Shown piece after piece: positions 1 through 64,000 of a stretch of DNA of 64,000 nucleotides (its first letter is position 1; the number at the start of each line of letters is the position of its first letter). The stretch is from Tissierellia bacterium (GTDB lineage: Bacteria; Bacillota; Clostridia; Tissierellales; Tepidimicrobiaceae). Both the position numbers and the translations under genes were made by a program. The stretch lies in contig JAAYHX010000023.1 of NCBI GenBank assembly GCA_012735215.1, positions 1-64,000 on the forward strand, read 5' to 3'. The notes below the pieces were generated by a model. That model searched no databases, was not told the origin of the DNA, and saw only the letters and a list, made by a program, of their open reading frames with translations.

Positions 1-35
1 GAATGTCGTTGGTTCGAGACCTGCCACCCCTGCCA
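1..35 (+). tRNA. 3' end of a tRNA gene (partial, possibly tRNA-Trp)
   Basis: The window opens inside a tRNA. A T-arm with GGTTCGAGACC is followed by an acceptor 3' strand CACCCCT, discriminator G and encoded CCA. The acceptor implied for the missing 5' end (AGGGGTG) fits tRNA-Trp, but the anticodon lies outside the window and tRNA-Gln is possible. One T-stem pair looks mismatched. Confidence 0.7.
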
Positions 36-54
36 TTGAGTAAGAAGAATAGTG

Positions 55-83
55 TTGACAAAAATAATATATGATGTTATAAT
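55..83 (+). promoter_or_regulatory. Consensus sigma-A promoter for tRNA-Ile/tRNA-Met
   Basis: TTGACA (55-60) and TATAAT (78-83) are separated by exactly 17 bp, a perfect housekeeping consensus. Transcription would begin near 90, just before the tRNA-Ile gene at 101. Confidence 0.85.
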
Positions 84-100
84 CGATAATCATACAACAT

Positions 101-177
<77 letters not shown>

Positions 178-180
178 CAG

Positions 181-257
181 GGGCCTTTAGCTCAGTCGGT
201 TAGAGCGCCCGGCTCATAACCGGTAGGTCCGGGGTTCGAGTCCCTGAAGGCCCACCA
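181..257 (+). tRNA. tRNA-Met(CAT), elongator type
   Basis: Acceptor GGGCCTT pairs with AAGGCCC, followed by discriminator A and CCA. The anticodon loop CTCATAA has CAT. The loop and stem context (GGCTCATAACC) resembles elongator tRNA-Met more than initiator. A lysidine-modified Ile2 tRNA cannot be fully excluded by eye. Confidence 0.9.
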
Positions 258-260
258 TAT

Positions 261-293
261 AAAAGCAGACTATTTAATATAGTCTGCTTTTTT
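261..293. terminator. Bidirectional terminator between tRNA-Met and the exonuclease gene
   Basis: A 13-bp stem (261-273 with 279-291) has a 5-nt loop. It is A-rich on the left and T-rich on the right, so it can end the tRNA transcript on plus and the converging gene on minus. Confidence 0.85.
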
Positions 294-1273
294 CATGCTA
301 TGGAGATAAGTTCTTTCATAATCTTCTTTATATTATCCAACTCATATTTATCTTCAACCTTCAGCAAGATGATATTTTCAGGTGTTAAGTAGTCAGATTT
401 ATCCTTTATCTTGTCTTCCAGACCCCAGGATGAAACATCAACAAATGCACATTTTTTAGTTGGAGTAATCAAACCCATATTATGTTCAAAATTGATAAAT
501 AAACTTCTATCCTCCCAACGAATATTAAAAAAGCTTCCAAAATAAGCTATATTATCTGCCTTGGAGGTTTTACATACTATGTTAAACATATCTCCGTCAG
601 AATACATATTTTCAATTTCAACTTCGATTTTATCTTCATTCCTTATAATATGAAGCCTTTTAGCCTCAAGTATAAGATCAAAAATGTTTAACACATCAAT
701 TAAGTAATATAGATCATCATAGTTGTGTTTTAAGATTACATCTAATATGCATTTTTTCTTAGATTTTTGGTATTTGTAGTATAAATCAATACATTCTTTA
801 CCCGAGAAAGGGTCTTCCCTATGAATTCCTAAACTCTTTTCTATAGTCTTCAGTTTATAGTTTTCCAAGTTTAAAAATAAGCTATCTTTTTTGATCTGCT
901 TGTATATATCAAAACTGGATAAGTTGTCCATATTGCTTTTTATACTATATTTACTCATCCTATGGTTAATAAAGGGAATATCGAAGCTTTCGCCATTAAA
1001 GGTGATTAAGGTCTTAAACTTACTTATAGATTCATTGGTATACTTTAGGATCTTTTCCTCTTCCCCTAAGCCTTCAGCAAAGTATTGGGTTATATTCCAG
1101 TGAGAGCTGATGGGGTCAAAAGAAAGAAGGCCTACTAGGTATATATGACTCTTATTTTTATTCAATCCAGTTGTTTCAATATCTAAAAAACAGATGGACT
1201 CCTTATGGAATATTTGGTCAAAATGATAGTACATTTCACTTTTGTCACTTAAAACATAATTATATATGAACAT
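293..1273 (-). CDS. YprB-like DnaQ/RNase H-fold exonuclease
   Basis: A 326-aa predicted exonuclease of the RNase H-like (DEDD) superfamily, resembling YprB. Exo I is FLDIETTGL with Asp31 and Glu33. Exo II is the ITFNGESFDIPF region near residue 93. Exo III is HNYDDLYYLIDVL near residue 183. It is shorter than Bacillus YprB (about 410 aa) and lacks the C-terminal TPR part. No YprA-type helicase is adjacent. In Bacillus the pair takes part in DNA repair; that role here is inference. AAAGGAAG precedes the ATG. The stop lies inside the shared terminator with the tRNA genes. Confidence 0.8.
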   Translation of the reverse strand: MFIYNYVLSDKSEMYYHFDQIFHKESICFLDIETTGLNKNKSHIYLVGLLSFDPISSHWNITQYFAEGLGEEEKILKYTNESISKFKTLITFNGESFDIPFINHRMSKYSIKSNMDNLSSFDIYKQIKKDSLFLNLENYKLKTIEKSLGIHREDPFSGKECIDLYYKYQKSKKKCILDVILKHNYDDLYYLIDVLNIFDLILEAKRLHIIRNEDKIEVEIENMYSDGDMFNIVCKTSKADNIAYFGSFFNIRWEDRSLFINFEHNMGLITPTKKCAFVDVSSWGLEDKIKDKSDYLTPENIILLKVEDKYELDNIKKIMKELISIA

Positions 1274-1376
1274 ACTTCTCTACTTCCTTTGATATGATAT
1301 AATAAGTCTATGCAAAATATGCCTTACTTTATTGTAACACAATACTTTATCAGAATCTATGGAAAGGAGCCTTTTA

Positions 1377-2837
1377 ATGGATGAGAATTACAGCTTAAAC
1401 TTAACAAATATGGCAGATGATGATTTAAAGGAAATCTTCTTAAAGATGAATAGGGAACAACTAGCTACCATAAGGGATATGTCCTATTATTACTTATTTA
1501 GTAATACCTTGGAGCTAATAAATCTAATGGCCAATGGGAAACTCCTAGTTGAATTTAGCTTGAATAAAGATGAAGAGGAAAAAATACTAAAGGCTTGTAA
1601 GGAGATAGTTAAACTATTTGAAGAATACCATGGCAATATATCTAAAGGGGATGGGAACGAGAAAATTGAGAGCTTAACCCATCTAAGGGAAGAACTATAT
1701 GATTTATACATTGCCTTATATGGATATGAAATAGAAATAGCCTACATTAAAGAAATGTATGAGTATGAAATATATAAATGGTCTTGGAATGAGCCCCATG
1801 AAGAATTTATAAGCAGGGACATAGTACATATTGTCCACAGAATAGAAGAGGTCCTTAATAGCAATAAGCTAAACCATTATGCTTTTGTGGACCTAGTATC
1901 TAGTATACTTAGTGTTATTCCTTTTAGATTGAGTAAATACAAATATTTTGATGTCCTAAAGACAACCCTTATAAGAAACTATATCAACCATCCAGTATAT
2001 ATAGTAGTAGATCAAATGGAAAGGTATAAGATGATATTTAACAGCAGGCTTGTAGGCAATTATGGTGTATTATTTGACAGCTACTTTGCTCAAATTCAAA
2101 AGTATAATAGCCTCAGCCTAAAAGATAGGCCTTGGAAAGAACTAGAAGTGGATTTAGGACAGGTAAATCAACTATTTTATGAAATAAGCAAGTTGAGAAT
2201 ACTAATTCAAAACTTAGGGGTAATTACAAATAGGCTTATAGCCCTTTTCCTCTCCTTAGAAAAGATTACTCCTGACACTAGGCTTATGGATTACTTTGAA
2301 AAGTGGATACAGGTTAAAGAAGAGAAGGATGAGGAAAGCTTGAGAACATTCATTGAGGAGTCAGATAAGTACTTGATGGAAAAAGAAAAGGAGTTATTGG
2401 ATAGGGCCAATGATTTTGAAGATATAATTCATGAACTGACAAGCAGGGAAACAGCTATAAATGATCATATAAATAATGATATAAGATATACAAGGAAGAT
2501 CCTAATCTATTACAACGATTTAAATTTCAGCAAATATGAAGCCCTATTCCCCAAATCCTATGAAATCATAGGTGAGGATTATCTAAAGCATTTGATTGAT
2601 AATCTCATACAATACATTGATAGGAGTATCCCTAGTATGGATAGCTTAGAGAGAAAGGTTAGGATGAGAAGGCTGCTGGCATCCATAGAACTACCATTCA
2701 ATAATATTGGTGAGTTCTTATCCTTCGTAGAATATTCCTTAGATAGTAAAATTGTAAACAAGGGAGAATTGGTATTCTCCATAGAAATGATTAGACAAAT
2801 ACTAGATAGCTATGATAATCATGAAGAAAGGCATTAA
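1377..2837 (+). CDS. Hypothetical helical cytoplasmic protein
   Basis: I do not recognise this 486-aa protein. It is charged, rich in Glu, Lys, Leu and Ile, has no signal peptide or membrane segment, and looks almost entirely alpha-helical, with likely coiled coil around residues 330-400. The ATG at 1377 was chosen because AAAGGAG ends 7 nt before it; an in-frame ATG at 1359 has no ribosome site. It is divergent from the exonuclease gene and monocistronic, with its own terminator. It may be a lineage-specific structural or scaffold protein; no function is assigned. Confidence 0.75.
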   Translation: MDENYSLNLTNMADDDLKEIFLKMNREQLATIRDMSYYYLFSNTLELINLMANGKLLVEFSLNKDEEEKILKACKEIVKLFEEYHGNISKGDGNEKIESLTHLREELYDLYIALYGYEIEIAYIKEMYEYEIYKWSWNEPHEEFISRDIVHIVHRIEEVLNSNKLNHYAFVDLVSSILSVIPFRLSKYKYFDVLKTTLIRNYINHPVYIVVDQMERYKMIFNSRLVGNYGVLFDSYFAQIQKYNSLSLKDRPWKELEVDLGQVNQLFYEISKLRILIQNLGVITNRLIALFLSLEKITPDTRLMDYFEKWIQVKEEKDEESLRTFIEESDKYLMEKEKELLDRANDFEDIIHELTSRETAINDHINNDIRYTRKILIYYNDLNFSKYEALFPKSYEIIGEDYLKHLIDNLIQYIDRSIPSMDSLERKVRMRRLLASIELPFNNIGEFLSFVEYSLDSKIVNKGELVFSIEMIRQILDSYDNHEERH

Positions 2838-2855
2838 GGGCCTTTCTTTTTTTTA
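2824..2855 (+). terminator. Rho-independent terminator
   Basis: A 9-bp stem (2824-2832 with 2840-2848) with a 7-nt loop precedes a run of eight or more T. The stop codon of the upstream gene sits in the loop. Confidence 0.85.
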
Positions 2856-2912
2856 TAATATTTTACAATCATTTAGTTAATAATAATCTAATGTAGGATT
2901 GGAGGAGGATAT

Positions 2913-3914
2913 ATGAGCATAAAAGTAGGTATACCCAGAGGTATGTTTTATTTTGATTATTATTTTTTGTGGAAAAATTTTTTCAACAATCTTGGTGTGG
3001 ATGTAATTACTTCACCAAAAACCAACAAGGACATACTAAACAAAGGAGTTGAGCTCTGTGTAGATGAAGCTTGTTTGCCTATAAAGATATATCATGGCCA
3101 TGTAGACTATCTAAAGGATAAGGTAGATTACATATTTATCCCTAAGATGACTAGCATTCATAAAAAAGAGTATTGCTGTCCTAAACATATAGGCCTTCCC
3201 GATATGATCAAAAACAACATAAGGAATTTACCTCCACTTATAGATACTGAAATAAACCTTAAGAAATCCCATAAAAATATAAAAAGTTCAGTCTTCCACA
3301 TAGGAAAACACTTTAAAAAGAATTCAAAAACAATAGCTGAGGCCTTCCAAAAGGCCTATAGACAATACCAGGAGTACATAGAAATGACCACCTCTAAAAT
3401 CATTCCAATAGACATAAATACCAAATATAAAGAACTATCATATATAACCAACGTTAAAAAAGAAAACTACGGAAGAAGGATAATGGTATTAGGTCATTCC
3501 TATAATATATATGACTACTATATTAACATGGACCTGATAAGCAAGCTAAACAAGAGAAGATTTGATGTGGTAACTGCTGAGATGGTAAAGGAGAACAGGT
3601 CAAGAGAATATGCTGCCAGATTGCCTAAGAGAATGTTCTGGACCCATGGACAGAGAATAGTGGGAAGTGCTTTTGCCCTAATAGAGGAAAAATCCATCAG
3701 TGGAATAGTTTATGTTTCTGCCTTTGGCTGTGGCCTAGATTCAGTATTAATTGACCTTATAGAGAGAAAGGCAAAAGAAAATAGAATTCCATTTACCTTG
3801 CTTACTCTAGACGAACAAACAGGAGAAGCAGGAATAAATACACGGGTTGAAGCATTCATTGACATGCTGGAATGGAGGAATAGGGATGAAATTGACCTTT
3901 CCACACATGGGTAA
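2913..3914 (+). CDS. Acyl-CoA dehydratase activase-related protein (COG3580/DUF2229-like)
   Basis: A 333-aa protein like the non-ATPase parts of large CoA-dehydratase activase-related proteins and the E. coli YjiM/HgdB neighbourhood. Conserved cysteines include LCVDEACLP near residue 48, EYCCPKH near residue 86 and FGCGLDS near residue 270, which could bind an Fe-S cluster. GGAGGAGG precedes the ATG. The 3' end overlaps the next gene by 29 nt. Together with the next two genes it appears to be a split form of a protein that is one polypeptide in other bacteria. The substrate is unknown and no classic hydroxyacyl-CoA dehydratase subunit is adjacent. Confidence 0.75.
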   Translation: MSIKVGIPRGMFYFDYYFLWKNFFNNLGVDVITSPKTNKDILNKGVELCVDEACLPIKIYHGHVDYLKDKVDYIFIPKMTSIHKKEYCCPKHIGLPDMIKNNIRNLPPLIDTEINLKKSHKNIKSSVFHIGKHFKKNSKTIAEAFQKAYRQYQEYIEMTTSKIIPIDINTKYKELSYITNVKKENYGRRIMVLGHSYNIYDYYINMDLISKLNKRRFDVVTAEMVKENRSREYAARLPKRMFWTHGQRIVGSAFALIEEKSISGIVYVSAFGCGLDSVLIDLIERKAKENRIPFTLLTLDEQTGEAGINTRVEAFIDMLEWRNRDEIDLSTHG

Positions 3915-4977
3915 TGTATATATTGCAGCAAAGGCATTTTTTGAAGAACTAGGCCAGGAAGTAATACCACCTCCAAGAAATAGCAAGAAAACTTTAGAGA
4001 TTGGTACAAAATACGCTCAAGAGACTATATGCTTACCCCTTAAGATAATGATAGGTAATTTTGTTGAAAGCATTGAAAGAGGAGCAGATACCATCTTATT
4101 AACCGGGAGTTGTGGTCCCTGTAGATTTGGATATTATTCTGTTCTTGAAAACAACATATTAAAAGATATGGGCTATAGGGTGAGATTTATAGTTCTTGAT
4201 CCAATTGGAGAAGGGGTGGACAAATTAAAGAAAAATGTTTACCAGCTGTTTAATGCTCAAAATATAAAAGATGTTCTAGAAGCAGCTAAGATAGGTTGGC
4301 AGCTAATAAAGAAGGCTGATTATATTACAGATCTGTCTAATAGGAAAAGGGCCTATGCTATCAATAGCTATGAAGTGGATCTGATCATGGATAATTATTT
4401 TAAGGAAGTAGAAAAGACCTTTGGAGCAAAAGAAATGATGGAGCTGATGGACTCCACTATTGATAAACTAAACAGGGTGAAGATAAAGCAGAACTTTAGC
4501 CCTATTAGAATAGGACTAATAGGAGAGATATATACGGTAATAGAGCCCTTTGTTAATTTAGAATTAGAAAGAAAGCTAGGGCATATGGGTGTGTTGGTGG
4601 AGAAATCACTTACCCCTACCATTTGGGTAGAACATCACGTTAAAGCCTTCCCTTTTGGTTCTAAATTAGAAAGATTAAAACATGAACTAGCAAAGCCATA
4701 TTTAAAAACAGCTGTAGGTGGCCATGGACTAGAAACTGTCGGATCAGCCATATACTATGCCCAAAAAGGGTTTGATGGTGCAATACAGCTTCTGCCCCTT
4801 AACTGTATGCCTGAAATAGTAGCTAAAAGCATCTTACCTAATGTAAGTAAGGATTATAGCTTTCCTATTATGACCTTGATAATAGATGAGATGACAGGGG
4901 AGGCAGGGTATATGACAAGAATTGAAGCTTTTATGGATCTAATTAAAAGGAAAAGGAGGACAGTAGCTAATGGATAA
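3886..4977 (+). CDS. Acyl-CoA dehydratase activase-related protein (COG3581-like)
   Basis: A 363-aa second activase-related protein. Cysteine motifs are QETICLPLK near residue 43, GSCGPCRFGYY near residue 70 and LNCMPE near residue 305, suggesting a bound Fe-S cluster. The ATG at 3886 has GGAGG 7 nt upstream, and this start lies inside the previous gene. The gene ends 8 nt into the ATPase gene, so all three genes are translationally coupled. The family is widespread in anaerobes, but its reaction is not established. It resembles the reductase-like half of an ATP-driven electron-transfer pair. Confidence 0.75.
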   Translation: MKLTFPHMGNVYIAAKAFFEELGQEVIPPPRNSKKTLEIGTKYAQETICLPLKIMIGNFVESIERGADTILLTGSCGPCRFGYYSVLENNILKDMGYRVRFIVLDPIGEGVDKLKKNVYQLFNAQNIKDVLEAAKIGWQLIKKADYITDLSNRKRAYAINSYEVDLIMDNYFKEVEKTFGAKEMMELMDSTIDKLNRVKIKQNFSPIRIGLIGEIYTVIEPFVNLELERKLGHMGVLVEKSLTPTIWVEHHVKAFPFGSKLERLKHELAKPYLKTAVGGHGLETVGSAIYYAQKGFDGAIQLLPLNCMPEIVAKSILPNVSKDYSFPIMTLIIDEMTGEAGYMTRIEAFMDLIKRKRRTVANG

Positions 4978-5950
4978 GTATTATATGGGTATAGATGTAG
5001 GTTCTGTAAGCACCAATATAATACTGATGGATGAGGAAAAAAAAGTTCATTACAAGAAGTATTTTAGAACCCAGGGAAAACCTATAGAAATACTTAAAGA
5101 AGGTATAAATAACCTTGTAGAAGAAATTGGAGAAGTTGAGATATTGGGAGTTGGTGCCACAGGAAGTGGTAGGTATTTGGCCAATATTATAGTTGGGGCA
5201 GATATTGTTAAAAATGAGATAACAGCTCATGCTGTAGCAGGGTTGAATTTTAATCCCCATATTAGAACTATAATAGAAATCGGGGGTCAGGATTCAAAGA
5301 TAGTAATAATTAGGGATGGAATAGTTGTGGATTTTGCTATGAATACTGTTTGTGCTGCAGGCACTGGTTCCTTCTTGGATAGGCAAGCGGCTAGATTAGG
5401 TATAGATATAAGCGATTTTGGAAGTCTGGCCCTAAAATCCAAAAGCCCTGTAAGAATTGCAGGAAGATGTGCCGTATTTGCAGAATCTGACATGATACAC
5501 AAGCAACAGTTAGGGCACAATCAATATGATATTGCAAAAGGCCTGTGTGATGCACTAGTTAGGAATTATTTAAGTAATGTTGGCAAGGGGAAAGAGATCC
5601 TGGAACCAATTCTTTTCCAAGGGGGAGTAGCAGCCAACATTGGAATAAAAAAAGCCTTTGAGGAAGCCCTAAACATGGATGTGATTGTACCAGATAATTA
5701 TGATGTAATGGGAGCTATAGGAGCTGCAATTCTTGCCCAAGAGGAAATGAAGAATAAAAGAAAGACAAACTTTAGAGGATTTGAAATACTAAATATGGAT
5801 TACAAGGTAAAGGGCTTTGAGTGCAATGGATGTTCAAATAAATGTGAGGTAGTGGAGATTAGGGAGAAAGACAAAGTACTAGCCAGATATGGAGATAAGT
5901 GTGGTAAATGGTCCAGTCTTATTGGGGATAATAGTATCAAACTAGCATAA
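4970..5950 (+). CDS. BadF/BadG/HgdC-type ATPase, acyl-CoA dehydratase activase
   Basis: A 326-aa ATPase of the ASKHA fold that uses ATP to push an electron from a 4Fe-4S cluster to a partner protein. Visible motifs are GIDVGSVSTN at the N-terminus (phosphate 1), GATGSGRYL, EIGGQDSK, CAAGTGSFLD and GRCAVFAESD. The last two carry the cluster cysteines shared across the homodimer. A C-terminal CNGCSNKC segment plus KCGKW adds four or more cysteines beyond the minimal HgdC core. GGAGG precedes an ATG that overlaps the upstream gene. Its partners are presumably the two upstream proteins. Confidence 0.88.
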   Translation: MDKYYMGIDVGSVSTNIILMDEEKKVHYKKYFRTQGKPIEILKEGINNLVEEIGEVEILGVGATGSGRYLANIIVGADIVKNEITAHAVAGLNFNPHIRTIIEIGGQDSKIVIIRDGIVVDFAMNTVCAAGTGSFLDRQAARLGIDISDFGSLALKSKSPVRIAGRCAVFAESDMIHKQQLGHNQYDIAKGLCDALVRNYLSNVGKGKEILEPILFQGGVAANIGIKKAFEEALNMDVIVPDNYDVMGAIGAAILAQEEMKNKRKTNFRGFEILNMDYKVKGFECNGCSNKCEVVEIREKDKVLARYGDKCGKWSSLIGDNSIKLA

Positions 5951-5953
5951 AAA

Positions 5954-5976
5954 GAGGCGTCCTATTTGAACGCCTC
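5954..5976 (-). terminator. Terminator for the minus-strand coat-like gene
   Basis: A 7-bp stem GAGGCGT/ACGCCTC (5954-5960, 5970-5976). Read on minus it is followed by a T-run (A-run 5949-5953 on plus). It lies between two converging genes. Confidence 0.7.
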
Positions 5977-5979
5977 AGC

Positions 5980-6987
5980 TTATATCTCTTCATCATAATC
6001 AAATTCAAAGTTTTCTATTTCATTATCTTCACTAAAATCTTCTTCTAAGGATAGACGGCTGCGGTGTCTTCTCTTATTGTCATCGCATGGATTTCTTCTA
6101 TTACTTTCCTCGTCATTTTGTCTTGGGAATAGGGTTGGGAATGTTGAACAAATTGGTGAAATTATTGGTGATAGCTCTGGGAACCCAGTAGATAGTACAC
6201 ATAACTGTACTGGTACGACAATCTTCTTCTCACATGCAATACATAGGGCTATTATCAAGTTGATTTTTACTTCTCCAGTTTCTGGATCAATGTGTATGTC
6301 TCTTGAAATATTGTTGGTTGCTAATCTAGTTTCACAGCTTATGTTGCAGAATTCAGCTAGTCTAGGTAAGAATGCGCTATCGAATACAGAAGGTACACAT
6401 AGTTCGAAGAAGTTTGTTAACTCTACTGGTGAAATTGGTACATTTGCAGTTAAAGTAACCCTTCTCCTCTTTGAGCTTTGGACTACTGCATCAATTTCAA
6501 CAATTACATTACCAGAGATCCTTACTATTTGGGTGCCAAAGACGGGTGTTCCCTTTCCTTCTTCATCGCACTCGGTAGTATCTACAAAGAGCAATTTTTC
6601 AGATCTTAATCCATCTGGACCTACAACTTCCACAGGTTTCCCTTTACCATCCTTAACAAATCTGGCACCGGATAGATCAGTATCTGGATCTACTACTAGA
6701 TTACGTGGATCGTGGATATTGTCAGGATTAAAGAATTTTCTACATCTTATATCTTCAATACGAACGATTCTAGCATTTGGTCCTAGACTAGGGGTAAACC
6801 TTATATTGTTTGCATTACTTAAGGCTTGGAGATTTACTAAAACTGCATCATATACTTTTTGAACAAATACTGGCTCTGTTCTAACATTTCTTAAAGAACC
6901 ATCCCATTCACAGATTACATTTCCTTCACAGCAACGATCCGTAATATCAGCTGGGCTAATGTCACCTCTTCTTTTATCTATAGTCAT
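5980..6987 (-). CDS. Hypothetical protein, possibly spore coat or exosporium associated
   Basis: A 335-aa protein with no signal peptide. It is rich in cysteine (about 14, including DRCCEG near residue 19 and ALCIACEKK near residue 248), in beta-branched residues and in proline. After about residue 285 comes a charged tail of Arg clusters followed by an acidic stretch of Asp/Glu. The repeated VPISPVEL and VPVQLCVL segments suggest beta-sandwich units. Clostridial proteins of this style are often spore-surface components, but this is inference. AAAGGGG precedes the ATG on minus. It is a single gene between two plus-strand units. Confidence 0.6.
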   Translation of the reverse strand: MTIDKRRGDISPADITDRCCEGNVICEWDGSLRNVRTEPVFVQKVYDAVLVNLQALSNANNIRFTPSLGPNARIVRIEDIRCRKFFNPDNIHDPRNLVVDPDTDLSGARFVKDGKGKPVEVVGPDGLRSEKLLFVDTTECDEEGKGTPVFGTQIVRISGNVIVEIDAVVQSSKRRRVTLTANVPISPVELTNFFELCVPSVFDSAFLPRLAEFCNISCETRLATNNISRDIHIDPETGEVKINLIIALCIACEKKIVVPVQLCVLSTGFPELSPIISPICSTFPTLFPRQNDEESNRRNPCDDNKRRHRSRLSLEEDFSEDNEIENFEFDYDEEI

Positions 6988-7126
6988 TTTATTTTTCCCC
7001 TTTCAATCATATATTTCCTTGTCTCACTTACATTATATTCGGGTGTTATTATTCTTGTTACACATGAAGATGTAATATTTAGGCCTAGTCCCTAATATAT
7101 TTATAAGAGATAAAGGTGGTGATGGT

Positions 7127-8212
7127 TTGACATATTATAGGGATAGGGTATCCTTACTATCTGATTCATTTGGCAATGTGGATATGTTTAGGTTAATGAA
7201 CCAAAAAATCATCAGGTATCACTTCAACAAAAGAAGTAGAAGGAATATTGAGATGACCATAGCCCTGGATGCCAATAAGGAGTACGATGTCTGTATTGAT
7301 GAACAAAATACTATATATTTGACCTATCAGGATTTAAACCATCACATTATATTCGCTACTATAATAGATGATAGAGTAGATCCAGTTAGGGTAACTGAAG
7401 CACCAATAAAGGAAGCCTACTATATGAAGCTAGTAATTCACCAGGGCCAACCTCACATCTTCTATTTTGAACCAGAAGAAGTACAGAGCAAAAGATTTAG
7501 ACTATATCATTGCCACTTAAAGGGGGAAGAATGGGCTTTTGATATAGTAGATGAAATATGGGCTAGGGAATACTTAAATCCCCTTTGTATTCATAAAGTG
7601 AACAATAATATAATTACTGCATACTATGATTACAATGTGGAAGGTGAGCAGATCTACATTAAAGCTTTTAACACCGATACCAACAAGTGGGGAGAAAAGA
7701 TCAAACTTACATCCACACAAAGCAATAAGCTATATTTAGATTTAATATATAGGGCTGATAAGTTGCATGTGACTTACTGCCAATTTTCAGAGGGAAATCT
7801 ACTGGTTAAGTATGAAAGATTTAATTATGAAGATGGACATATATCCAAAGAAATGGAGGAGGTCATATCCAACCTAGGTAGCCAACAGGATCCAACGTTG
7901 ATCTACTATGATGATCGGCTATGGATTTGCTGGATAGAACATGAGAGGATATACAGCAGATATAGTGAACATGAGGGAAATACCTGGAGTCCTATATACT
8001 GCTGGAAGGAGTCAATTAGAAGTAGCATAGTAAGATACAAGTATTCAAGCTGGACAGAAGATGATGATACCATCCTCAAGTATTCCTTTGGAAAGATAAA
8101 GGATGATATCAGCTTCATGGGCTTTGGCCCCCTAGATAATGTTGAAGAAGTGCCATTAAAAAAAAAGAGCCCCATCAAATATATGGGGGACCTGCCGGAA
8201 ATAAGGATATGA
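7127..8212 (+). CDS. Hypothetical protein with beta-propeller-like repeats
   Basis: A 361-aa soluble protein without signal peptide. Repeating blade-like units of about 45-55 residues have alternating hydrophobic/aromatic strands, for example QGQPHIFYF, NNIITAYYDY, ADKLHVTYC and DDRLWICWIEH. The last unit includes a YSRYSEHEGNTWS motif like sialidase Asp-box loops. This suggests a beta propeller, with no enzyme residues that I can assign. The start is TTG behind GGTGGTG. Its stop is followed at once by a small coiled-coil gene, so the two are probably made together. Confidence 0.65.
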   Translation: MTYYRDRVSLLSDSFGNVDMFRLMNQKIIRYHFNKRSRRNIEMTIALDANKEYDVCIDEQNTIYLTYQDLNHHIIFATIIDDRVDPVRVTEAPIKEAYYMKLVIHQGQPHIFYFEPEEVQSKRFRLYHCHLKGEEWAFDIVDEIWAREYLNPLCIHKVNNNIITAYYDYNVEGEQIYIKAFNTDTNKWGEKIKLTSTQSNKLYLDLIYRADKLHVTYCQFSEGNLLVKYERFNYEDGHISKEMEEVISNLGSQQDPTLIYYDDRLWICWIEHERIYSRYSEHEGNTWSPIYCWKESIRSSIVRYKYSSWTEDDDTILKYSFGKIKDDISFMGFGPLDNVEEVPLKKKSPIKYMGDLPEIRI

Positions 8213-8214
8213 TT

Positions 8215-8388
8215 ATGGATAAGGAGGAGCTCAATAAGATAATGGGACTGATAGATGAACTAAATATAAGAATACTGGAATTAGAAAGAAAACTAGCTGA
8301 ATATGAAGCCCAATCCTTAGCAGAAAGGGTTGATTATATAGAAGAATTCTTATCTCGAAGGAGCAGGAGATTTTATAGAATAAAATAG
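8215..8388 (+). CDS. Small coiled-coil protein (57 aa)
   Basis: This short frame encodes a 57-aa, very charged helix with leucine/isoleucine heptads from about residue 6 to 46 (for example LIDELNIRILELERKLAEY) and a basic end, SRRSRRFYRIK. The ATG at 8215 has AAGGA 7 nt upstream; an ATG at 8209 overlaps the upstream stop as ATGA but is too close to the ribosome site. The tight linkage suggests it partners the propeller-like protein, perhaps as an oligomerising stalk. It ends in the bidirectional terminator. Confidence 0.6.
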   Translation: MDKEELNKIMGLIDELNIRILELERKLAEYEAQSLAERVDYIEEFLSRRSRRFYRIK

Positions 8389-8413
8389 ATGTTACAGCTG
8401 TAACATCTATTTT
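8382..8413. terminator. Perfectly palindromic bidirectional terminator
   Basis: Two 16-nt arms (8382-8397 and 8398-8413) are exact inverted copies with AAAA and TTTT ends. The hairpin overlaps the stop codons of both converging genes. Confidence 0.85.
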
Positions 8414-9389
8414 ATTGAAAATAGGTTCTGATTACATTTAAGTCCTTGGATATGCTGAGAACTAGCATCAATTTTATTCTAGCTTTTTGCCCAGGAAGGG
8501 ATCCTCCTAATATAACTCCTAGATCCTTCAAATGTTTTCCTCCACCTTCATAACCATATGTATCTAAAACCCTTCCTGTAGGACATCTGGACACTAAGAC
8601 TACAGGAATATTATTATCAATTGCCCTTTTAATACCTTCCACCATGGCAGGAGGCACATTCCCTCTACCAAGGGCTTCAATTACTATGCCCTTGTAACCG
8701 CTGTTTATATAGAAATGCAGTATATCAGATTCCATACCAGGTACGCACTTTATTAAACCTACCTTTTCCTCTATTTCATTCGTATCTATATGTTTCCTTT
8801 TCAGTATATCCCTGTAGAATATTACCTCATCATTATCCACTATACCTAAGGGGCCAAATTCTGGAGATTTAAAGGTATCTAAAGACAAGGTGTTAGTCTT
8901 TGTTACTTCACTGGCTGCATTTACTTCGTTATTCATTACAACCAAGACTCCTTTATTACGTGCATTTGGAGAAATAGCTGTGCACACTGCAGCTGATAGA
9001 TTGCTAGAACCATCATATCCTAGTTCAGAGCTGTTTCTCATAGCTCCAACCACTATAATAGGCTTTTCAGATTTTACAGTCAGATCAATCAAATAAGCCG
9101 TTTCTTCTAAGGTATCTGTTCCATGGGTAACTATGACCCCTGTGATATCCTGCCTATTTATTGTTTTTTTGACTAATTTGGCTAATTCCATCATCAACTT
9201 AGGGCCAATATGGGGACTAGGTAAATTTGAAAAATTAATTATTTCAAATTCAGCGAATTTTTCAATGTTTGTTACCATGGCCATTATCTCTTCCGATGTA
9301 AGAGCAGGTATGGCAGCATGTATTCTTGGATCTATCTTCATTGAAATGGTGCCTCCAGTAAATATAATGGCTACTTTGTTACTAGACAT
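8412..9389 (-). CDS. ansA: L-asparaginase, cytoplasmic
   Basis: A 325-aa asparaginase that hydrolyses L-asparagine to aspartate and ammonia. The first nucleophile motif is TGGTISM near residue 11. The second catalytic block, THGTDTLEETAY near residue 89, holds the Thr-Asp pair, and GAMR near residue 115 and the later DGSSNL also fit. It lacks a signal peptide, so it is cytosolic. In sequence the THGTD block is closer to the type II form than to E. coli type I. AAAAGGAGG precedes the ATG. It is monocistronic. Confidence 0.92.
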   Translation of the reverse strand: MSSNKVAIIFTGGTISMKIDPRIHAAIPALTSEEIMAMVTNIEKFAEFEIINFSNLPSPHIGPKLMMELAKLVKKTINRQDITGVIVTHGTDTLEETAYLIDLTVKSEKPIIVVGAMRNSSELGYDGSSNLSAAVCTAISPNARNKGVLVVMNNEVNAASEVTKTNTLSLDTFKSPEFGPLGIVDNDEVIFYRDILKRKHIDTNEIEEKVGLIKCVPGMESDILHFYINSGYKGIVIEALGRGNVPPAMVEGIKRAIDNNIPVVLVSRCPTGRVLDTYGYEGGGKHLKDLGVILGGSLPGQKARIKLMLVLSISKDLNVIRTYFQ

Positions 9390-9447
9390 AATGGGCCTCC
9401 TTTTATGTATGGTAATTATATTTTAACATAATTATATGAAATAATTT

Positions 9448-9565
9448 CAAAAAGAAAAAAGGCCCCTCAAAAGGAGCCTTTCACCTATTAAAAGGTGAAT
9501 ATTAACCGTTCAAAAGGGGTATTGGGAATAGAGATCTTATTTGAGGTTACCAGGGGGATAACCAC
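9448..9565 (-). ncRNA. Candidate small RNA with C-rich, anti-Shine-Dalgarno-like segments
   Basis: A strong minus-strand promoter is followed by about 118 nt without a reading frame, ending in an intrinsic terminator. Three hairpins can be drawn: a 5-6 bp stem with a CCCCC loop near 9543-9565, a 7-bp stem at 9480-9499, and the terminator stem (10 bp, 9458-9467 with 9472-9481) before TTTTTTCTTTTT. The RNA contains CCCCUUUUGAA and CUCCUUUUGA, both complementary to AAAAGGRG ribosome sites. No known RNA family was recognised. 6S and SRP RNA do not fit in size or motif. Confidence 0.6.
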
Positions 9566-9571
9566 TTATAA

Positions 9572-9600
9572 AGTATAGCAAATTACGACAAACTTTGCAA
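9572..9600 (-). promoter_or_regulatory. Sigma-A promoter for the candidate small RNA
   Basis: On minus, TTGCAA (9595-9600) and TATACT (9572-9577) are 17 bp apart, placing the start near 9565. No protein gene on minus follows before the terminator at 9458-9481. Confidence 0.65.
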
Positions 9601-9701
9601 TACTTTTTTTGATAAATTTTTTAGATTTAATTATTCCTTTAACCTAACACTGAAATTATATATAATTATTATGAAAAGCTAAATACTTGGGGGGTCTTAT
9701 C

Positions 9702-10307
9702 ATGGATAATAAAATATTATTAGCAAAAAATAGTTTAAAGGAAAATGGCTTTCAAGTTGAAGTCTTTCCTAGTGCTAAGGAAGCAAAGGAAGCTTTATTA
9801 AAAGAAATTGGTATAGAAGAGTCAGTTGCCTTTGGAGGCTCTGTAACCCTAGAGGAGTTAAATATCTATGAGGAGTTGAAAGATAGAGGAAATGAAGTAT
9901 ATTGGCATTGGAAGGTAGAAGACAAGGATAGTGAAAGAACAAAAGCAGCTATTACTGATGTTTACCTAACTAGTACCAATGCAGTAACAATGGATGGTAA
10001 GTTAGTCAACATGGATGGGGTTGGCAATAGGGTAGCTTCTATGATCTTTGGTCATAAAAGGGTATATGTAATTGTCGGAAAGAATAAAATATGCAAGGAT
10101 TATGACGAAGCTACAAGGAGAATAAAACATGTGGCTGCCCCCAAAAATACAAAAAGGCTCAATACCAACACCCCTTGTAAGTTTACTGGAACTTGTAACG
10201 ATTGCGATTCTCCAGAAAGGATTTGCAATGTTGAGGTTATAATTCATAAGAATCCAATGGGATCAGACATTAACATATTTATTGTTGACGAAGAATTGGG
10301 ATTCTAG
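9702..10307 (+). CDS. LUD-domain protein (LutC/YkgG family)
   Basis: A 201-aa LUD (DUF162) protein related to LutC, a subunit of lactate-utilisation complexes, although no lutA or lutB is nearby. Visible features are VAFGGSVTLEEL near residue 42, a central STNAVTMDG, the NMDGVGNRVA segment and a C-terminal PCKFTGTCNDCDSPERIC cysteine cluster that could bind metal. The ATG at 9702 follows GGGGGG; a TTG at 9687 would put the ribosome site inside the frame. The function of stand-alone LUD proteins in clostridia is unknown. Confidence 0.8.
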   Translation: MDNKILLAKNSLKENGFQVEVFPSAKEAKEALLKEIGIEESVAFGGSVTLEELNIYEELKDRGNEVYWHWKVEDKDSERTKAAITDVYLTSTNAVTMDGKLVNMDGVGNRVASMIFGHKRVYVIVGKNKICKDYDEATRRIKHVAAPKNTKRLNTNTPCKFTGTCNDCDSPERICNVEVIIHKNPMGSDINIFIVDEELGF

Positions 10308-10325
10308 ATAGAATGAGGTGATAGT

Positions 10326-11477
10326 TTGGAAATATATTTAGATAACTGTTCCACTACCAGACCCAGGGAAGAAGTTATAGAAGAGATGGTAAAGGCACTA
10401 AGGGATGAGTATGGTAATCCTTCATCCCTTCACCGCCTAGGCCTAAAGGCAGAAAAGAGCATAGAGCACAGTAGGCAGGTAATTGCCAGTGCTTTAAGGG
10501 TCAGTCCAGATGAGGTCTATTTTACCTCTGGTGCTACTGAAAGCAATAACCTTGCTATCAAAAGCATTATAGATAAGTATAGTAAGTTTGGAAAACACAT
10601 TATAACCACAAGCATAGAACATCCTTCTGTACTAAATGTTATGAAAAAGTATGAGGAAAGGGGATATGATGTAACCTATCTAAAAGTAGATTCCAATGGA
10701 GTTATTTCATTGGAAGAACTAGCAAATTGTATTAGAGAGGACACCATTCTAATATCTATTATGCAGGTGAACAATGAAGTAGGGAGCATTCAACCAACTT
10801 GGAAGGTTAAAGAGCTAATAAAGGAGAAAAAGTCTAGGGCTCTATTACATGTTGATGGCGTTCAAGCCTTTGGCAAAATCCCAGTTAAATTAAAGGATTG
10901 GGAAATTGATGCTTTTTCTATAAGTGGGCATAAATTACACGGTCCCAAAGGGATTGGTGTATTATATATAAATAAGGACTTAAAGCTTAGCCCAGTAGTA
11001 TATGGGGGAAATCAGGAAAGGGGCTTTCGTTCAGGTACAGAAAATGTACCAGGCATAATTGGATTAGGGAAAGCAGTAGAAATCATGGAAAAAAATTTTG
11101 AAGTAGAACAAGACCTGGTACGTAAACTTAAGCTCTATTTTATAGATAGACTGCAAGAAATAGATAAAATACTCATAAACAGCAAGGATGAATACTCTTC
11201 ACCTTATGTATTAAATGTTTCCTTTGAATATGTTAGAGGTGAAGTACTACTCCATTACTTAGAGAACAAGGGTATATACGTATCCACCACTTCAGCCTGT
11301 TCTTCTAAAGGAAGTAAAAAGAGCCAAGTTCTGGCAGAGCTAGGATTGACAGATAGGCAGATAGAAGGGGCTATAAGATTCTGTCTTTCCTATGAGATTA
11401 CAAAAGAAGATATAGACTATACCATAGACGTACTAAAGGATTCAGTAGAAGAGATTAGACAAATAACTATGAGGTGA
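10326..11477 (+). CDS. Cysteine desulfurase (NifS/IscS family, NifZ-like)
   Basis: A 383-aa PLP enzyme that releases sulfur from cysteine as a protein persulfide. The cofactor lysine is in SISGHKLHGPKG near residue 205. The active cysteine is in TTSACSSKGSKK near residue 325. Other conserved parts are TSGATESNN and NNEVGSIQP. The TTG start has GAGGTGA upstream. The next gene, thiI, starts across its stop codon, the usual nifZ-thiI pairing in Firmicutes, so its likely job is to feed sulfur to tRNA 4-thiouridine synthesis rather than general Fe-S assembly. Confidence 0.92.
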   Translation: MEIYLDNCSTTRPREEVIEEMVKALRDEYGNPSSLHRLGLKAEKSIEHSRQVIASALRVSPDEVYFTSGATESNNLAIKSIIDKYSKFGKHIITTSIEHPSVLNVMKKYEERGYDVTYLKVDSNGVISLEELANCIREDTILISIMQVNNEVGSIQPTWKVKELIKEKKSRALLHVDGVQAFGKIPVKLKDWEIDAFSISGHKLHGPKGIGVLYINKDLKLSPVVYGGNQERGFRSGTENVPGIIGLGKAVEIMEKNFEVEQDLVRKLKLYFIDRLQEIDKILINSKDEYSSPYVLNVSFEYVRGEVLLHYLENKGIYVSTTSACSSKGSKKSQVLAELGLTDRQIEGAIRFCLSYEITKEDIDYTIDVLKDSVEEIRQITMR

Positions 11478-11482
11478 TAATA

Positions 11483-12646
11483 TTGGATAAAGTACTAAGT
11501 ATCAGTGTAGGTGAAATAGCACTTAAGGGACTAAATAGGAGATATTTTGAAGATAAGCTTATATCCCAGATAAAAAAATGTCTCCACGGCCTGCCCTATA
11601 AAAGGATATATAAAGAACAGGGAAAGATATATATTGAAGCTGAAGGAGACTTGGAAAAGATCATAAATCGGGTAAAAAAGGTGTTTGGGATTGTCCATAT
11701 AAGCCCATGTGTAAGGATAGAAAAGAACATGGAAGAGCTAAAAAAAGCTGTTGTTGAAGTTGCCAAGGATAAGATAAAAGAAAATTCCATAAAAACCTTT
11801 AAAGTAGAAACTAATAGGGTTGATAAAAAGTTTCCTATCAAATCCCCAGAAGTTTCACGCCAGATGGGGGCGGTCATATTAAAAAATATAGAAGGTTTAA
11901 GTGTTGATGTAAGCAAACCTGATCTATATGTCTACGTAGATATAAAAGAATATATATATGTGTATACAGATAAGATAAAAGGCTATGGAGGCCTACCTAT
12001 TGGTACCAATGGTAAGGGCTTGCTCCTTTTATCAGGAGGCATAGATAGCCCTGTAGCAGGATTTTTGATGGCTAAACGGGGTGTAGAAGTAAGTGCTATG
12101 CACTTTCACAGCTATCCCTTCACCAGTGAAAGGGCTGAGGAGAAGGTTAAATCCCTTGCCAAGATACTGTCCATCTATACAGGCAAGATAAGGATGTATA
12201 GTGTAAACATATTGGATATACAGAAGGAGATAAACAAGAAATGTCCAGAAGACCAGATGACTATCCTATCCCGCAGATTTATGATGAGAATTGCTGAAAG
12301 GGTTGCTAATGAAAATAATATAAATGCCCTTATAACTGGAGAAAGTCTAGGTCAGGTAGCAAGTCAAACTATAGAGAGTCTCTCTGTAACCAATTCTTCA
12401 GTAAACATGCCCATATTTAGGCCCCTAATAGGCTTGGACAAGACCCAGATTATTGAAATAGCGAAAGACATAGAGACCTATGAAACATCCATTTTACCCT
12501 ATGATGATTGCTGTACCCTATTTTTGCCAAAACATCCGGTAACCAAGCCAAAGTTAGAAGTAATTGAGGAATCTGAAAGGAACTTGGATGTAGAAGAGCT
12601 TATTAACAAGGCCTTAGAGACAATGACTATCCATGAAATTGAATAA
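11483..12646 (+). CDS. thiI: tRNA 4-thiouridine synthase ThiI
   Basis: A 387-aa sulfurtransferase that modifies U8 of tRNA. It has an N-terminal ferredoxin-like domain, a THUMP domain (about residues 55-165), and a PP-loop ATP pyrophosphatase with LLSGGIDSPVAG near residue 180. It ends before any rhodanese domain, as in Bacillus-type ThiI, so the sulfur comes from the upstream cysteine desulfurase. The TTG at 11483 was chosen because GAGGTG lies 6 nt upstream; the alternative GTG at 11474 overlaps that site. Confidence 0.93.
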   Translation: MDKVLSISVGEIALKGLNRRYFEDKLISQIKKCLHGLPYKRIYKEQGKIYIEAEGDLEKIINRVKKVFGIVHISPCVRIEKNMEELKKAVVEVAKDKIKENSIKTFKVETNRVDKKFPIKSPEVSRQMGAVILKNIEGLSVDVSKPDLYVYVDIKEYIYVYTDKIKGYGGLPIGTNGKGLLLLSGGIDSPVAGFLMAKRGVEVSAMHFHSYPFTSERAEEKVKSLAKILSIYTGKIRMYSVNILDIQKEINKKCPEDQMTILSRRFMMRIAERVANENNINALITGESLGQVASQTIESLSVTNSSVNMPIFRPLIGLDKTQIIEIAKDIETYETSILPYDDCCTLFLPKHPVTKPKLEVIEESERNLDVEELINKALETMTIHEIE

Positions 12647-12669
12647 GGGAAATGCTTCTTAGCTTAAAC

Positions 12670-12695
12670 AACTGGGATTATCCCAGTTTTCTTTT
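12670..12695 (+). terminator. Rho-independent terminator after thiI
   Basis: An 8-bp stem (12670-12677 with 12681-12688) with a 3-nt loop, then TTCTTTT. Confidence 0.8.
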
Positions 12696-12786
12696 GTGGA
12701 AGATGCTTATATAATACAATAGTGTTGGAATATAATACTATTAGGGTATAAGATTTGTATAAGACTTAACAATAAGGAGGTTAAAC

Positions 12787-13341
12787 ATGAAGAAAACAGG
12801 TATTATAATTATTGCAGTAGTGATTGTATTAGTCATGCTTGTTGCCAATAGCTACAATAAATTGGTTACATTAGAAGAAAGCGTGGACAGTGCATGGGCA
12901 CAGGTAGAAAACCTATTAAAAAGAAGAGCTGACTTAATACCCAACTTAGTAAACACAGTAAAAGGGTATGCTAGTCATGAAGAAGAGGTATTAACTCAGA
13001 TCACAGAAGCTAGATCAAGCTTTAACCAGGCAAGTACACCTGATGAATATGCTGAAGCTAATGCTCAATTTGAAAGGGCTCTGTCTAATTTATATGTAGT
13101 AGTTGAAAACTATCCAGAACTAAAAGCAAATGAGAATTTTTCCAACCTGCAGTTTGAGCTAGCGGGCACAGAAAATAGAATATCTACAGAGAGAATGAGA
13201 TATAATGAAGCTGTTCAAAAATACAATACTACTATTAAGAGATTTCCTACAAACATTTTAGCAAACCTATTTGGATTTGAAGGAAGACAGTACTTTGAAA
13301 TAGATGAAGGAGACAGAGATGTACCAGAGGTCAACTTCTAG
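12787..13341 (+). CDS. LemA family protein
   Basis: A 184-aa LemA protein: one N-terminal membrane segment (residues 4-20) and a long helical-bundle domain with the family signature SVDSAWAQVENLLKRRADL followed by IPNLVNTVKGYA. The membrane anchor leaves the bundle outside the cell. Family members often stand next to TPM-domain genes, as here. The molecular role is not established. GGAGG precedes the ATG. It is the first gene of an apparent five-gene operon ending in a zinc-type ABC transporter. Confidence 0.92.
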   Translation: MKKTGIIIIAVVIVLVMLVANSYNKLVTLEESVDSAWAQVENLLKRRADLIPNLVNTVKGYASHEEEVLTQITEARSSFNQASTPDEYAEANAQFERALSNLYVVVENYPELKANENFSNLQFELAGTENRISTERMRYNEAVQKYNTTIKRFPTNILANLFGFEGRQYFEIDEGDRDVPEVNF

Positions 13342-13350
13342 GTGATGAAA

Positions 13351-14118
13351 ATGAAGAAAAAGAATTTGTTGCTCATATGCCTTTTGATTATATTTATAAG
13401 CTCTCCAAGCTTTTCCATTGAGCTGGAAATACCAAAGCCTACTTCTTCCTTCTATGTATATGATGGGTCCGATATAATAGATGAAAAAGCTGAAGAATAC
13501 ATCATAAGGACCAATGAAGAGCTGTATAAAAGAACTGGTTCCCAAATTGTAGTTTTTACAATAGATTCACTGGAAAACACAAATATAAACCAATTTGCTG
13601 TAAAACTCTTTGAAGAGTGGGGGATAGGCAGCAAAGAATATGATAATGGCCTGCTCATGCTAATAGTTCCAGAAGAAAGGCAGATTTGGATAGAGGTAGG
13701 ATATGGATTGGAGGGGGCCTTACCAGATAGCAAGGTAGGCAGAATAATTGAAGACTCAATCCTTCCATATTTCAGAGAAGACAAGTACACTGAAGGTGTA
13801 ATTGCTGGTTTTAACGACATAATCAATGAGGTTGAAAGAGAGTACAATATCCAATTGGAACGGGATAGGATAAATGAAGATTATTACAATCTAGACGAAT
13901 ATCACCCAGTAAGTGGTTTATTTAGCGGTTTAAAGGGAATACTCCTAGTCATAGGGGTAGTTATATTTCTAATCGTAGATTTCAAATTTTTCAATGGCTA
14001 TCTGACCTATTTATTCATATTTAGAGGTCGTGGTGGAAGATATGGAAGGGGAGGAGGTAGCAGCAATCGGGGTGGCGGCGGCAGATCTGGTGGAGGCGGC
14101 GCTGGTGGACGTTGGTAA
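13351..14118 (+). CDS. TPM-domain membrane protein (YgcG family)
   Basis: A 255-aa exported protein: signal peptide (about residues 1-24), a TPM domain (about residues 30-165) with YVYDGSDIIDEKAEEYI and the VGYGLEGALPDSKVGRII motif, one membrane segment near residue 200, and a Gly/Ser/Arg-rich tail ending GGAGGRW. This is the standard YgcG layout. The ATG at 13351 is preceded by AGGTGAT; GTG/ATG codons just upstream overlap that site. It is coupled to lemA, 9 nt downstream of its stop. TPM proteins are implicated in membrane or photosystem protein turnover elsewhere; here the role is open. Confidence 0.88.
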   Translation: MKKKNLLLICLLIIFISSPSFSIELEIPKPTSSFYVYDGSDIIDEKAEEYIIRTNEELYKRTGSQIVVFTIDSLENTNINQFAVKLFEEWGIGSKEYDNGLLMLIVPEERQIWIEVGYGLEGALPDSKVGRIIEDSILPYFREDKYTEGVIAGFNDIINEVEREYNIQLERDRINEDYYNLDEYHPVSGLFSGLKGILLVIGVVIFLIVDFKFFNGYLTYLFIFRGRGGRYGRGGGSSNRGGGGRSGGGGAGGRW

Positions 14119-14133
14119 GAAAGGATGAGTAAA

Positions 14134-15027
14134 ATGAGGAAACTAATCATAATTCTATTTTCAATAATGTTAATAATAGTTGGATGTTCTTCAGAAGCTA
14201 ATTTAAACAGTAATGGAAGTGAAGATAATCTGGTATATGTATCCTTCTACCCCCTATACTTTTTGGCAGATGAAATAGGAGGGGATCATATCGACTTGAG
14301 AATGGTAGTACCAAATGGTGTAGAATCTCATGAGTACGAACCTAGCATGCAGCAGCTGAAGGACATAGAAAAGGCCCAGTTGTTTATATACAATGGAGCT
14401 GGCTTTGAAAGCTGGGCAGATAAAGTTGTAGGAAATATAATAGAAGAAGACAGGACTATTAATGCCTCTGAATCAGTCCATCTAATCATGGAGGATAATA
14501 ATCCAGATCCCCATATATGGTTAAGTCCCCAAAACATGATCAAGATTGGTGAAACAATAAAGGATAGGCTTGTCTTAATGGATGCAGCAAACAAGGATGA
14601 ATATGAAAGGAATTTTAATGAACTAGCCAGCCGATTAATGGAGCTGGACAATAAGTATTTTGAAGAACTGAAGGATAAAAGCAAGGATTCCATAATAGTA
14701 TCCCATGCTGCCTTTACCTATCTGGCTGATAGGTATGGCTTTGAGCAAATTCCTGTTGCAGGCATTTCTCCAGAACAAGAACCAAGTTCAAAGACTATAG
14801 CAGATCTTATAGAGATTGTCAAAAATGATAACCATGAATACATTCTATTGGAAACTTTGGCTAGTCCAAAAACAGTACAAGTAATTGCAGAAGAGACAAA
14901 CCTACAAGTTCTCACCTTAAATCCTATAGAAGGATTAACAGAGGAAGATATAACAAATGGTGAAGACTATATAACCATAATGGAAAAAAACCTTGAAAAC
15001 TTAAAGAAAGCCTTGGTGATGAAGTAA
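14134..15027 (+). CDS. znuA: Zinc/manganese ABC transporter binding lipoprotein
   Basis: A 297-aa cluster A-I metal-binding lipoprotein with lipobox IIVGC (Cys18). Ligands visible are His in SHEYEPS, His in DPHIWLSP, His in VSHAAFTY and a C-terminal acidic residue near ETLASP. The ABC cassette and permease follow directly. There is no long His-rich loop as in E. coli ZnuA, so zinc and manganese remain possible. The ATG at 14134 has AAAGGA 8 nt upstream; the ATG at 14125 overlaps the ribosome site. Confidence 0.9.
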   Translation: MRKLIIILFSIMLIIVGCSSEANLNSNGSEDNLVYVSFYPLYFLADEIGGDHIDLRMVVPNGVESHEYEPSMQQLKDIEKAQLFIYNGAGFESWADKVVGNIIEEDRTINASESVHLIMEDNNPDPHIWLSPQNMIKIGETIKDRLVLMDAANKDEYERNFNELASRLMELDNKYFEELKDKSKDSIIVSHAAFTYLADRYGFEQIPVAGISPEQEPSSKTIADLIEIVKNDNHEYILLETLASPKTVQVIAEETNLQVLTLNPIEGLTEEDITNGEDYITIMEKNLENLKKALVMK

Positions 15028-15028
15028 T

Positions 15029-15781
15029 ATGGATGAGCATATAGTCAGTATGGAAAATGTAAGCTTTAGCTATGGGAAAGCCCCAACCCTCAGCAAGGTC
15101 AATCTACATGTAGACAGAGGTGACTTTGTAGGCATTGTAGGACCCAATGGATCTGCCAAAACTACCCTATTAAAGCTAATGGTAGGTCTACTAAAACCAG
15201 ATGAAGGTAGCATAAAACTGTTTGGACAAAGTATAGATGATTTTAGGGATTACCAACGGATAGGCTATATTTCTCAAAATGTAAGGGAATTCAATATAAT
15301 GTTTCCTGCTACAGTGGAGGAGGTAGTAGGGGCTGAAATCAATGCTAGAAGAAGCATTTTTAGTAGAACTAAAGAGGAAGATAAGGATAGAATATATGAA
15401 GTCTTACAAAGGGTGGAAATGATAGATTACAAAAAACAAAAAGTTGGCAGCTTATCTGGGGGACAGAAGCAAAGGATTTTTATAGCTAGGGCTTTAATCA
15501 ACAATCCTGAAATTCTTTTTATGGATGAGCCCTTGGTAGGGGTTGATTTAGACTCTCAGAACAAATTCTACAGTCTCTTGGATAGGTTAAAAGAAGATTA
15601 TAACATTACTATAGTAATGGTATCCCATGATATTGGCGTCATCTCAGAAAAGGTAAACAGGCTTTTCTGCCTATCCAATGGAAGGGTCTATGATCATGAT
15701 CTAACCAAGGATATACATGGAGCTAATATATTAGAAGACTTATACGGGAAAAATGTAAGACTGCTATTTCATAAGCATTAG
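15029..15781 (+). CDS. znuC: Zinc/manganese ABC transporter ATP-binding protein
   Basis: A 250-aa ABC ATPase. The Walker A is GPNGSAKTT, with Ala where Gly is usual, a variant seen in this metal-transporter family. The signature LSGGQKQRIFIARAL and Walker B EILFMDEPLVGVD are intact, and the switch His lies in MVSHDIG. It starts one base after znuA ends and is followed by the permease. Confidence 0.93.
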   Translation: MDEHIVSMENVSFSYGKAPTLSKVNLHVDRGDFVGIVGPNGSAKTTLLKLMVGLLKPDEGSIKLFGQSIDDFRDYQRIGYISQNVREFNIMFPATVEEVVGAEINARRSIFSRTKEEDKDRIYEVLQRVEMIDYKKQKVGSLSGGQKQRIFIARALINNPEILFMDEPLVGVDLDSQNKFYSLLDRLKEDYNITIVMVSHDIGVISEKVNRLFCLSNGRVYDHDLTKDIHGANILEDLYGKNVRLLFHKH

Positions 15782-15791
15782 GAGGATGAAG

Positions 15792-16595
15792 ATGTTAAGT
15801 TACGAGTTCATGAGAAGAAGCCTAATTATGGGGATTATGATAGGAATTGTGGCTCCTAGTGTTGGATATTTTCTTGTTCTAAGAAGGCAATCGGTAATTG
15901 GGGATACCCTATCCCATGTGGCCCTATCAGGGGCAGCCTTTGGGATGCTAACCAATTCCTATCCAATATTTACTGCTATAATATTTACAGTAATAGCCTC
16001 CTTAGGTATAGAAGGCCTTAGAAAAAAATTTAAACACTATGCAGAGCTGTCCTTATCCATCATCCTGTCAGCTGGGATTGGATTAGCTTCAATCTTGATA
16101 AGCTTAGGAAACACTCAAGGGGTTTTATCCTACCTATTTGGTAGCCTATCCTTAGTATCCTCAGAGGAGATCTTGTTATTTACCCTCTTAAGTGTTTTAA
16201 TAATAGGAACCATAATATTCTTATATAACAAGATGTTCTATATAACCTTTGATGAAGAAAGTGCATATTTAGCAGGCCTATCCACAAACAGGATTAATAT
16301 ATTCTTTTCAATACTTGTAGCTTTGACCATAGCTATATCTATGAGAATAGTTGGGGTGCTTTTAATATCATCCTTAATGGTACTGCCGGTGGCTGCAAGT
16401 ATACTGATTGCTAAGAGCTTTAAATCTGGGCTAGTGTATTCCTTACTTTTCGGAGTTGTATCTGTAATTATAGGACTAACCTTATCCTATTACTTAAACT
16501 TGGCAACAGGAGGGACCATAGTCTTATCGGCCTTAGCCATCTTGCTAATTGTCATTATGTTTCAAAGTATAAAGAAACCCAAAAATACGTTTTGA
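15792..16595 (+). CDS. znuB: Zinc/manganese ABC transporter permease
   Basis: A 267-aa ABC-3 family permease with about eight hydrophobic segments, including the conserved RRQSVIGDTLSHVALSGAA region near residue 32 and RIVGVLLISSLMVLPVAAS near residue 185. The ATG at 15792 follows GGAGG by 6 nt; an ATG at 15786 is adjacent to the site. Its stop codon lies in the left arm of the terminator, so it ends the lemA-tpm-znuACB operon. Confidence 0.93.
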   Translation: MLSYEFMRRSLIMGIMIGIVAPSVGYFLVLRRQSVIGDTLSHVALSGAAFGMLTNSYPIFTAIIFTVIASLGIEGLRKKFKHYAELSLSIILSAGIGLASILISLGNTQGVLSYLFGSLSLVSSEEILLFTLLSVLIIGTIIFLYNKMFYITFDEESAYLAGLSTNRINIFFSILVALTIAISMRIVGVLLISSLMVLPVAASILIAKSFKSGLVYSLLFGVVSVIIGLTLSYYLNLATGGTIVLSALAILLIVIMFQSIKKPKNTF

Positions 16596-16619
16596 TGTAA
16601 ATTCAAAACGTATTTTTTT
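16581..16619 (+). terminator. Rho-independent terminator after znuB
   Basis: A 15-bp stem (16581-16595 with 16603-16617) with a 7-nt loop and T-run. The A-rich left arm may also work on minus. Confidence 0.85.
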
Positions 16620-16820
16620 ATTTTTATTGCAATATAAGAAATAATAACTAATAAATAGAAAAAATCTTTATAGTTTAAAGCTCTAAAAATTGTAAAGAAA
16701 AGAAAATATTTTAATATTAAATTAAAAATAAGCATATACTAAATTAATTTATTTTATCAATGTTATGAAAGCCTGCAAATTACACGGTTTCAAGCAAAAT
16801 AAAATTTATAAAAAAATATA
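16620..16820. other. AT-rich intergenic stretch with no recognised gene
   Basis: About 200 bp of very AT-rich sequence between the znuB terminator and the pot promoter. I see no reading frame with a ribosome site and no clear structured RNA. Confidence 0.6.
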
Positions 16821-16849
16821 TTGATTTTTTACATTACATTGCTTATAAT
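16821..16849 (+). promoter_or_regulatory. Sigma-A promoter of the regulator-pot operon
   Basis: TTGATT (16821-16826) and TATAAT (16844-16849) with a 17-bp spacer; start near 16856. The leader then carries the paired palindromes described next. Confidence 0.75.
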
Positions 16850-16867
16850 GGAATGGTGCAAATTATG

Positions 16868-16894
16868 GTTTAGTAAACATAAACAATTTGTTTA
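16868..16894. promoter_or_regulatory. Tandem palindromes, likely operators for the XRE-cupin regulator
   Basis: GTTTA-G-TAAAC (16868-16878) is followed by TAAACA-ATT-TGTTTA (16880-16894). The half-site TAAAC/GTTTA occurs four times just downstream of the promoter and before the regulator gene, the expected position for an autorepressor operator. Confidence 0.55.
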
Positions 16895-16924
16895 ATATAC
16901 TCAATTTTATTGAGGAGGATAAAT

Positions 16925-17464
16925 GTGGAGATAGGTAAGAAGATTAGACGTCTAAGAATTCAGAATGCTCTCACTCAGGAGGAACTGGCAGAAAGGTGCG
17001 AGCTTACAAAGGGCTTTATTTCACAGGTAGAAAGAGACTTAACTTCGCCTTCTATAGCTACACTTATTGATATTCTAGAAGGTTTAGGAACCAACTTAAG
17101 GGATTTCTTTAATGAGATAGAAGAAGAAAAGATCGTTTTTACTAAGGATGATGTCTTTGTAACTGAAAATGAAGAGCATAAATACACTTTAAACTGGATC
17201 ATACCCAATGCTCAGAAAAACCTAATGGAACCAATACTTGTGGAATTAGAGCCAGGAGGAAAGACTAAAGAGGATTTTCCTCATCAGGGTGAAGAGTTTG
17301 GTTATGTATTAAAAGGTAGCATTTATGTACATTTGGGCAATAAAAAATATAGAGTGAAAAAGGGCGAGAGCTTTTACTATAAAACCAACCATAACCACTA
17401 TATTTCTAATGCTGGCAAATCAAAGGCTAGTGTAATTTGGGTTAGTACACCACCAAACTTTTAG
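16925..17464 (+). CDS. XRE-family HTH regulator with cupin domain (PuuR-like)
   Basis: A 179-aa regulator: an HTH (about residues 3-60, [19 protein letters not shown] then [14 protein letters not shown]) and a C-terminal cupin barrel (about residues 100-175) with [14 protein letters not shown] and a GES loop. This architecture usually senses polyamines or related metabolites, and the gene heads a potABCD operon, which fits. The GTG start at 16925 follows GAGGAGG. Autoregulation through the palindromes just upstream is likely. Confidence 0.9.
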
Positions 17465-17484
17465 TCATGGAAGGGGGTAAAAAA

Positions 17485-18534
17485 TTGAAAAAAAACCATA
17501 TAATCGATCTAAAATCAATTACTAAGGAATACGATGGACAAACGGTACTGGATAATATAAGTTTCTATGTTAGAAAAAATGAATTTGTAACCTTATTAGG
17601 ACCTAGTGGCTGTGGAAAGACAACTACTCTTAGAATAATTGGAGGATTTGAACAGCCAACAGAAGGTAAGGTAATATTCGAAGGGGAAGATATTACAAAC
17701 CTGCCCCCTTACAAAAGACAGATTAATACTGTTTTCCAAAAGTACGCCTTATTTCCTCATATGAATGTATACGATAATATTGCCTTTGGTTTAAATATAA
17801 AGAAGCTGCCAAAGGATGAGATAAAGAAGAGAGTTAAGGAAATGCTAAAATTAGTTAACCTGGCCGGCTTTGAAGACAGGTCAATCCAGTCCCTAAGCGG
17901 TGGTCAGCAACAGAGGGTTGCCATTGCTAGGGCTTTGGTAAATGAGCCAAAGGTATTGCTTCTGGACGAACCCTTAGGAGCATTAGACCTAAAGCTGAGA
18001 AAAGAAATGCAAACTGAACTTAAAAACATGCAAAAAAGAGTGGGGATCACTTTTATATACGTAACCCATGATCAAGAAGAGGCTCTTACAATGTCAGACA
18101 CCATAGTGGTCATGGACAAAGGGGTTATCCAACAGATAGGTACTCCTGTAGATATATACAATGAACCTAAAAATGCCTTTGTAGCAAAATTTATTGGAGA
18201 AAGCAATATTATTGATGGAATAATGAGAGAAGACTTTGTTGTTGAATTTGCAGGGAAAGTCTTTGACTGTATAGATAAGGGCTTTGATAAAAACGAAGAA
18301 ATAGAAGTAGTAGTTAGACCAGAGGACATAATAATAACAGAACCAGAAAAAGGCCAGTTGCAAGGGAGAATAACATCTGTTACCTTTAAGGGAGTCCATT
18401 ATGAAATGCTATGCAATGATGGACAATTTGTTTGGAAAATCCATTCTACTATTATGAAACCAGTAGGTGCAGAGGTTGGTTTATGTGTAGCGCCTGAAAA
18501 TATACATGTTATGAAGAAGGCGATGAAGAGATGA
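17485..18534 (+). CDS. potA: Spermidine/putrescine ABC transporter ATP-binding protein PotA
   Basis: A 349-aa ABC ATPase: Walker [10 protein letters not shown] near residue 39, signature [15 protein letters not shown], Walker [13 protein letters not shown], switch His in YVTHDQEEA, and a C-terminal TOBE-like domain (about residues 265-345). The TTG at 17485 has GGGGG 7 nt upstream; the ATG at 17467 would put that site inside the frame. It overlaps potB as ATGA. Confidence 0.95.
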
Positions 18535-19358
18535 AAATGAAGATATTTTCATACCCATATATGCTCTGGCTAGCTATTTTTATTGTGGTGCCATTGATTT
18601 TGGTCCTGTTGTATGCCGTAACTGTAACTGAGGGAGGCAGCATTACATTTACTATAGAAAACTTAAGACGTTTTCTAGATCCCAACTATATAGATGTGCT
18701 GTGGATTTCTATTAAGCTGGCTCTAGAGACTACAGTTATCACCTTAATATTAGGCTATCCAATTGGAATGATTATTGCCAAGGAAAAACCTTCTAGGAGA
18801 AACACCATGATCTTGTTATTTGTCATCCCAATGTGGATGAACTTTCTCTTGAGAACCTATGCTTGGCTTACCTTATTAGGTAAAAATGGAATTATTAATT
18901 ATTTTATTACCTTATTAGGATTTGAACCAATGAACCTTTTGTATAACGATGGAGCCGTATTATTAGGAATGGTATACAATTTTTTACCCTTTATGGTTTT
19001 GCCAATATATTCTGTACTTGCCAAGATAGATTACAGCTTAATTGAGGCTGCAGAAGACTTGGGAGCTAATAAATATCAAATATTTACTAAAGTAACTTTA
19101 CCCTTGAGTGTGCCTGGAATAATAACTGGAATTACCATGGTATTTATGCCTGCTGTTAGTACCTTTGTAATCTCTAGATTGCTTGGTGGAGGCCAATACA
19201 TGCTCATAGGCAACTTGATAGAACAGCAATTCCTATGGGTTGGAGATTGGCATTTTGGTTCAGCAATTTCAATAATCATGATGATTTTCATCCTAATTGC
19301 CATGGCTATTACTTCAAAATTTGATACACAAAAAGAAGGGAGCAGTGGATTATGGTAA
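18531..19358 (+). CDS. potB: Spermidine/putrescine ABC transporter permease PotB
   Basis: A 275-aa permease with six membrane segments and the EAA loop [21 protein letters not shown] near residue 170 that docks PotA. It starts within the potA stop codon and overlaps potC by 7 nt, so the whole operon is translationally coupled. Confidence 0.93.
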
Positions 19359-20143
19359 GGAATGGTATAAAAAAGCTATATATGTTTATAATGTTATTGT
19401 TCCTATATGCTCCCATTATAGTGTTAATTATTTACTCATTTAATGATTCCAGGTCTAGGGGCACATGGAAAGGATTTACTTTAAAATGGTATGCAGAACT
19501 GTTTACCAATTCAGACATATTAACAGCTTTATACTATACAATCCTGATAGCTGTTTTATCATCAGTGATTTCAACCATAGTTGGTACCTTTGCAGCCATA
19601 GGAATATATGGAATGAAGAATGGATTTGCAAAGAATACGGTATTAAATCTAAACTATCTGCCAGTGCTAAATCCAGATATTGTAACAGCAGTATCCTTGA
19701 TGACCTTGTTTAAGTTCTTAAGGTTAGAATTTGGATTTACTACTTTGCTACTGTCTCACATAACCTTTTGTATTCCATACGTAATATTATCGGTACTACC
19801 TAAGCTAAGGCAGATGAACAAGCATTTACCAGAAGCAGCTATGGATTTGGGGGCAACACCCTTTTATGCTTTAAGAAAAGTAGTGATACCTGAGATCATG
19901 CCAGGAATAGTAAGTGGGGCACTAATAGCCTTTACTTTATCAATAGATGATTTTGTAATAAGTTTCTTTAACAAGGGAGTAGGAGTAACAAACTTAAGTA
20001 TAACCATTTACTCCATGGCTAGAAGGGGTATTAACCCAGTTATAAATGCTCTATCTACCTTGATGTTTGTTATCCTGTTAGTATTACTAATAATTATAAA
20101 TAAAAAAGACCAAAAAGATTTGAATCCTAAAAAGGTGAGGTGA
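19352..20143 (+). CDS. potC: Spermidine/putrescine ABC transporter permease PotC
   Basis: A 263-aa second permease with six membrane segments, the N-terminal YSFNDSRSRGTWKGFTLKWY block typical of PotC, and the EAA loop PEAAMDLGATPFYALRKVVIP near residue 168. It ends 6 nt before potD. Confidence 0.93.
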   Translation: MVRNGIKKLYMFIMLLFLYAPIIVLIIYSFNDSRSRGTWKGFTLKWYAELFTNSDILTALYYTILIAVLSSVISTIVGTFAAIGIYGMKNGFAKNTVLNLNYLPVLNPDIVTAVSLMTLFKFLRLEFGFTTLLLSHITFCIPYVILSVLPKLRQMNKHLPEAAMDLGATPFYALRKVVIPEIMPGIVSGALIAFTLSIDDFVISFFNKGVGVTNLSITIYSMARRGINPVINALSTLMFVILLVLLIIINKKDQKDLNPKKVR

Positions 20144-20149
20144 ATGTAA

Positions 20150-21193
20150 TTGAAAAAGACAAGAATATTACTGTTAATTGTTCTAGTTCTATCAGTAGGC
20201 ATTGCTTTAGTTGGTTGTGGTGATGATAAGCCTACACTAAATGTATACAACTGGGGAGATTATATAGACCCAGAGGTAATAAATGATTTTGAAAAGGAAT
20301 TTGGAGTAAAGGTTAATTATGATACCTTTGCTACCAATGAAGACATGTATGTTAGCATTGCAAAGGGTGGCACCAATTACGATGTGACCTTCCCATCTGA
20401 TTATATGATAGAAAGAATGATAGCTGAGGATCTATTAGCTAAGATAGATAAGGACAAGATACCAAATTTACAATATATAGGGGAAAGATATTTAAATTTG
20501 GATTTTGATCCCAATAATGAGTATTCTGTGCCTTACATGTGGGGTACCGTTGGAATTATATACAATAAAAAGATGGTAGATGATGTAGTTGATAGCTGGG
20601 ATATACTTTGGAATGAGAAGTACCAAGGTCAAATACTAATGCTAGATAGTCAAAGAGAGTCTATTGGAGTGGCCTTGAAAAAACTGGGATACTCAATGAA
20701 TACCAGGAACATGGATGAATTAGAGGCAGCTAAAGAAGAACTAATCAAACAGAAACCCTTAGTATACGCATATGTTGGTGACGAAGTAAAAGAACTTATG
20801 GTAGGAGAGGAAGCAGCTCTAGCAGTTGTATGGTCAGGAGATGCAGTAGCTATGATTAGAGAGAATGAAAACCTAGCCTATGCTATACCAAAGGAAGGAT
20901 CAAACATCTGGTTCGACAACATGGTAATACCCAAAAATGCCCCAAATAAAGAATTAGCAGAAGAATTTATCAACTTTATGAACAGACCAGAAATAGCAGC
21001 TAGAAATGCTGAATACATTGGATATTCTACACCAAATACTCAAGCACTAGAATTATTACCTGAAGAGCTAAAAAATAGCGATGTTGCCTATCCATCAGAT
21101 AAGGCCATAGAGAATACAGAAATATTCTTAGATGTAAAAGATGTGTTGACCATTTACGACAATATTTGGTTAGAGGTAAAATCTCATAGATAA
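20150..21193 (+). CDS. potD: Spermidine/putrescine-binding lipoprotein PotD
   Basis: A 347-aa lipoprotein with lipobox ALVGC (Cys23). The mature start TLNVYNWGDYIDPEVINDFEK is typical of PotD, and GTVGIIYNKKMV, LDSQRESIGVAL and WSGDAVAM match ligand-pocket regions. The TTG start follows AGGTGAGGTG. It is the last gene of the operon and is followed by a terminator. Confidence 0.93.
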   Translation: MKKTRILLLIVLVLSVGIALVGCGDDKPTLNVYNWGDYIDPEVINDFEKEFGVKVNYDTFATNEDMYVSIAKGGTNYDVTFPSDYMIERMIAEDLLAKIDKDKIPNLQYIGERYLNLDFDPNNEYSVPYMWGTVGIIYNKKMVDDVVDSWDILWNEKYQGQILMLDSQRESIGVALKKLGYSMNTRNMDELEAAKEELIKQKPLVYAYVGDEVKELMVGEEAALAVVWSGDAVAMIRENENLAYAIPKEGSNIWFDNMVIPKNAPNKELAEEFINFMNRPEIAARNAEYIGYSTPNTQALELLPEELKNSDVAYPSDKAIENTEIFLDVKDVLTIYDNIWLEVKSHR

Positions 21194-21208
21194 TAAGATA
21201 GTCGGTGA

Positions 21209-21240
21209 AAGCCTAAGATATGATCTTAGGCTTTTATATT
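21209..21240 (+). terminator. Rho-independent terminator after potD
   Basis: An 11-bp stem (21209-21219 with 21223-21233) with a 3-nt loop, then TTATATTT. Confidence 0.8.
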
Positions 21241-21351
21241 TGGATTCTTCATTATTGGAAAAATCAGAATATTTTCGTTTATTTTCTTCTTTTCATGGTA
21301 TAATTAGTTAATATGAAAAACTAATAATCATGAACAGAAGGGATGAGGGAC

Positions 21352-21933
21352 ATGAGCAAGTATATACCAACAAGAGAAGAAGCACTAGAGCTTCTTAAGG
21401 AATACAACAAGGATGACAGCCATATCAAACATGCTTTGGCTGTAGAAGCTGTTATGCTGCACTTTGCAGATCTACTTGGGGTAGAGGATAAAGAAAAGTG
21501 GGGTATTATAGGCCTAATCCACGACCTTGATTATGAAATGTATCCTGACCAGCATTGTATTAAGGTGCAAGAAATACTAAAAGAAAGGAACTGGCCAGAA
21601 GATTACATAAGGGCTGTTGCTAGTCATGGATGGCAAATTTGTGTTGATATAAAGCCTGAACATATAATGGAAAAGGTCCTCTATACAATTGATGAGTTAA
21701 CTGGACTGATCTTCGCTACGGCAATCCTAAGGCCTAGCAAAAGCGTTTTAGACTTAAAAGTTAAATCAGTCAAGAAGAAATGGAAGCAAAGCTCTTTTGC
21801 TGCAGGGGTAGACAGGACAGTTATAGCCAATGGAGCAGAAATGCTTGGCATGGAATTGGACAAAGTTATAGAGGAAACTATTAAGGGAATGCAAAAAGTA
21901 GCTGAGGAAATAGGGTTAAAAGGTAATTTATAA
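21352..21933 (+). CDS. HD-domain phosphohydrolase
   Basis: A 193-aa HD-superfamily protein. Metal-binding residues appear as HIKHALAVE (first His), GLIHDLDYE (His-Asp pair near residue 60) and the later VASHGWQ. The substrate is unknown; relatives act on nucleotides or as (p)ppGpp or cyclic-dinucleotide hydrolases. The ATG at 21352 has GAAGGGA 8 nt upstream; the ATG at 21343 overlaps it. Monocistronic. Confidence 0.82.
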   Translation: MSKYIPTREEALELLKEYNKDDSHIKHALAVEAVMLHFADLLGVEDKEKWGIIGLIHDLDYEMYPDQHCIKVQEILKERNWPEDYIRAVASHGWQICVDIKPEHIMEKVLYTIDELTGLIFATAILRPSKSVLDLKVKSVKKKWKQSSFAAGVDRTVIANGAEMLGMELDKVIEETIKGMQKVAEEIGLKGNL

Positions 21934-22063
21934 GACCTATTCCATAGGCTCTTCAAAATATATGTTTAAAGGACATGTTTTTGGTATATAAATTTACATG
22001 AAACTACAAATTTCATAAACTTTTTACAAATGAAAAAATACAAAAGTTACCAAAGAGGAATTT

Positions 22064-22102
22064 ACAGGGAATACTTGACGAAAGTATTTCCTGTTTTTCT
22101 TT
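22064..22102 (+). terminator. Rho-independent terminator
   Basis: A 13-bp stem (22064-22076 with 22082-22094, one G-T pair), 5-nt loop, then TTTTCTTT. It is 130 nt beyond the HD gene, so it may also end an untranslated RNA. Confidence 0.75.
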
Positions 22103-22194
22103 ATATATACATGAGAATAAGGTAAAACTACATTAGAATATATTGGTACTCCTTACATTAAGAGTGTTTTTTCAAAAGAATAAATCTGGCCCAA

Positions 22195-22235
22195 CCCTTT
22201 AAACTATAAGAGTAAATAAAAGATAGTTTAAAGGG
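22195..22235 (+). promoter_or_regulatory. Perfect 13-bp inverted repeat covering the ribosome-binding site
   Basis: CCCTTTAAACTAT (22195-22207) is exactly complementary to ATAGTTTAAAGGG (22223-22235), with a 15-nt loop. The right arm contains most of the AAAGGGAG ribosome site for the gene at 22244, so the RNA hairpin would block translation. It could also be a DNA operator. Confidence 0.6.
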
Positions 22236-22243
22236 AGTGAAAA

Positions 22244-22663
22244 ATGTTACCCTTAATAAAGTATCCAGTACTATACGCCATCGGAGGAAGTATCTATTTT
22301 CTAATAGAAATACTTTGGAGAGGCTATTCCCATATAAGTATGTTCTTTCTAGGAGGGCTGTGTTTTGTATTAGTAGGTCTTATTAACGAAAACTACTATA
22401 GTTCCCGATTACCATTATTAGTCCAGCAAATCCTTTCTACTTTTATTATCACAAGCTTGGAGCTGGCCTTTGGATTAGTACTTAATGTATGGCTGGGGCT
22501 AAATATATGGGACTACAGCGGGCTCAGATTCAACTTCATGGGTCAAATATGCTTAAGGTACAGCATCTTTTGGTTTATTCTCTCCTTACCCGCCATAGTT
22601 TTAGATGATTATCTAAGACATCTTCTCTTTGGAGAGGAGAAACCAACCTATAGGTTTTTTTAA
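22244..22663 (+). CDS. Integral membrane protein, putative ABC permease of the CmpB type
   Basis: A 139-aa protein with four hydrophobic segments. The pattern YAIGGSIYFLIEILWRGYSH, then GLINE, LELAFGLVLN and the NIWDYSGLRFNFMGQICLRYS block fits the CmpB-like (DUF1113) membrane family, which is annotated as a putative ABC permease without experimental proof. The ATG at 22244 follows AAAGGGAG, which is masked by the inverted repeat just upstream. Own terminator; monocistronic. Confidence 0.75.
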   Translation: MLPLIKYPVLYAIGGSIYFLIEILWRGYSHISMFFLGGLCFVLVGLINENYYSSRLPLLVQQILSTFIITSLELAFGLVLNVWLGLNIWDYSGLRFNFMGQICLRYSIFWFILSLPAIVLDDYLRHLLFGEEKPTYRFF

Positions 22664-22679
22664 TTATCTTGTGAAAAAA

Positions 22680-22710
22680 ATTCCCTTTTGAAAGAAAGGG
22701 GATTTTTTTG
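22680..22710 (+). terminator. Rho-independent terminator
   Basis: A 9-bp stem (22680-22688 with 22695-22703, one G-T pair), 6-nt loop, then T6. Confidence 0.75.
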
Positions 22711-22806
22711 ATGTAAATCCTAGTATAAATGTATTACAATAGTGTTAAATAAGTACTATTAGAATATTCTGGAGGCAAGTTGCCTTTGATTTGGGGGTAG
22801 GTTCTA

Positions 22807-23628
22807 TTGATGTCCACTCATACAAAAAATAAAATAATGTGTGGGATTACCACAACAGCATTGCTTGGAGTTGAATACTACTTAGCAAGATTTGCTTTTT
22901 TTAGGTTCCATGGCATGAAGCAATGGCCAAATTTACTAGCATTAATCGGGTTTGGCATAATAATTCTAGCAACCATCTTTGGAAAAAGGATCTTATCTAT
23001 AGGGACCCTTATAGGTTACATAGGTGGTTTTGTACTGGCTATGATTTTCAATACTGATGGTGTAGATCCTGGAGGAGGTGCCACAAACAACGCTTGGAAA
23101 ATCTGGGGATGTATATTTATCCTATCAATCATAGCAGGATTATTCATAGAAATAAAACCCTTTGGGTTAACAAAGAATAGAGCTGAAAAGGATTTAGAAA
23201 AGTCCTACAGGCTCCTTGGCTTTTGGCTTCTTATATACTTGTTATCTGCTGTACTATTTGGTGTTTTGCCATCAATATTAGATTTAGAAATCAACAGTAA
23301 GCTAGCATCCCTTTTATGGTTTAACTTTACAAACCTGTACTTAACCAGTCTTTTTTTCATGATTTTAAAAACAGAGAGGGTATATTACATAAACTATATA
23401 ACCTACAAGGAAGCTAAGGAGATGAGTAGCAAGGAGAGAAAAAACTTTGCATATAAGCACTTAAAGGTTTTCGCTATTGCTACAATTATCTATATTATAT
23501 ATTCCATTTTTTCTTGTATCTATAATTACACTACAGTAATAGATATAGCAGCATGGATAGGGATACTTATCATCACAATCATTCGAATTATCCTCATTAT
23601 GCTTAAGAAGGATAGAGCAAGTAATTAA
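22807..23628 (+). CDS. Hypothetical multi-pass membrane protein
   Basis: A 273-aa protein with about eight hydrophobic segments and a loop carrying DPGGGATNNAWKIWG near residue 97. A charged cytoplasmic stretch (KEAKEMSSKERKNFAYKH, about residues 207-224) precedes the last two segments. Not assigned to a family with confidence. The TTG at 22807 and ATG at 22810 are both possible behind GGGGGTAGG. It ends at a bidirectional terminator. Confidence 0.65.
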   Translation: MMSTHTKNKIMCGITTTALLGVEYYLARFAFFRFHGMKQWPNLLALIGFGIIILATIFGKRILSIGTLIGYIGGFVLAMIFNTDGVDPGGGATNNAWKIWGCIFILSIIAGLFIEIKPFGLTKNRAEKDLEKSYRLLGFWLLIYLLSAVLFGVLPSILDLEINSKLASLLWFNFTNLYLTSLFFMILKTERVYYINYITYKEAKEMSSKERKNFAYKHLKVFAIATIIYIIYSIFSCIYNYTTVIDIAAWIGILIITIIRIILIMLKKDRASN

Positions 23629-23653
23629 ATATGGTAGCTGCTTTTATAATCAG

Positions 23654-23690
23654 AAAAGGCTTCCTTCGGTTAAGAGGAAGCCTTTTATAT
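23654..23690. terminator. Bidirectional terminator
   Basis: A 12-bp stem (23654-23665 with 23675-23686) with AAAA and TTTT ends lies between two converging genes. Confidence 0.85.
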
Positions 23691-23703
23691 AATCTAACAA
23701 TAT

Positions 23704-24360
23704 CTATTCATTACTATCTTCACCATCATCAACAGGCTCATCTAAATCATCAGATTGGTCCAAATCATCTAAGTCATCAAGTTCATCTTGGTCTGTTAAG
23801 TCGCCAGATATAGCCTCATATATATAATATTCATTTTCTATTAACCATGTTCCATCTTCCTTAACTAAATTAATGGTTATGGTTTTTGTAATCATTGGGA
23901 TAGTATCACTAGTTAATTTCTCAATTATTATACTGTTCAATAATTCATTGGCGTAATTTTCATCAAAGTCTTCATTTGAATCTTCACTGAACATTTTAGA
24001 AAGGAATATATTTATAGCCTCCATATTTGCTTCTTTAAATATAGTTCCTAAACCAGGTGCGGTAATTTTGGTTTCTACTTGAGCCTTATCTCCATCTACT
24101 GTAGAGTTTAGAATACTATATGTCATTTTTTCATAGGCCGTCATCATAGCTTCATAGGCACTTGGATTTTCATTCATCAAATCTTCTAATGAATAAAAAG
24201 CCTCATCCGAATCTGTCATGTATTTATTAGCTTCTTCAAAATTGCCATTTATAAAAGAATCTAAGAAAGCAGAAACAGTATCTTCTGGTTTTGGACCAGC
24301 ACAACCTACAATACTAATAATCATTGCTAAAGCTAATAAACTAGACAAAAATTTCTTCAA
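23704..24360 (-). CDS. Lipoprotein of unknown function
   Basis: A 218-aa lipoprotein with lipobox SIVGC (Cys20). The body (about residues 24-185) has the layout of small NTF2-like or DUF4878/DUF5105-type extracytoplasmic proteins: a VSAFLDSFINGNFEEANKYM helix, then strands and an EDGTWLIENE ending. The last 30 residues are almost all Asp, Glu and Leu (DDLDDLDQSDDLDEP). On minus the TTG start follows AGGAGGGG. Confidence 0.7.
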   Translation of the reverse strand: MKKFLSSLLALAMIISIVGCAGPKPEDTVSAFLDSFINGNFEEANKYMTDSDEAFYSLEDLMNENPSAYEAMMTAYEKMTYSILNSTVDGDKAQVETKITAPGLGTIFKEANMEAINIFLSKMFSEDSNEDFDENYANELLNSIIIEKLTSDTIPMITKTITINLVKEDGTWLIENEYYIYEAISGDLTDQDELDDLDDLDQSDDLDEPVDDGEDSNE

Positions 24361-24654
24361 TTGAACCCCTCCTAAATAGTATTATTAATAAGATCCAAGT
24401 AAAATACTTAGATTCAATTGGTCAATTAACCATTCATTACAGTTTATTAACCATTGAATTCTCTGTTATGTAAGACAAGCATACAGGCAAATTATATCAT
24501 GAGATTTCAATAAAGGGAAGCAAGTTTGCCAAATATTTTACGAGCAGGATTATTTATGATGGTGCAATTATCGGATACCTGCAGGAATATATTAGCTGTA
24601 GAGTCTAGTATAGTCACCTGATATATATTAAAATATAAGTAGGAGGTGAAGGAT

Positions 24655-25887
24655 GTGTCTAAGTCAAAAGTAATCCTAATCTTGTTGGTAGGACTATTAA
24701 CAACCCTTTTGTCCGCTTGTTCATTAGAAGGTATAAGTGCAAAATCAGATAAGAACAACAATGGTCAGATAGAACCAAAGACAGAGTTAACCAAATCTGC
24801 AGTAGATTTATCAGTTGATTTGCTCAAGGAAAGCTTTCAAGAGGATGAAAACTGTTTAATCTCTCCCATCTCTGTACTGACAGCTCTTTCAATGACGGCA
24901 AATGGGGCAGACAATGAAACCCTATCCCAAATGGAAGTGCTTTTAGGGAGAGGACTTACAATAGATGAAATTAACAATAGCCTCTCTAGCTATTTAAGGA
25001 AATTGGATAAGGATGAAAACATACATATAGCAAATTCAATATGGATAAATGATCTAGGCAATGCAAAGGTAAAAAATGAGTTTATAGATGTAAATAAAGA
25101 ATACTACCGGGCTAAGATATCAAAGGAAAGCTTTGATGAAAAAACCAGAGATAAGATAAATTCCTGGGTTAGGAAAAATACCAATGGTATGATCGAAAAG
25201 ATAATAGACAGAATTCACCCAAATAGCATCATGTATCTAATAAACGCCTTGGCATTTGAAGCAGAATGGGATAGAGAATATAAGTCCCATGAAATATATG
25301 AGGACAAGTTTACAAACTACCAGGGAAGTAAAACAGACATAGAAATGATGGTATCAGATGAAGAAAAGTACCTGGAGGATGGTAAGGCAGTAGGATTTAT
25401 AAAGCCCTATAAGGACAATAAATACAGCTTTATTGCCCTTCTACCAAGGGAAGATGTAGACATAAAAGAGTATATTAGAGAACTGACTGGAGAGGGCTTA
25501 CTAAACCTGATCAACTCATTCAAAAGGGCAAAGGTAGATGCCCATATACCTAAATTTTGCTATAGCTATCAGGTAGAAATGAGCCAAATGCTAATGAACT
25601 TAGGGATGGTGGATGCCTTTGATGAGCACAAGGCAGATTTCTCTAGGATGGCCAAAGTAGAAAATGAAAACATCTATATAAATAAAGTTATCCATAAAAC
25701 CTACATAGAAGTAGATGAAAAGGGGACTAAGGCAGCTGCTGCAACAGGAGTAGAAGTGAATGAAACATCGGCCATACTGGAGGAAGAAAGATATGTAGTT
25801 AAGCTGGATAGGCCCTTCATATATGTGATTATGGATAATGTAATGAACCTTCCTATCTTTATAGGTACTGTAATGGATATTAATTGA
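24655..25887 (+). CDS. Serpin (serine protease inhibitor) lipoprotein
   Basis: A 410-aa serpin anchored to the outside of the cell by a lipobox (LLSAC, Cys22). The fold is clear: ENCLISPISVLTALSMTANGA, NSIWIND, NALAFEAEWD, PKFCYSYQVEMSQMLMNLGM, and the shutter and RPFIYVI blocks. The reactive loop hinge EKGTKAAAAT (about residues 355-364) has small residues, as inhibitory serpins need. By count P1 falls near Thr371, so an elastase-like target is possible, but that is inference. The GTG at 24655 follows AGGAGGTG; the GTG at 24646 overlaps it. Confidence 0.92.
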   Translation: MSKSKVILILLVGLLTTLLSACSLEGISAKSDKNNNGQIEPKTELTKSAVDLSVDLLKESFQEDENCLISPISVLTALSMTANGADNETLSQMEVLLGRGLTIDEINNSLSSYLRKLDKDENIHIANSIWINDLGNAKVKNEFIDVNKEYYRAKISKESFDEKTRDKINSWVRKNTNGMIEKIIDRIHPNSIMYLINALAFEAEWDREYKSHEIYEDKFTNYQGSKTDIEMMVSDEEKYLEDGKAVGFIKPYKDNKYSFIALLPREDVDIKEYIRELTGEGLLNLINSFKRAKVDAHIPKFCYSYQVEMSQMLMNLGMVDAFDEHKADFSRMAKVENENIYINKVIHKTYIEVDEKGTKAAAATGVEVNETSAILEEERYVVKLDRPFIYVIMDNVMNLPIFIGTVMDIN

Positions 25888-25906
25888 GAATAGGACTAGA
25901 TACATG

Positions 25907-25935
25907 TTGACTCTACATATTGTACGTGATAGAAT
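25907..25935 (+). promoter_or_regulatory. Sigma-A promoter of the riboswitch-nrdDG unit
   Basis: TTGACT (25907-25912), 17-bp spacer, TAGAAT (25930-25935); start near 25942, just ahead of the cobalamin aptamer. Confidence 0.75.
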
Positions 25936-25944
25936 AAGTCTAAC

Positions 25945-26125
25945 TAAATATAGTTGCTGCAGGTACTGTTTAACACAGTTTAAAAGGGAAGCAGGTGAAA
26001 ATCCTGCACGGTCCCGCCGCTGTGATGGGGAGACATTTCATAGGATCCACTGGACAGATTCCGGGAAGGAATGGAATGTCTATGAACCAGAGTCAGAAGA
26101 CCTGCCTGTATGCACTGCACCATAA
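25945..26125 (+). ncRNA. Cobalamin riboswitch
   Basis: The conserved core is present: AAAAGGGAAGCAGGTGAAA near 25982, TCCTGCACGG, CCGCCGCTGTGATGGGG near 26013-26030, CCACTGG near 26047, GGGAAGG near 26063 and the B12-box end AGTCAGAAGACCTGCC near 26090-26105, which closes the outer stem with GCAGGT near 25959. It lies upstream of anaerobic ribonucleotide reductase with a terminator between, so cobalamin binding should switch nrdDG off. Confidence 0.93.
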
Positions 26126-26176
26126 ACTCTACGGTGGATAGAGGGGTGTTGGATATGAAGAAAATGTCCATTTTGC

Positions 26177-26212
26177 GACCTCTTAACCTTAGTTGAGGGG
26201 TCCTGTTTTTTT
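26177..26212 (+). terminator. Riboswitch-controlled transcription terminator
   Basis: An 11-bp stem (26177-26187 with 26192-26202, with two G-T pairs) and CTTA loop, then CTG and T7. It stands between the cobalamin aptamer and nrdD, so the switch acts by transcription attenuation. Confidence 0.85.
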
Positions 26213-26251
26213 CACAAATGCTTAATTTTTAAGAAGGAAGTGTAGAATTAT

Positions 26252-28579
26252 ATGATTACTAAAATTAGAAAGAGAGATGGAAGGGAAGTACCTTTCAATA
26301 TTGAAAAGATTACCAATGCCATATTCAAAGCAACTATAGCTGCAGGTGAGGAAGAGCGTATAGATGCTCTAGCCCTTGCTGAAAAAGTAGTTGAACATCT
26401 GGAGAAAATCCCAAACTTGCAAGTTCCAGGTGTTGAAGAAATCCAAGATATTGTAGAAAGGGTTCTTATTGAGGCTGGATATGCAAAGATTGCAAAAGAA
26501 TACATACTGTACCGGGCAGAAAGAACACGCATCAGGGAAATGAATACTAGGCTGATGAAGGTTTACGAAGAGCTAACCTTTAAAGAATCAAAGGATAATA
26601 ACCTAAAAAGGGAAAATGCCAATATTGACGGTGACACTGCCATGGGAACCATGTTAAAGTATGGTTCTGAAGGTGCAAAACAGTTCTATGAAATGTTTAT
26701 ATTGAAACCTGAACATGCAAAGGCTCACAAGGATGGAGACATACACATACATGATTTGGATTTCCTAACCCTAACTACCACCTGCTGTCAAATAGATATA
26801 ATTAAGCTTTTCAATAAGGGTTTCAGCACAGGCCACGGCCACCTAAGAGAGCCAAAGGATATTTCCAGCTATTCAGCCTTGGCGTGTATAGCTATACAGT
26901 CTAATCAGAACGATCAGCATGGAGGCCAGAGCATACCCAACTTCGATTATGGAATGGCTCTAGGTGTTGCAAAAACCTATGCTAAGCTTTATAGGCAAAA
27001 TCTGGCTAAAGCATTGGAATTACTAGCTGATTGCTATGATGCAGCAACCTTGGTAGACAAAATATCAAGTAGAATTGCAGAGGAAGAAAAAGTCTATCCA
27101 AGCCTTGCCCCCAGTGAAAGATATGTCCAACTGGAGCAGGAATACCTGGCAGAAACCATACCAGACCTTGAACTTATAAGCAAGGCCCAGGCTTTTGCAG
27201 CTGAAAAGGCAGAAAGGGAAACTGACAGAAGAACATATCAGGCTATGGAGGCTTTTATCCACAATCTGAATACCATGCACAGTAGGGCAGGAGCCCAGGT
27301 ACCTTTTAGCTCCATAAACTATGGTACAGATACCTCTCCAGAAGGAAGAATGGTAATAAAAAATATTCTCTTGTCCACTGAAGCAGGCCTTGGCAGTGGA
27401 GAAACTCCTATATTCCCAGTACAGATATTTAAGGTAAAGGAGGGGATAAACTATAATCCTCATGATCCAAACTATGATATGTTCAAGCTTGCCTGCAGAG
27501 TAAGTGCAAAGAGATTATTCCCCAACTTCTCATTTTTGGATGCTCCCTTCAATCTAAAATATTACAAGCCTGGACATCCAGAAACAGAAATTGCCTACAT
27601 GGGCTGTAGAACGAGGGTCATAGGCAATGTGTACGATCCTACTAGGGAAATAGTGAACGGCAGAGGGAATTTAAGCTTCACAACAATAAATCTTCCTAGG
27701 CTTGCACTAGGAAACAATAGGGATATTAACAAATTCTTTGATGAGTTGGACAAAAAAATAGACTTGGTTATCGACCAGCTTCTGGAAAGATTTGAGATCC
27801 AAGCTCAAAAGAAGGTTAAAAACTATCCGTTTTTAATGGGCCAGGGAGTGTGGATTGATTCGGACAAGCTTGACTGGGAAGATGAAGTAAGAGAGGTGCT
27901 TAAGCACGGTACCTTAACTGCAGGATTTATAGGACTGGCAGAATGCCTAAAGGCCTTAACAGGCAAACACCATGGGGAGTCTGAAGAGGCCCAGTTGCTA
28001 GGCCTTGAGATTGTAGGCCACATGAGAAAACGTATGGATGAGGCAAGCAAAAAATACAATATGAATTTTACCCTTATTGCAACTCCTGCAGAAGGCCTAT
28101 CAGGAAGATTTGTCAAAATGGATAGGGAGATATTTGGCACCATTGAAGGGGTTACAGATAGGGAGTATTATACAAACAGCTTTCACGTGCCAGTATATTA
28201 TGAGATAAGCACCTTGGATAAGATATGGATTGAAGCCCCCTATCATGAACTGACCAATGCTGGACACATTACCTATGTGGAGGTGGATGGAGATCCCTCA
28301 CAAAACCTGCAGGCCTTTGAGAAAATCATAAGGGCCATGAAAGAAGCTGGTATAGGCTACGGTTCTATCAATCACCCAGTAGATAGGGATCCAGTATGTG
28401 GCTACACTGGCATAATAGGTAATACTTGTCCTTCCTGCGGCAGGGAAGAAGGGGACATTAAGTTTGAAAGGATTAGGCGTATTACAGGATATCTTGTAGG
28501 TACCCTTGACAGATTTAATGATGCGAAGAGGGCAGAAGAGCGGGATAGAGTAAAGCATATGTCCTTCTGGAAACAGTAA
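26252..28579 (+). CDS. nrdD: Anaerobic ribonucleoside-triphosphate reductase NrdD
   Basis: A 775-aa class III ribonucleotide reductase that makes dNTPs without oxygen. An N-terminal ATP-cone (about residues 1-95, KIRKRDGREVPFNIEKI) gives allosteric control. The thiyl cysteine lies in TLTTTCCQIDI near residue 172. A C-terminal zinc site has CGYTGIIGNTCPSCG near residue 712. The glycyl radical is in RITGYLVG near residue 746. Length is normal. The gene is under a cobalamin riboswitch and is followed 25 nt later by its activase nrdG. Confidence 0.96.
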   Translation: MITKIRKRDGREVPFNIEKITNAIFKATIAAGEEERIDALALAEKVVEHLEKIPNLQVPGVEEIQDIVERVLIEAGYAKIAKEYILYRAERTRIREMNTRLMKVYEELTFKESKDNNLKRENANIDGDTAMGTMLKYGSEGAKQFYEMFILKPEHAKAHKDGDIHIHDLDFLTLTTTCCQIDIIKLFNKGFSTGHGHLREPKDISSYSALACIAIQSNQNDQHGGQSIPNFDYGMALGVAKTYAKLYRQNLAKALELLADCYDAATLVDKISSRIAEEEKVYPSLAPSERYVQLEQEYLAETIPDLELISKAQAFAAEKAERETDRRTYQAMEAFIHNLNTMHSRAGAQVPFSSINYGTDTSPEGRMVIKNILLSTEAGLGSGETPIFPVQIFKVKEGINYNPHDPNYDMFKLACRVSAKRLFPNFSFLDAPFNLKYYKPGHPETEIAYMGCRTRVIGNVYDPTREIVNGRGNLSFTTINLPRLALGNNRDINKFFDELDKKIDLVIDQLLERFEIQAQKKVKNYPFLMGQGVWIDSDKLDWEDEVREVLKHGTLTAGFIGLAECLKALTGKHHGESEEAQLLGLEIVGHMRKRMDEASKKYNMNFTLIATPAEGLSGRFVKMDREIFGTIEGVTDREYYTNSFHVPVYYEISTLDKIWIEAPYHELTNAGHITYVEVDGDPSQNLQAFEKIIRAMKEAGIGYGSINHPVDRDPVCGYTGIIGNTCPSCGREEGDIKFERIRRITGYLVGTLDRFNDAKRAEERDRVKHMSFWKQ

Positions 28580-28604
28580 TATACATGAAATCTGGTGATA
28601 AATT

Positions 28605-29111
28605 ATGGATGTTTATATAAGAATTGCAGGACTGGTAAAGGAATCAATAGTAGATGGTCCGGGAATACGTATGGTGGTCTTTGCTCAAGGCTGCAAGCAT
28701 AAGTGTCCTGGCTGCCACAACCCAGAGACCCACTCCTTCCATGGGGGCACTTTGGTAACAGTGGATTCAATACTAGAACAGGCAAAAACAAATCCCTTGC
28801 TGGATGGTATTACACTTAGTGGAGGGGAACCCTTCGAGCAGGCAGAAGCCTTTGCCCTTCTTGCAAGGGAAGCCAAAAAGCTAAACCTAGATGTAGTGAC
28901 CTATACTGGCTATACTTATGAATACATCTTAGAAAAGTCCCCTGTCCATAGGGGCTGGGAAGCCCTACTTAGCCAAACGGATATACTTGTGGACGGAAGA
29001 TTTGAGTTGGATAAAAGAAATCTACTTTTGAAATTTAGAGGTTCTGAAAACCAGAGGATAATCCATGTAAAGAAATCAAAAGCCCAAAACCGAATTGTTA
29101 TAATAGATTAG
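28605..29111 (+). CDS. nrdG: Anaerobic ribonucleotide reductase activating protein NrdG
   Basis: A 168-aa radical SAM activase that forms the glycyl radical on NrdD. The 4Fe-4S motif is CKHKCPGC (CxxxCxxC) near residue 30, with DGPGIRM before it and TLSGGEPFEQ near residue 68 for SAM binding. It shares an operon and the cobalamin control with nrdD. Confidence 0.96.
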   Translation: MDVYIRIAGLVKESIVDGPGIRMVVFAQGCKHKCPGCHNPETHSFHGGTLVTVDSILEQAKTNPLLDGITLSGGEPFEQAEAFALLAREAKKLNLDVVTYTGYTYEYILEKSPVHRGWEALLSQTDILVDGRFELDKRNLLLKFRGSENQRIIHVKKSKAQNRIVIID

Positions 29112-29139
29112 AGAGTGGATATTTCCATTCTCTTTTTTT
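29111..29139 (+). terminator. Rho-independent terminator after nrdG
   Basis: A 9-bp stem (29111-29119 with 29124-29132, one G-T pair) with a 4-nt loop, then T7. Confidence 0.85.
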
Positions 29140-29182
29140 ATTACTTACTGATATAATGAATCTTACAATTAACTTTATTCTT

Positions 29183-29209
29183 TGAAACTTTTTCTTTTGT
29201 TTATCCGTC
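29183..29209 (+). promoter_or_regulatory. ECF-type promoter for the sigma/anti-sigma operon
   Basis: TGAAAC (29183-29188) and CGTC (29206-29209) are 17 bp apart, the classic group of ECF sigma elements, just upstream of an ECF sigma gene. This implies autoregulation. Confidence 0.7.
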
Positions 29210-29240
29210 TTATATATAGAATCGCGCTTTTAGGAGGTGC

Positions 29241-29735
29241 TTGAAGATTAAAATGAGTACAGATGAATTTGAAACCCTATTTAAGCAATACAAGGCCGAC
29301 ATATATAGAATAGCATATACCTATGTAAACAATGAGGCAGATGCTCTAGATGTTGTACAAGAGACAGCTTATCAGGCTTTCATATCAAGGAACAAAATAA
29401 GAGATAAGACTAAATTTAAATCCTGGCTCCTAAAAATTGCAGTTAACAAGTCAAGGGACCTACTTAGAAAAAACAAGATGATATTATTTGATGATTTATC
29501 AACCGTAAGAACTATGGAAATCAAGAAGGATGAGAGTGTAAGCATGTTTATGGATGATTTAAAAAGCTTATCCCTGGATGAGAAAAACATAATTGTTCTA
29601 AAAATATACTTCCAATACACCTTTGAACAAATTTCAGAAGAACTAAAGCTGCCTATAAGTACGGTTAAGAGCAAGTATTATAGAGCATTAGAAAAGTTGA
29701 AAGTAGAGGAGGGTGTATATGACCGACAAGCTTAA
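29241..29735 (+). CDS. ECF-type RNA polymerase sigma factor
   Basis: A 164-aa two-domain sigma-70 factor. Region 2 (about residues 10-75) has YVNNEADALDVVQETAYQAF for -10 binding. Region 4 (about residues 105-155) has the HTH FEQISEELKLPISTVKSKYYRALEKL split over two helices for -35 binding. The TTG at 29241 has AGGAGG close upstream; an ATG at 29253 is the alternative. It overlaps the anti-sigma gene by 17 nt and has an ECF promoter in front. Confidence 0.9.
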   Translation: MKIKMSTDEFETLFKQYKADIYRIAYTYVNNEADALDVVQETAYQAFISRNKIRDKTKFKSWLLKIAVNKSRDLLRKNKMILFDDLSTVRTMEIKKDESVSMFMDDLKSLSLDEKNIIVLKIYFQYTFEQISEELKLPISTVKSKYYRALEKLKVEEGVYDRQA

Positions 29736-30972
29736 AGATATGTTTAATAGTATATCCCTTCCTGAAGACTTAGATGAAAGGATAGAATTAGGATTTGACA
29801 GGGGAAGGGCATATGAGTCTGCTCAAAGAAGAAGATTCAAAAGGAGAGTAGTTGCTGTAGCAGCTACATTAACCTTGATCATAGGTTCAATTAGCATAAT
29901 AGGCTTAGACAAAGTAGAAGCAGCCATAAAACAGATGTTACAGTATGTTCCTGGATACAATGTGCTAGTAGATAAGGAAGAAGGAGAAGTATTGGCACTA
30001 CAAGAGCCTGTTTATCATGAAGTAGATGGAATTTTTCTTAGGATTACTGCAGCCTCTAAATTGGATAAGAACTTAACAGTTACTATAGAAAGCAACAAGA
30101 ATCTAATCAGTAAGGAAGAAGTACTATTAAAGGATGAAAGAAGCAATATTCTTGCTCCAAGTTCTTGGGCAGTAGCAGGAGGAGGAGATTTTTGGCAAGG
30201 CAATTATCATTTTGAAGTAAAAGAAGACTATGTTGATTATAGTATAGTGTTGGGGAATCAAGAAGTTTCCTTTACCCTAGAAAAGACCATAGAAGTAGAT
30301 GACTTTTTACAACTAGGACCTCATGCACAAGATAAGGGAATTAGCATAGTGGCTATTAAAAAACCTATGGAAGATAAGATGAAGATTAGCCTCTTAAATA
30401 GGTCTGAAGGGGAAAAAATAGTAGGCTATCCCTTTGAAGAAAACCTATACTCAAGCATTTGGAACCCATATACAAAATTAGAAAAATCCATGTATCTTAT
30501 AGATAGGGAAGGGAGCAAAACTTATCCTACCATCCCCTCTTCCTTTGGCAGCCAAATGTCGGATTTCTACTTCCCTACTACAGATAAAGAAGGATTAAAA
30601 CTAGTACTACCCTATGTAAAAGTTAACTACCCTAATTTAAAAACTGAAAAGGTCAGAATCCAAACTCCTAAAGATGGCCAAGTAGAAAGGATAAACAAGA
30701 CTCTAGTGCTGGGAAATATTGAGATAAATCTAATAGATATAAGAAGAGATAAAGATGAAATAATAGTTAGTTTAAAGGCAGTCTCCCTTGAGGATGAAAT
30801 ACTAGATGATGTAAGGATAAGGGGTATTTCTGGCTATGGATTAACCTTTAATGAGGATACTGGTTATACTGAACTATTTATAGATAGAGAAGAGGTAGGA
30901 AATAGGTTTTCATTATATTTTGAATCGCCAACCACCTTGCTTTTAGGGGATTGGGAAATTGAATTTGATTAG
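29719..30972 (+). CDS. Anti-sigma factor-like membrane protein (DUF4179)
   Basis: A 417-aa protein with a short cytoplasmic N-terminus (about residues 1-45) that can bind the sigma factor, one membrane helix (about residues 46-66, VVAVAATLTLIIGSISIIGL), and a large extracytoplasmic beta-rich domain of the DUF4179 type. The ATG at 29719 follows GAGGAGGG inside the sigma gene, so the two are coupled. It probably holds the sigma factor inactive until an envelope signal arrives; the signal is unknown. Confidence 0.82.
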   Translation: MTDKLKDMFNSISLPEDLDERIELGFDRGRAYESAQRRRFKRRVVAVAATLTLIIGSISIIGLDKVEAAIKQMLQYVPGYNVLVDKEEGEVLALQEPVYHEVDGIFLRITAASKLDKNLTVTIESNKNLISKEEVLLKDERSNILAPSSWAVAGGGDFWQGNYHFEVKEDYVDYSIVLGNQEVSFTLEKTIEVDDFLQLGPHAQDKGISIVAIKKPMEDKMKISLLNRSEGEKIVGYPFEENLYSSIWNPYTKLEKSMYLIDREGSKTYPTIPSSFGSQMSDFYFPTTDKEGLKLVLPYVKVNYPNLKTEKVRIQTPKDGQVERINKTLVLGNIEINLIDIRRDKDEIIVSLKAVSLEDEILDDVRIRGISGYGLTFNEDTGYTELFIDREEVGNRFSLYFESPTTLLLGDWEIEFD

Positions 30973-30977
30973 CATGA

Positions 30978-31010
30978 AAAAGAGATAAGGCAACTTATCT
31001 CTTTTCTGTT
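30978..31010 (+). terminator. Rho-independent terminator
   Basis: A 12-bp stem (30978-30989 with 30994-31005) capped by a GCAA tetraloop. Confidence 0.8.
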
Positions 31011-31062
31011 TGGGTAATAATATATATATGGGTAATAATCTAATAAATAGGAAGGGGGAAGT

Positions 31063-32250
31063 ATGATGGAAAAAGCAAAGTATTTAATTATAGGAAATGG
31101 AATTGGAGGTCTTTCTGCTGCAAGGGAAATTAGAAATCACGATAAGGAAGGTACTATTATTCTAGTGAGCAGTGAACCATATCTTACATATTATAGACCA
31201 AAGTTAACTGAAGGAATCTTCAAAGATTACACAGCTGATAATCTCTTGGTAAATGATGAGAACTGGTACAGGGAAAAAAATATTAATACAATTTTAAGAA
31301 TAATAGTTGAAAAAATTGACTTAGACAAGCAACTAGTCCAACTAGATGACAGTAGAGAAATAGAATATGAAAAGCTTTTAATTGCAACTGGCAGCCGTCC
31401 CTTTATTCCACCCATTAAGGGTAAGTACAAGCAAGGAGTCTTTGCCTTAAGGACCTTGCAGGGTTTATATGAATTTAAAGACTACCTAAGGTCCTGTAAT
31501 ACTGTAACAGTAATAGGAGGTGGCCTCCTAGGCTTAGAAGCTGCCTGGGCATTGAAACAGTTAGGTAAAGAGGTTAATGTAATTGAGTTTGCGCCCTACC
31601 TGTTACCTAAGCAGTTGGATATGGAACTAGCTCATCAATTAGAGGAAAGGCTAAATGCTCTAGGCTTAAATATATATACTAGTTCCCAAGTAGAGGAAAT
31701 TTTAGGAGAGGAAAGGGCTAATGGAATTAGGCTAAATGGAGATAGAGAGATAGCTGCAGATGCAATTCTTGTCTCTGCTGGGATAAGACCAAATCTTGGT
31801 TTAGTAATGGATACGCCTATAGAATACAATAAGGGCATTAAAGTTGATAGACAGATGAGGACTAACATTGAAAATGTTTATGCAGTAGGGGATGTAGTTG
31901 AAATAGATGGTATGGTGCTGGGCCTTTGGACTGCAGCCAATGAACAGGGGAAAATTGCAGGAGCAAACATGGTGGGACAAGAAATGGAATACAAGCAACC
32001 TAAGATCTTTACTAGGCTGGACATTGGAGATATAAAGGTGTACTCAGCAGGCAATATTAATGAATATGATAGAATATATGAATATAAGGATGATAGCAAA
32101 GGTATTCATCACAAAATATTTACAAGGGATGGAATAACTACTGGAGCAATACTCTTTGGAGAGATAAAGAACATGAATAAGTTTAATACAGCAATAGCCT
32201 CACAACTCCCTGTAAAAGAGCTTCTAAAGGAGGATGATAGGTTTAAATAA
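31063..32250 (+). CDS. NADH:rubredoxin oxidoreductase-like flavoprotein
   Basis: A 395-aa pyridine nucleotide-disulfide-type oxidoreductase. The FAD Rossmann motif is LIIGNGIGGLSAA near residue 8, the NAD site is VTVIGGGLLGLEAAW near residue 148, and YAVGDV near residue 273 completes the FAD site. There is no redox CxxxxC pair, which fits the rubredoxin-reductase branch that passes electrons from NADH to rubredoxin for oxygen or peroxide removal. Doubled ATG codons follow AAGGGGG. Confidence 0.85.
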   Translation: MMEKAKYLIIGNGIGGLSAAREIRNHDKEGTIILVSSEPYLTYYRPKLTEGIFKDYTADNLLVNDENWYREKNINTILRIIVEKIDLDKQLVQLDDSREIEYEKLLIATGSRPFIPPIKGKYKQGVFALRTLQGLYEFKDYLRSCNTVTVIGGGLLGLEAAWALKQLGKEVNVIEFAPYLLPKQLDMELAHQLEERLNALGLNIYTSSQVEEILGEERANGIRLNGDREIAADAILVSAGIRPNLGLVMDTPIEYNKGIKVDRQMRTNIENVYAVGDVVEIDGMVLGLWTAANEQGKIAGANMVGQEMEYKQPKIFTRLDIGDIKVYSAGNINEYDRIYEYKDDSKGIHHKIFTRDGITTGAILFGEIKNMNKFNTAIASQLPVKELLKEDDRFK

Positions 32251-32270
32251 CCATTCTAGGAGGTATGAAT

Positions 32271-33902
32271 ATGGATATTAATTTATTTGGTGCAGCTAAA
32301 ATGGTAACAGGATCAAACTTTCTCTTAAGAACTGATAAGTACAATATACTAATAGATTGTGGGATGTTTCAAGGGAGTAAAGATATAGAAAGACTAAATT
32401 ATGAGCCCTTTCCCTACGATCCAAAGGAAATAGACTTTCTGTTTCTAACCCATGCCCATATTGACCATAGTGGCAGAATTCCAAAACTAGTTAAAGAAGG
32501 TTTTAGAGGTAGAATTATCACCACCAATCCTACCTATGACCTATGCAAAATAATGCTAATAGATAGTGCCAAAATACAGGAATCTGATGTGGAATGGGAA
32601 AATAGAAAAAGACAAAGAGCAGGTAAAGAACCTATAGAACCTCTCTACTCCATGGAGGATGCAGAATACTGTCTAAGATATTTTGAACCCTATTTTTATG
32701 GGCAAAGGATAAAAATTAATGATAATATACAAATCCGCTTTAGGGATGCTGGCCATATTTTAGGTTCCAGCATATTAGAAATGTGGATAAAGGAAAATAA
32801 TGAGGAGATCAAGATAGTCTTTTCTGGAGATTTAGGCATGCCAAATAGGCCTATAATTAGAAATCCAGAATATATAGATGAAGCAGATTACTTAATTATT
32901 GAATCTACCTATGGAAATACTGCCCATGAAAGCTATGAGGAAAGTACTGAGAAGCTTATAGATATAATAAACAAAACTGTCCTACGTGGTGGAACAGTCA
33001 TTATCCCTTCTTTTGCAGTAGGCAGAACTCAAGAGCTAATATACCAACTTAACAAGTACTATGAGTATAATCCTACAATAGAAGAACATATGAAAATACC
33101 AGTATATGTAGATAGTCCTATGGCGGTAGATGCTACAGAAGCCTTTAAGAGAAATTCCAGCAGCTTTGATGATGAAGCGAGGCAATTAGTACTACGTGGT
33201 GACAATCCCTTTGAGTTTGAAAACTTAAGATATGTTAAGAGTCAAGAAGAATCAATGGCATTAAATAAATACACCTTCCCTAAGGTCATCATATCATCCA
33301 GTGGAATGGCTACAGCAGGAAGAATCAGGCACCATCTAAAGCACAATTTATGGGATGAGAGAAACAGCTTAGTATTTGTAGGCTATCAGGCAGAAGGAAC
33401 TCTAGGCAGAATCCTACTAGATGGGATAAAGCGAGTAAAAATACTAGGTGAAGAAATTAATGTAAAGGCAGAAATCTATAATTTGGCAGGTTTTTCAGGT
33501 CATGCAGATCAGCCTATGTTGCTTAACTGGATTGGTAGGTTCAGAAAGAAGCCTAAAAAGGTCTTCCTAGTCCATGGGGAAGAAGAACCAGCCACAGCCC
33601 TATCCCAAGAAATCAATAGAATATATGGAATTGAAACCATAATTCCAAATATAGGAGATAGCTTTAATATAGAAAAAAGTGAAGTAGAATTAACTAGCCA
33701 AACTGAAATCTTACCATCCCAATTGAAAGCTGAAATTGAAAAGGAACTGAATACTGCCCATCTTCAATTAGAAGCACTGATAGACAACTTCACTAGCCTT
33801 ATGGATGATAAGCTAATATATAATAATTATGATGAAATTAAAAATCAATTGATTGAATTGCAGCATATTCTAATGGATTTAAATATAGCTATTGGGAAAT
33901 AA
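32271..33902 (+). CDS. Beta-CASP metallo-beta-lactamase-fold RNA-processing enzyme
   Basis: A 543-aa enzyme with the metallo-beta-lactamase core, TLTHAHIDHSGRIP-like (FLTHAHIDHSGR near residue 58), DAGHILGSS near residue 160 and the beta-CASP insertion with SSSGMATAGR near residue 344 and GFSGHADQP near residue 408. The family cuts or trims RNA; some members handle DNA. The C-terminal 100 residues form a helical extension. The ATG at 32271 has AGGAGGT 7 nt upstream; the ATG at 32265 is too close. Confidence 0.9.
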   Translation: MDINLFGAAKMVTGSNFLLRTDKYNILIDCGMFQGSKDIERLNYEPFPYDPKEIDFLFLTHAHIDHSGRIPKLVKEGFRGRIITTNPTYDLCKIMLIDSAKIQESDVEWENRKRQRAGKEPIEPLYSMEDAEYCLRYFEPYFYGQRIKINDNIQIRFRDAGHILGSSILEMWIKENNEEIKIVFSGDLGMPNRPIIRNPEYIDEADYLIIESTYGNTAHESYEESTEKLIDIINKTVLRGGTVIIPSFAVGRTQELIYQLNKYYEYNPTIEEHMKIPVYVDSPMAVDATEAFKRNSSSFDDEARQLVLRGDNPFEFENLRYVKSQEESMALNKYTFPKVIISSSGMATAGRIRHHLKHNLWDERNSLVFVGYQAEGTLGRILLDGIKRVKILGEEINVKAEIYNLAGFSGHADQPMLLNWIGRFRKKPKKVFLVHGEEEPATALSQEINRIYGIETIIPNIGDSFNIEKSEVELTSQTEILPSQLKAEIEKELNTAHLQLEALIDNFTSLMDDKLIYNNYDEIKNQLIELQHILMDLNIAIGK

Positions 33903-33936
33903 TTTCAATACAACCATACTATTGATAAGAACACAT

Positions 33937-33974
33937 AAAAAGAAACTTAGGTTAACATCTAAGTTTCTTTTTTT
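33937..33974. terminator. Bidirectional terminator next to the tRNA-Leu remnant
   Basis: A 14-bp stem (33937-33950 with 33959-33972) with an 8-nt loop. In position and sequence (AGAAACTTAG) it resembles the terminator beside the intact tRNA-Leu at 39464-39503. Confidence 0.8.
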
Positions 33975-33975
33975 A

Positions 33976-34037
33976 TTGGTACCAAAGATAGGAGTCCCAC
34001 CCCCCATGGAGTGTAAGCCCCACTGGATTTTAAGTCT
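33976..34037 (-). pseudogene. Decayed 3' half of a tRNA-Leu gene
   Basis: Read on minus, this stretch aligns over about 60 bp with the 3' half of tRNA-Leu(CAA) at 39505-39593, from the encoded CCA through the T-arm to the anticodon loop. GCCCCACTGGATTTT is identical in both, and most differences are G-to-A or C-to-T type. The anticodon position would read TAA. Similarity stops just past the anticodon loop, as expected of a tRNA fragment left at an attachment site. The T-arm is too damaged to be functional. Confidence 0.65.
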
Positions 34038-34178
34038 ATTGATGGTGACATATCAAAATATTCGTACTAATATATTTTACTTTATCAAAAAAAGTGATAA
34101 CATATACTAATAATTTATGGAAATGGCATATTTATATGCCTAAATTTGACGATTTATAAAACTATGGAGTGATAGAGT

Positions 34179-35171
34179 TTGAATAAAATTATAGAAGTAA
34201 AAGATTTAGTTAAGTACTTTGAAATTTCTCCGGCACATAGTATAAATAAAAACTATGTAAAGGCAGTGGATGGGGTATCCTTTGATATATTTGAGGGGGA
34301 AACCCTAGGCCTTGTAGGTGAAAGTGGATGTGGAAAATCAACTATAGGAAGATTAATTCTTGGACTAACAAAACCAACTTCAGGAGAAATCTTTCTCGAG
34401 GGCAGAAATATTAATAGTATTTCAAAAAAGGAGCTAAGAAAAATAAGGAAAGATATTCAGGTTGTATTTCAAAATCCATATTCAGCTTTAGACCCAAAGA
34501 TGACCATAGAAGATATTCTTTCCGAGCCTCTCAGTATACATAAAATTGTTTATAAATATGATTACAGCAAAGAAGTAAAGAGGTTACTTGAGCTTGTTGG
34601 TATTAGCTCCAAGGATGCGAAAAAATTTCCTCATGAATTTAGCGGTGGACAACGTCAGAGGATATGCATTGCAAGAGCTATTGCAACCCGACCAAAGTTT
34701 ATTATATGTGATGAGCCTGTATCTGCCCTTGATGTATCAGTCCAATCTCAGATTTTAAATTTGCTGGATGACCTTCAAAAAGAGCTTAATGTATCATATC
34801 TATTTATAGCTCACAGCCTCAATGTCATAAGGCATGTTTCAAATAGGGTAGCTGTTATGTATCTTGGTAAGATTGTAGAGATGGGTACAACAGAGGAAAT
34901 ATACAATAATCCCCTACATCCCTATACTAAGGCCTTATTTTTATCTGCACCTGTACTTAATCCTTGGAGCAATAAAGATAGGGAAATACTATCAGGTGAA
35001 ATTCCCAGCCCCATTTTTCCTCCTAAGGGCTGTAGCTTTCATCCAAGATGCAAATATGCTACTGGTATTTGCTCTGAAAAGAAACCATTTTTACAAACTA
35101 TAGACGGTAGTCACAAGATATCCTGTCATCTTTATGATATAAGTGACAAGACCAAGGAGGTATTGACTTGA
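34179..35171 (+). CDS. Dipeptide/oligopeptide ABC transporter ATP-binding protein (OppF/DppF-like)
   Basis: A 330-aa ATPase: Walker A GESGCGKST near residue 46, signature FSGGQRQRICIARAI, Walker B FIICDEPVSALD, and switch His in IAHSLN. The C-terminal extension has the family motif CSFHPRCKYATGIC (about residues 286-300), whose cysteines bind an Fe-S cluster in some members. The TTG start overlaps nothing upstream. It is the first gene of a four-gene transporter cassette between two tRNA-Leu sequences. Confidence 0.9.
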   Translation: MNKIIEVKDLVKYFEISPAHSINKNYVKAVDGVSFDIFEGETLGLVGESGCGKSTIGRLILGLTKPTSGEIFLEGRNINSISKKELRKIRKDIQVVFQNPYSALDPKMTIEDILSEPLSIHKIVYKYDYSKEVKRLLELVGISSKDAKKFPHEFSGGQRQRICIARAIATRPKFIICDEPVSALDVSVQSQILNLLDDLQKELNVSYLFIAHSLNVIRHVSNRVAVMYLGKIVEMGTTEEIYNNPLHPYTKALFLSAPVLNPWSNKDREILSGEIPSPIFPPKGCSFHPRCKYATGICSEKKPFLQTIDGSHKISCHLYDISDKTKEVLT

Positions 35172-36084
35172 TTAGGATAATAAAGTTAGTATCAAAAAAA
35201 GTATTATCTTCTTCTTTTATGTTTCTCATATTTATCTACATTACAGTATTGTTATGTACCATACCAAGTAATTTTACCCTTGATTTCGAAAATGGACGGC
35301 TTATTCCATCTCATGTAGGAACTCTTATTATTAAAGATACAAATGAAAAATTCCTATCTTTAATCAGATTTGATCTGGGAAGGACAGGAACCGATGGCAG
35401 GCCACTGAATTACCTGGTTACTGATATAATGAAGAATTCTATTTTTCTTCTAAGCAGTGGATTGGTCCTTGCAATTTTTTTAGGAATTCTAAAGGGAATC
35501 TTTGACAGCAAGGGAGGTAGGGAAAGGGGGTCCAATCTAAAAGTTCTAAGTACAATAATACCTATATCCCTTCCTGATATTTTAATTATTGCCCTTTTAC
35601 AACGTCTGGCTGTATTCCTCAACAATCATGGTATAGAGATATTTAGAGTAGGAGGTGGTGGCACAATAAATCATCTGCTACTTCCCTTAGTAGCTCTTTC
35701 AATACTTCCAGCCAGTTATATTGGAAGGATAACTTCTATGTCAATGGATGACTGCTATAAACAGGACTTTATAAATATTGCTATAGGAAAAGGCTGTTCT
35801 AATTCTAGAATACTATGGAATCATGTTATGAGAAATGCACTACCTATGATAATAGGTAGTTTACCTACGATTACAACAATTGTTATTAGCAACCTGCTAA
35901 TTGTGGAAAGGGTATTTGGCTACCCTGGTTTAACCAATGCCCTAGTTGGTTTTTTATAAAGTTTGATAGGGATGGTTTAATCGCATGTATAATTCTAATT
36001 GGTATTATATATTTCATTCTTGATATTATTTTTCATATACTTAAATGGGCAGTGGTCAAGCCTCATAAGGAGAGAATTATATGA
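35168..36084 (+). CDS. Dipeptide/oligopeptide ABC transporter permease (DppB-like), -1 frameshift at a slippery run
   Basis: The zero frame gives 262 residues, then Leu and TAA at 35957. At 35950-35956 the sequence reads T-TTT-TTA, an exact X-XXY-YYZ heptamer in the zero frame. Shifting by -1 there continues 43 residues, FIKFDRDGLIACIILIG and onward to TGA at 36082-36084, for 305 aa, the usual DppB length, with the missing last membrane segment. The extended stop overlaps the next ATG as ATGA. The EAA loop FINIAIGKGCSNSRILW near residue 200 is intact. Either programmed slippage, a homopolymer mutation or a sequencing error is possible. Confidence 0.7.
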
Positions 36085-38435
36085 AGAAATGTAACCAAAA
36101 CATTCCCCTAATACTAGGAATTATTATTGTTACTGGATTGATAATCCTTAGCTTTTACCCTGAATACTTTACTAACTCTGATCCCTATGGAAAAGAGAGA
36201 TTAGATTTTGTGTATATAAATGGTCAATTGAATATTTTTGAACCACCTATAGAACCTTGTACAGAATATCCTTGGGGCACCGATTTGTATGGGCGGGATA
36301 TGAAAAGTCTTATATTTTATGGCAGTAAGCTTACACTATTTACAGCAGTATTTATTGCTTTAGGACGGCTTATAATATCTCTTCCTATAGCTATATTAGC
36401 AGCATATAGGAACAGATTTTTTCAGTGGATATTAAGGCAGTTCAATATAATTTTCAGTACTTTTCCATTAATAATCCTTACAATGCTCTTAAGCAGAATA
36501 GCCCTACTGAAGGATCTATTTATGGAACCTACTCGTTCAGTTGGCTATATCCTTATATTCTTTGGATGGAGTAGGCTGGCAAACCTTTTGAAAGAAAAGG
36601 TGGAAGAGGTATTGTGCCAGGATTTCATAGAAGGTGAGATAGCCATAGGGAAGAATAAAATTGAAATTGCCCTTCAAAATGTAATACCCCATTTGATCCC
36701 AAGCATTGTAGTCTTGTTTTTTTTGGAAATTGCCCAAGCTCTTTTAATCTTATCTCAAATCAGCGTATTTGGGCTTATTTCTAGTACTGGAACAGTAGAG
36801 GCTGCTGGAGATTATAGGATTCCCTTTGAGGCAGAATGGTTTTCCTTACTGGCATCTCCTCAACTGCCTCTTTCCTTTGGCAGGTATTGGCTTATATTAT
36901 ATCCAGCTGCAGCCTTCGCCATAAGTATAATTGGCTTTAACCTGCTAGGTGAAGGATTAAGACTAGAATTTGATAAGCGAAACTCTAAGGTCATCACATG
37001 GATTAAGGGAATACCTTCTTTTATTTCCCCATTAAGATTAATATATGAGATTAAAAATATTGCTACCTATAAGGAAAGTGTAAGAAGAAAACTAATATTG
37101 TGTACAGTAATACTTATAATAATCTTTTTCCCACAAAAAGCTAGCGAATATAGGTTTATTGAGTCAAATGCTATGACTACCATAGAGGAGCTATCTAAGG
37201 TTGAATACGGTGGAAGAAGGGCTGGAAGTGGTACTAACCAAATGGTAGCAAAATATCTGGCTGATAAGCTGGAGGATTATGGATTACAGCCCTTTGATGG
37301 AAAGTTTATCCATGAATTTCAAATGAATAAAGTAGTGAATATAAACGAGTCAACATTGGCAGTGATTAATGGAGATGCAGGGACAAGAGAGCTTAAGTTC
37401 AGGAAGGATTATTATATTGTTAACCCAATTGATATTGATGGCACATATGATTATCAATATGTAACCATGGAGGACATAGGATTTAACCCCTATAGTAGTA
37501 AAGATATCAGCCATCTAAAAGGCAAGGTGATTGTAATTGATATAAGGGGACTTGATATGCAAACAGCAGGTCAGTTCATTAGCTTTGTTGCTAGAAGTCT
37601 AGAACCTCCGGCTCTTTTATATATATCTAATTGGAAGAGTACTGATTTTGTTACTAAGAGAACTGTAGATAGAGTTGCTCCCGATGATACTAAAACAATA
37701 AATATTTCTGTTTCTTCAGATATAGGAGAAGAACTTATCAGAAGGTCAAATTCTAAACTACACCTTATGATTGAATGTGAGTATGCTGACAATCCTATAA
37801 GTACAAGTGTAGTAGGCTTTATTGAAGGTTCAAATGAGAATTTAAAAGATGAAATAATTATACTAGGTAGCAGTTTTGATTCAGTAGGAGATGATAAAAA
37901 TGTCAGATTCCCAGCATCTATGGAAGCAGGGGGAACTGCAATTGAACTTGAAATAGCTCGCATACTGGCAAATATACCTGAAAAACCTGAAAGGACTATA
38001 GTTTTTACATTTTGGGATAGTAGCCAAACAACCCAAAGAGGTTCCGAACATTTCTTGAAACAATATTTTGTGGGAAGTAGAAAGGCATTCTACATTGATT
38101 TAAGAAACTTTGGATTCAGAGACTCAGATAGGTTGATAATAGATACAACCAATACTTTACCAAAGGATTTACTTGCCCAAAACTATATTAAAACCTTAAA
38201 GAAGAATGCAAGTAGAAATGATGTAAAAATTGTATATGGTAAGATTGGCTCCCCTATAACCCAGGATCTTTTGTACTGTGATATTAATTCAATTATCATC
38301 GATAGTGAAGGTATAGATGATATTATTAGAACACCCTATGATAACCTTGAGAATATAAATGAGGATAAGCTTAATAAACCAGGACAAATGCTGCTGGATA
38401 CCATATATGATATTATTTATGGAGGCATAAGATGA
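36081..38435 (+). CDS. Fused permease (DppC-like) plus degenerate M28 aminopeptidase-like domain
   Basis: 784 aa. Residues 1-300 are a DppC-type permease with six membrane segments and an EAA loop near residue 181 (DFIEGEIAIGKNKIEIALQN). Residues 338-350, preceded by VRRK, form a seventh segment that puts the rest outside the cell. Residues 360-784 match M28 aminopeptidases, with a PA-like insert near 480-520. The zinc ligands are largely lost: GAHxD is GSSFDSV at 596, the bridging Asp is Met614, the catalytic Glu-Glu is Ser-Gln near 648, and the final His is Arg750; only Asp673 is kept. It starts in the stop of the frameshifted permease and overlaps the next gene as ATGA. Confidence 0.85.
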   Translation: MKKCNQNIPLILGIIIVTGLIILSFYPEYFTNSDPYGKERLDFVYINGQLNIFEPPIEPCTEYPWGTDLYGRDMKSLIFYGSKLTLFTAVFIALGRLIISLPIAILAAYRNRFFQWILRQFNIIFSTFPLIILTMLLSRIALLKDLFMEPTRSVGYILIFFGWSRLANLLKEKVEEVLCQDFIEGEIAIGKNKIEIALQNVIPHLIPSIVVLFFLEIAQALLILSQISVFGLISSTGTVEAAGDYRIPFEAEWFSLLASPQLPLSFGRYWLILYPAAAFAISIIGFNLLGEGLRLEFDKRNSKVITWIKGIPSFISPLRLIYEIKNIATYKESVRRKLILCTVILIIIFFPQKASEYRFIESNAMTTIEELSKVEYGGRRAGSGTNQMVAKYLADKLEDYGLQPFDGKFIHEFQMNKVVNINESTLAVINGDAGTRELKFRKDYYIVNPIDIDGTYDYQYVTMEDIGFNPYSSKDISHLKGKVIVIDIRGLDMQTAGQFISFVARSLEPPALLYISNWKSTDFVTKRTVDRVAPDDTKTINISVSSDIGEELIRRSNSKLHLMIECEYADNPISTSVVGFIEGSNENLKDEIIILGSSFDSVGDDKNVRFPASMEAGGTAIELEIARILANIPEKPERTIVFTFWDSSQTTQRGSEHFLKQYFVGSRKAFYIDLRNFGFRDSDRLIIDTTNTLPKDLLAQNYIKTLKKNASRNDVKIVYGKIGSPITQDLLYCDINSIIIDSEGIDDIIRTPYDNLENINEDKLNKPGQMLLDTIYDIIYGGIR

Positions 38436-39397
38436 TGGACAGGCTATTGGAAGTTAAAGATTTGAAAACATATTTCATGATAGGCAAAGGGACAATTAAA
38501 GCTGTAGACGGAGTAACCTTTAGCCTCGATAGAAATGAGACTCTAGCAATTGTAGGGGAATCAGGTAGTGGTAAGAGTGTCTCTGCCCTTTCAATAATGG
38601 GGCTTATCAAGCCTCCGGGCAAAATTGTAAGTGGGGAAATCTGGTTTAATGGCAGGAATTTGCTTGATATGCCTGAAAAAGACATGAGGAAGATCAGGGG
38701 AAATAGAATTTCAATGGTATATCAGGAGCCTATGACCTCTCTAAACCCTGCAATACCAGTAGGGGAGCAAATAAGAGAGGCCATAGTCATACATACATCT
38801 GCTTCAAAAATGGCGTCTAAGGAAAGGGCTATACAGTTGATGAAGGATGTGAATATTCCTGAAGCAAGAATTAGATATAAGGACCTCCCAGGGAAATTTA
38901 GTGGAGGAATGAGACAGAGAATAATGATAGCTATGGCTCTTGCATGCTATCCTGATATCCTTATTGCCGATGAGCCAACTACAGCCCTAGATGTTACTAT
39001 CCAGGCTCAAATAATGAAGCTTTTGAGAACAATGAAAAAAGGGTTAAATATGTCAATGATATTAATAACCCACGACTTAGGAATTGTTGCTGAAAATGCT
39101 GATAGAGTAATTGTTATGTATTGTGGAAAGGTTATGGAGGAAGCTAAAGTAGAAGACTTGTTCAGAAATCCTAAACATCCTTATACAGTAGGATTGATGA
39201 AATCCATTCCTAGTATTGATACGAAAGTAGCAAAACTGTATTCTATACCTGGCTATATTCCCCATCCATCACAGTTTCCCAGGAGATGTAGGTTTAGTAA
39301 CCGATGCTCCAAGGCTAAGGACATATGCAGTAGTAAGCAGCCTGACCTAATAGAAGTAAAAGAAGGGCACAAAGTAAGGTGCTGGTTATATATGTAG
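38432..39397 (+). CDS. Dipeptide/oligopeptide ABC transporter ATP-binding protein (OppD/DppD-like)
   Basis: A 321-aa ATPase: Walker A GESGSGKSV near residue 41, signature FSGGMRQRIMIAMAL, Walker B ILIADEPTTALD, switch His in LITHDLG, and the C-terminal CRFSNRCSKAKDIC cysteine motif. It overlaps the fused permease by 4 nt. With the OppF-like protein it would form the nucleotide-binding heterodimer. The cassette encodes no separate substrate-binding protein. Confidence 0.92.
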   Translation: MMDRLLEVKDLKTYFMIGKGTIKAVDGVTFSLDRNETLAIVGESGSGKSVSALSIMGLIKPPGKIVSGEIWFNGRNLLDMPEKDMRKIRGNRISMVYQEPMTSLNPAIPVGEQIREAIVIHTSASKMASKERAIQLMKDVNIPEARIRYKDLPGKFSGGMRQRIMIAMALACYPDILIADEPTTALDVTIQAQIMKLLRTMKKGLNMSMILITHDLGIVAENADRVIVMYCGKVMEEAKVEDLFRNPKHPYTVGLMKSIPSIDTKVAKLYSIPGYIPHPSQFPRRCRFSNRCSKAKDICSSKQPDLIEVKEGHKVRCWLYM

Positions 39398-39463
39398 CGG
39401 GGGAAGCTGATTAAAATATTGGCTGCATACTCATTACATCCTAACATTTATTGTACAATGAAT

Positions 39464-39503
39464 AAAAAAAGAAGTTTAGACCTAGGTCTAAACTTCTTTT
39501 TTT
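39464..39503. terminator. Perfect 20-bp palindromic terminator
   Basis: Arms 39464-39483 and 39484-39503 are exact inverted copies with A7 and T7 ends. It ends the transporter operon on plus and the tRNA-Leu transcript on minus. Confidence 0.88.
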
Positions 39504-39504
39504 C

Positions 39505-39593
39505 TGGTGCCGAAGGCGGGAGTCGAACCCGCACGGGGTTTGAGCCCCACTGGATTTTGAGTCCAGCGCGTCTGCCAGTTCCACCACTTCGGC
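39505..39593 (-). tRNA. tRNA-Leu(CAA)
   Basis: On minus, acceptor GCCGAAG pairs with CTTCGGC, followed by discriminator A and encoded CCA. The anticodon loop CTCAAAA gives CAA, and a long variable arm marks it as class II. The T-arm GGTTCGACTCC is intact. Its 3' half has a decayed copy at 33976-34037. Confidence 0.95.
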
Positions 39594-39724
39594 TCATTTG
39601 TTACAAAATTTATATTAGCACAAAATGATAAATTAATCAAGCATTTATTTTGAATTATTTACTGGTTTTTATATTTAGGGTATACTTAATATTGTATATG
39701 AATATTTATAAGGAGTGAAATATA

Positions 39725-42409
39725 TTGGATAAAGAAAATAGAAAAACCTTGATGGTCATAGACGGCAACAGCCTAATACATAGAGCTTTTTATGCATTGC
39801 CCTTGCTTACAACAAAAGATGGTATATACACTAATGGAGCCTATGGCTTTTTAGCCATGCTACATAAGCTAAGGGAGGATTACCCTATTGACTATATATG
39901 TGTGGCCTTCGATAAAAAAGGACCAACCTTTAGACACCAAGCCTTTGAAGAGTACAAGGGGACTAGACAATCCACTCCCAATGAACTGTCCCAGCAATTT
40001 CCAATAATAAGGGAAATTCTAACAGCCATGAACATAGCCCAGCTGGAAATAGATGGATATGAAGCCGATGATATTGCAGGCACCCTTTCAAAATACGGAG
40101 AAGAGAATAACCTCAATGTAATTCTTGTTACAGGAGACAAGGATTATCTGCAGCTGGCATCTGACACAACAAAAGTTCTCTTAACCAAAAAAGGCATAAC
40201 AGAATTAAAGGAGTACGACCAAGACATATTTATAGAAGAGTATGGCATTACTCCAAAACAGTTAATTGACCTTAAAGGCTTAATGGGAGACAAGTCTGAC
40301 AACATACCAGGGGTTCCTGGTATAGGAGAAAAAACAGGAATTAAGCTGTTAAAGGAATTTGGCAGCCTAGAGAATTTATTTGAAAAAATCCATCAGGTAT
40401 CGGGCAAAAAGACAAGAGAGACCCTATCCAGCAACAAGGATTCTGCCTTCCTTAGCAAGAAGCTGGCTGAAATAATAAGGACTGTTCCTTTGGAATTTTC
40501 ACTAGAGGATTTGAAAGCCAAAGAACCCGATTGGGAAAGGCTTAAAGAAATATATATAAAACTAGAATTCAACAGCCTATTGTCTAAGCTGCCTAATAGC
40601 GGGATAGAAGAGGAAAGCACCATAGAGTATAAGGTAGATTTTGAGATAGTAGAAGACAACAACTATGAGCCCATCCTTGAAAGTCTAAAGGATTCCAAGT
40701 GCCTATATTTCAAGTTTCTATTTGAAGATGATCGCTACATCAACAGTCCTATCCTAGGTGTAGGCATGAAGGTTGGAGACAGTATTCCATATTATATTGA
40801 TTTTTCTAAAAACAGCATAGAAGAATTTGCCAACACCTTTGGCAAACTCTTTGAGGATGATGAAGTTGATAAAGTAGGCCATATGGTAAAGATGGACATA
40901 TATGCCCTTCTTAAGCTAGGTATAGATATAAAAAGTATTGTGTTTGATAGCATGATAGGCAAGTACCTTCTGAATCCAGCCCAATCCAGCTATAGTATCC
41001 ATGAATTAGCAAAGGAGTATTTGAATATAAATGTTATAGATGAGGAACAATTGTTGGGTAAAGGCAAGAACAAAAAATCCTTCAAGGATTTGGGACTTCA
41101 AAAAAGGGCTGAGTATATTTCCATGATCCTAGATGTCGTATCTAAAATAAGAGAGCCAATCACCAAATCAATAGCTGAACAGCATATGGAAGAGCTATAT
41201 TATCAAGTTGAATTGCCTCTAGCAAAAGTCTTAGCCCATATGGAGCACTGTGGATTTACAATAGACTTAGATGTGCTGAAGCAATTGGGAGATGGGTACA
41301 AGGAAGAAATTGAAAAATTGACAAGGGAAATCTATGAACTAGCTGGAGAGGAGTTCAACATCAGTTCAACAAAGCAATTAGGCACTATCCTATTCGATAA
41401 ATTGAAGCTGCCAGTAATTAAAAAAACCAAGACTGGCTATTCAACTGACGCAGAAGTCTTAGAAAAACTAAAAGGCCAGCATGACATAATAGAAAAAATC
41501 TTAAGATATAGGCAGTTGGTCAAACTCCAATCAACCTATATAGATGGATTGATAAATGTGGTAGATAAAAATACCAGCAAAATTTACTCTACCTTTAACC
41601 AGACAGTGACCAATACTGGTAGGATCAGCAGCCAGGATCCAAACTTACAGAACATACCTGTAAAAACTGAAGAAGGCAGGGAAATCAGGAGGGCCTTTGT
41701 GCCTCAAAATGATGAGTATGTACTTGTGGATGCTGACTATTCTCAAATAGAACTTAGGGTACTAGCCCACATATCCCAGGATCCAAAGCTAATAGAAGCC
41801 TTCTACCATGATGAGGATATTCATACTAAGACAGCTTCACAAGTATTCAACATACCAAAGGAAGAAGTAACACCAATTATGAGAAGTAGGGCCAAGGCTG
41901 TAAACTTTGGAATTATCTATGGAATCAGCGACTACGGCCTTTCAAGAGATTTAAATATATCCAGGAAAGATGCCAAGCAATATATTGAAAACTACCTGAA
42001 CAATTATGAAAAGGTAAAGAGCTATATGGAGGACATTGTAAACCAAGGGAAGGAAACAGGATATGTAGAAACCATATTGAACAGGAGAAGATATATACCA
42101 GAGCTTAAGTCCAAAAACTTCAACATTCGTTCCTTTGGGGAGAGAATTGCAATGAACACCCCAATCCAGGGCAGCGCTGCAGACATTATAAAAGTTGCCA
42201 TGGTTAGGGTCTTTAACGAATTAAAAAGGAGAAAGCTAAAATCTAGGCTCATACTTCAAGTACATGATGAGTTGATAATAGAGACCCATAAAGATGAGAC
42301 TGAACAGGTTAAGGAACTAGTGAAGGATACGATGGAAAACTGTGTAGAACTGAGAGTTCCCTTGAAAGTTGACCTAAAAGTAGGTGACAGCTGGTATGAA
42401 GCCAAATAA
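39725..42409 (+). CDS. polA: DNA polymerase I
   Basis: An 894-aa polymerase: 5'-nuclease domain (about residues 1-290), a central 3'-5' exonuclease-like domain (about 300-480) and the polymerase domain. Motif A is DADYSQIELRVLAH, motif B RSRAKAVNFGIIYG, motif C QVHDELI. The central domain lacks the paired acidic residues of Exo I (YFKFLFED replaces the FDTET region), so proofreading is probably lost, as in other Firmicutes. TTG start behind AAGGAG. First gene of a run with coaE. Confidence 0.95.
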   Translation: MDKENRKTLMVIDGNSLIHRAFYALPLLTTKDGIYTNGAYGFLAMLHKLREDYPIDYICVAFDKKGPTFRHQAFEEYKGTRQSTPNELSQQFPIIREILTAMNIAQLEIDGYEADDIAGTLSKYGEENNLNVILVTGDKDYLQLASDTTKVLLTKKGITELKEYDQDIFIEEYGITPKQLIDLKGLMGDKSDNIPGVPGIGEKTGIKLLKEFGSLENLFEKIHQVSGKKTRETLSSNKDSAFLSKKLAEIIRTVPLEFSLEDLKAKEPDWERLKEIYIKLEFNSLLSKLPNSGIEEESTIEYKVDFEIVEDNNYEPILESLKDSKCLYFKFLFEDDRYINSPILGVGMKVGDSIPYYIDFSKNSIEEFANTFGKLFEDDEVDKVGHMVKMDIYALLKLGIDIKSIVFDSMIGKYLLNPAQSSYSIHELAKEYLNINVIDEEQLLGKGKNKKSFKDLGLQKRAEYISMILDVVSKIREPITKSIAEQHMEELYYQVELPLAKVLAHMEHCGFTIDLDVLKQLGDGYKEEIEKLTREIYELAGEEFNISSTKQLGTILFDKLKLPVIKKTKTGYSTDAEVLEKLKGQHDIIEKILRYRQLVKLQSTYIDGLINVVDKNTSKIYSTFNQTVTNTGRISSQDPNLQNIPVKTEEGREIRRAFVPQNDEYVLVDADYSQIELRVLAHISQDPKLIEAFYHDEDIHTKTASQVFNIPKEEVTPIMRSRAKAVNFGIIYGISDYGLSRDLNISRKDAKQYIENYLNNYEKVKSYMEDIVNQGKETGYVETILNRRRYIPELKSKNFNIRSFGERIAMNTPIQGSAADIIKVAMVRVFNELKRRKLKSRLILQVHDELIIETHKDETEQVKELVKDTMENCVELRVPLKVDLKVGDSWYEAK

Positions 42410-43025
42410 GCCAAGTATAATTGGGATAACTGGAGGTATAGCCACTGGCAAGTCTACTGCTTCCAATATAATAAAGGAGCTGGGATATAAAGTAATCGAT
42501 GGGGACCTTGTAGCCAGGCAGGTGGTTGAAAAAGGCAAGCCTGCCTATGAAGAAATAGTCAAATACTTTGGAGACCAAATCCTTGACCAAGATGGAAACA
42601 TAAATAGAAAAAAGCTAGGACACATTGTCTTTAATGATGAAAAAGAGAGGAAGAGATTAAACAACTTTATCCATCCCCACATAATGAAGAAGATCAAACA
42701 GATGATTGATGATCATAAAGATGAGCAAATCCTATTTTTAGATATACCTTTACTTATTGAAGAAAAGGATAGGCTAGAGTCCTATAGCATTTTCTTTGAC
42801 CAAATATGGCTAGTATATGTAGATGAAAAAACTCAAATTCAAAGGTTGATGAAAAGAGACGGTATAGGCAGAGAAGAAGCATTAAAGAAGATAAGGGCAC
42901 AAATGCCCATAGAGTTAAAGAAAGAACACGCAACTAAAGTAATAGATAACCGAAAAGCTGTTGAGGAATTACGTGAGCAGATTAGGGCTTTAATAGAGGA
43001 GACAATAAGATATCTGGAGGTCTAA
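42396..43025 (+). CDS. coaE: Dephospho-CoA kinase
   Basis: A 209-aa kinase for the last step of CoA synthesis. Walker A is GGIATGKST near residue 11, followed by DGDLVARQVVEKG and the LID region KRDGIGREEA. The ATG at 42396 overlaps polA by 14 nt with TAGGTGA upstream; the more upstream GTG has no spacing advantage. The polA-coaE order is common in Firmicutes. Confidence 0.95.
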   Translation: MKPNKPSIIGITGGIATGKSTASNIIKELGYKVIDGDLVARQVVEKGKPAYEEIVKYFGDQILDQDGNINRKKLGHIVFNDEKERKRLNNFIHPHIMKKIKQMIDDHKDEQILFLDIPLLIEEKDRLESYSIFFDQIWLVYVDEKTQIQRLMKRDGIGREEALKKIRAQMPIELKKEHATKVIDNRKAVEELREQIRALIEETIRYLEV

Positions 43026-43028
43026 AAT

Positions 43029-43685
43029 TTGTTATTTAAACTGGGCAAAGTAGTTGGCAGAATAATAGCAGGAATCATAATTCTGGGGATTGTTCTGGTA
43101 GTTACTTACCTGTATTTTATAGTAAACTATCCCTTGAGCTATCAAGGTATTATCAAAGAGTATTCGGAGATTTATGATGTGGATCCTTATTTGATTGCTG
43201 CCATAATCAATGTAGAAAGCAAGTATGATAAAAATGCAGTATCCAACAAGGGAGCCAGAGGACTTATGCAAATCTCACCCATTACAGGCAGGTGGGCAGC
43301 AGAAGAATTAGGCATAGACAACTTTCACTTAGACATGCTATTTGAACCAGAAATAAACATCATGATAGGTGTTTGGTATTTAGATATTCTCTCATCTGAA
43401 TTTGATGGAAATATGCAGTTGATACTAGCCGCATATAATGCTGGCAGTGGCAATGTTGATAATTGGTTGAAGGACCAAAGATACTCTCAGGATGGAAAGA
43501 GCTTATCTAGGATTCCCTTTGAAGAGACTAGAGAGTATGTAGATAGGGTTATAAAGGGTATTAAAATATATCAGCTTCTTTATGAGGATAGATTTGAACA
43601 AGACCCAAGTAAGGATGAAAACCAGCTAGTACCATTTATAAACAATCTTAGGAAGTTGATAAAAGGCTTTGTACTTTGCAAATAA
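43029..43685 (+). CDS. Lytic transglycosylase (SLT domain), membrane-anchored
   Basis: A 218-aa muramidase that cleaves peptidoglycan: N-terminal membrane segment (about residues 10-34), then an SLT domain with catalytic Glu in AAIINVESKYDKNAVS near residue 66, GARGLMQISPITG and LAAYNAGSGNVDNW. The TTG start follows GGAGGT, 3 nt after coaE. It acts on the outer face of the membrane. Confidence 0.92.
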   Translation: MLFKLGKVVGRIIAGIIILGIVLVVTYLYFIVNYPLSYQGIIKEYSEIYDVDPYLIAAIINVESKYDKNAVSNKGARGLMQISPITGRWAAEELGIDNFHLDMLFEPEINIMIGVWYLDILSSEFDGNMQLILAAYNAGSGNVDNWLKDQRYSQDGKSLSRIPFEETREYVDRVIKGIKIYQLLYEDRFEQDPSKDENQLVPFINNLRKLIKGFVLCK

Positions 43686-43703
43686 TTAGGAGGGAATAGT
43701 AGA

Positions 43704-45428
43704 TTGAAATATAAAAGCCAGTTCATAATAGGATTACTTATCATCTTGTTATTGTTATCCGGTTGTAAAGGACAAGATATAAACCAGGTTGGGCAAGATT
43801 TAGAAAATGATATAGATAATAGCTCTGCTCATGAACCTGACTATGGTGGCCATATGATTTTACCTATAACTAAGATTAACAGCTTAAACCCCTTAACCAT
43901 TAACAATGAAAGCTACTTCCATTTTAGCAAACTAATATTTGAAAGCCTATTTGAACTTGATGAGAGCTTCAAACCTAGCAGGGATCTTGTTGAGAGCTAC
44001 CTATTCATAGGAGACAATTTAGTCAGCATCAAGTTAAAGGACAATGTTTACTGGCATGACGGAGAAAAACTAACCTCTGAGGATATAGCTTTTACTATTA
44101 ATACAATAAAATATGCTGGGAACGAAAGCACCTATAAGAAAATGTGGAAGGAATATGCTGGAAGCCATAATTATGCCAGTTTAAGCAAAATAGTAAACAT
44201 ATCTATAATTGATGATTTGAACCTGGAAATAGAGTTTAATCAAAGTGTATCTAATAAGTTGGAAGTATTGACCTTTCCTATTATACCCAAACATAGATTT
44301 GTTGAGGGAGTGGAAAATGCTCAGGCCTACAAAAGGGCTCTTGAACAGGAAAACTATACACCAATAGGTACTGGTCCCTATAAATTTGTAAGCCATAAGA
44401 AAAATAAGTCCATAGAACTGGAAGCTAACGAAAACTACTGGAAGGGTAGACCCTACATAAGTAAAATAACAGGTAGAATATTAGATAACGAGGAATTAGC
44501 CTTAACCGCCTTTGAAGCTGGACAAGTAGACTTAGCCCTGCCTGTAGACGCTGAATGGGAGAGATTAGATCAGAATAAGAATGTGAGAATGGTGGAGTTC
44601 ATATCACAAGGCTATGAATTCTTAGCCTTTAACTTTGGGAGAGGGACTACAAGTCAATATGGACCTGGCTTGAGAAAGGCCATAGCCTATGGAATTAATA
44701 GACAAGCTATTATAGAGAATGTGTATTTAGGACATGCTACCCAGGCCGATCTGCCTATCCATCCTAACTCATGGATGCTGTCGGATAATTCCAATGTATA
44801 TGGATATAATGTAGAAAAGGCTAAACTTGAATTAGAAAGAATGGGATGGGAGGATGTAGATTCCGATGGCTACTATGAAGATGAAAATGGCAGGGATGTT
44901 AGCCTAAGACTGATTACAAACTCCTACAATCCCCTGAGACTCAAAACAGCAGATCTTATAGTGGAGAACCTAAATCACATAGGAATCCATGTACTTAAAG
45001 ACTATCCAGATCATGTACCTGATAATCTGACAGAACAGGCCATATCCCAGCAGTGGGAAACAGTAAGGGGTAGAATTACAAAAGGGGATTTTGACATAGC
45101 CCTAATAGGATTGAACCTATCCCCAGTACCAGAAATATCATCCCTTTTTCATTCCAATGAAATAAAAACAAACAGCAATTTTATTAGATATAAGAATGAG
45201 AACATGGACAGTGCTTTGGCACAACTTAGTAGCGCAAATCAAAACAATAGATTAGAATCCTATGAAAAAGTTCAATCTATTATACTAGAGGATTTGCCCT
45301 ATGTAAGTCTCTTTTTCAAAAATAGGGCTCTTATGATAAGCAATAAGATAAAAGGGGAAATTGATCCTACCTTCTATGATATCTACAGAAATATTGAGAA
45401 ATGGTACATACCCAAAAATTTACAGTAA
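43704..45428 (+). CDS. Peptide-binding lipoprotein of an ABC transporter (SBP family 5)
   Basis: A 574-aa extracytoplasmic binding lipoprotein with lipobox LLSGC (Cys21). The family 5 layout is clear: SLNPLTINNE near residue 60, the LKDNVYWHDGEKLTSEDIAFTI motif near 112, GTGPYKFVSH near 218 and GLRKAIAYGINRQAIIEN near 325. No permease is adjacent; it follows the transglycosylase by 18 nt. The only family-matched membrane machinery in the window is the cassette at 34.2-39.4 kb, so pairing is possible but unproven. Relatives also bind murein peptides. Confidence 0.88.
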   Translation: MKYKSQFIIGLLIILLLLSGCKGQDINQVGQDLENDIDNSSAHEPDYGGHMILPITKINSLNPLTINNESYFHFSKLIFESLFELDESFKPSRDLVESYLFIGDNLVSIKLKDNVYWHDGEKLTSEDIAFTINTIKYAGNESTYKKMWKEYAGSHNYASLSKIVNISIIDDLNLEIEFNQSVSNKLEVLTFPIIPKHRFVEGVENAQAYKRALEQENYTPIGTGPYKFVSHKKNKSIELEANENYWKGRPYISKITGRILDNEELALTAFEAGQVDLALPVDAEWERLDQNKNVRMVEFISQGYEFLAFNFGRGTTSQYGPGLRKAIAYGINRQAIIENVYLGHATQADLPIHPNSWMLSDNSNVYGYNVEKAKLELERMGWEDVDSDGYYEDENGRDVSLRLITNSYNPLRLKTADLIVENLNHIGIHVLKDYPDHVPDNLTEQAISQQWETVRGRITKGDFDIALIGLNLSPVPEISSLFHSNEIKTNSNFIRYKNENMDSALAQLSSANQNNRLESYEKVQSIILEDLPYVSLFFKNRALMISNKIKGEIDPTFYDIYRNIEKWYIPKNLQ

Positions 45429-45494
45429 CAAGAAATTATTGATTTAGGCAGTAAAATTATTTATAATATATAAGGAACAAAATAACACAAAGAT

Positions 45495-45580
45495 GCAGGA
45501 GTGGCGGAACAGGCAGACGCGTATGTTTGAGGGGCATATGCTGAATAGGCGTGAGGGTTCGAGTCCCTTCTCCTGCACCA
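45495..45580 (+). tRNA. tRNA-Leu(GAG)
   Basis: Acceptor GCAGGAG pairs with CTCCTGC, then discriminator A and encoded CCA. The anticodon loop TTGAGGG gives GAG. A long variable arm (about TGCTGAATAGGCGTG) marks class II, and the T-arm is GGTTCGAGTCC. Confidence 0.93.
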
Positions 45581-45583
45581 TTG

Positions 45584-45619
45584 ATCATATACATAAGCCA
45601 TATGTATATGATTTTTTTT
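45584..45619 (+). terminator. Rho-independent terminator after tRNA-Leu(GAG)
   Basis: An 11-bp stem (45584-45594 with 45602-45612), 7-nt loop, then T7. Confidence 0.85.
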
Positions 45620-46024
45620 ATTAATATACCTTTGGAAAGTGTTATTTTTGAGACAAATATTAGAACTTAATCTATAATTTTTGCTGAAAAGTAATTAAAT
45701 TTTCTCTATATATAGGCAATTTAAACTCCTTTTAAATTAACTGTTTATTAAGAATTGATGCAATTTGCTTAGAAAATACACAAAATTGTCAACAAAATAA
45801 TCCATGTTAAAAAAATCTCAATACCCTTAGAGGGGTATACTTTTAAAAAAATTAGTGTTATAATGGATATTGCTATAATGTTATATATTCTGATATTATT
45901 ACCCATAATGGAATTTTTTTATTGATTTTTTACACCATATAAAGACAAAATTTTTTAAATTTAATATCAAACTAGGTACTCATCATTTATAAAAAGACTA
46001 AAAATTATAGAAGAGGTGAAAAGG
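45620..46024. other. AT-rich regulatory region upstream of rnf
   Basis: About 400 bp with no credible gene. It carries an imperfect inverted repeat ATACCC-TTAGAG-GGGTAT (45821-45838), two TATAAT boxes (45859-45864 and an extended TGCTATAAT at 45871-45879) and the 13-mer ATTATTACCCATA (45895-45907), which also occurs inverted upstream of the rubredoxin-reductase gene. Confidence 0.6.
45851..45879 (+). promoter_or_regulatory. Probable rnf promoter region
   Basis: Extended -10 TGCTATAAT (45871-45879) with a weak -35 (ATTAGT, 45851-45856), and an overlapping TATAAT at 45859-45864. Which one is used cannot be told from sequence. Confidence 0.45.
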
Positions 46025-47359
46025 ATGAATCTTGAAAATCTCACTTTCAAGGGTGGGGTCAACACACCACACTATAAGGAACTAACGGAAAACCTTTCCA
46101 TAGAAAAAGCTATGGATCCAGATGTAGTTTATATTCCTTTACATCAACATACAGGAGCACCCTGTGAACCATTAGTAAAAGTAGGGGATACAGTAAAAGT
46201 TGGCCAAAAAATTGGACAATCTGAGGCCTTTGTATCTGCTCCCGTTCATTCATCTGTATCGGGTGTAGTAAAAGAGATAACTTCTATGCCTATACCTACT
46301 GGTCTAACTGTAAAATGTGTAGTTATAGAATCTGATGGAAAGAATGAACTACACGAATCAGTAAAACCAAAAGGCAGTTTAGAAGATCTAACACCAAAAG
46401 AAATAATCGAAATAATCAAGGAAGCAGGAATAACAGGTATGGGTGGAGCTGGTTTCCCTGCCCATGTTAAGCTATCACCTCCAGCGGATAAGAAGATCGA
46501 TACCATCCTAGTTAATGGTGCAGAATGTGAACCTTACTTAACTGCTGACCATAGACTGATGGTTGAGTATCCAGAGAAGATAGTATTTGGATTAAAAGCA
46601 ATTATGAAGGCTGTAGGGGTAGAAAGAGGAATTATAGGTATTGAGAAGAACAAACCTGATGCTATACAAGCTTTAAGGGAAGCAGCAAAAGATGAACCAA
46701 ATATTCAAATAGCTACTTTAAAAGTAAAGTATCCACAAGGGGACGAAAAAAGATTAATCAATGCTATCCTAGGACGAGTTGTACCATCTGGTGGACTACC
46801 AATGGATGTAGGAGCCATAGTATGTAATGCCTCTTCAGTGAAGGCAATGGCTGATGCAATTCTAGAAGGAAAACCTTTGTATGAAAGAATAATAACTGTT
46901 ACAGGTCATGGAATTAAAGAGCCTAAGAATCTTCTTGCTAAAATTGGAACACCATTTAAGAATCTTATTGAACAATGTGGTGGATTTACAGAAAATGCGC
47001 CAGGAAAGATTATCGGTGGTGGCCCAATGATGGGAATAGCTCAATACTCCATAGACGTACCAGTTATTAAAGGATCCAATGGAGTATTGGTATTAACAGA
47101 AGAGGAAGCTAAGCCAAAACTAGTACAACCCTGTATTAAATGTGGGAAATGTCTACAAGTTTGTCCAGTGAGATTACAACCACTATATCTTGCTGATTAC
47201 TCAATGAAGAAGAACTTTGAGAAGGCTGAAGAGTATCATGCTCTTGATTGTATAGAATGTGGTGGATGTTCATTTATCTGTCCAGCTAAAAGACCTTTAG
47301 CAGAATCAATAAGGTTTGCTAAAAGAGAAATAATTGCAAAGAGGAAATCTAAAAAATAG
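46025..47359 (+). CDS. rnfC: Ion-translocating Rnf complex subunit RnfC
   Basis: A 444-aa peripheral subunit that takes electrons from or gives them to NAD(H). N-terminal part with PLHQHTGAPCEPLV; NADH/FMN-binding domain with GITGMGGAGFPAHVKL and VNGAECEPYLTADH; C-terminal two 4Fe-4S motifs CIKCGKCLQVCP near residue 368 and CIECGGCSFICP near residue 407. The ATG at 46025 has GAGGTG 7 nt upstream. First gene of rnfCDGEAB, the usual clostridial order. Confidence 0.96.
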   Translation: MNLENLTFKGGVNTPHYKELTENLSIEKAMDPDVVYIPLHQHTGAPCEPLVKVGDTVKVGQKIGQSEAFVSAPVHSSVSGVVKEITSMPIPTGLTVKCVVIESDGKNELHESVKPKGSLEDLTPKEIIEIIKEAGITGMGGAGFPAHVKLSPPADKKIDTILVNGAECEPYLTADHRLMVEYPEKIVFGLKAIMKAVGVERGIIGIEKNKPDAIQALREAAKDEPNIQIATLKVKYPQGDEKRLINAILGRVVPSGGLPMDVGAIVCNASSVKAMADAILEGKPLYERIITVTGHGIKEPKNLLAKIGTPFKNLIEQCGGFTENAPGKIIGGGPMMGIAQYSIDVPVIKGSNGVLVLTEEEAKPKLVQPCIKCGKCLQVCPVRLQPLYLADYSMKKNFEKAEEYHALDCIECGGCSFICPAKRPLAESIRFAKREIIAKRKSKK

Positions 47360-47374
47360 ATAGGAGGATATGAA

Positions 47375-48436
47375 ATGGATAGCAAAACAGTTGATACATC
47401 TAGAGCTGGAGCAATAGCTTTAGAGAAAGAGTTATTAGTTACCTCATCTCCTCATATAAGATCCAACCAATCTGTACAGAGGATAATGCTAGATGTAATA
47501 ATAGCTCTAGCACCAGCTATGATAGGAAGTGTATATTTCTTTGGCGTAAACGCCTTAAAATTAATTTTAATCTCAGTAGCATCCAGTTTATTCTTTGAAG
47601 CACTTATTCAAAAGATCTTAAATAGACCAATTACTATTAGCGATTTATCAGCAGTAATAACAGGAATACTACTTGCATTTAACTTACCAGCAAGTGCACC
47701 TTGGTGGTTGCCAATAATTGGTTCTGCCTTTGCAATTATTGTAGTAAAACAGCTTTTTGGTGGACTAGGATCCAACTTTATGAACCCAGCATTGGCAGCT
47801 AGGGCTATGCTACTTGCTTCATGGCCACAACATATGGCTAAATTTACTGGAACAAGACCAGATGTTGTTTCTGCAGCCACACCATTAGCTATTATGAAGT
47901 ATGGAATGTCACCAGATGGTGGTGCTTCAGCAACAGTTCAAGGGGCTACTTCTTCAACTGTAGAAGGAGTAACTTCAGCTTCAGGAGCAGCAGGAGCTGA
48001 ACTACCTGAATTGATTGACATGTTTATAGGAAACATACCAGGAGCTATCGGAGAAACTTCAGTACTGTTACTGCTTATAGGTGCAGCATATTTGATTATT
48101 AGACAAGTTATCGACTGGAAGATACCAGTATTCTATATAGGAACAACTTTCCTAATGCTTGTATTATTAGGGGTTGAACCTGCATTATTGCCCTACCATA
48201 TATTTGGCGGTGGACTAATGCTTGGTGCATTTTTTATGGCTACAGACTATGCTTCATCACCTGTAACCCCTTTAGGCAGGATTATATTTGCTGTAGGGGC
48301 TGGTATACTCACGGCTATTATCAGGGTAAAGGGAGGCTATCCAGAAGGAGTTTCCTATTCAATCCTATTGATGAACGTTGCTGCTCCATTGATTGAGAAA
48401 TATACAAGACCTAAAGTGTTCGGGGAGGTTAAGTAG
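47375..48436 (+). CDS. rnfD: Rnf complex subunit RnfD
   Basis: A 353-aa membrane subunit with about nine hydrophobic segments and conserved GGLGSNFMNPALAARAML. A covalently bound FMN is expected on Thr of SAATPLAIMK near residue 170, a target of ApbE. A Ser/Ala/Thr-rich loop (about residues 180-210) follows. It ends directly at the rnfG start codon. Confidence 0.95.
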   Translation: MDSKTVDTSRAGAIALEKELLVTSSPHIRSNQSVQRIMLDVIIALAPAMIGSVYFFGVNALKLILISVASSLFFEALIQKILNRPITISDLSAVITGILLAFNLPASAPWWLPIIGSAFAIIVVKQLFGGLGSNFMNPALAARAMLLASWPQHMAKFTGTRPDVVSAATPLAIMKYGMSPDGGASATVQGATSSTVEGVTSASGAAGAELPELIDMFIGNIPGAIGETSVLLLLIGAAYLIIRQVIDWKIPVFYIGTTFLMLVLLGVEPALLPYHIFGGGLMLGAFFMATDYASSPVTPLGRIIFAVGAGILTAIIRVKGGYPEGVSYSILLMNVAAPLIEKYTRPKVFGEVK

Positions 48437-49015
48437 ATGAAGGATACTGTGAAATTAGGAGTAATTTTATTGGTCATATCTGCTGTTGCTGCAGGGCTAT
48501 TAGGATTTTCAAATGCAGTAACTTCAGAGAAAATAGCAGAAGCTGATAAGATAGCAAATGAGCAAGCAAGGCAAAAACTATTAGGTGAGGCAGAAAGCTT
48601 TGTTACCTTTGATGATAGCAAGTTACAGGAAGTTGCCGGTTCTGGTTCAAATATATTAGAGATTAGTGAAGGCTACGATGCTAGTTCAAACCTTGTAGGT
48701 TATATATTTAAAGCGAACACAAGTGGCTTTGGTGGAGATATTCAGTTTATGCTGGGGGTTTCTACAGAAGGACATATTACTGGCATTGAGATATTAAGCC
48801 ATTCAGAGAGTCCAGGCCTTGGAGCCAATTTAGAAAAGAGTTATTTTACTGATTCCTTCAAAGGCAAGTCTGCAAAAGGTGATTTAACATCTGCATCAGA
48901 ACCAACAGCAGACAATGAGATACAAGCACTTACAAGCTCAACTATAACAACAAATGCTATGCTAGATGGTGTTAATAAAATACTAGAAATATACAATTCA
49001 AAATTAGCTAACTAG
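48437..49015 (+). CDS. rnfG: Rnf complex subunit RnfG (FMN-binding)
   Basis: A 192-aa subunit with one N-terminal membrane helix (about residues 7-28) and an extracytoplasmic FMN-binding domain. FMN attaches to Thr of the SSTITTNAM motif near residue 173, part of the DxxTGAT-like pattern used by ApbE. GHITGIEILSHSESPGLGA matches the family. Confidence 0.95.
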   Translation: MKDTVKLGVILLVISAVAAGLLGFSNAVTSEKIAEADKIANEQARQKLLGEAESFVTFDDSKLQEVAGSGSNILEISEGYDASSNLVGYIFKANTSGFGGDIQFMLGVSTEGHITGIEILSHSESPGLGANLEKSYFTDSFKGKSAKGDLTSASEPTADNEIQALTSSTITTNAMLDGVNKILEIYNSKLAN

Positions 49016-49036
49016 TTTATTGTGGAGGTGTAAAGA

Positions 49037-49687
49037 TTGAAACTATCCCGTGTTTTTTACAATGGATTGATTAAGGAAAACACTATATTTGTCCAGGCAA
49101 TCGGTTTGTGTGCCCTTCTAGCAGTAACAACTTCTGCTATAAATGGCTTGGCAATGGGCATAGCAGTTATAGCAGTTACTGTTGGTTCAAATATAGTAGT
49201 ATCCTTAATGAGAAAGTTTATACCCGATGAGATTCGTATTCCAGCTTTCATTGTGGTTATTGCAACCTTTGTTACTATGGTTGATATGTTCATGAAGGCG
49301 TATACTCCTTCATTATATAAGGCCCTAGGAATATTTATCCCCCTAATCGTTGTAAACTGTATGATTCTAGGTAGGGCAGAAGCCTTTGCTTCAAAAAATT
49401 CCTTATTACCTTCTATAGTTGATGGTTTGGGAATGGGATTAGGTTATACATTAGCATCATTATCATTAGGAATGTTAAGAGAAATAATTGGTGCAGGAAG
49501 CTTGTTTGGAATCCCACTTTTCGGAATGAACTTCCAACCAGCTTTAATTTTCATAATGCCAGCAGGATCCTTTATTTTACTTGGAATAATGATGGGAATA
49601 TTTAATCACGTAAGAAGGAAGAAAGAGACTTCCAAAACCGGCGAAAAGGAGGAAGTTTTAGATGAATATATTTACAATTTTGATTAG
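49037..49687 (+). CDS. rnfE: Rnf complex subunit RnfE
   Basis: A 216-aa membrane subunit with six hydrophobic segments, the NGLIKENTIFVQAIGLCALLA start, and the LIVVNCMILGRAEAFAS block near residue 105 that is conserved in RnfA/RnfE. TTG start behind GGAGGTG. It overlaps rnfA by 26 nt. Confidence 0.95.
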   Translation: MKLSRVFYNGLIKENTIFVQAIGLCALLAVTTSAINGLAMGIAVIAVTVGSNIVVSLMRKFIPDEIRIPAFIVVIATFVTMVDMFMKAYTPSLYKALGIFIPLIVVNCMILGRAEAFASKNSLLPSIVDGLGMGLGYTLASLSLGMLREIIGAGSLFGIPLFGMNFQPALIFIMPAGSFILLGIMMGIFNHVRRKKETSKTGEKEEVLDEYIYNFD

Positions 49688-50234
49688 TACCATATTTGTA
49701 AATAACTATGTGTTTGCTCAATTTTTAGGTATCTGTCCCTTCTTAGGAGTATCAAGCAAGACAGAGACTGCAACGGGAATGGGTCTGGCAGTAACCTTTG
49801 TTGTTACCCTTTCATCAGTAATCACTTGGGCAATACAAAAGGCTATTTTGGATAGATTTGGACTTCAGTACTTACAAACCATAGTGTTTATACTTGTAAT
49901 AGCTTCATTAGTTCAATTTGTTGAGATGTTCCTGAAAAAATCCAGTCCTAATCTATACAAGGCTTTAGGAGTATATCTACCATTGATTACAACAAACTGT
50001 ATTGTACTAGGGGTTGCTATCTTGAACATAGAAAAAGGTTACACTTTAATTCAAACAATAGTAAATGCTCTAGGAGCATCAATAGGTTTTGCTATAGCCT
50101 TACTTCTAATGGCCGGAGTTAGAGAAAAGTTTGAGTTTTCAAATATTCCAAAGCCTTTACAAGGATTTCCAATAGGATTAATTACTGCAGGACTTATGTC
50201 TATAGCATTCCTAGGATTTACCGGACTAGTTTAG
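49662..50234 (+). CDS. rnfA: Rnf complex subunit RnfA
   Basis: A 190-aa membrane subunit, homologous to RnfE, with six hydrophobic segments, NNYVFAQFLGICPFLGVS near the start and PLITTNCIVLGVAILN near residue 106. In the membrane, RnfA and RnfE hold an intramembrane Fe-S cluster via their conserved Cys. AAAGGAGG precedes the ATG. Confidence 0.95.
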   Translation: MNIFTILISTIFVNNYVFAQFLGICPFLGVSSKTETATGMGLAVTFVVTLSSVITWAIQKAILDRFGLQYLQTIVFILVIASLVQFVEMFLKKSSPNLYKALGVYLPLITTNCIVLGVAILNIEKGYTLIQTIVNALGASIGFAIALLLMAGVREKFEFSNIPKPLQGFPIGLITAGLMSIAFLGFTGLV

Positions 50235-50246
50235 GAGGTGAAGAAG

Positions 50247-51062
50247 ATGAGTGCAATATTGGTTCCAGTTATAGTATTAGGAGTAATAGGACTTATATTT
50301 GGATTTAGCCTTGGTTTTGCATCTAAAGCTTTTGCAGTTGAAACAGACCCCAAAGTTGATGCTATAAAAGAAGTTTTACCTGGAGCTAACTGTGGAGCTT
50401 GTGGCTATCCAGGATGTGACGGCTGTGCTAATGCGATAGTTGAAGGCAATGCTCCTGTAACTGCATGTATTGTAGGAGGAAGCTCTGTAGCTGAAAAAAT
50501 TGCTAACATAATGGGAGCTGAAGCTGGGGATGTAGTAAAACAGGTTGCTACAGTACTATGCCAAGGAGACTGTGACAAAGCTAAAGACAAATATGTCTAT
50601 ACTGGATTAAGAGACTGTAGAGCTCAAAACATATTAGCAGGAGGAAGCAAAGCTTGTTCCTATGGCTGCTTAGGCTGTGGTACGTGTGTAGATGTGTGTG
50701 ACTTTGATGCTATTCATATAGTGAATGGAGTAGCACTTGTAGATAAGGAAAAATGTGTCGCCTGTGGTGCTTGTATAAAGGTATGTCCAAAGGGCATTAT
50801 AGAACTAGTACCTTATGACAATCAAGTGGTGGTAAAATGTAAGAGCAATGACCCAGGAAAGGTTGTTAGACAGAACTGCAGTATTGGCTGCATAGGATGT
50901 AGGATATGTGTTAAGAGCTGTCCTGAAGATGCCTTCAGCTTTGAAAACAATTTGGCAAGAATTAACTATGATAAATGTACTAACTGCAATATCTGTGCTG
51001 AGAAGTGCCCAACAAAAGCAATTTTCTCAAGTATAACTAAGGTAGAAGAACAAGTACAATAG
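50247..51062 (+). CDS. rnfB: Rnf complex subunit RnfB (multi-cluster ferredoxin)
   Basis: A 271-aa subunit with an N-terminal membrane helix and many clusters. An N-terminal motif, NCGACGYPGCDGC near residue 50, is followed by four ferredoxin-type motifs: CLGCGTCVDVCD, CVACGACIKVCP, CIGCRICVKSCP and CTNCNICAEKCP. It is the entry point for reduced ferredoxin. The ATG at 50247 follows GGAGGTG. Confidence 0.95.
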   Translation: MSAILVPVIVLGVIGLIFGFSLGFASKAFAVETDPKVDAIKEVLPGANCGACGYPGCDGCANAIVEGNAPVTACIVGGSSVAEKIANIMGAEAGDVVKQVATVLCQGDCDKAKDKYVYTGLRDCRAQNILAGGSKACSYGCLGCGTCVDVCDFDAIHIVNGVALVDKEKCVACGACIKVCPKGIIELVPYDNQVVVKCKSNDPGKVVRQNCSIGCIGCRICVKSCPEDAFSFENNLARINYDKCTNCNICAEKCPTKAIFSSITKVEEQVQ

Positions 51063-51070
51063 CAAAAAGT

Positions 51071-51107
51071 AAGAGCCTTTGATTTATTAAAGGCTCTTTT
51101 ATTTTTA
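51071..51107 (+). terminator. Rho-independent terminator after rnfB
   Basis: A 10-bp stem (51071-51080 with 51089-51098), 8-nt loop, then TTATTTTT. Confidence 0.85.
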
Positions 51108-51234
51108 ATTAGATTAATTTATAATATTATAGGTAACAAAAACAAACCTTATTTTGTAACTTGTCAATAAAATACATTAGTGATAAACTAGTTATGATGT
51201 ATCAAGTATAAATATTGCCTGAAGGGTGAAAGCG

Positions 51235-51615
51235 TTGACAAGAGGAGATAAAATATTAATAGCAATAATCATAATAGTAAATGTTGCAGCCTTATTTTTT
51301 GTAAAAAATCTAGCCTTTAACTACGAAAATAAATATATTAGCATACAGGTTAATGGTGAAGAAATAAAGAAAATCACCTTTGATAGCAATATGGTGGGCA
51401 AGCAGATCCCAATAGAAACTGAATATGGTTACAACTTAATAGAAATAGGAGATGAAAAGGTTAGAGTGATAGAAGCTGATTGTCCTGACCAGTTGGATGT
51501 TAAGCAGGGATATATTTCCAGGGTTGGAGAAGTAATAGTATGCTTGCCAAATAAACTAGTAATTGAGATTAAAGGAGGAAACATTGAAACGGATATAGAT
51601 GGATTAAGCCGATAG
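51235..51615 (+). CDS. NusG domain II-containing membrane protein
   Basis: A 126-aa protein with one N-terminal membrane segment (about residues 8-24) and an extracytoplasmic NusG-II-like beta domain (EYGYNLIEIGDEKVRVIEADCPDQ, ending VCLPNKLVIEI). TTG at 51235 has GAAGGG upstream. Such proteins stand next to Gx transporters and Rnf or ApbE genes in many clostridia; the role is unknown. Single Cys near residue 80. Confidence 0.82.
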   Translation: MTRGDKILIAIIIIVNVAALFFVKNLAFNYENKYISIQVNGEEIKKITFDSNMVGKQIPIETEYGYNLIEIGDEKVRVIEADCPDQLDVKQGYISRVGEVIVCLPNKLVIEIKGGNIETDIDGLSR

Positions 51616-51627
51616 AGGAGAATAAAT

Positions 51628-52149
51628 ATGAAGAACACTCGAAAGTTGATATTTCTATCATTGCTTGTAGCAATCGGATTAGGATTGGGACTTGTTGAAT
51701 CAATGATGCCCTTACCCTTTGTAGCCCCAGGAGCCAAATTAGGACTTTCAAATATGGTCATACTAATAACCTTGGTTGTTTTTAGCCCAAAGGATGCATT
51801 TGTTGTGGGCATACTCAAATCCATTGTCTTAACTTTAGTAACAGGTAGTGTAACCAGCTTGTTTTATAGTCTATCAGGCTCCGTATTAAGCTGCTTGGCC
51901 ATGACTATAGTATATAAGTATTTTTCAAATATATTCAGCTCGATAGGTGTTAGCATCTTTGGGGCAATGACTCATAACTTTGTCCAAGTGCTGGTTGCAT
52001 GCTTGATGATGAACAATTTCAGGATATTCTCCTATTTACCAATACTGCAGCTGACTAGCATATTTACAGGATATTTTGTTGGATTAACCTCAAAGTATGC
52101 AGTAAACAACTTAAGGAAATCCTTTAATAAGTTTGATGTAAGTCACTAA
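51628..52149 (+). CDS. Gx transporter family membrane protein
   Basis: A 173-aa protein with five or six hydrophobic segments and the family pattern GLGLGLVESMMPLPF...APGAKLGLSNMV near the N-terminus. Once named heptaprenyl diphosphate synthase component I, but now seen as an ECF-like S-component transporter of unknown substrate; flavin or a quinone-type compound has been considered. It is coupled to the NusG-II gene, 12 nt upstream. Confidence 0.82.
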   Translation: MKNTRKLIFLSLLVAIGLGLGLVESMMPLPFVAPGAKLGLSNMVILITLVVFSPKDAFVVGILKSIVLTLVTGSVTSLFYSLSGSVLSCLAMTIVYKYFSNIFSSIGVSIFGAMTHNFVQVLVACLMMNNFRIFSYLPILQLTSIFTGYFVGLTSKYAVNNLRKSFNKFDVSH

Positions 52150-52166
52150 TTGATCAGGTGATAGAT

Positions 52167-52748
52167 ATGAATAAAATAGTACTTGCCTCTTCTTCACCAA
52201 GAAGAAGGGAGATTTTAGCTAGGTTTAACATAGAACCTCAAATTGTGAAACCCCATATTGAGGAAAAACTTAACTTCGATGAATCACCAGAACAGATAGC
52301 CATGGCCTTATCCTTTGAAAAGGCCAGCTATGTAGCCAATATGTTTGATGGTGATGAGATTATAGTAAGCGCTGATACCCTTGTATCCTGTCAAGGTCAG
52401 ATCCTAGGAAAGCCTAAGGATAAAAAACAGGGAATAGAAATGATTGAGTTCCTTAACAACAGAGAACATGAAGTCATAACTGGCATCTGTATCATAAAAG
52501 CAAATTCTAATATTAAGGTAGTGGATTACGAAAAGACCATAGTAAAGTTTAGAAAGCTTACCTCAGAAAAGATTAAAAGCTACATCCAAACCAATGAATA
52601 TGTAGACAAGGCAGGAGGATATGGAATCCAGGGTTATGGAGGGCTCTTAGTTGAATATATAAAGGGATGCTACTTTAATGTAGTGGGCTTTCCCGTAAGT
52701 AAGTTTGATTATCTACTGGAGAAACACTTTAACATGAGCTTATTATAA
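52167..52748 (+). CDS. maf: Maf-family nucleotide pyrophosphatase
   Basis: A 193-aa Maf protein that hydrolyses non-canonical or canonical nucleoside triphosphates, with the signature LASSSPRRREIL at the N-terminus, SADTLVSCQGQILGKPKD near residue 70 and GGYGIQGYGGLLVEYIKGCYFNVVG split near residue 150. The ATG at 52167 follows CAGGTGAT. First of the maf-radC-mre gene run typical of Firmicutes. Confidence 0.94.
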   Translation: MNKIVLASSSPRRREILARFNIEPQIVKPHIEEKLNFDESPEQIAMALSFEKASYVANMFDGDEIIVSADTLVSCQGQILGKPKDKKQGIEMIEFLNNREHEVITGICIIKANSNIKVVDYEKTIVKFRKLTSEKIKSYIQTNEYVDKAGGYGIQGYGGLLVEYIKGCYFNVVGFPVSKFDYLLEKHFNMSLL

Positions 52749-52763
52749 AACAGGTGAGTAGCT

Positions 52764-53465
52764 ATGGAGACGAATGTTTACAAGAATTACACCATAAAAG
52801 ACTTGCCTATAAATGAAAGACCTAGGGAGAAACTAATAAAGTATGGTGCAGGGTCCCTGTCAAATGCTGAGTTAATAGCAGTAATTATAAGAACTGGCCA
52901 TCAGAAGGATAATGCTATAGATTTGGCCAATAGGATACTCAGCATGGATAGCTCAGGCATAAGCTATCTATCACAAGTTAAAGTGGAGGAACTTACTGAA
53001 ATAAGTGGCGTGGGACATTGTAAAGCAGCCCAGATAGTTGCAGCAATAGAACTGGGGAAAAGGATATCCAGCCGTGGTGGAGATGCAAAGCTAAAGGTTG
53101 ATTCACCCCTTGTGGTGGTAGAGCTGCTTATGGAAGAAATGAGATACTTAAATAGAGAGCATTTTAGGGTGGTATTATTAAATACAAAGAATCATATAAT
53201 CAGCATAGAGGAAATCTCCATAGGCAACCTAAACACGTCCATCGTTCATCCTAGGGAGGTTTTCAATGTTGCCATTAGAAAAAGTGCCAATTCAGTTATT
53301 TTAGTCCACAATCATCCAAGTGGGGATCCAACACCCAGTAAAGAGGATATAAACATTACCCTTAGGCTTATTGAAGCTGGAGAAATAATAGGCATACAGG
53401 TGTTAGATCACGTTATAATTGGCGATAATAGGTATATAAGTTTAAAACAGAGAAATATTATCTAA
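52764..53465 (+). CDS. radC: RadC family JAB-domain protein
   Basis: A 233-aa protein: an N-terminal helix-hairpin-helix region (about residues 40-100, ELIAVIIRTG, ISGVGHCKAAQIVAAIELG) and a C-terminal JAB/MPN metalloprotease-like domain with HNHPSGDPTPSKED near residue 178. Its role in DNA repair is disputed; it is conserved next to mreB. Confidence 0.93.
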   Translation: METNVYKNYTIKDLPINERPREKLIKYGAGSLSNAELIAVIIRTGHQKDNAIDLANRILSMDSSGISYLSQVKVEELTEISGVGHCKAAQIVAAIELGKRISSRGGDAKLKVDSPLVVVELLMEEMRYLNREHFRVVLLNTKNHIISIEEISIGNLNTSIVHPREVFNVAIRKSANSVILVHNHPSGDPTPSKEDINITLRLIEAGEIIGIQVLDHVIIGDNRYISLKQRNII

Positions 53466-53500
53466 TGAAAATAATTTGAGCTATGAAAGGAGCAGTCAAC

Positions 53501-54532
53501 ATGGGAATATTTAGTATTTTTTCAAAGGACATGGGTATAGACTTAGGTACAGCAAATACTCTAGTATATATTAAGGGAAAAGGAATTGTGGTAAGAGAAC
53601 CATCAGTAGTAGCTATCCAAACCGATACAAAACAAGTATTAGCAGTAGGTGAAGAAGCTAAGAGAATGATTGGTAGAACACCAGGAAATATAGTAGCTAT
53701 AAGACCATTAAAAGATGGTGTTATTGCTGATTTTGATATAACTCAAAACATGTTAAAATACTTTATTAGACGTGCAATCTCTGGCCGTTCACTATTTTTA
53801 CCCAGAGTAGTGGTATGTGTTCCTAGCGGAGTAACAGAAGTAGAGAAAAGGGCGGTTGAAGAGGCAGCAATCCATGCTGGTGCTAAAGACGCCTACCTAA
53901 TAGAAGAGCCTATGGCAGCAGCCATTGGAGCTGGTCTTCCTGTGCAGGAGCCCACTGGTAGTATGATAGTAGACATTGGTGGAGGAACCACTGAGGTTGC
54001 AGTCATATCACTGGGAGGTATAGTAACAAGCAAATCCATCAGGGTTGGTGGAGATGAATTAGATGAATCAATTGTAAACTACATTAAAAAGGAATACAAT
54101 CTTATGATTGGAGAAAGAACTGCTGAAGATATAAAAATCAGCATTGGTACTGCTAATGCTAATAACAAGGAAAGAAAGATGAACATTAGAGGTAGGGACC
54201 TTATTAGTGGATTGCCTAAGGTAATTGAGGTATCTTCAAGAGAAGTATATGAAGCTATGAAGGATCAAATCTTCGGCATATTGGATGCTATAAAATCAAC
54301 CCTAGAAAAAACACCACCAGAGCTAGCTGCAGATATTATGGAGCAGGGTATAATGTTGACTGGAGGAGGAGCCTTACTAGAAGGATTGGATAAGTTGATT
54401 TCACAAGAAACTGGAATGCCAGTCAATGTAGCAGAAAACCCATTAGATTGTGTAGCTGTTGGTACAGGAAAAGCTCTTGACAGTATTGAAGTATTTAGGA
54501 AAATTGCACCAAATAAAAAGAGATCTAAATAA
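53501..54532 (+). CDS. mreB: Rod shape-determining protein MreB
   Basis: A 343-aa actin homologue that directs lateral wall growth. Phosphate 1 is [12 protein letters not shown] near residue 9, phosphate 2 [12 protein letters not shown] near residue 160, and the adenosine motif [11 protein letters not shown] near residue 286. The ATG at 53501 has AAAGGAG upstream; an upstream ATG at 53483 has none. Confidence 0.96.
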
Positions 54533-54543
54533 GTGGTGATGTT

Positions 54544-55380
54544 ATGTCCTTTTGGAAAAAGTATAAAAATAGAATGATAGTAGCCTTTGTTGCTATCATT
54601 CTTATTGTTATTATAGGAATAACTGCAAATGGTCGAGAAAAATTAAGTAAAGGTGAGAACCTGCTAGGTAATATCTTTTCTCCTGTCCAAAAATTCTCCA
54701 TAAATATTGGTGAAAGGGTTTCCAATTTTTTTGAATCTATACTACACATGGGCAGCCTAAAGAGTGAGAATGAAGAACTGAAGCTTAAGGTTGCAGAACT
54801 TGAAGAAAAGAATAGAAGGTATGAAGATCTAATAGGAAGATCCGATTATCTGCTCAGGGAAAAAGAGCTAATTGAAAATACTCATTACAACCTGATACCT
54901 GCCCAGCTTATAGGAAAAGAACCAGGCAATTGGTTTAATAGATTTGTTATAGATAAAGGTGCAAAGGATGGAGTTAAAAAGGGAGATGTAGTAATACAAG
55001 CAGTGGATACTGGAGAAGGCATAATACAAGAAGGAGTAGTAGGAAGGGTTTTAGAAACAGGAGATACTTGGGCAAAGGTGGTTTCAATTATTGATGAAAA
55101 CAGTGATATTTCCTTTAAGGCCATCAGGACCCAGGATGGAGGGATACTATCAGGCAGTGTAGAAGGGAAACTATCCGGTTACCTGTTTGACACAGGGGCC
55201 GATGTAATAAAAGGAGACAAGCTATTTACATCGGGCTTAGGTGGGGTCTATGATGCAGACCTATACATTGGAGAAGTTATCAATGTTATCAAGGAAGATG
55301 AAGATTTGATGAAGAAGGTAGAAGTTGAGCCAGCAGTTGATTTTAAAAAGATATACAAGGTCTTTGTCATCTCAGATTAA
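54544..55380 (+). CDS. mreC: Rod shape-determining protein MreC
   Basis: A 278-aa single-pass protein: membrane helix (about residues 8-28), coiled coil (about 65-105, SENEELKLKVAELEEKNRR) and two beta domains with IGKEPGNWFNRFVIDKGAKDGVKKGDVVI split near residue 118. It links MreB inside with the transpeptidase outside. Confidence 0.94.
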   Translation: MSFWKKYKNRMIVAFVAIILIVIIGITANGREKLSKGENLLGNIFSPVQKFSINIGERVSNFFESILHMGSLKSENEELKLKVAELEEKNRRYEDLIGRSDYLLREKELIENTHYNLIPAQLIGKEPGNWFNRFVIDKGAKDGVKKGDVVIQAVDTGEGIIQEGVVGRVLETGDTWAKVVSIIDENSDISFKAIRTQDGGILSGSVEGKLSGYLFDTGADVIKGDKLFTSGLGGVYDADLYIGEVINVIKEDEDLMKKVEVEPAVDFKKIYKVFVISD

Positions 55381-55393
55381 TTGGAGGTTTAAT

Positions 55394-55894
55394 GTGAACA
55401 CTTTTATAATCATTTTATCCATTGTTGTCAATTTCATATTGGAAACTACCTTAATACCACATTTTAGAATCTTTCAAGTAGTTCCTAATACAGGGTTAGT
55501 ATTAGTAGTTGTCCTAGCAATCTTAAATGGCAAAACTATAGGATCTTTAGCTGGATTAGTCGTTGGCTTGCTGCAGGATATTATGTTCATCCCTGTAATA
55601 GGGATAAATGCTTTTATATACTTTTTTGTAGGATATAGTGTTGGGATTGCAGAGACTAAGCTATCCAAGGACAGTATCTTGCTGCCTATCCTTATGACCA
55701 TCTTGCTCACTTTTGGATATCACATGGTCTATTACATCTTCATGTACTTTTTCAACTACAATTTACCCTTGTCCAAATTGTTAAAGGATGTAGTCTCAAT
55801 AGAAACAGTCTGCAACACCATCATAGCCATTCCAGTATTTAAACTGTTATCTAAGCTGTTTATTACTCCTAAAATCACATTTGGTAAGAAATAG
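55394..55894 (+). CDS. mreD: Rod shape-determining protein MreD
   Basis: A 166-aa membrane protein with five or six helices and the typical IPHFRIFQVVPNTGLVLVVVLA region. The GTG at 55394 has GGAGG 6 nt upstream; the longer frame would overlap mreC with no site. Confidence 0.92.
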   Translation: MNTFIIILSIVVNFILETTLIPHFRIFQVVPNTGLVLVVVLAILNGKTIGSLAGLVVGLLQDIMFIPVIGINAFIYFFVGYSVGIAETKLSKDSILLPILMTILLTFGYHMVYYIFMYFFNYNLPLSKLLKDVVSIETVCNTIIAIPVFKLLSKLFITPKITFGKK

Positions 55895-55905
55895 AGGTGG
55901 TTCAA

Positions 55906-58900
55906 TTGAAACTATTAGAGAAGATAAAAAATCGATACAATATGCTTATAATTTTAATATGTGCCGTCATGTTAGTCCTATCGTTTAGATTAGCCACCTT
56001 GACTATAGCAAAAGGAGACTACTATAGGGATATAGCCGACAACAAGAGACTTAAGGAAATTTACACTACTGCTCCCAGAGGGGAAATCAGAGATAGAAAT
56101 GGAAGATTGCTAGCTGGCAATAAACCAAGCTTTACTGTGCAAATCATGAAGGATGAACTAAACTCATTAGACAGAGAAGAAAGAAATCAACTCCTTCTAA
56201 CCCTAACTAGGCTTTTAGAGGAAGATGGAGTATACTATGAGGATGAATTCCCTATAGAACTAAATGCTTTTGCTTATTCAGATGCAGGGGCAGCCGTTTC
56301 CCAAAACCTATCCCCAGTAGATACAGTGATTGATATTATCGTTTCTAACAACCTATTACCAGCATTGTTAGATACCTATTATATCCATTCCAACTATGGA
56401 GAGCATTTCAAGTTTATAACCATAAACAGGGCTATAAACGCCCTTGAAGATAAGGGGATTGAAGTGCCAGTAATAGCTGAGCTAGTTGGGGATAATCTAT
56501 CTCTCAAGTATAACGAAAAAGAGGATATAGACCAGTGGAAGAAAACCTATGAGCTCAGCCCATCAGCAACTCCAAAGCAGGCCATACTTTCCTTGATAAA
56601 TAATGACGAAAGCATCATAAGAAAGATAATAGACCATCCCCTATCAAGGCAGTTAGCATATAAGATAATGACATCCAGGAATTTAGCCAATAACATTAGC
56701 TTAGTAGACTATTCCTTTACTTATGATGATGAGTACTTGGAAATAAAGAAATCATTAATGGGAGTTTTCCCCAACATCACTTTGGAAACTAGTGCCAAAG
56801 ATGACTTTGTAGAAATTGTTAGTCAAACCTCCCTCTTCGATCTCTTGTTTAAAGTATCTGAAACCCAAGACCAAAGAGGAAGGACCAAGAAGATTATTCC
56901 AGGGGAAGTACTAATAAAATTAATAGAGGAGAAGGGAATTGACTGTCCAGTAGTATTAAAGTTAGATGAAGAAGGCGGAGTAAATTATGAATATAAGGAT
57001 AGTAAAGGCAATGCTGACATGCTGCCTGTGGATATCCTAGCAAATATTGCCAAAGAAAATGGCTTATTATATGATTTTATCACCAGCGATGAGATCAAGG
57101 GCATAGCCCAAGAGACTGTACTTGAAAACGGATACAACCCAAAGATATCAATTTCAAAGTGGGAATATACCCCCTTAGTAAACAAGATGAACTGGTATGA
57201 AAAGTTTAAAATTGATGATAAATATGATGCTGAAAAGGCCTTTCAGCACCTAATGGACTATTATGAACTTGATAGCAGTCTAAGCAGCTATGAAGCCAGA
57301 GGGATTATGTCCTTATACGACCAATTGGACAAGCAAGGACTTAGAGCCTATGAACCTATTAACATTGCCTATGGTATCAAGGACACAACAGTAGCCAGAA
57401 TAGAAGAGGGCTTTGTAGAAAATCAAGGAGTACAGGTAGCCATCGTACCAATTAGATACTACCCTGAAAGGGAAACAGCAGCCCATATATTAGGATATCT
57501 AGGCAAGATTTCTCAAGCTAGCGAAATAGAAAAATATGTCAAGGGAAATGGATATTCACCTAATGCTATCATTGGCAAAACCGGTGTGGAAGAGAGCTTT
57601 GAACTGGAGCTAAAGGGCAAGGACGGAGTTCAAAAGGTTGAGGTGGACTCCTTAGGAAATAAAACCAACATCTTGGATGAGGAAAAATCAGTACCAGGCA
57701 ACAATCTGTACTTGACTATAGATTTAGACCTTCAAAAATCAGCGGAAAGAACCCTAGAATATGGGTTAGCACAACTAAGAAAAGGTGGAGTCTTTGAGAG
57801 TAAATGGGGTAACTATAAGTTTGGAACCAGCAGGTCAAAGAGAAGGCCATATGTAAACGCAACCTCTGCAGCAGCTGTAGTGGTGTCTGTGAAGACTGGT
57901 GAAGTACTGGCTTTAGCAAACTACCCTGCCTACGATCCAAACCTGTTCTCAACAGGCATATCCAGCTCCGACTGGGAAAGCTTATTCCCAGAAAATGAAC
58001 AGGACCTCTTAGCTCCTAGACCTTTGTACAATATAGCTCTACAATCAGCAATTCAACCAGGTTCTATATTTAAAATGGTTACAGCCCTTGCAGCCCTTGA
58101 GAAGGGCTTAAGTCCAAACGAACGGATAAGGGATATGGGCTATGTTAACATAGGCAATCAGAGGGGACCAGCTTGTTGGATTTGGAATCAAAGTAGAGGT
58201 ACCCATGGAGCAGTCAACCTATACCAGGCCATAGAGGATTCATGTAACTACTATTTCTACTCCCTGGCCTATGGAAGAAATCCTAGAACAGGTAGCCCAG
58301 TAGGAGTCAAACTAGATATTGAAGACATAACAGATATGGCAAAGCGGCTTGGTCTCAATGACAAAACAGGTATTGAAATCAATGCACCTAGTGAAGCAAC
58401 AGGTGGGGTACCTAACCCTCAGAGCAAGATAGCTTCATCAAAGAATATGCTTAGAAATTATTTGAGAAGGGATCTCAAATTATATATAAAGGAAGGACTA
58501 GAATTTACCGATGAAGAAATAGAGGATAAAATTGAAGAAATAGTAGCTTGGATAGAGGAAGGAGATATTTCCAGAGGAGAAGTCATTAGGCGGCTAGATG
58601 AAATGGGCTTTGAACCAGAGCTTATACTTCCTGGCAAAGTTGAAGGGTTAGCCGATAGGATTAAATTTACCCATCTAAATTTTGCAGGGTGGCGTATTAC
58701 AGATACTCTCAATGTTACTATTGGTCAAGGGCAAAACGCCTATACACCACTGCAAATGGCCAACTATATAGCTACCATTGCAAACGGTGGATATTTGAAC
58801 AAGGTCAGCGTTGTAGACAGTATCAAAAACTATGACAACAGCAAGACCATCTATGAAGGTGAAGTGCAACAGGAGAGAATCGGACTAGTTGATTATAACA

Positions 58901-59241
58901 ACCTAGAGCACGTTAAAAAAGGTATGAGAATGGTTGTTACAGAGGGATCAGCCAGAAGCTTATTTAGCAAGTTCCCAGTTTCTGTTGCTGCAAAAACTGG
59001 TACAGCTCAAAATGATAGACGAAACCCAGTTACAGGAGATACCTATGATGAATACTCTTGGTTTGTAGCTTTTGCTCCTTACGAGGATCCTGAAATTGCA
59101 ATCGCAGTAGTAATCTTCCAAGGTGGTAGTGGATTACATGCAGCGCCATTTGCTAGGGAAATTATGGCTGAATATTTTGGTTTGAATGATGTTCAAGAAG
59201 AAGAGGATCAATTACCCTTTGAAAATGGATTGGTAAGGTAG
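55906..59241 (+). CDS. Penicillin-binding protein 2 (elongation transpeptidase), unusually long
   Basis: A 1111-aa class B PBP that cross-links peptidoglycan during elongation. One membrane helix (about residues 10-35), a dimerisation/pedestal region, then the transpeptidase: catalytic Ser in QPGSIFKMV near residue 719, SCN in EDSCNYYF near 780, and AAKTGTAQ near 1025. It is 400-450 residues longer than a typical PBP2. Two related internal units in the pedestal share ALEDKGIEVPV and IEEKGIDCPVV cores, and a helical insertion (about 860-920) sits in the transpeptidase domain. TTG start behind AGAGGTGG. Partner of MreC/D. Confidence 0.9.
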   Translation: MKLLEKIKNRYNMLIILICAVMLVLSFRLATLTIAKGDYYRDIADNKRLKEIYTTAPRGEIRDRNGRLLAGNKPSFTVQIMKDELNSLDREERNQLLLTLTRLLEEDGVYYEDEFPIELNAFAYSDAGAAVSQNLSPVDTVIDIIVSNNLLPALLDTYYIHSNYGEHFKFITINRAINALEDKGIEVPVIAELVGDNLSLKYNEKEDIDQWKKTYELSPSATPKQAILSLINNDESIIRKIIDHPLSRQLAYKIMTSRNLANNISLVDYSFTYDDEYLEIKKSLMGVFPNITLETSAKDDFVEIVSQTSLFDLLFKVSETQDQRGRTKKIIPGEVLIKLIEEKGIDCPVVLKLDEEGGVNYEYKDSKGNADMLPVDILANIAKENGLLYDFITSDEIKGIAQETVLENGYNPKISISKWEYTPLVNKMNWYEKFKIDDKYDAEKAFQHLMDYYELDSSLSSYEARGIMSLYDQLDKQGLRAYEPINIAYGIKDTTVARIEEGFVENQGVQVAIVPIRYYPERETAAHILGYLGKISQASEIEKYVKGNGYSPNAIIGKTGVEESFELELKGKDGVQKVEVDSLGNKTNILDEEKSVPGNNLYLTIDLDLQKSAERTLEYGLAQLRKGGVFESKWGNYKFGTSRSKRRPYVNATSAAAVVVSVKTGEVLALANYPAYDPNLFSTGISSSDWESLFPENEQDLLAPRPLYNIALQSAIQPGSIFKMVTALAALEKGLSPNERIRDMGYVNIGNQRGPACWIWNQSRGTHGAVNLYQAIEDSCNYYFYSLAYGRNPRTGSPVGVKLDIEDITDMAKRLGLNDKTGIEINAPSEATGGVPNPQSKIASSKNMLRNYLRRDLKLYIKEGLEFTDEEIEDKIEEIVAWIEEGDISRGEVIRRLDEMGFEPELILPGKVEGLADRIKFTHLNFAGWRITDTLNVTIGQGQNAYTPLQMANYIATIANGGYLNKVSVVDSIKNYDNSKTIYEGEVQQERIGLVDYNNLEHVKKGMRMVVTEGSARSLFSKFPVSVAAKTGTAQNDRRNPVTGDTYDEYSWFVAFAPYEDPEIAIAVVIFQGGSGLHAAPFAREIMAEYFGLNDVQEEEDQLPFENGLVR

Positions 59242-59264
59242 TTAAACCTACCAATTCATTTTTT
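59229..59264 (+). terminator. Possible terminator after the PBP2 gene
   Basis: ATTGGTA (59229-59235) can pair with TACCAAT (59249-59255), loop 13 nt, followed by TCATTTTTT. A weaker hairpin than the others, overlapping the stop codon. Confidence 0.4.
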
Positions 59265-59388
59265 ATAATTACCAAGAAGTCTTTACTATGGGAAATATGG
59301 TACAAATATAGGTTTTTGTGAAAAACTAGGAGGAATTTTAGAATATTTAAAGAATATATAATACGTATCTTTTTTGGAGGTAATGCTG

Positions 59389-60009
59389 GTGAAGGAATCA
59401 TTAGTTAACTTTAAAGGCATCAATGGAAACATATACATAAACATAAAGGGAGGCGAATTTCAGCAGATAATAGAAGAACTAGATAAGAAGTTAGGAGAGA
59501 CAATAGAATTTTTCAAAGGTGCCAATATATTAGGTATTAAGTGTGAAGAACTGCCGGAGGAAGAAATTGAGAAGATAGCTGATTTTATCAAAAGCAAGTA
59601 TCAGCTAAACCTATTGGAGATCTTAGAAGCAGAGGATAAAAGGGACAAAAAAACTTTCTCTGGCATCCATGAGGGAATGACAAAGTTTATCAATGCTACC
59701 GTTAGGTCTGGTCAGGTCATTGAATATGGTGGGAATATTGTAATCATTGGTGATGTAAACCCGGGAGCCCTTATCAAGGCTAGAGGGAATATTGTGGTTC
59801 TTGGAAGCTTGAAAGGGGTTGCCCATGCTGGTATAGATGGGAATAATGATGCAATAGTTGCAGCCTATGACCTACAGCCTATGCAGCTTAGAATAGGATC
59901 TGTAATCAGCAGAAAGCCAGATGAAAATGTTGTAATATCAGGAATGCCTGAAATTGCAAGAGTTTCTAATGGAGAAGTAATTATTGAACCATATTTGCCT
60001 AGAAAATAA
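59389..60009 (+). CDS. minC: Septum site-determining protein MinC
   Basis: A 206-aa FtsZ inhibitor. The N-terminal domain (about residues 1-95) is followed by the C-terminal beta-helix with GQVIEYGGNIVIIGDVNPGA near residue 113 and GNIVVLGSLKGVAHAG. The GTG at 59389 is 8 nt after GGAGG; an ATG at 59383 is too close. Confidence 0.95.
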   Translation: MKESLVNFKGINGNIYINIKGGEFQQIIEELDKKLGETIEFFKGANILGIKCEELPEEEIEKIADFIKSKYQLNLLEILEAEDKRDKKTFSGIHEGMTKFINATVRSGQVIEYGGNIVIIGDVNPGALIKARGNIVVLGSLKGVAHAGIDGNNDAIVAAYDLQPMQLRIGSVISRKPDENVVISGMPEIARVSNGEVIIEPYLPRK

Positions 60010-60028
60010 TAGTTAGGAGGAAATGCTT

Positions 60029-60829
60029 ATGGGAATTGGAAAATCTATAGTAATCACTTCAGGTAAAGGTGGTGTAGGTAAGACTACCACCACAGCAAAT
60101 ATCGGTACAGGTTTGGCCATGTTAGGATATAAGGTTGTAGTTGTAGATACTGATATTGGTCTAAGGAATCTGGATGTTGTTATGGGATTAGAAAACAGAA
60201 TCGTTTACGATATAGTTGATGTGGTAGAAGGAAACTGTAGATTGAAACAAGGCCTTATTAAGGACAAGCGCTATGAAAGTTTATATCTTCTACCTGCTGC
60301 CCAAACCAAGGACAAGACAGCAGTAAGCCCTGAGCAGATGGTGGAACTTGTAAGCAAGTTAAGGGAAGACTTTGACTACATTATCATAGACTCACCTGCA
60401 GGCATAGAACAAGGCTTTAAGAATTCCATTGCTGGAGCCGATGAAGCCTACATAGTCACAACTCCAGAAATTTCAGCTGTAAGGGATGCAGATAGAGTAA
60501 TAGGAATCCTAGAAGCCAATGGCATAAATGAGCCTAAGTTGATCATCAACAGGATTAGACATGAGATGGTAAAAAGAGGAGATATGATGAATGTTGATGA
60601 TATAGTAGACATACTGGCAATTGATCTGTTGGGAATTATTCCAGATGATGAATCTATTGTAATTTCCACTAATAAGGGAGAGCCAGTAGTAGCTGAAGAG
60701 AAGCCCTTGGCTGCCAAAGCCTATCGAAACATCTGTAACAGAATTGTAGGAAAAGAAGTAGAACTGTTGAACTTGGAGACCAATGAAGGAAAGCTTAGCA
60801 AGATAATTAAATTACTATTTAACAAGTAG
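60029..60829 (+). CDS. minD: Septum site-determining ATPase MinD
   Basis: A 266-aa membrane-cycling ATPase. Deviant Walker A TSGKGGVGKTTTTANIG near residue 9, DTDIGLRNLDVVMG, switch II DSPAGIEQGF near residue 118, and a C-terminal amphipathic membrane-targeting helix LSKIIKLLFNK. The ATG at 60029 is 8 nt after GGAGG; the ATG at 60023 is 2 nt after it. Confidence 0.96.
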   Translation: MGIGKSIVITSGKGGVGKTTTTANIGTGLAMLGYKVVVVDTDIGLRNLDVVMGLENRIVYDIVDVVEGNCRLKQGLIKDKRYESLYLLPAAQTKDKTAVSPEQMVELVSKLREDFDYIIIDSPAGIEQGFKNSIAGADEAYIVTTPEISAVRDADRVIGILEANGINEPKLIINRIRHEMVKRGDMMNVDDIVDILAIDLLGIIPDDESIVISTNKGEPVVAEEKPLAAKAYRNICNRIVGKEVELLNLETNEGKLSKIIKLLFNK

Positions 60830-60842
60830 AGGGGGGATAACT

Positions 60843-61124
60843 TTGGATTTGTTTAAGGCTTTTGGAAAAAACAAAACAAAGAGTAAGAATGTAGCTAAAG
60901 AGAGATTGAAGTTGGTTTTAATTAGGGATAGATCAGACTTATCACCTAGATTTATTGAGATGATTAAAGGAGATATAATCAGGGTAGTAAATGAATATGT
61001 GGAAATAGACAGTGAAGGCTTGGATATAAAGTTGACTAGAATGAAGAGGGAATATGATAATACACCAGTATCTGCCTTGGTAGCCAATATTCCCATAATA
61101 AAGGTAAAGGATAACTATAAATAA
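60843..61124 (+). CDS. minE: Cell division topological specificity factor MinE
   Basis: A 93-aa partner that stimulates MinD ATPase. The N-terminal anti-MinCD part has KERLKLVLIRDRSDLSPRF, and the C-terminal dimer domain ends NIPIIKVKD. TTG start behind AGGGGGG. The presence of minE means an oscillating system rather than a DivIVA-only one. Confidence 0.94.
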   Translation: MDLFKAFGKNKTKSKNVAKERLKLVLIRDRSDLSPRFIEMIKGDIIRVVNEYVEIDSEGLDIKLTRMKREYDNTPVSALVANIPIIKVKDNYK

Positions 61125-61191
61125 AGAATATGTAAATATTTAACAGATTATACATTTACAAATATTTCTGTGTCTAACTGTAAATTTCATA

Positions 61192-61220
61192 TTTAATAGG
61201 GTATCAAATTTTGCTATAAT
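61192..61220 (+). promoter_or_regulatory. Extended -10 promoter of the FMN-lipoprotein gene
   Basis: TGCTATAAT (61212-61220) is an extended -10 element, with a weak -35 TTTAAT (61192-61197). It gives the lipoprotein its own transcript apart from minE. Confidence 0.5.
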
Positions 61221-61276
61221 TGTACGTGGATGTTTTACCATACTAACATTCATAAAAAACAAGCGGAGGGATGCAA

Positions 61277-62128
61277 ATGAAAAGACGATTTGGTATATCG
61301 TTACTAGTATTACTACTTTCAATGGCTTTATTAGCCGGTTGTAGTGGACAAGATAATGAACCTGCAACAGGAGATGACACTAAGGAATTAGTGGATGGTA
61401 CTTATTTGATTAAAGAGCCAGTAAGCGATAAAGGAAATTATCCAATGGTAAAATTGGTAGTTGAAAATGGCGAAATCAAAGAATTCAAGTACTCAGAAAT
61501 CTTAGCTACTTCAGGCGAAGAGAAAAATGAAAGCAATTATAAATATGCTGAAGGTATTCAAGTAATTGCAAACCTAAATGAGCAATTCAACGAGAAAAAA
61601 GACTTAAATGAAATAGATTTTGACGCAGTAAGTGGAGCTACTCATACTAAAGAAAACTTTAAGAAGCTTACTGAAGCAATCCTAGAAAAAGCTCAAAAAG
61701 GAGAAACTTATGAGCCTGTACTAAAAGATGGAGAGTATACAGCTAAAGCCGAAGAAGATAGCCATGGATGGTTAGGCGAAGTGAAAGTAGTTGTAAGAGA
61801 TGGACAAATCGTAGGGGTAGATTATTTTGAAACTGCAGTTGCAGACATGGAAGGAACTAAAGTAGTATTCAATGAAGACAATGAGCCAGTAACTGATGAA
61901 GATGGCAAACCTAAGACAGAAGAAGTAGAGGTAAAACAAGGCGATAGAAAATCCGTTGAAAACTATGCTTACTTAAATACATTCGAAGTAATCACTCAAA
62001 TGCAAAAACTTATAATAGACAACAATGGAACTGACAACATAGATCTTGATAGCGTTACTGGTGCTACAGGAACTAGAACTAATATTGTAGATCTTGTAAA
62101 CAAAGCTTTAGAAGGAGCTAAGCTATAA
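61277..62128 (+). CDS. Lipoprotein with two FMN-binding domains
   Basis: A 283-aa lipoprotein (lipobox LLAGC near residue 22). Two FMN_bind repeats carry the flavinylation motif: DFDAVSGATHTKENF near residue 118 and DLDSVTGATGTRTNI near residue 260. Thr of each GAT is the expected attachment site for FMN added by ApbE, whose gene follows. It would carry electrons on the cell surface, possibly from Rnf or another donor; the acceptor is unknown. The ATG at 61277 is 7 nt after GGAGGG. Confidence 0.88.
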   Translation: MKRRFGISLLVLLLSMALLAGCSGQDNEPATGDDTKELVDGTYLIKEPVSDKGNYPMVKLVVENGEIKEFKYSEILATSGEEKNESNYKYAEGIQVIANLNEQFNEKKDLNEIDFDAVSGATHTKENFKKLTEAILEKAQKGETYEPVLKDGEYTAKAEEDSHGWLGEVKVVVRDGQIVGVDYFETAVADMEGTKVVFNEDNEPVTDEDGKPKTEEVEVKQGDRKSVENYAYLNTFEVITQMQKLIIDNNGTDNIDLDSVTGATGTRTNIVDLVNKALEGAKL

Positions 62129-62141
62129 TAAGTGGTACTGG

Positions 62142-62171
62142 AAAACCCTAACAAAACTGTTAGGGTTTTTC
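62142..62171 (+). terminator. Rho-independent terminator
   Basis: An 11-bp stem (62142-62152 with 62159-62169) with a 6-nt loop and T5. It lies between the FMN lipoprotein and apbE and may reduce read-through. Confidence 0.75.
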
Positions 62172-62195
62172 TAAATATCATAAGAAAGGAAAATA

Positions 62196-63263
62196 ATGAT
62201 GAAACTTACAAAATTTAGGATTCTGCTTATCATTCTTGCTCTGGTTTCCATTATTATCACTGGCTGCAATAATGATAACAATAAGAGCAAATCCAACGAC
62301 CAACCCTTATCTAGAACAGAATTCATGATGGATACCATTTTAACCTTAAAGATATACGACAAGAAGGATAATAAAATACTAGATGAAGCCTTCAGCAGAT
62401 TGGAAGAAATTGAAAAGAGAATGAGTTCAACCATAGAAGATAGTGACGTAAGTTTGATAAATAAAAATGCAGGTATCGAGCCCGTTCAGGTTCATGATGA
62501 TGTCTATTATGTAATAGAGCAAGCTAAACACTATGCAAGCTTAAGCAATAGGGCCTTTGACCCCACTATAGGACCTTTAGTAGACCTGTGGAATATAAGT
62601 GGTGACGAAGAACAAACCAGGGACTCCATCCCAACCGATGAGGAGATTAAGTCTGCCTTGGCCTTAATAAACTCTGATGACTTGGAGTTGCTGGAGGACA
62701 ACAAGGTCTTCTTGAAGAGAAAGGGTATGAAGTTGGAACTAGGGGGAATAGTTAAAGGCTATGCTGCTGATGAGGTAAAGAGGATTTTTAAGGAAAATGG
62801 TGTAGAATCAGCCATAATAGATTTAGGTGGCAACATATACGCCATGGGTAAAAAGCTGGATGGAAGTCCTTGGAATATTGGCATTACCAATCCCTACAAC
62901 CCAGCTGCTAGTTTTGTAGGCATACTCAAGGCCCAAGATAAATCAATAGTTACATCAGGGGATTACGAAAGGTACTTTATCTACAAGGGCAAAAGGTATC
63001 ACCATATCATAGATACCAATACGGGATACCCTACAGAAAACCAAGTGACAAGTGTAAGCATCATCTCCGATAAGAGTATAGATGGGGACGCCCTATCTAC
63101 CACCCTATTTGTATTAGGGGTAGAAGAAGGGTTAAACCTTATAGACCAATTGGATGGCATAGAAGCCATATTCATTACCAAGGATAAGAAAGTAATACCT
63201 TCAGCAGGTATAAAAGACCACTTTACTTTGAGCAATGAGGAGTTTAAACTAGAGAACCAATAA
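62196..63263 (+). CDS. apbE: FAD:protein FMN transferase ApbE
   Basis: A 355-aa flavin transferase, a lipoprotein with lipobox ITGC (Cys near residue 23), acting outside the cell. Typical motifs: FMMDTILTLKIYDKK near residue 44, DLGGNIYAMGKK near residue 208, NPYNPAASF, TSGDYERYFIYKG near residue 251, YHHIIDTNTGYP and the metal-binding DGDALSTTLFVLG near residue 292. Targets in this window are RnfD, RnfG and the upstream lipoprotein. Either ATG (62196, 62199) fits the AAAGGA site. Confidence 0.95.
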   Translation: MMKLTKFRILLIILALVSIIITGCNNDNNKSKSNDQPLSRTEFMMDTILTLKIYDKKDNKILDEAFSRLEEIEKRMSSTIEDSDVSLINKNAGIEPVQVHDDVYYVIEQAKHYASLSNRAFDPTIGPLVDLWNISGDEEQTRDSIPTDEEIKSALALINSDDLELLEDNKVFLKRKGMKLELGGIVKGYAADEVKRIFKENGVESAIIDLGGNIYAMGKKLDGSPWNIGITNPYNPAASFVGILKAQDKSIVTSGDYERYFIYKGKRYHHIIDTNTGYPTENQVTSVSIISDKSIDGDALSTTLFVLGVEEGLNLIDQLDGIEAIFITKDKKVIPSAGIKDHFTLSNEEFKLENQ

Positions 63264-63283
63264 AGTGAATAAAGAGTAATAAA

Positions 63284-63322
63284 ACCCACCTGAGACAAAT
63301 ATCATATATTAGTAAGGTGGGT
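63284..63322 (+). promoter_or_regulatory. Hairpin covering the spoIVFA-like ribosome site
   Basis: ACCCACCT (63284-63291) is the complement of AGGTGGGT (63315-63322), with a 23-nt loop. The right arm is the ribosome site for the gene at 63329. Confidence 0.4.
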
Positions 63323-63328
63323 GAATTT

Positions 63329-64000
63329 ATGAATAAAAGGGTATATTCTAGGAATAATAAGATAATATTTAATTTCATAAAGAGAAGGTTTAGTCTGCGT
63401 AAGCAGCTGGCCAGTATCATTGGAGTTATCATCATACTCCTGTTTCTTCTTCTACTGAAGATGTTAAACACCAGCATTACAGAAAATATAATCCAGATAG
63501 TTGAAAGCAGTATAAATTACGAGTTTAACTTGAAGAAGGATGGGCAAACCATATTAAAATACGGCAAGAAGGCTCTAAAGCTACCTGAAAGAGCTCTAAC
63601 TGTTTTCAACATCTTGGACAGGGAAAAATATCCAGCCCCTATAGAAGGAAGCATCTACAAGCCCTTTGGTGAAATCAAATATCTAAATGGGAAAACATCC
63701 TTTAATAATGGTATAGACATAATGCCAAAGGAGGACACAGATCCAGCAGCAATCACTAAGGGGCTTGTTCGCAAGGTAGAGGATAGAAATAGCAAGGGCT
63801 ACTTCATAACAGTAGAACATGTAGATTTCACTACAGTCTATGGATACCTGGCAAAATCTTATGTAGAAGAAGGAGATACAGTAGAGCAGGGTACTAAGCT
63901 AGGCAGTCTAGGAACCAATAAGGATGGGAACAAGTACCTGCATTTTGAAATCTGGGTAGACAATAGCCCTGTAAATCCAATGGAATATATTTACTTTGAA
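63329..64000 (+). CDS. spoIVFA: SpoIVFA-like M23-family protein (partial, runs off the window)
   Basis: 224 codons are visible with no stop before the edge. One membrane helix (about residues 28-48) precedes a LytM/M23-type domain (about 110-224): SIYKPFGEIKYLNGKTSFNNGIDI, GYFITVEHVDFTTVYGYL and YLHFEIWVDNSPVNPMEYI. The zinc ligands are degenerate: HxxGxD is NNGID and HxH is HFE, as in non-enzymatic SpoIVFA, which restrains the SpoIVFB protease in sporulation. Position after minCDE agrees with the Bacillus order. AAGGTGGG precedes the ATG. Confidence 0.82.
   Translation, partial: MNKRVYSRNNKIIFNFIKRRFSLRKQLASIIGVIIILLFLLLLKMLNTSITENIIQIVESSINYEFNLKKDGQTILKYGKKALKLPERALTVFNILDREKYPAPIEGSIYKPFGEIKYLNGKTSFNNGIDIMPKEDTDPAAITKGLVRKVEDRNSKGYFITVEHVDFTTVYGYLAKSYVEEGDTVEQGTKLGSLGTNKDGNKYLHFEIWVDNSPVNPMEYIYFE

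Follow-up and report, generated by a model that had tools for sequence, protein, structure and literature searches.

The window analyzed here, a 64,000-nt stretch of DNA, carries between ansA and a divergent LUD-domain gene a free-standing gene for a predicted small RNA (sRNA) that is conserved apart from its neighbors, both within and beyond its own order, and whose promoter holds TGTCG, the core of a Spo0A-like half-site (0A box), in fixed phase with the −10 hexamer (Table 1). The conserved C-rich elements of the sRNA are the C5 loop of hairpin 1 and the block UUCCCAAUACCCCUUUUGAA. Taking the evidence together, we lean slightly toward reading it as a trans-acting, Spo0A-controlled, C-rich RNA that would mask Shine-Dalgarno (SD) sites, with spo0A and a gene for a MerR-type regulator as its putative targets.

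Table 1. Features of the sRNA locus (window coordinates)
Feature	Position	Strand	Basis or remark
−35 hexamer TTGCAA	9595..9600	minus	Promoter scan; also present in relatives
Spo0A-like half-site (0A box) TGTCGTA	9584..9590	minus	TGTCG 13 nt 5′ of the −10
−10 TATACT with upstream TG (extended −10)	9572..9579	minus	Promoter scan
Predicted small RNA, ~118 nt	9450..9567	minus	Ends inferred from promoter and terminator; R1 match 9504-9565
Hairpin 1, GGUUAUC-CCCCU-GGUAACC, C-rich loop	9545..9563	minus	Proposed to pair with the ribosome site of spo0A
Nearly invariant block CUCUAUUCCCAAUACCCCUUUUGAACGG (anti-SD), mostly open	9506..9533	minus	Alignment, folds
Hairpin 2, sequence variable	9481..9498	minus	Folds of the RNA and its relatives
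Intrinsic terminator stem-loop	9457..9482	minus	5′ arm is CUCCUUUUGA, the second motif of the preliminary description
ansA (asparaginase), downstream neighbor	8412..9389	minus	
LUD-domain gene, divergent neighbor	9702..10307	plus	

The sRNA gene and its predicted fold

The promoter is of the σA type (TTGCAA-17-TATACT with TG before the −10; 9600-9572, minus strand), and the only terminator-like site between 8700 and 10300 lies at 9482-9457 on the minus strand; both are where a preliminary description of this DNA had placed a 17-bp-spaced promoter and an intrinsic terminator. By themselves, the scans yield about what chance would (10 promoter-like sites versus 6.3 expected; 1 terminator-like site versus 0.9); it is conservation in relatives that lifts the sRNA gene proposed for this site far above chance and confirms it. 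The predicted fold is more stable than those of shuffled sequences (z = −2.7; 1/200). As the same description held, the RNA contains no reading frame: the ansA-LUD gap has no minus-strand open reading frame (ORF) of at least 40 amino acids, and members differ by 1-nt indels in their linkers, which excludes a conserved frame and rules out a coding RNA. The CCCCC loop that it noted near the 5′ end is the loop of hairpin 1 and is nearly invariant among members; neither the Spo0A-like half-site in the promoter nor the spo0A leader as a candidate target featured in it.

When the window's RNA is folded to minimum energy, the block is partly paired with the hairpin-2 region, whereas it is open in the centroid. 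Its mean unpaired probability is 0.56 to 0.80 across 25 members (24 block bases), and in the alignment fold a few of its bases are paired; in the folding models, then, the block is mostly open, not fully free.

Conservation and distribution

A BLAST search with 158 bases found the element in 45 of the 61 genomes of the window's order, its own included (the weakest hits span 19 to 65 bases), with matches reaching other families of that order. Many spore-forming anaerobes carry the sRNA. By pattern, it is present in 51 of 80 named asparaginase loci, and the named carriers include Tissierella, Schnuerera, [Clostridium] ultunense, Anaerosalibacter, Alkaliphilus, Natronincola, Geosporobacter, Thermotalea, and Tepidibacter. 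Searches of a distant family, its order, and the class used a model of 62 positions (R1), which matched 58 of 80 genomes in the distant family (f20) and 124 of 198 in its order, f20 included. The sRNA is rare in a class-wide draw, where R1 reached E ≤ 0.01 in 18 of 291 genomes. Nine of these scored more than 40 bits; among the remainder, two (G222 and G322, 27 to 29 bits), whose loci hold the hairpin, TGTCG, and a terminator, were accepted by eye, and the other 7 were treated as chance. One carrier genus (g319) is probably Clostridioides. Genera of another family in the f20 order, f75, have two or three copies of the sRNA: at four f75 loci (L423, L424, L425, and L426), two copies lie in tandem about 180 to 250 bp apart, and the same genomes hold elsewhere a third copy that has diverged and whose promoter contains TGTCG.

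In an alignment of 38 distinct members, 21 columns are invariant and 18 nearly so, and these columns lie chiefly in the 5′ hairpin, C5 loop included, and in UAUUCCCAAUACCCCUUUU. Thus the mostly open block CUAUUCCCAAUACCCCUUUUGAA is nearly invariant, while hairpin 2, the terminator, and the neighboring genes change among members. Hairpin 1 shows no two-sided change within its seven pairs among members. Terminator stems vary (by eye, GGCTCC/GGAGCC, AGCCCC/GGGGCT, GACTCC/GGAGTC, and others), and a last helix of at least seven pairs is kept in 25 of 25 tails despite the sequence change (because a T-run was used to cut the tails, it does not count as a finding). Because terminator stems differ in sequence among relatives, CUCCUUUUGA is a changeable terminator arm, and the second of the two anti-SD segments proposed in the preliminary description is only this arm.

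No Rfam 15 model matched the sRNA locus above its gathering threshold; at E ≤ 10 there were 23 matches, all far below threshold, and the model of the ylbH leader region, which we take to be RF00516, was not among them. In a literature search whose reach left out most subscription papers, we recognized no description of this family. The family is widespread, order spanning, unnamed so far, and not in Rfam 15, and could be added to RNA libraries as a new conserved one. Elsewhere in the window, the Rfam search found a cobalamin riboswitch (25944-26123, 121 bits).

Matches to the sRNA core within ecfA2 (L143 at G000:C18:3725-3765, L111, and L113), where the stretch encoding NPNTPFE is nearly the same in sequence as the block, are probably coding coincidences and were set aside. 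At L116:993-1048 (minus strand; G038:C21), a perfect 19-nt complement of the block accompanies a complement of the C-rich loop, in the leader of a Cas9-like gene (ORF 1093-2019, plus strand; Pfam Cas9_a and Cas9_REC just below their cutoffs); this may be either an antisense target or an inverted duplicate of the sRNA gene that has degenerated.

A phased TGTCG in the promoter and its relation to Spo0A

TGTCG is present in 59 of the 60 best-scoring promoters (30 loci from BLAST, L001-L030, and 30 from R1, L389-L418), always starting 13 nt before the −10, whereas shuffles lead one to expect 0.9; in a wider promoter set, 42 of 90 rows have it. Promoters without TGTCG include those of L060, L069, L071, and L090, from metagenome-assembled genomes of a Tissierella sp., a Clostridiales bacterium, Gudongella, and Soehngenia. 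The 0A box is TGTCGAA, of which Spo0A contacts G2, C4, and G5, according to the accessible part of the source (PMC3485338). The window has TGTCGTA rather than the full box.

Spo0A was searched for in 80 carriers; a C-terminal domain was called full at E ≤ 1e-41, and seven weaker matches were called weak. (Eleven genomes of the wider promoter set lay outside this search, and the counts leave out loci L176, L180, L184, L185, L192, and L193.) TGTCG stands in the spacer in 40 of 58 carriers with full Spo0A versus 2 of 22 whose Spo0A domain is weak or missing (P = 2e-6), in genomes that share ancestry. Of the two exceptions, G002 is 86% complete, and G127, from f65, is 100% complete. Outside f20, the counts are 39 of 42 carriers with full Spo0A versus 2 of 4 others (P = 0.05). 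Within f20, TGTCG or CGACA occurs within 80 nt in 9 of 16 carriers with full Spo0A versus 0 of 18 others (P = 2e-4), with the half-site in the spacer itself in only 4 of the 16; all 9 f20 half-sites fall in loci with spoVS, which they may serve instead of the sRNA. Genomes of family f19 have Spo0A and lack the spacer half-site. This split by family and by spoVS neighbor weakens the link: the association between TGTCG and Spo0A is partly supported, being confounded by family, with the contrast largely one of f20 against the rest.

On this evidence, the sRNA promoter is probably under Spo0A control. Because the 0A-like half-site lies between the −35 and the −10, repression is more likely than activation, and its position suggests that Spo0A represses the sRNA; Spo0A is reported to repress via 0A boxes at the Clostridioides difficile sin locus, as far as the available text of that report goes (PMC7643835).

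Another factor, or RNA polymerase itself, might instead read TGTCG, with the sRNA still acting in trans and spo0A not among its targets, an account that we regard as possible though not probable. A spacing of exactly 13 nt from the −10 could stem from how the promoter works as such; positions 6 and 7 of the 0A box are not conserved among the sRNA promoters; in G127 (L129) the Spo0A search gave no match, yet TGTCGAA stands at the usual promoter place; and G5-ATA sites are generic. Against it, TGTCG goes with Spo0A overall, and its bases are the ones that Spo0A contacts in the accessible part of the source cited above.

spo0A as a candidate target of the hairpin loop

The sRNA loop complements CAGGGGGAUAA. 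We compared spo0A leaders from 40 of the 58 carriers with full Spo0A and from 30 of 37 noncarriers that have Spo0A; 6 of the 70 were dropped because no start was found (G055; G197, G094, G093, G110, and G076). GGGGG is present in 33 of 39 carrier leaders versus 10 of 25 noncarrier leaders (P = 3e-4), and CAGGGGG in 16 of 39 versus 0 of 25. Three of the 25 noncarriers (G013, G028, and G044) come from the same order as the window, and each has GGGGG in its spo0A leader. With wobbles counted, loop and leader could form as many as 15 uninterrupted pairs in G031 and G045, and in the two f58 carriers whose sRNA loop has diverged the spo0A leader also lacks GGGGG. Ranked by hairpin pairing, spo0A is 1st of 306 leaders in G045 and 10th of 321 in the window's own genome; for spo0A leaders of the window's family (f1), the hairpin score against flank shuffles is modest (14/200). 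G5 sites are common anyway, occurring in 28 of 321 leaders of the own genome and 40 of 306 in G045 (these leader sets, also used for the rankings, were built with a crude ORF caller). Feedback on spo0A by the sRNA is plausible from these patterns.

A MerR-type regulator as a candidate target of the open block

For the block, the second best of 321 leaders in the own genome is that of a MerR-type regulator (C14:279655-280257). Within f1, 17 MerR leaders are predicted to pair with the block at −16 to −27 kcal/mol, and this pairing is better than that with shuffled flanks (2/200; 3′ flank alone, 0/200), although leaders of related genera are not independent. Pooling 18 MerR leaders of other carriers gave no pairing signal. 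In G033, the predicted pairing involves a different stretch of the block (12 nt, GGGAATAGAGAT). The seed TCAAAAGGGG before ATG has 83 matches in 44 of 61 genomes, slightly more than the 56 of the reversed pattern, and two of the matches are at the MerR gene (G010 and G059).

Other candidates fared less well. In 300 kb of the own genome, 4 leaders have at least 10 loop-complementary bases versus 0.16 expected; in a 61-genome control, however, the ratio of AGGGGGATA to AGGGGGTAA SD sequences was alike with the sRNA (630/411) and without it (155/96), so this excess is no longer an argument, and a regulon defined by the loop was rejected. Pairing with the yqfD leader scored −29.9 in the own genome, was inconsistent in relatives, and reached 11/200 against flank shuffles; yqfD was likewise dropped. 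The LUD and ansA leaders showed no clear pairing signal with the sRNA.

Overall, spo0A (through the loop) and, in the window's family, the MerR-type regulator (through the open block) are probable targets by prediction, and SD masking is the likely mechanism. For a trans-acting anti-SD RNA, as originally proposed, conservation independent of neighbors speaks most clearly, and the target-pairing tests support it more weakly; its second anti-SD segment drops out. We consider it unlikely that the RNA is instead a sponge or part of a ribonucleoprotein, with the near-invariant block as a protein site and not an anti-SD element: the block hardly varies across orders, which would seem to be more constraint than most target-pairing sRNAs need, but f1 MerR leaders match it beyond flank-shuffled controls, and C-rich anti-SD sRNAs such as RsaE/RoxS are likewise strongly conserved, according to the accessible portion of the source (PMC4409812).

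Neighboring genes

In the 30 BLAST loci L001-L030, an AnsA motif is present in 24 and a NifS motif in 27, whereas 34 f20 loci have neither (0 and 0) and 15 of them have a SpoVS motif. In these 15 f20 loci, L145, L151, and L157 among them, the sRNA gene has a spoVS-like gene close by. A cis-acting leader or attenuator whose terminator read-through controls asparaginase is therefore very unlikely and was rejected: although ansA follows the sRNA here and in most of L001-L030, with the terminator between them, the same RNA occurs in f20 without an ansA neighbor, a separate promoter-like stretch (by eye) lies between the terminator and ansA, and the ansA leaders lack a pairing signal.

A possible circuit around sporulation entry

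In the trans-acting, Spo0A-controlled reading that we favor, the stand-alone gene would be transcribed from its σA promoter, and Spo0A would bind the TGTCG half-site, more likely repressing the sRNA than activating it. The hairpin loop and the mostly open block, both C-rich, would pair with SD regions and block translation; the loop would mask the ribosome site of spo0A mRNA, giving a mutual-repression switch around sporulation entry, and in the window's family the block would pair with the leader of the MerR-type regulator. We propose only tentatively the full double-negative switch, in which the sRNA would mask the spo0A ribosome site during growth and Spo0A~P would shut off the sRNA, making commitment bistable, and in which most carriers without Spo0A would have lost the promoter half-site. 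The onset of sporulation outside Bacillus is poorly understood. A near-invariant sRNA core in Tissierella and its relatives, Alkaliphilus, Tepidibacter, and probably Clostridioides offers a handle on it, and the Spo0A-like half-site at fixed spacing adds to the value of the sRNA for such studies.

Comparison with known sRNAs

CsfG, from the ylbG-ylbH intergenic region of Bacillus subtilis, is linked to sporulation and has conserved CU-rich loops (PMC3574147), which resembles the putative sporulation link and conserved C-rich loop found here; it is controlled by σF/σG (PMC9147052), so far as the accessible parts of both papers tell. The forespore σF/σG promoter of CsfG differs from the σA-type TTGCAA-17-TATACT of the window's sRNA.

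RsaE/RoxS has C-rich regions that pair with SD sites, is highly conserved in its group, and is controlled by a response regulator, as described in the available sections of PMC4409812. C-rich regions, here putatively anti-SD, and the strong conservation recur in the present sRNA family; RsaE/RoxS belongs to other taxa, is under ResD control as opposed to the 0A-type site here, and its covariance model (RF01820) scored 15 bits on the sRNA (E = 3.6) versus a gathering threshold of 79, below what membership takes.

The probable Clostridioides homologue (L419, g319), which sits between nifS and an amino-acid ABC transporter, can be set beside sRNAs of C. difficile. Among growth-phase sRNAs there, only RCd6 responded to a spo0A mutation, falling about 2-fold, in the accessible part of the study (PMC3649979); it maps between CD0469 and CD0470 (a PTS gene and blaR), which does not match the place of L419.

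SpoY (nc020) binds a G-rich motif like the spo0A ribosome site and represses spo0A, its overexpression lowers sporulation, and 8 of 9 additional spo0A chimeras had a similar read profile, all according to the accessible portion of PMC10267692. The same portion gives SpoY as 5′UTR derived, with a start shared with CDIF630_00827 and protection at nt 30 to 41, whereas L419 has its C-runs elsewhere, if started at the predicted site, and no same-strand gene was seen just downstream of it. Compared by description, SpoY is still the closest functional analogue: the spo0A ribosome site that it is reported to target is also the predicted target of the window's sRNA.
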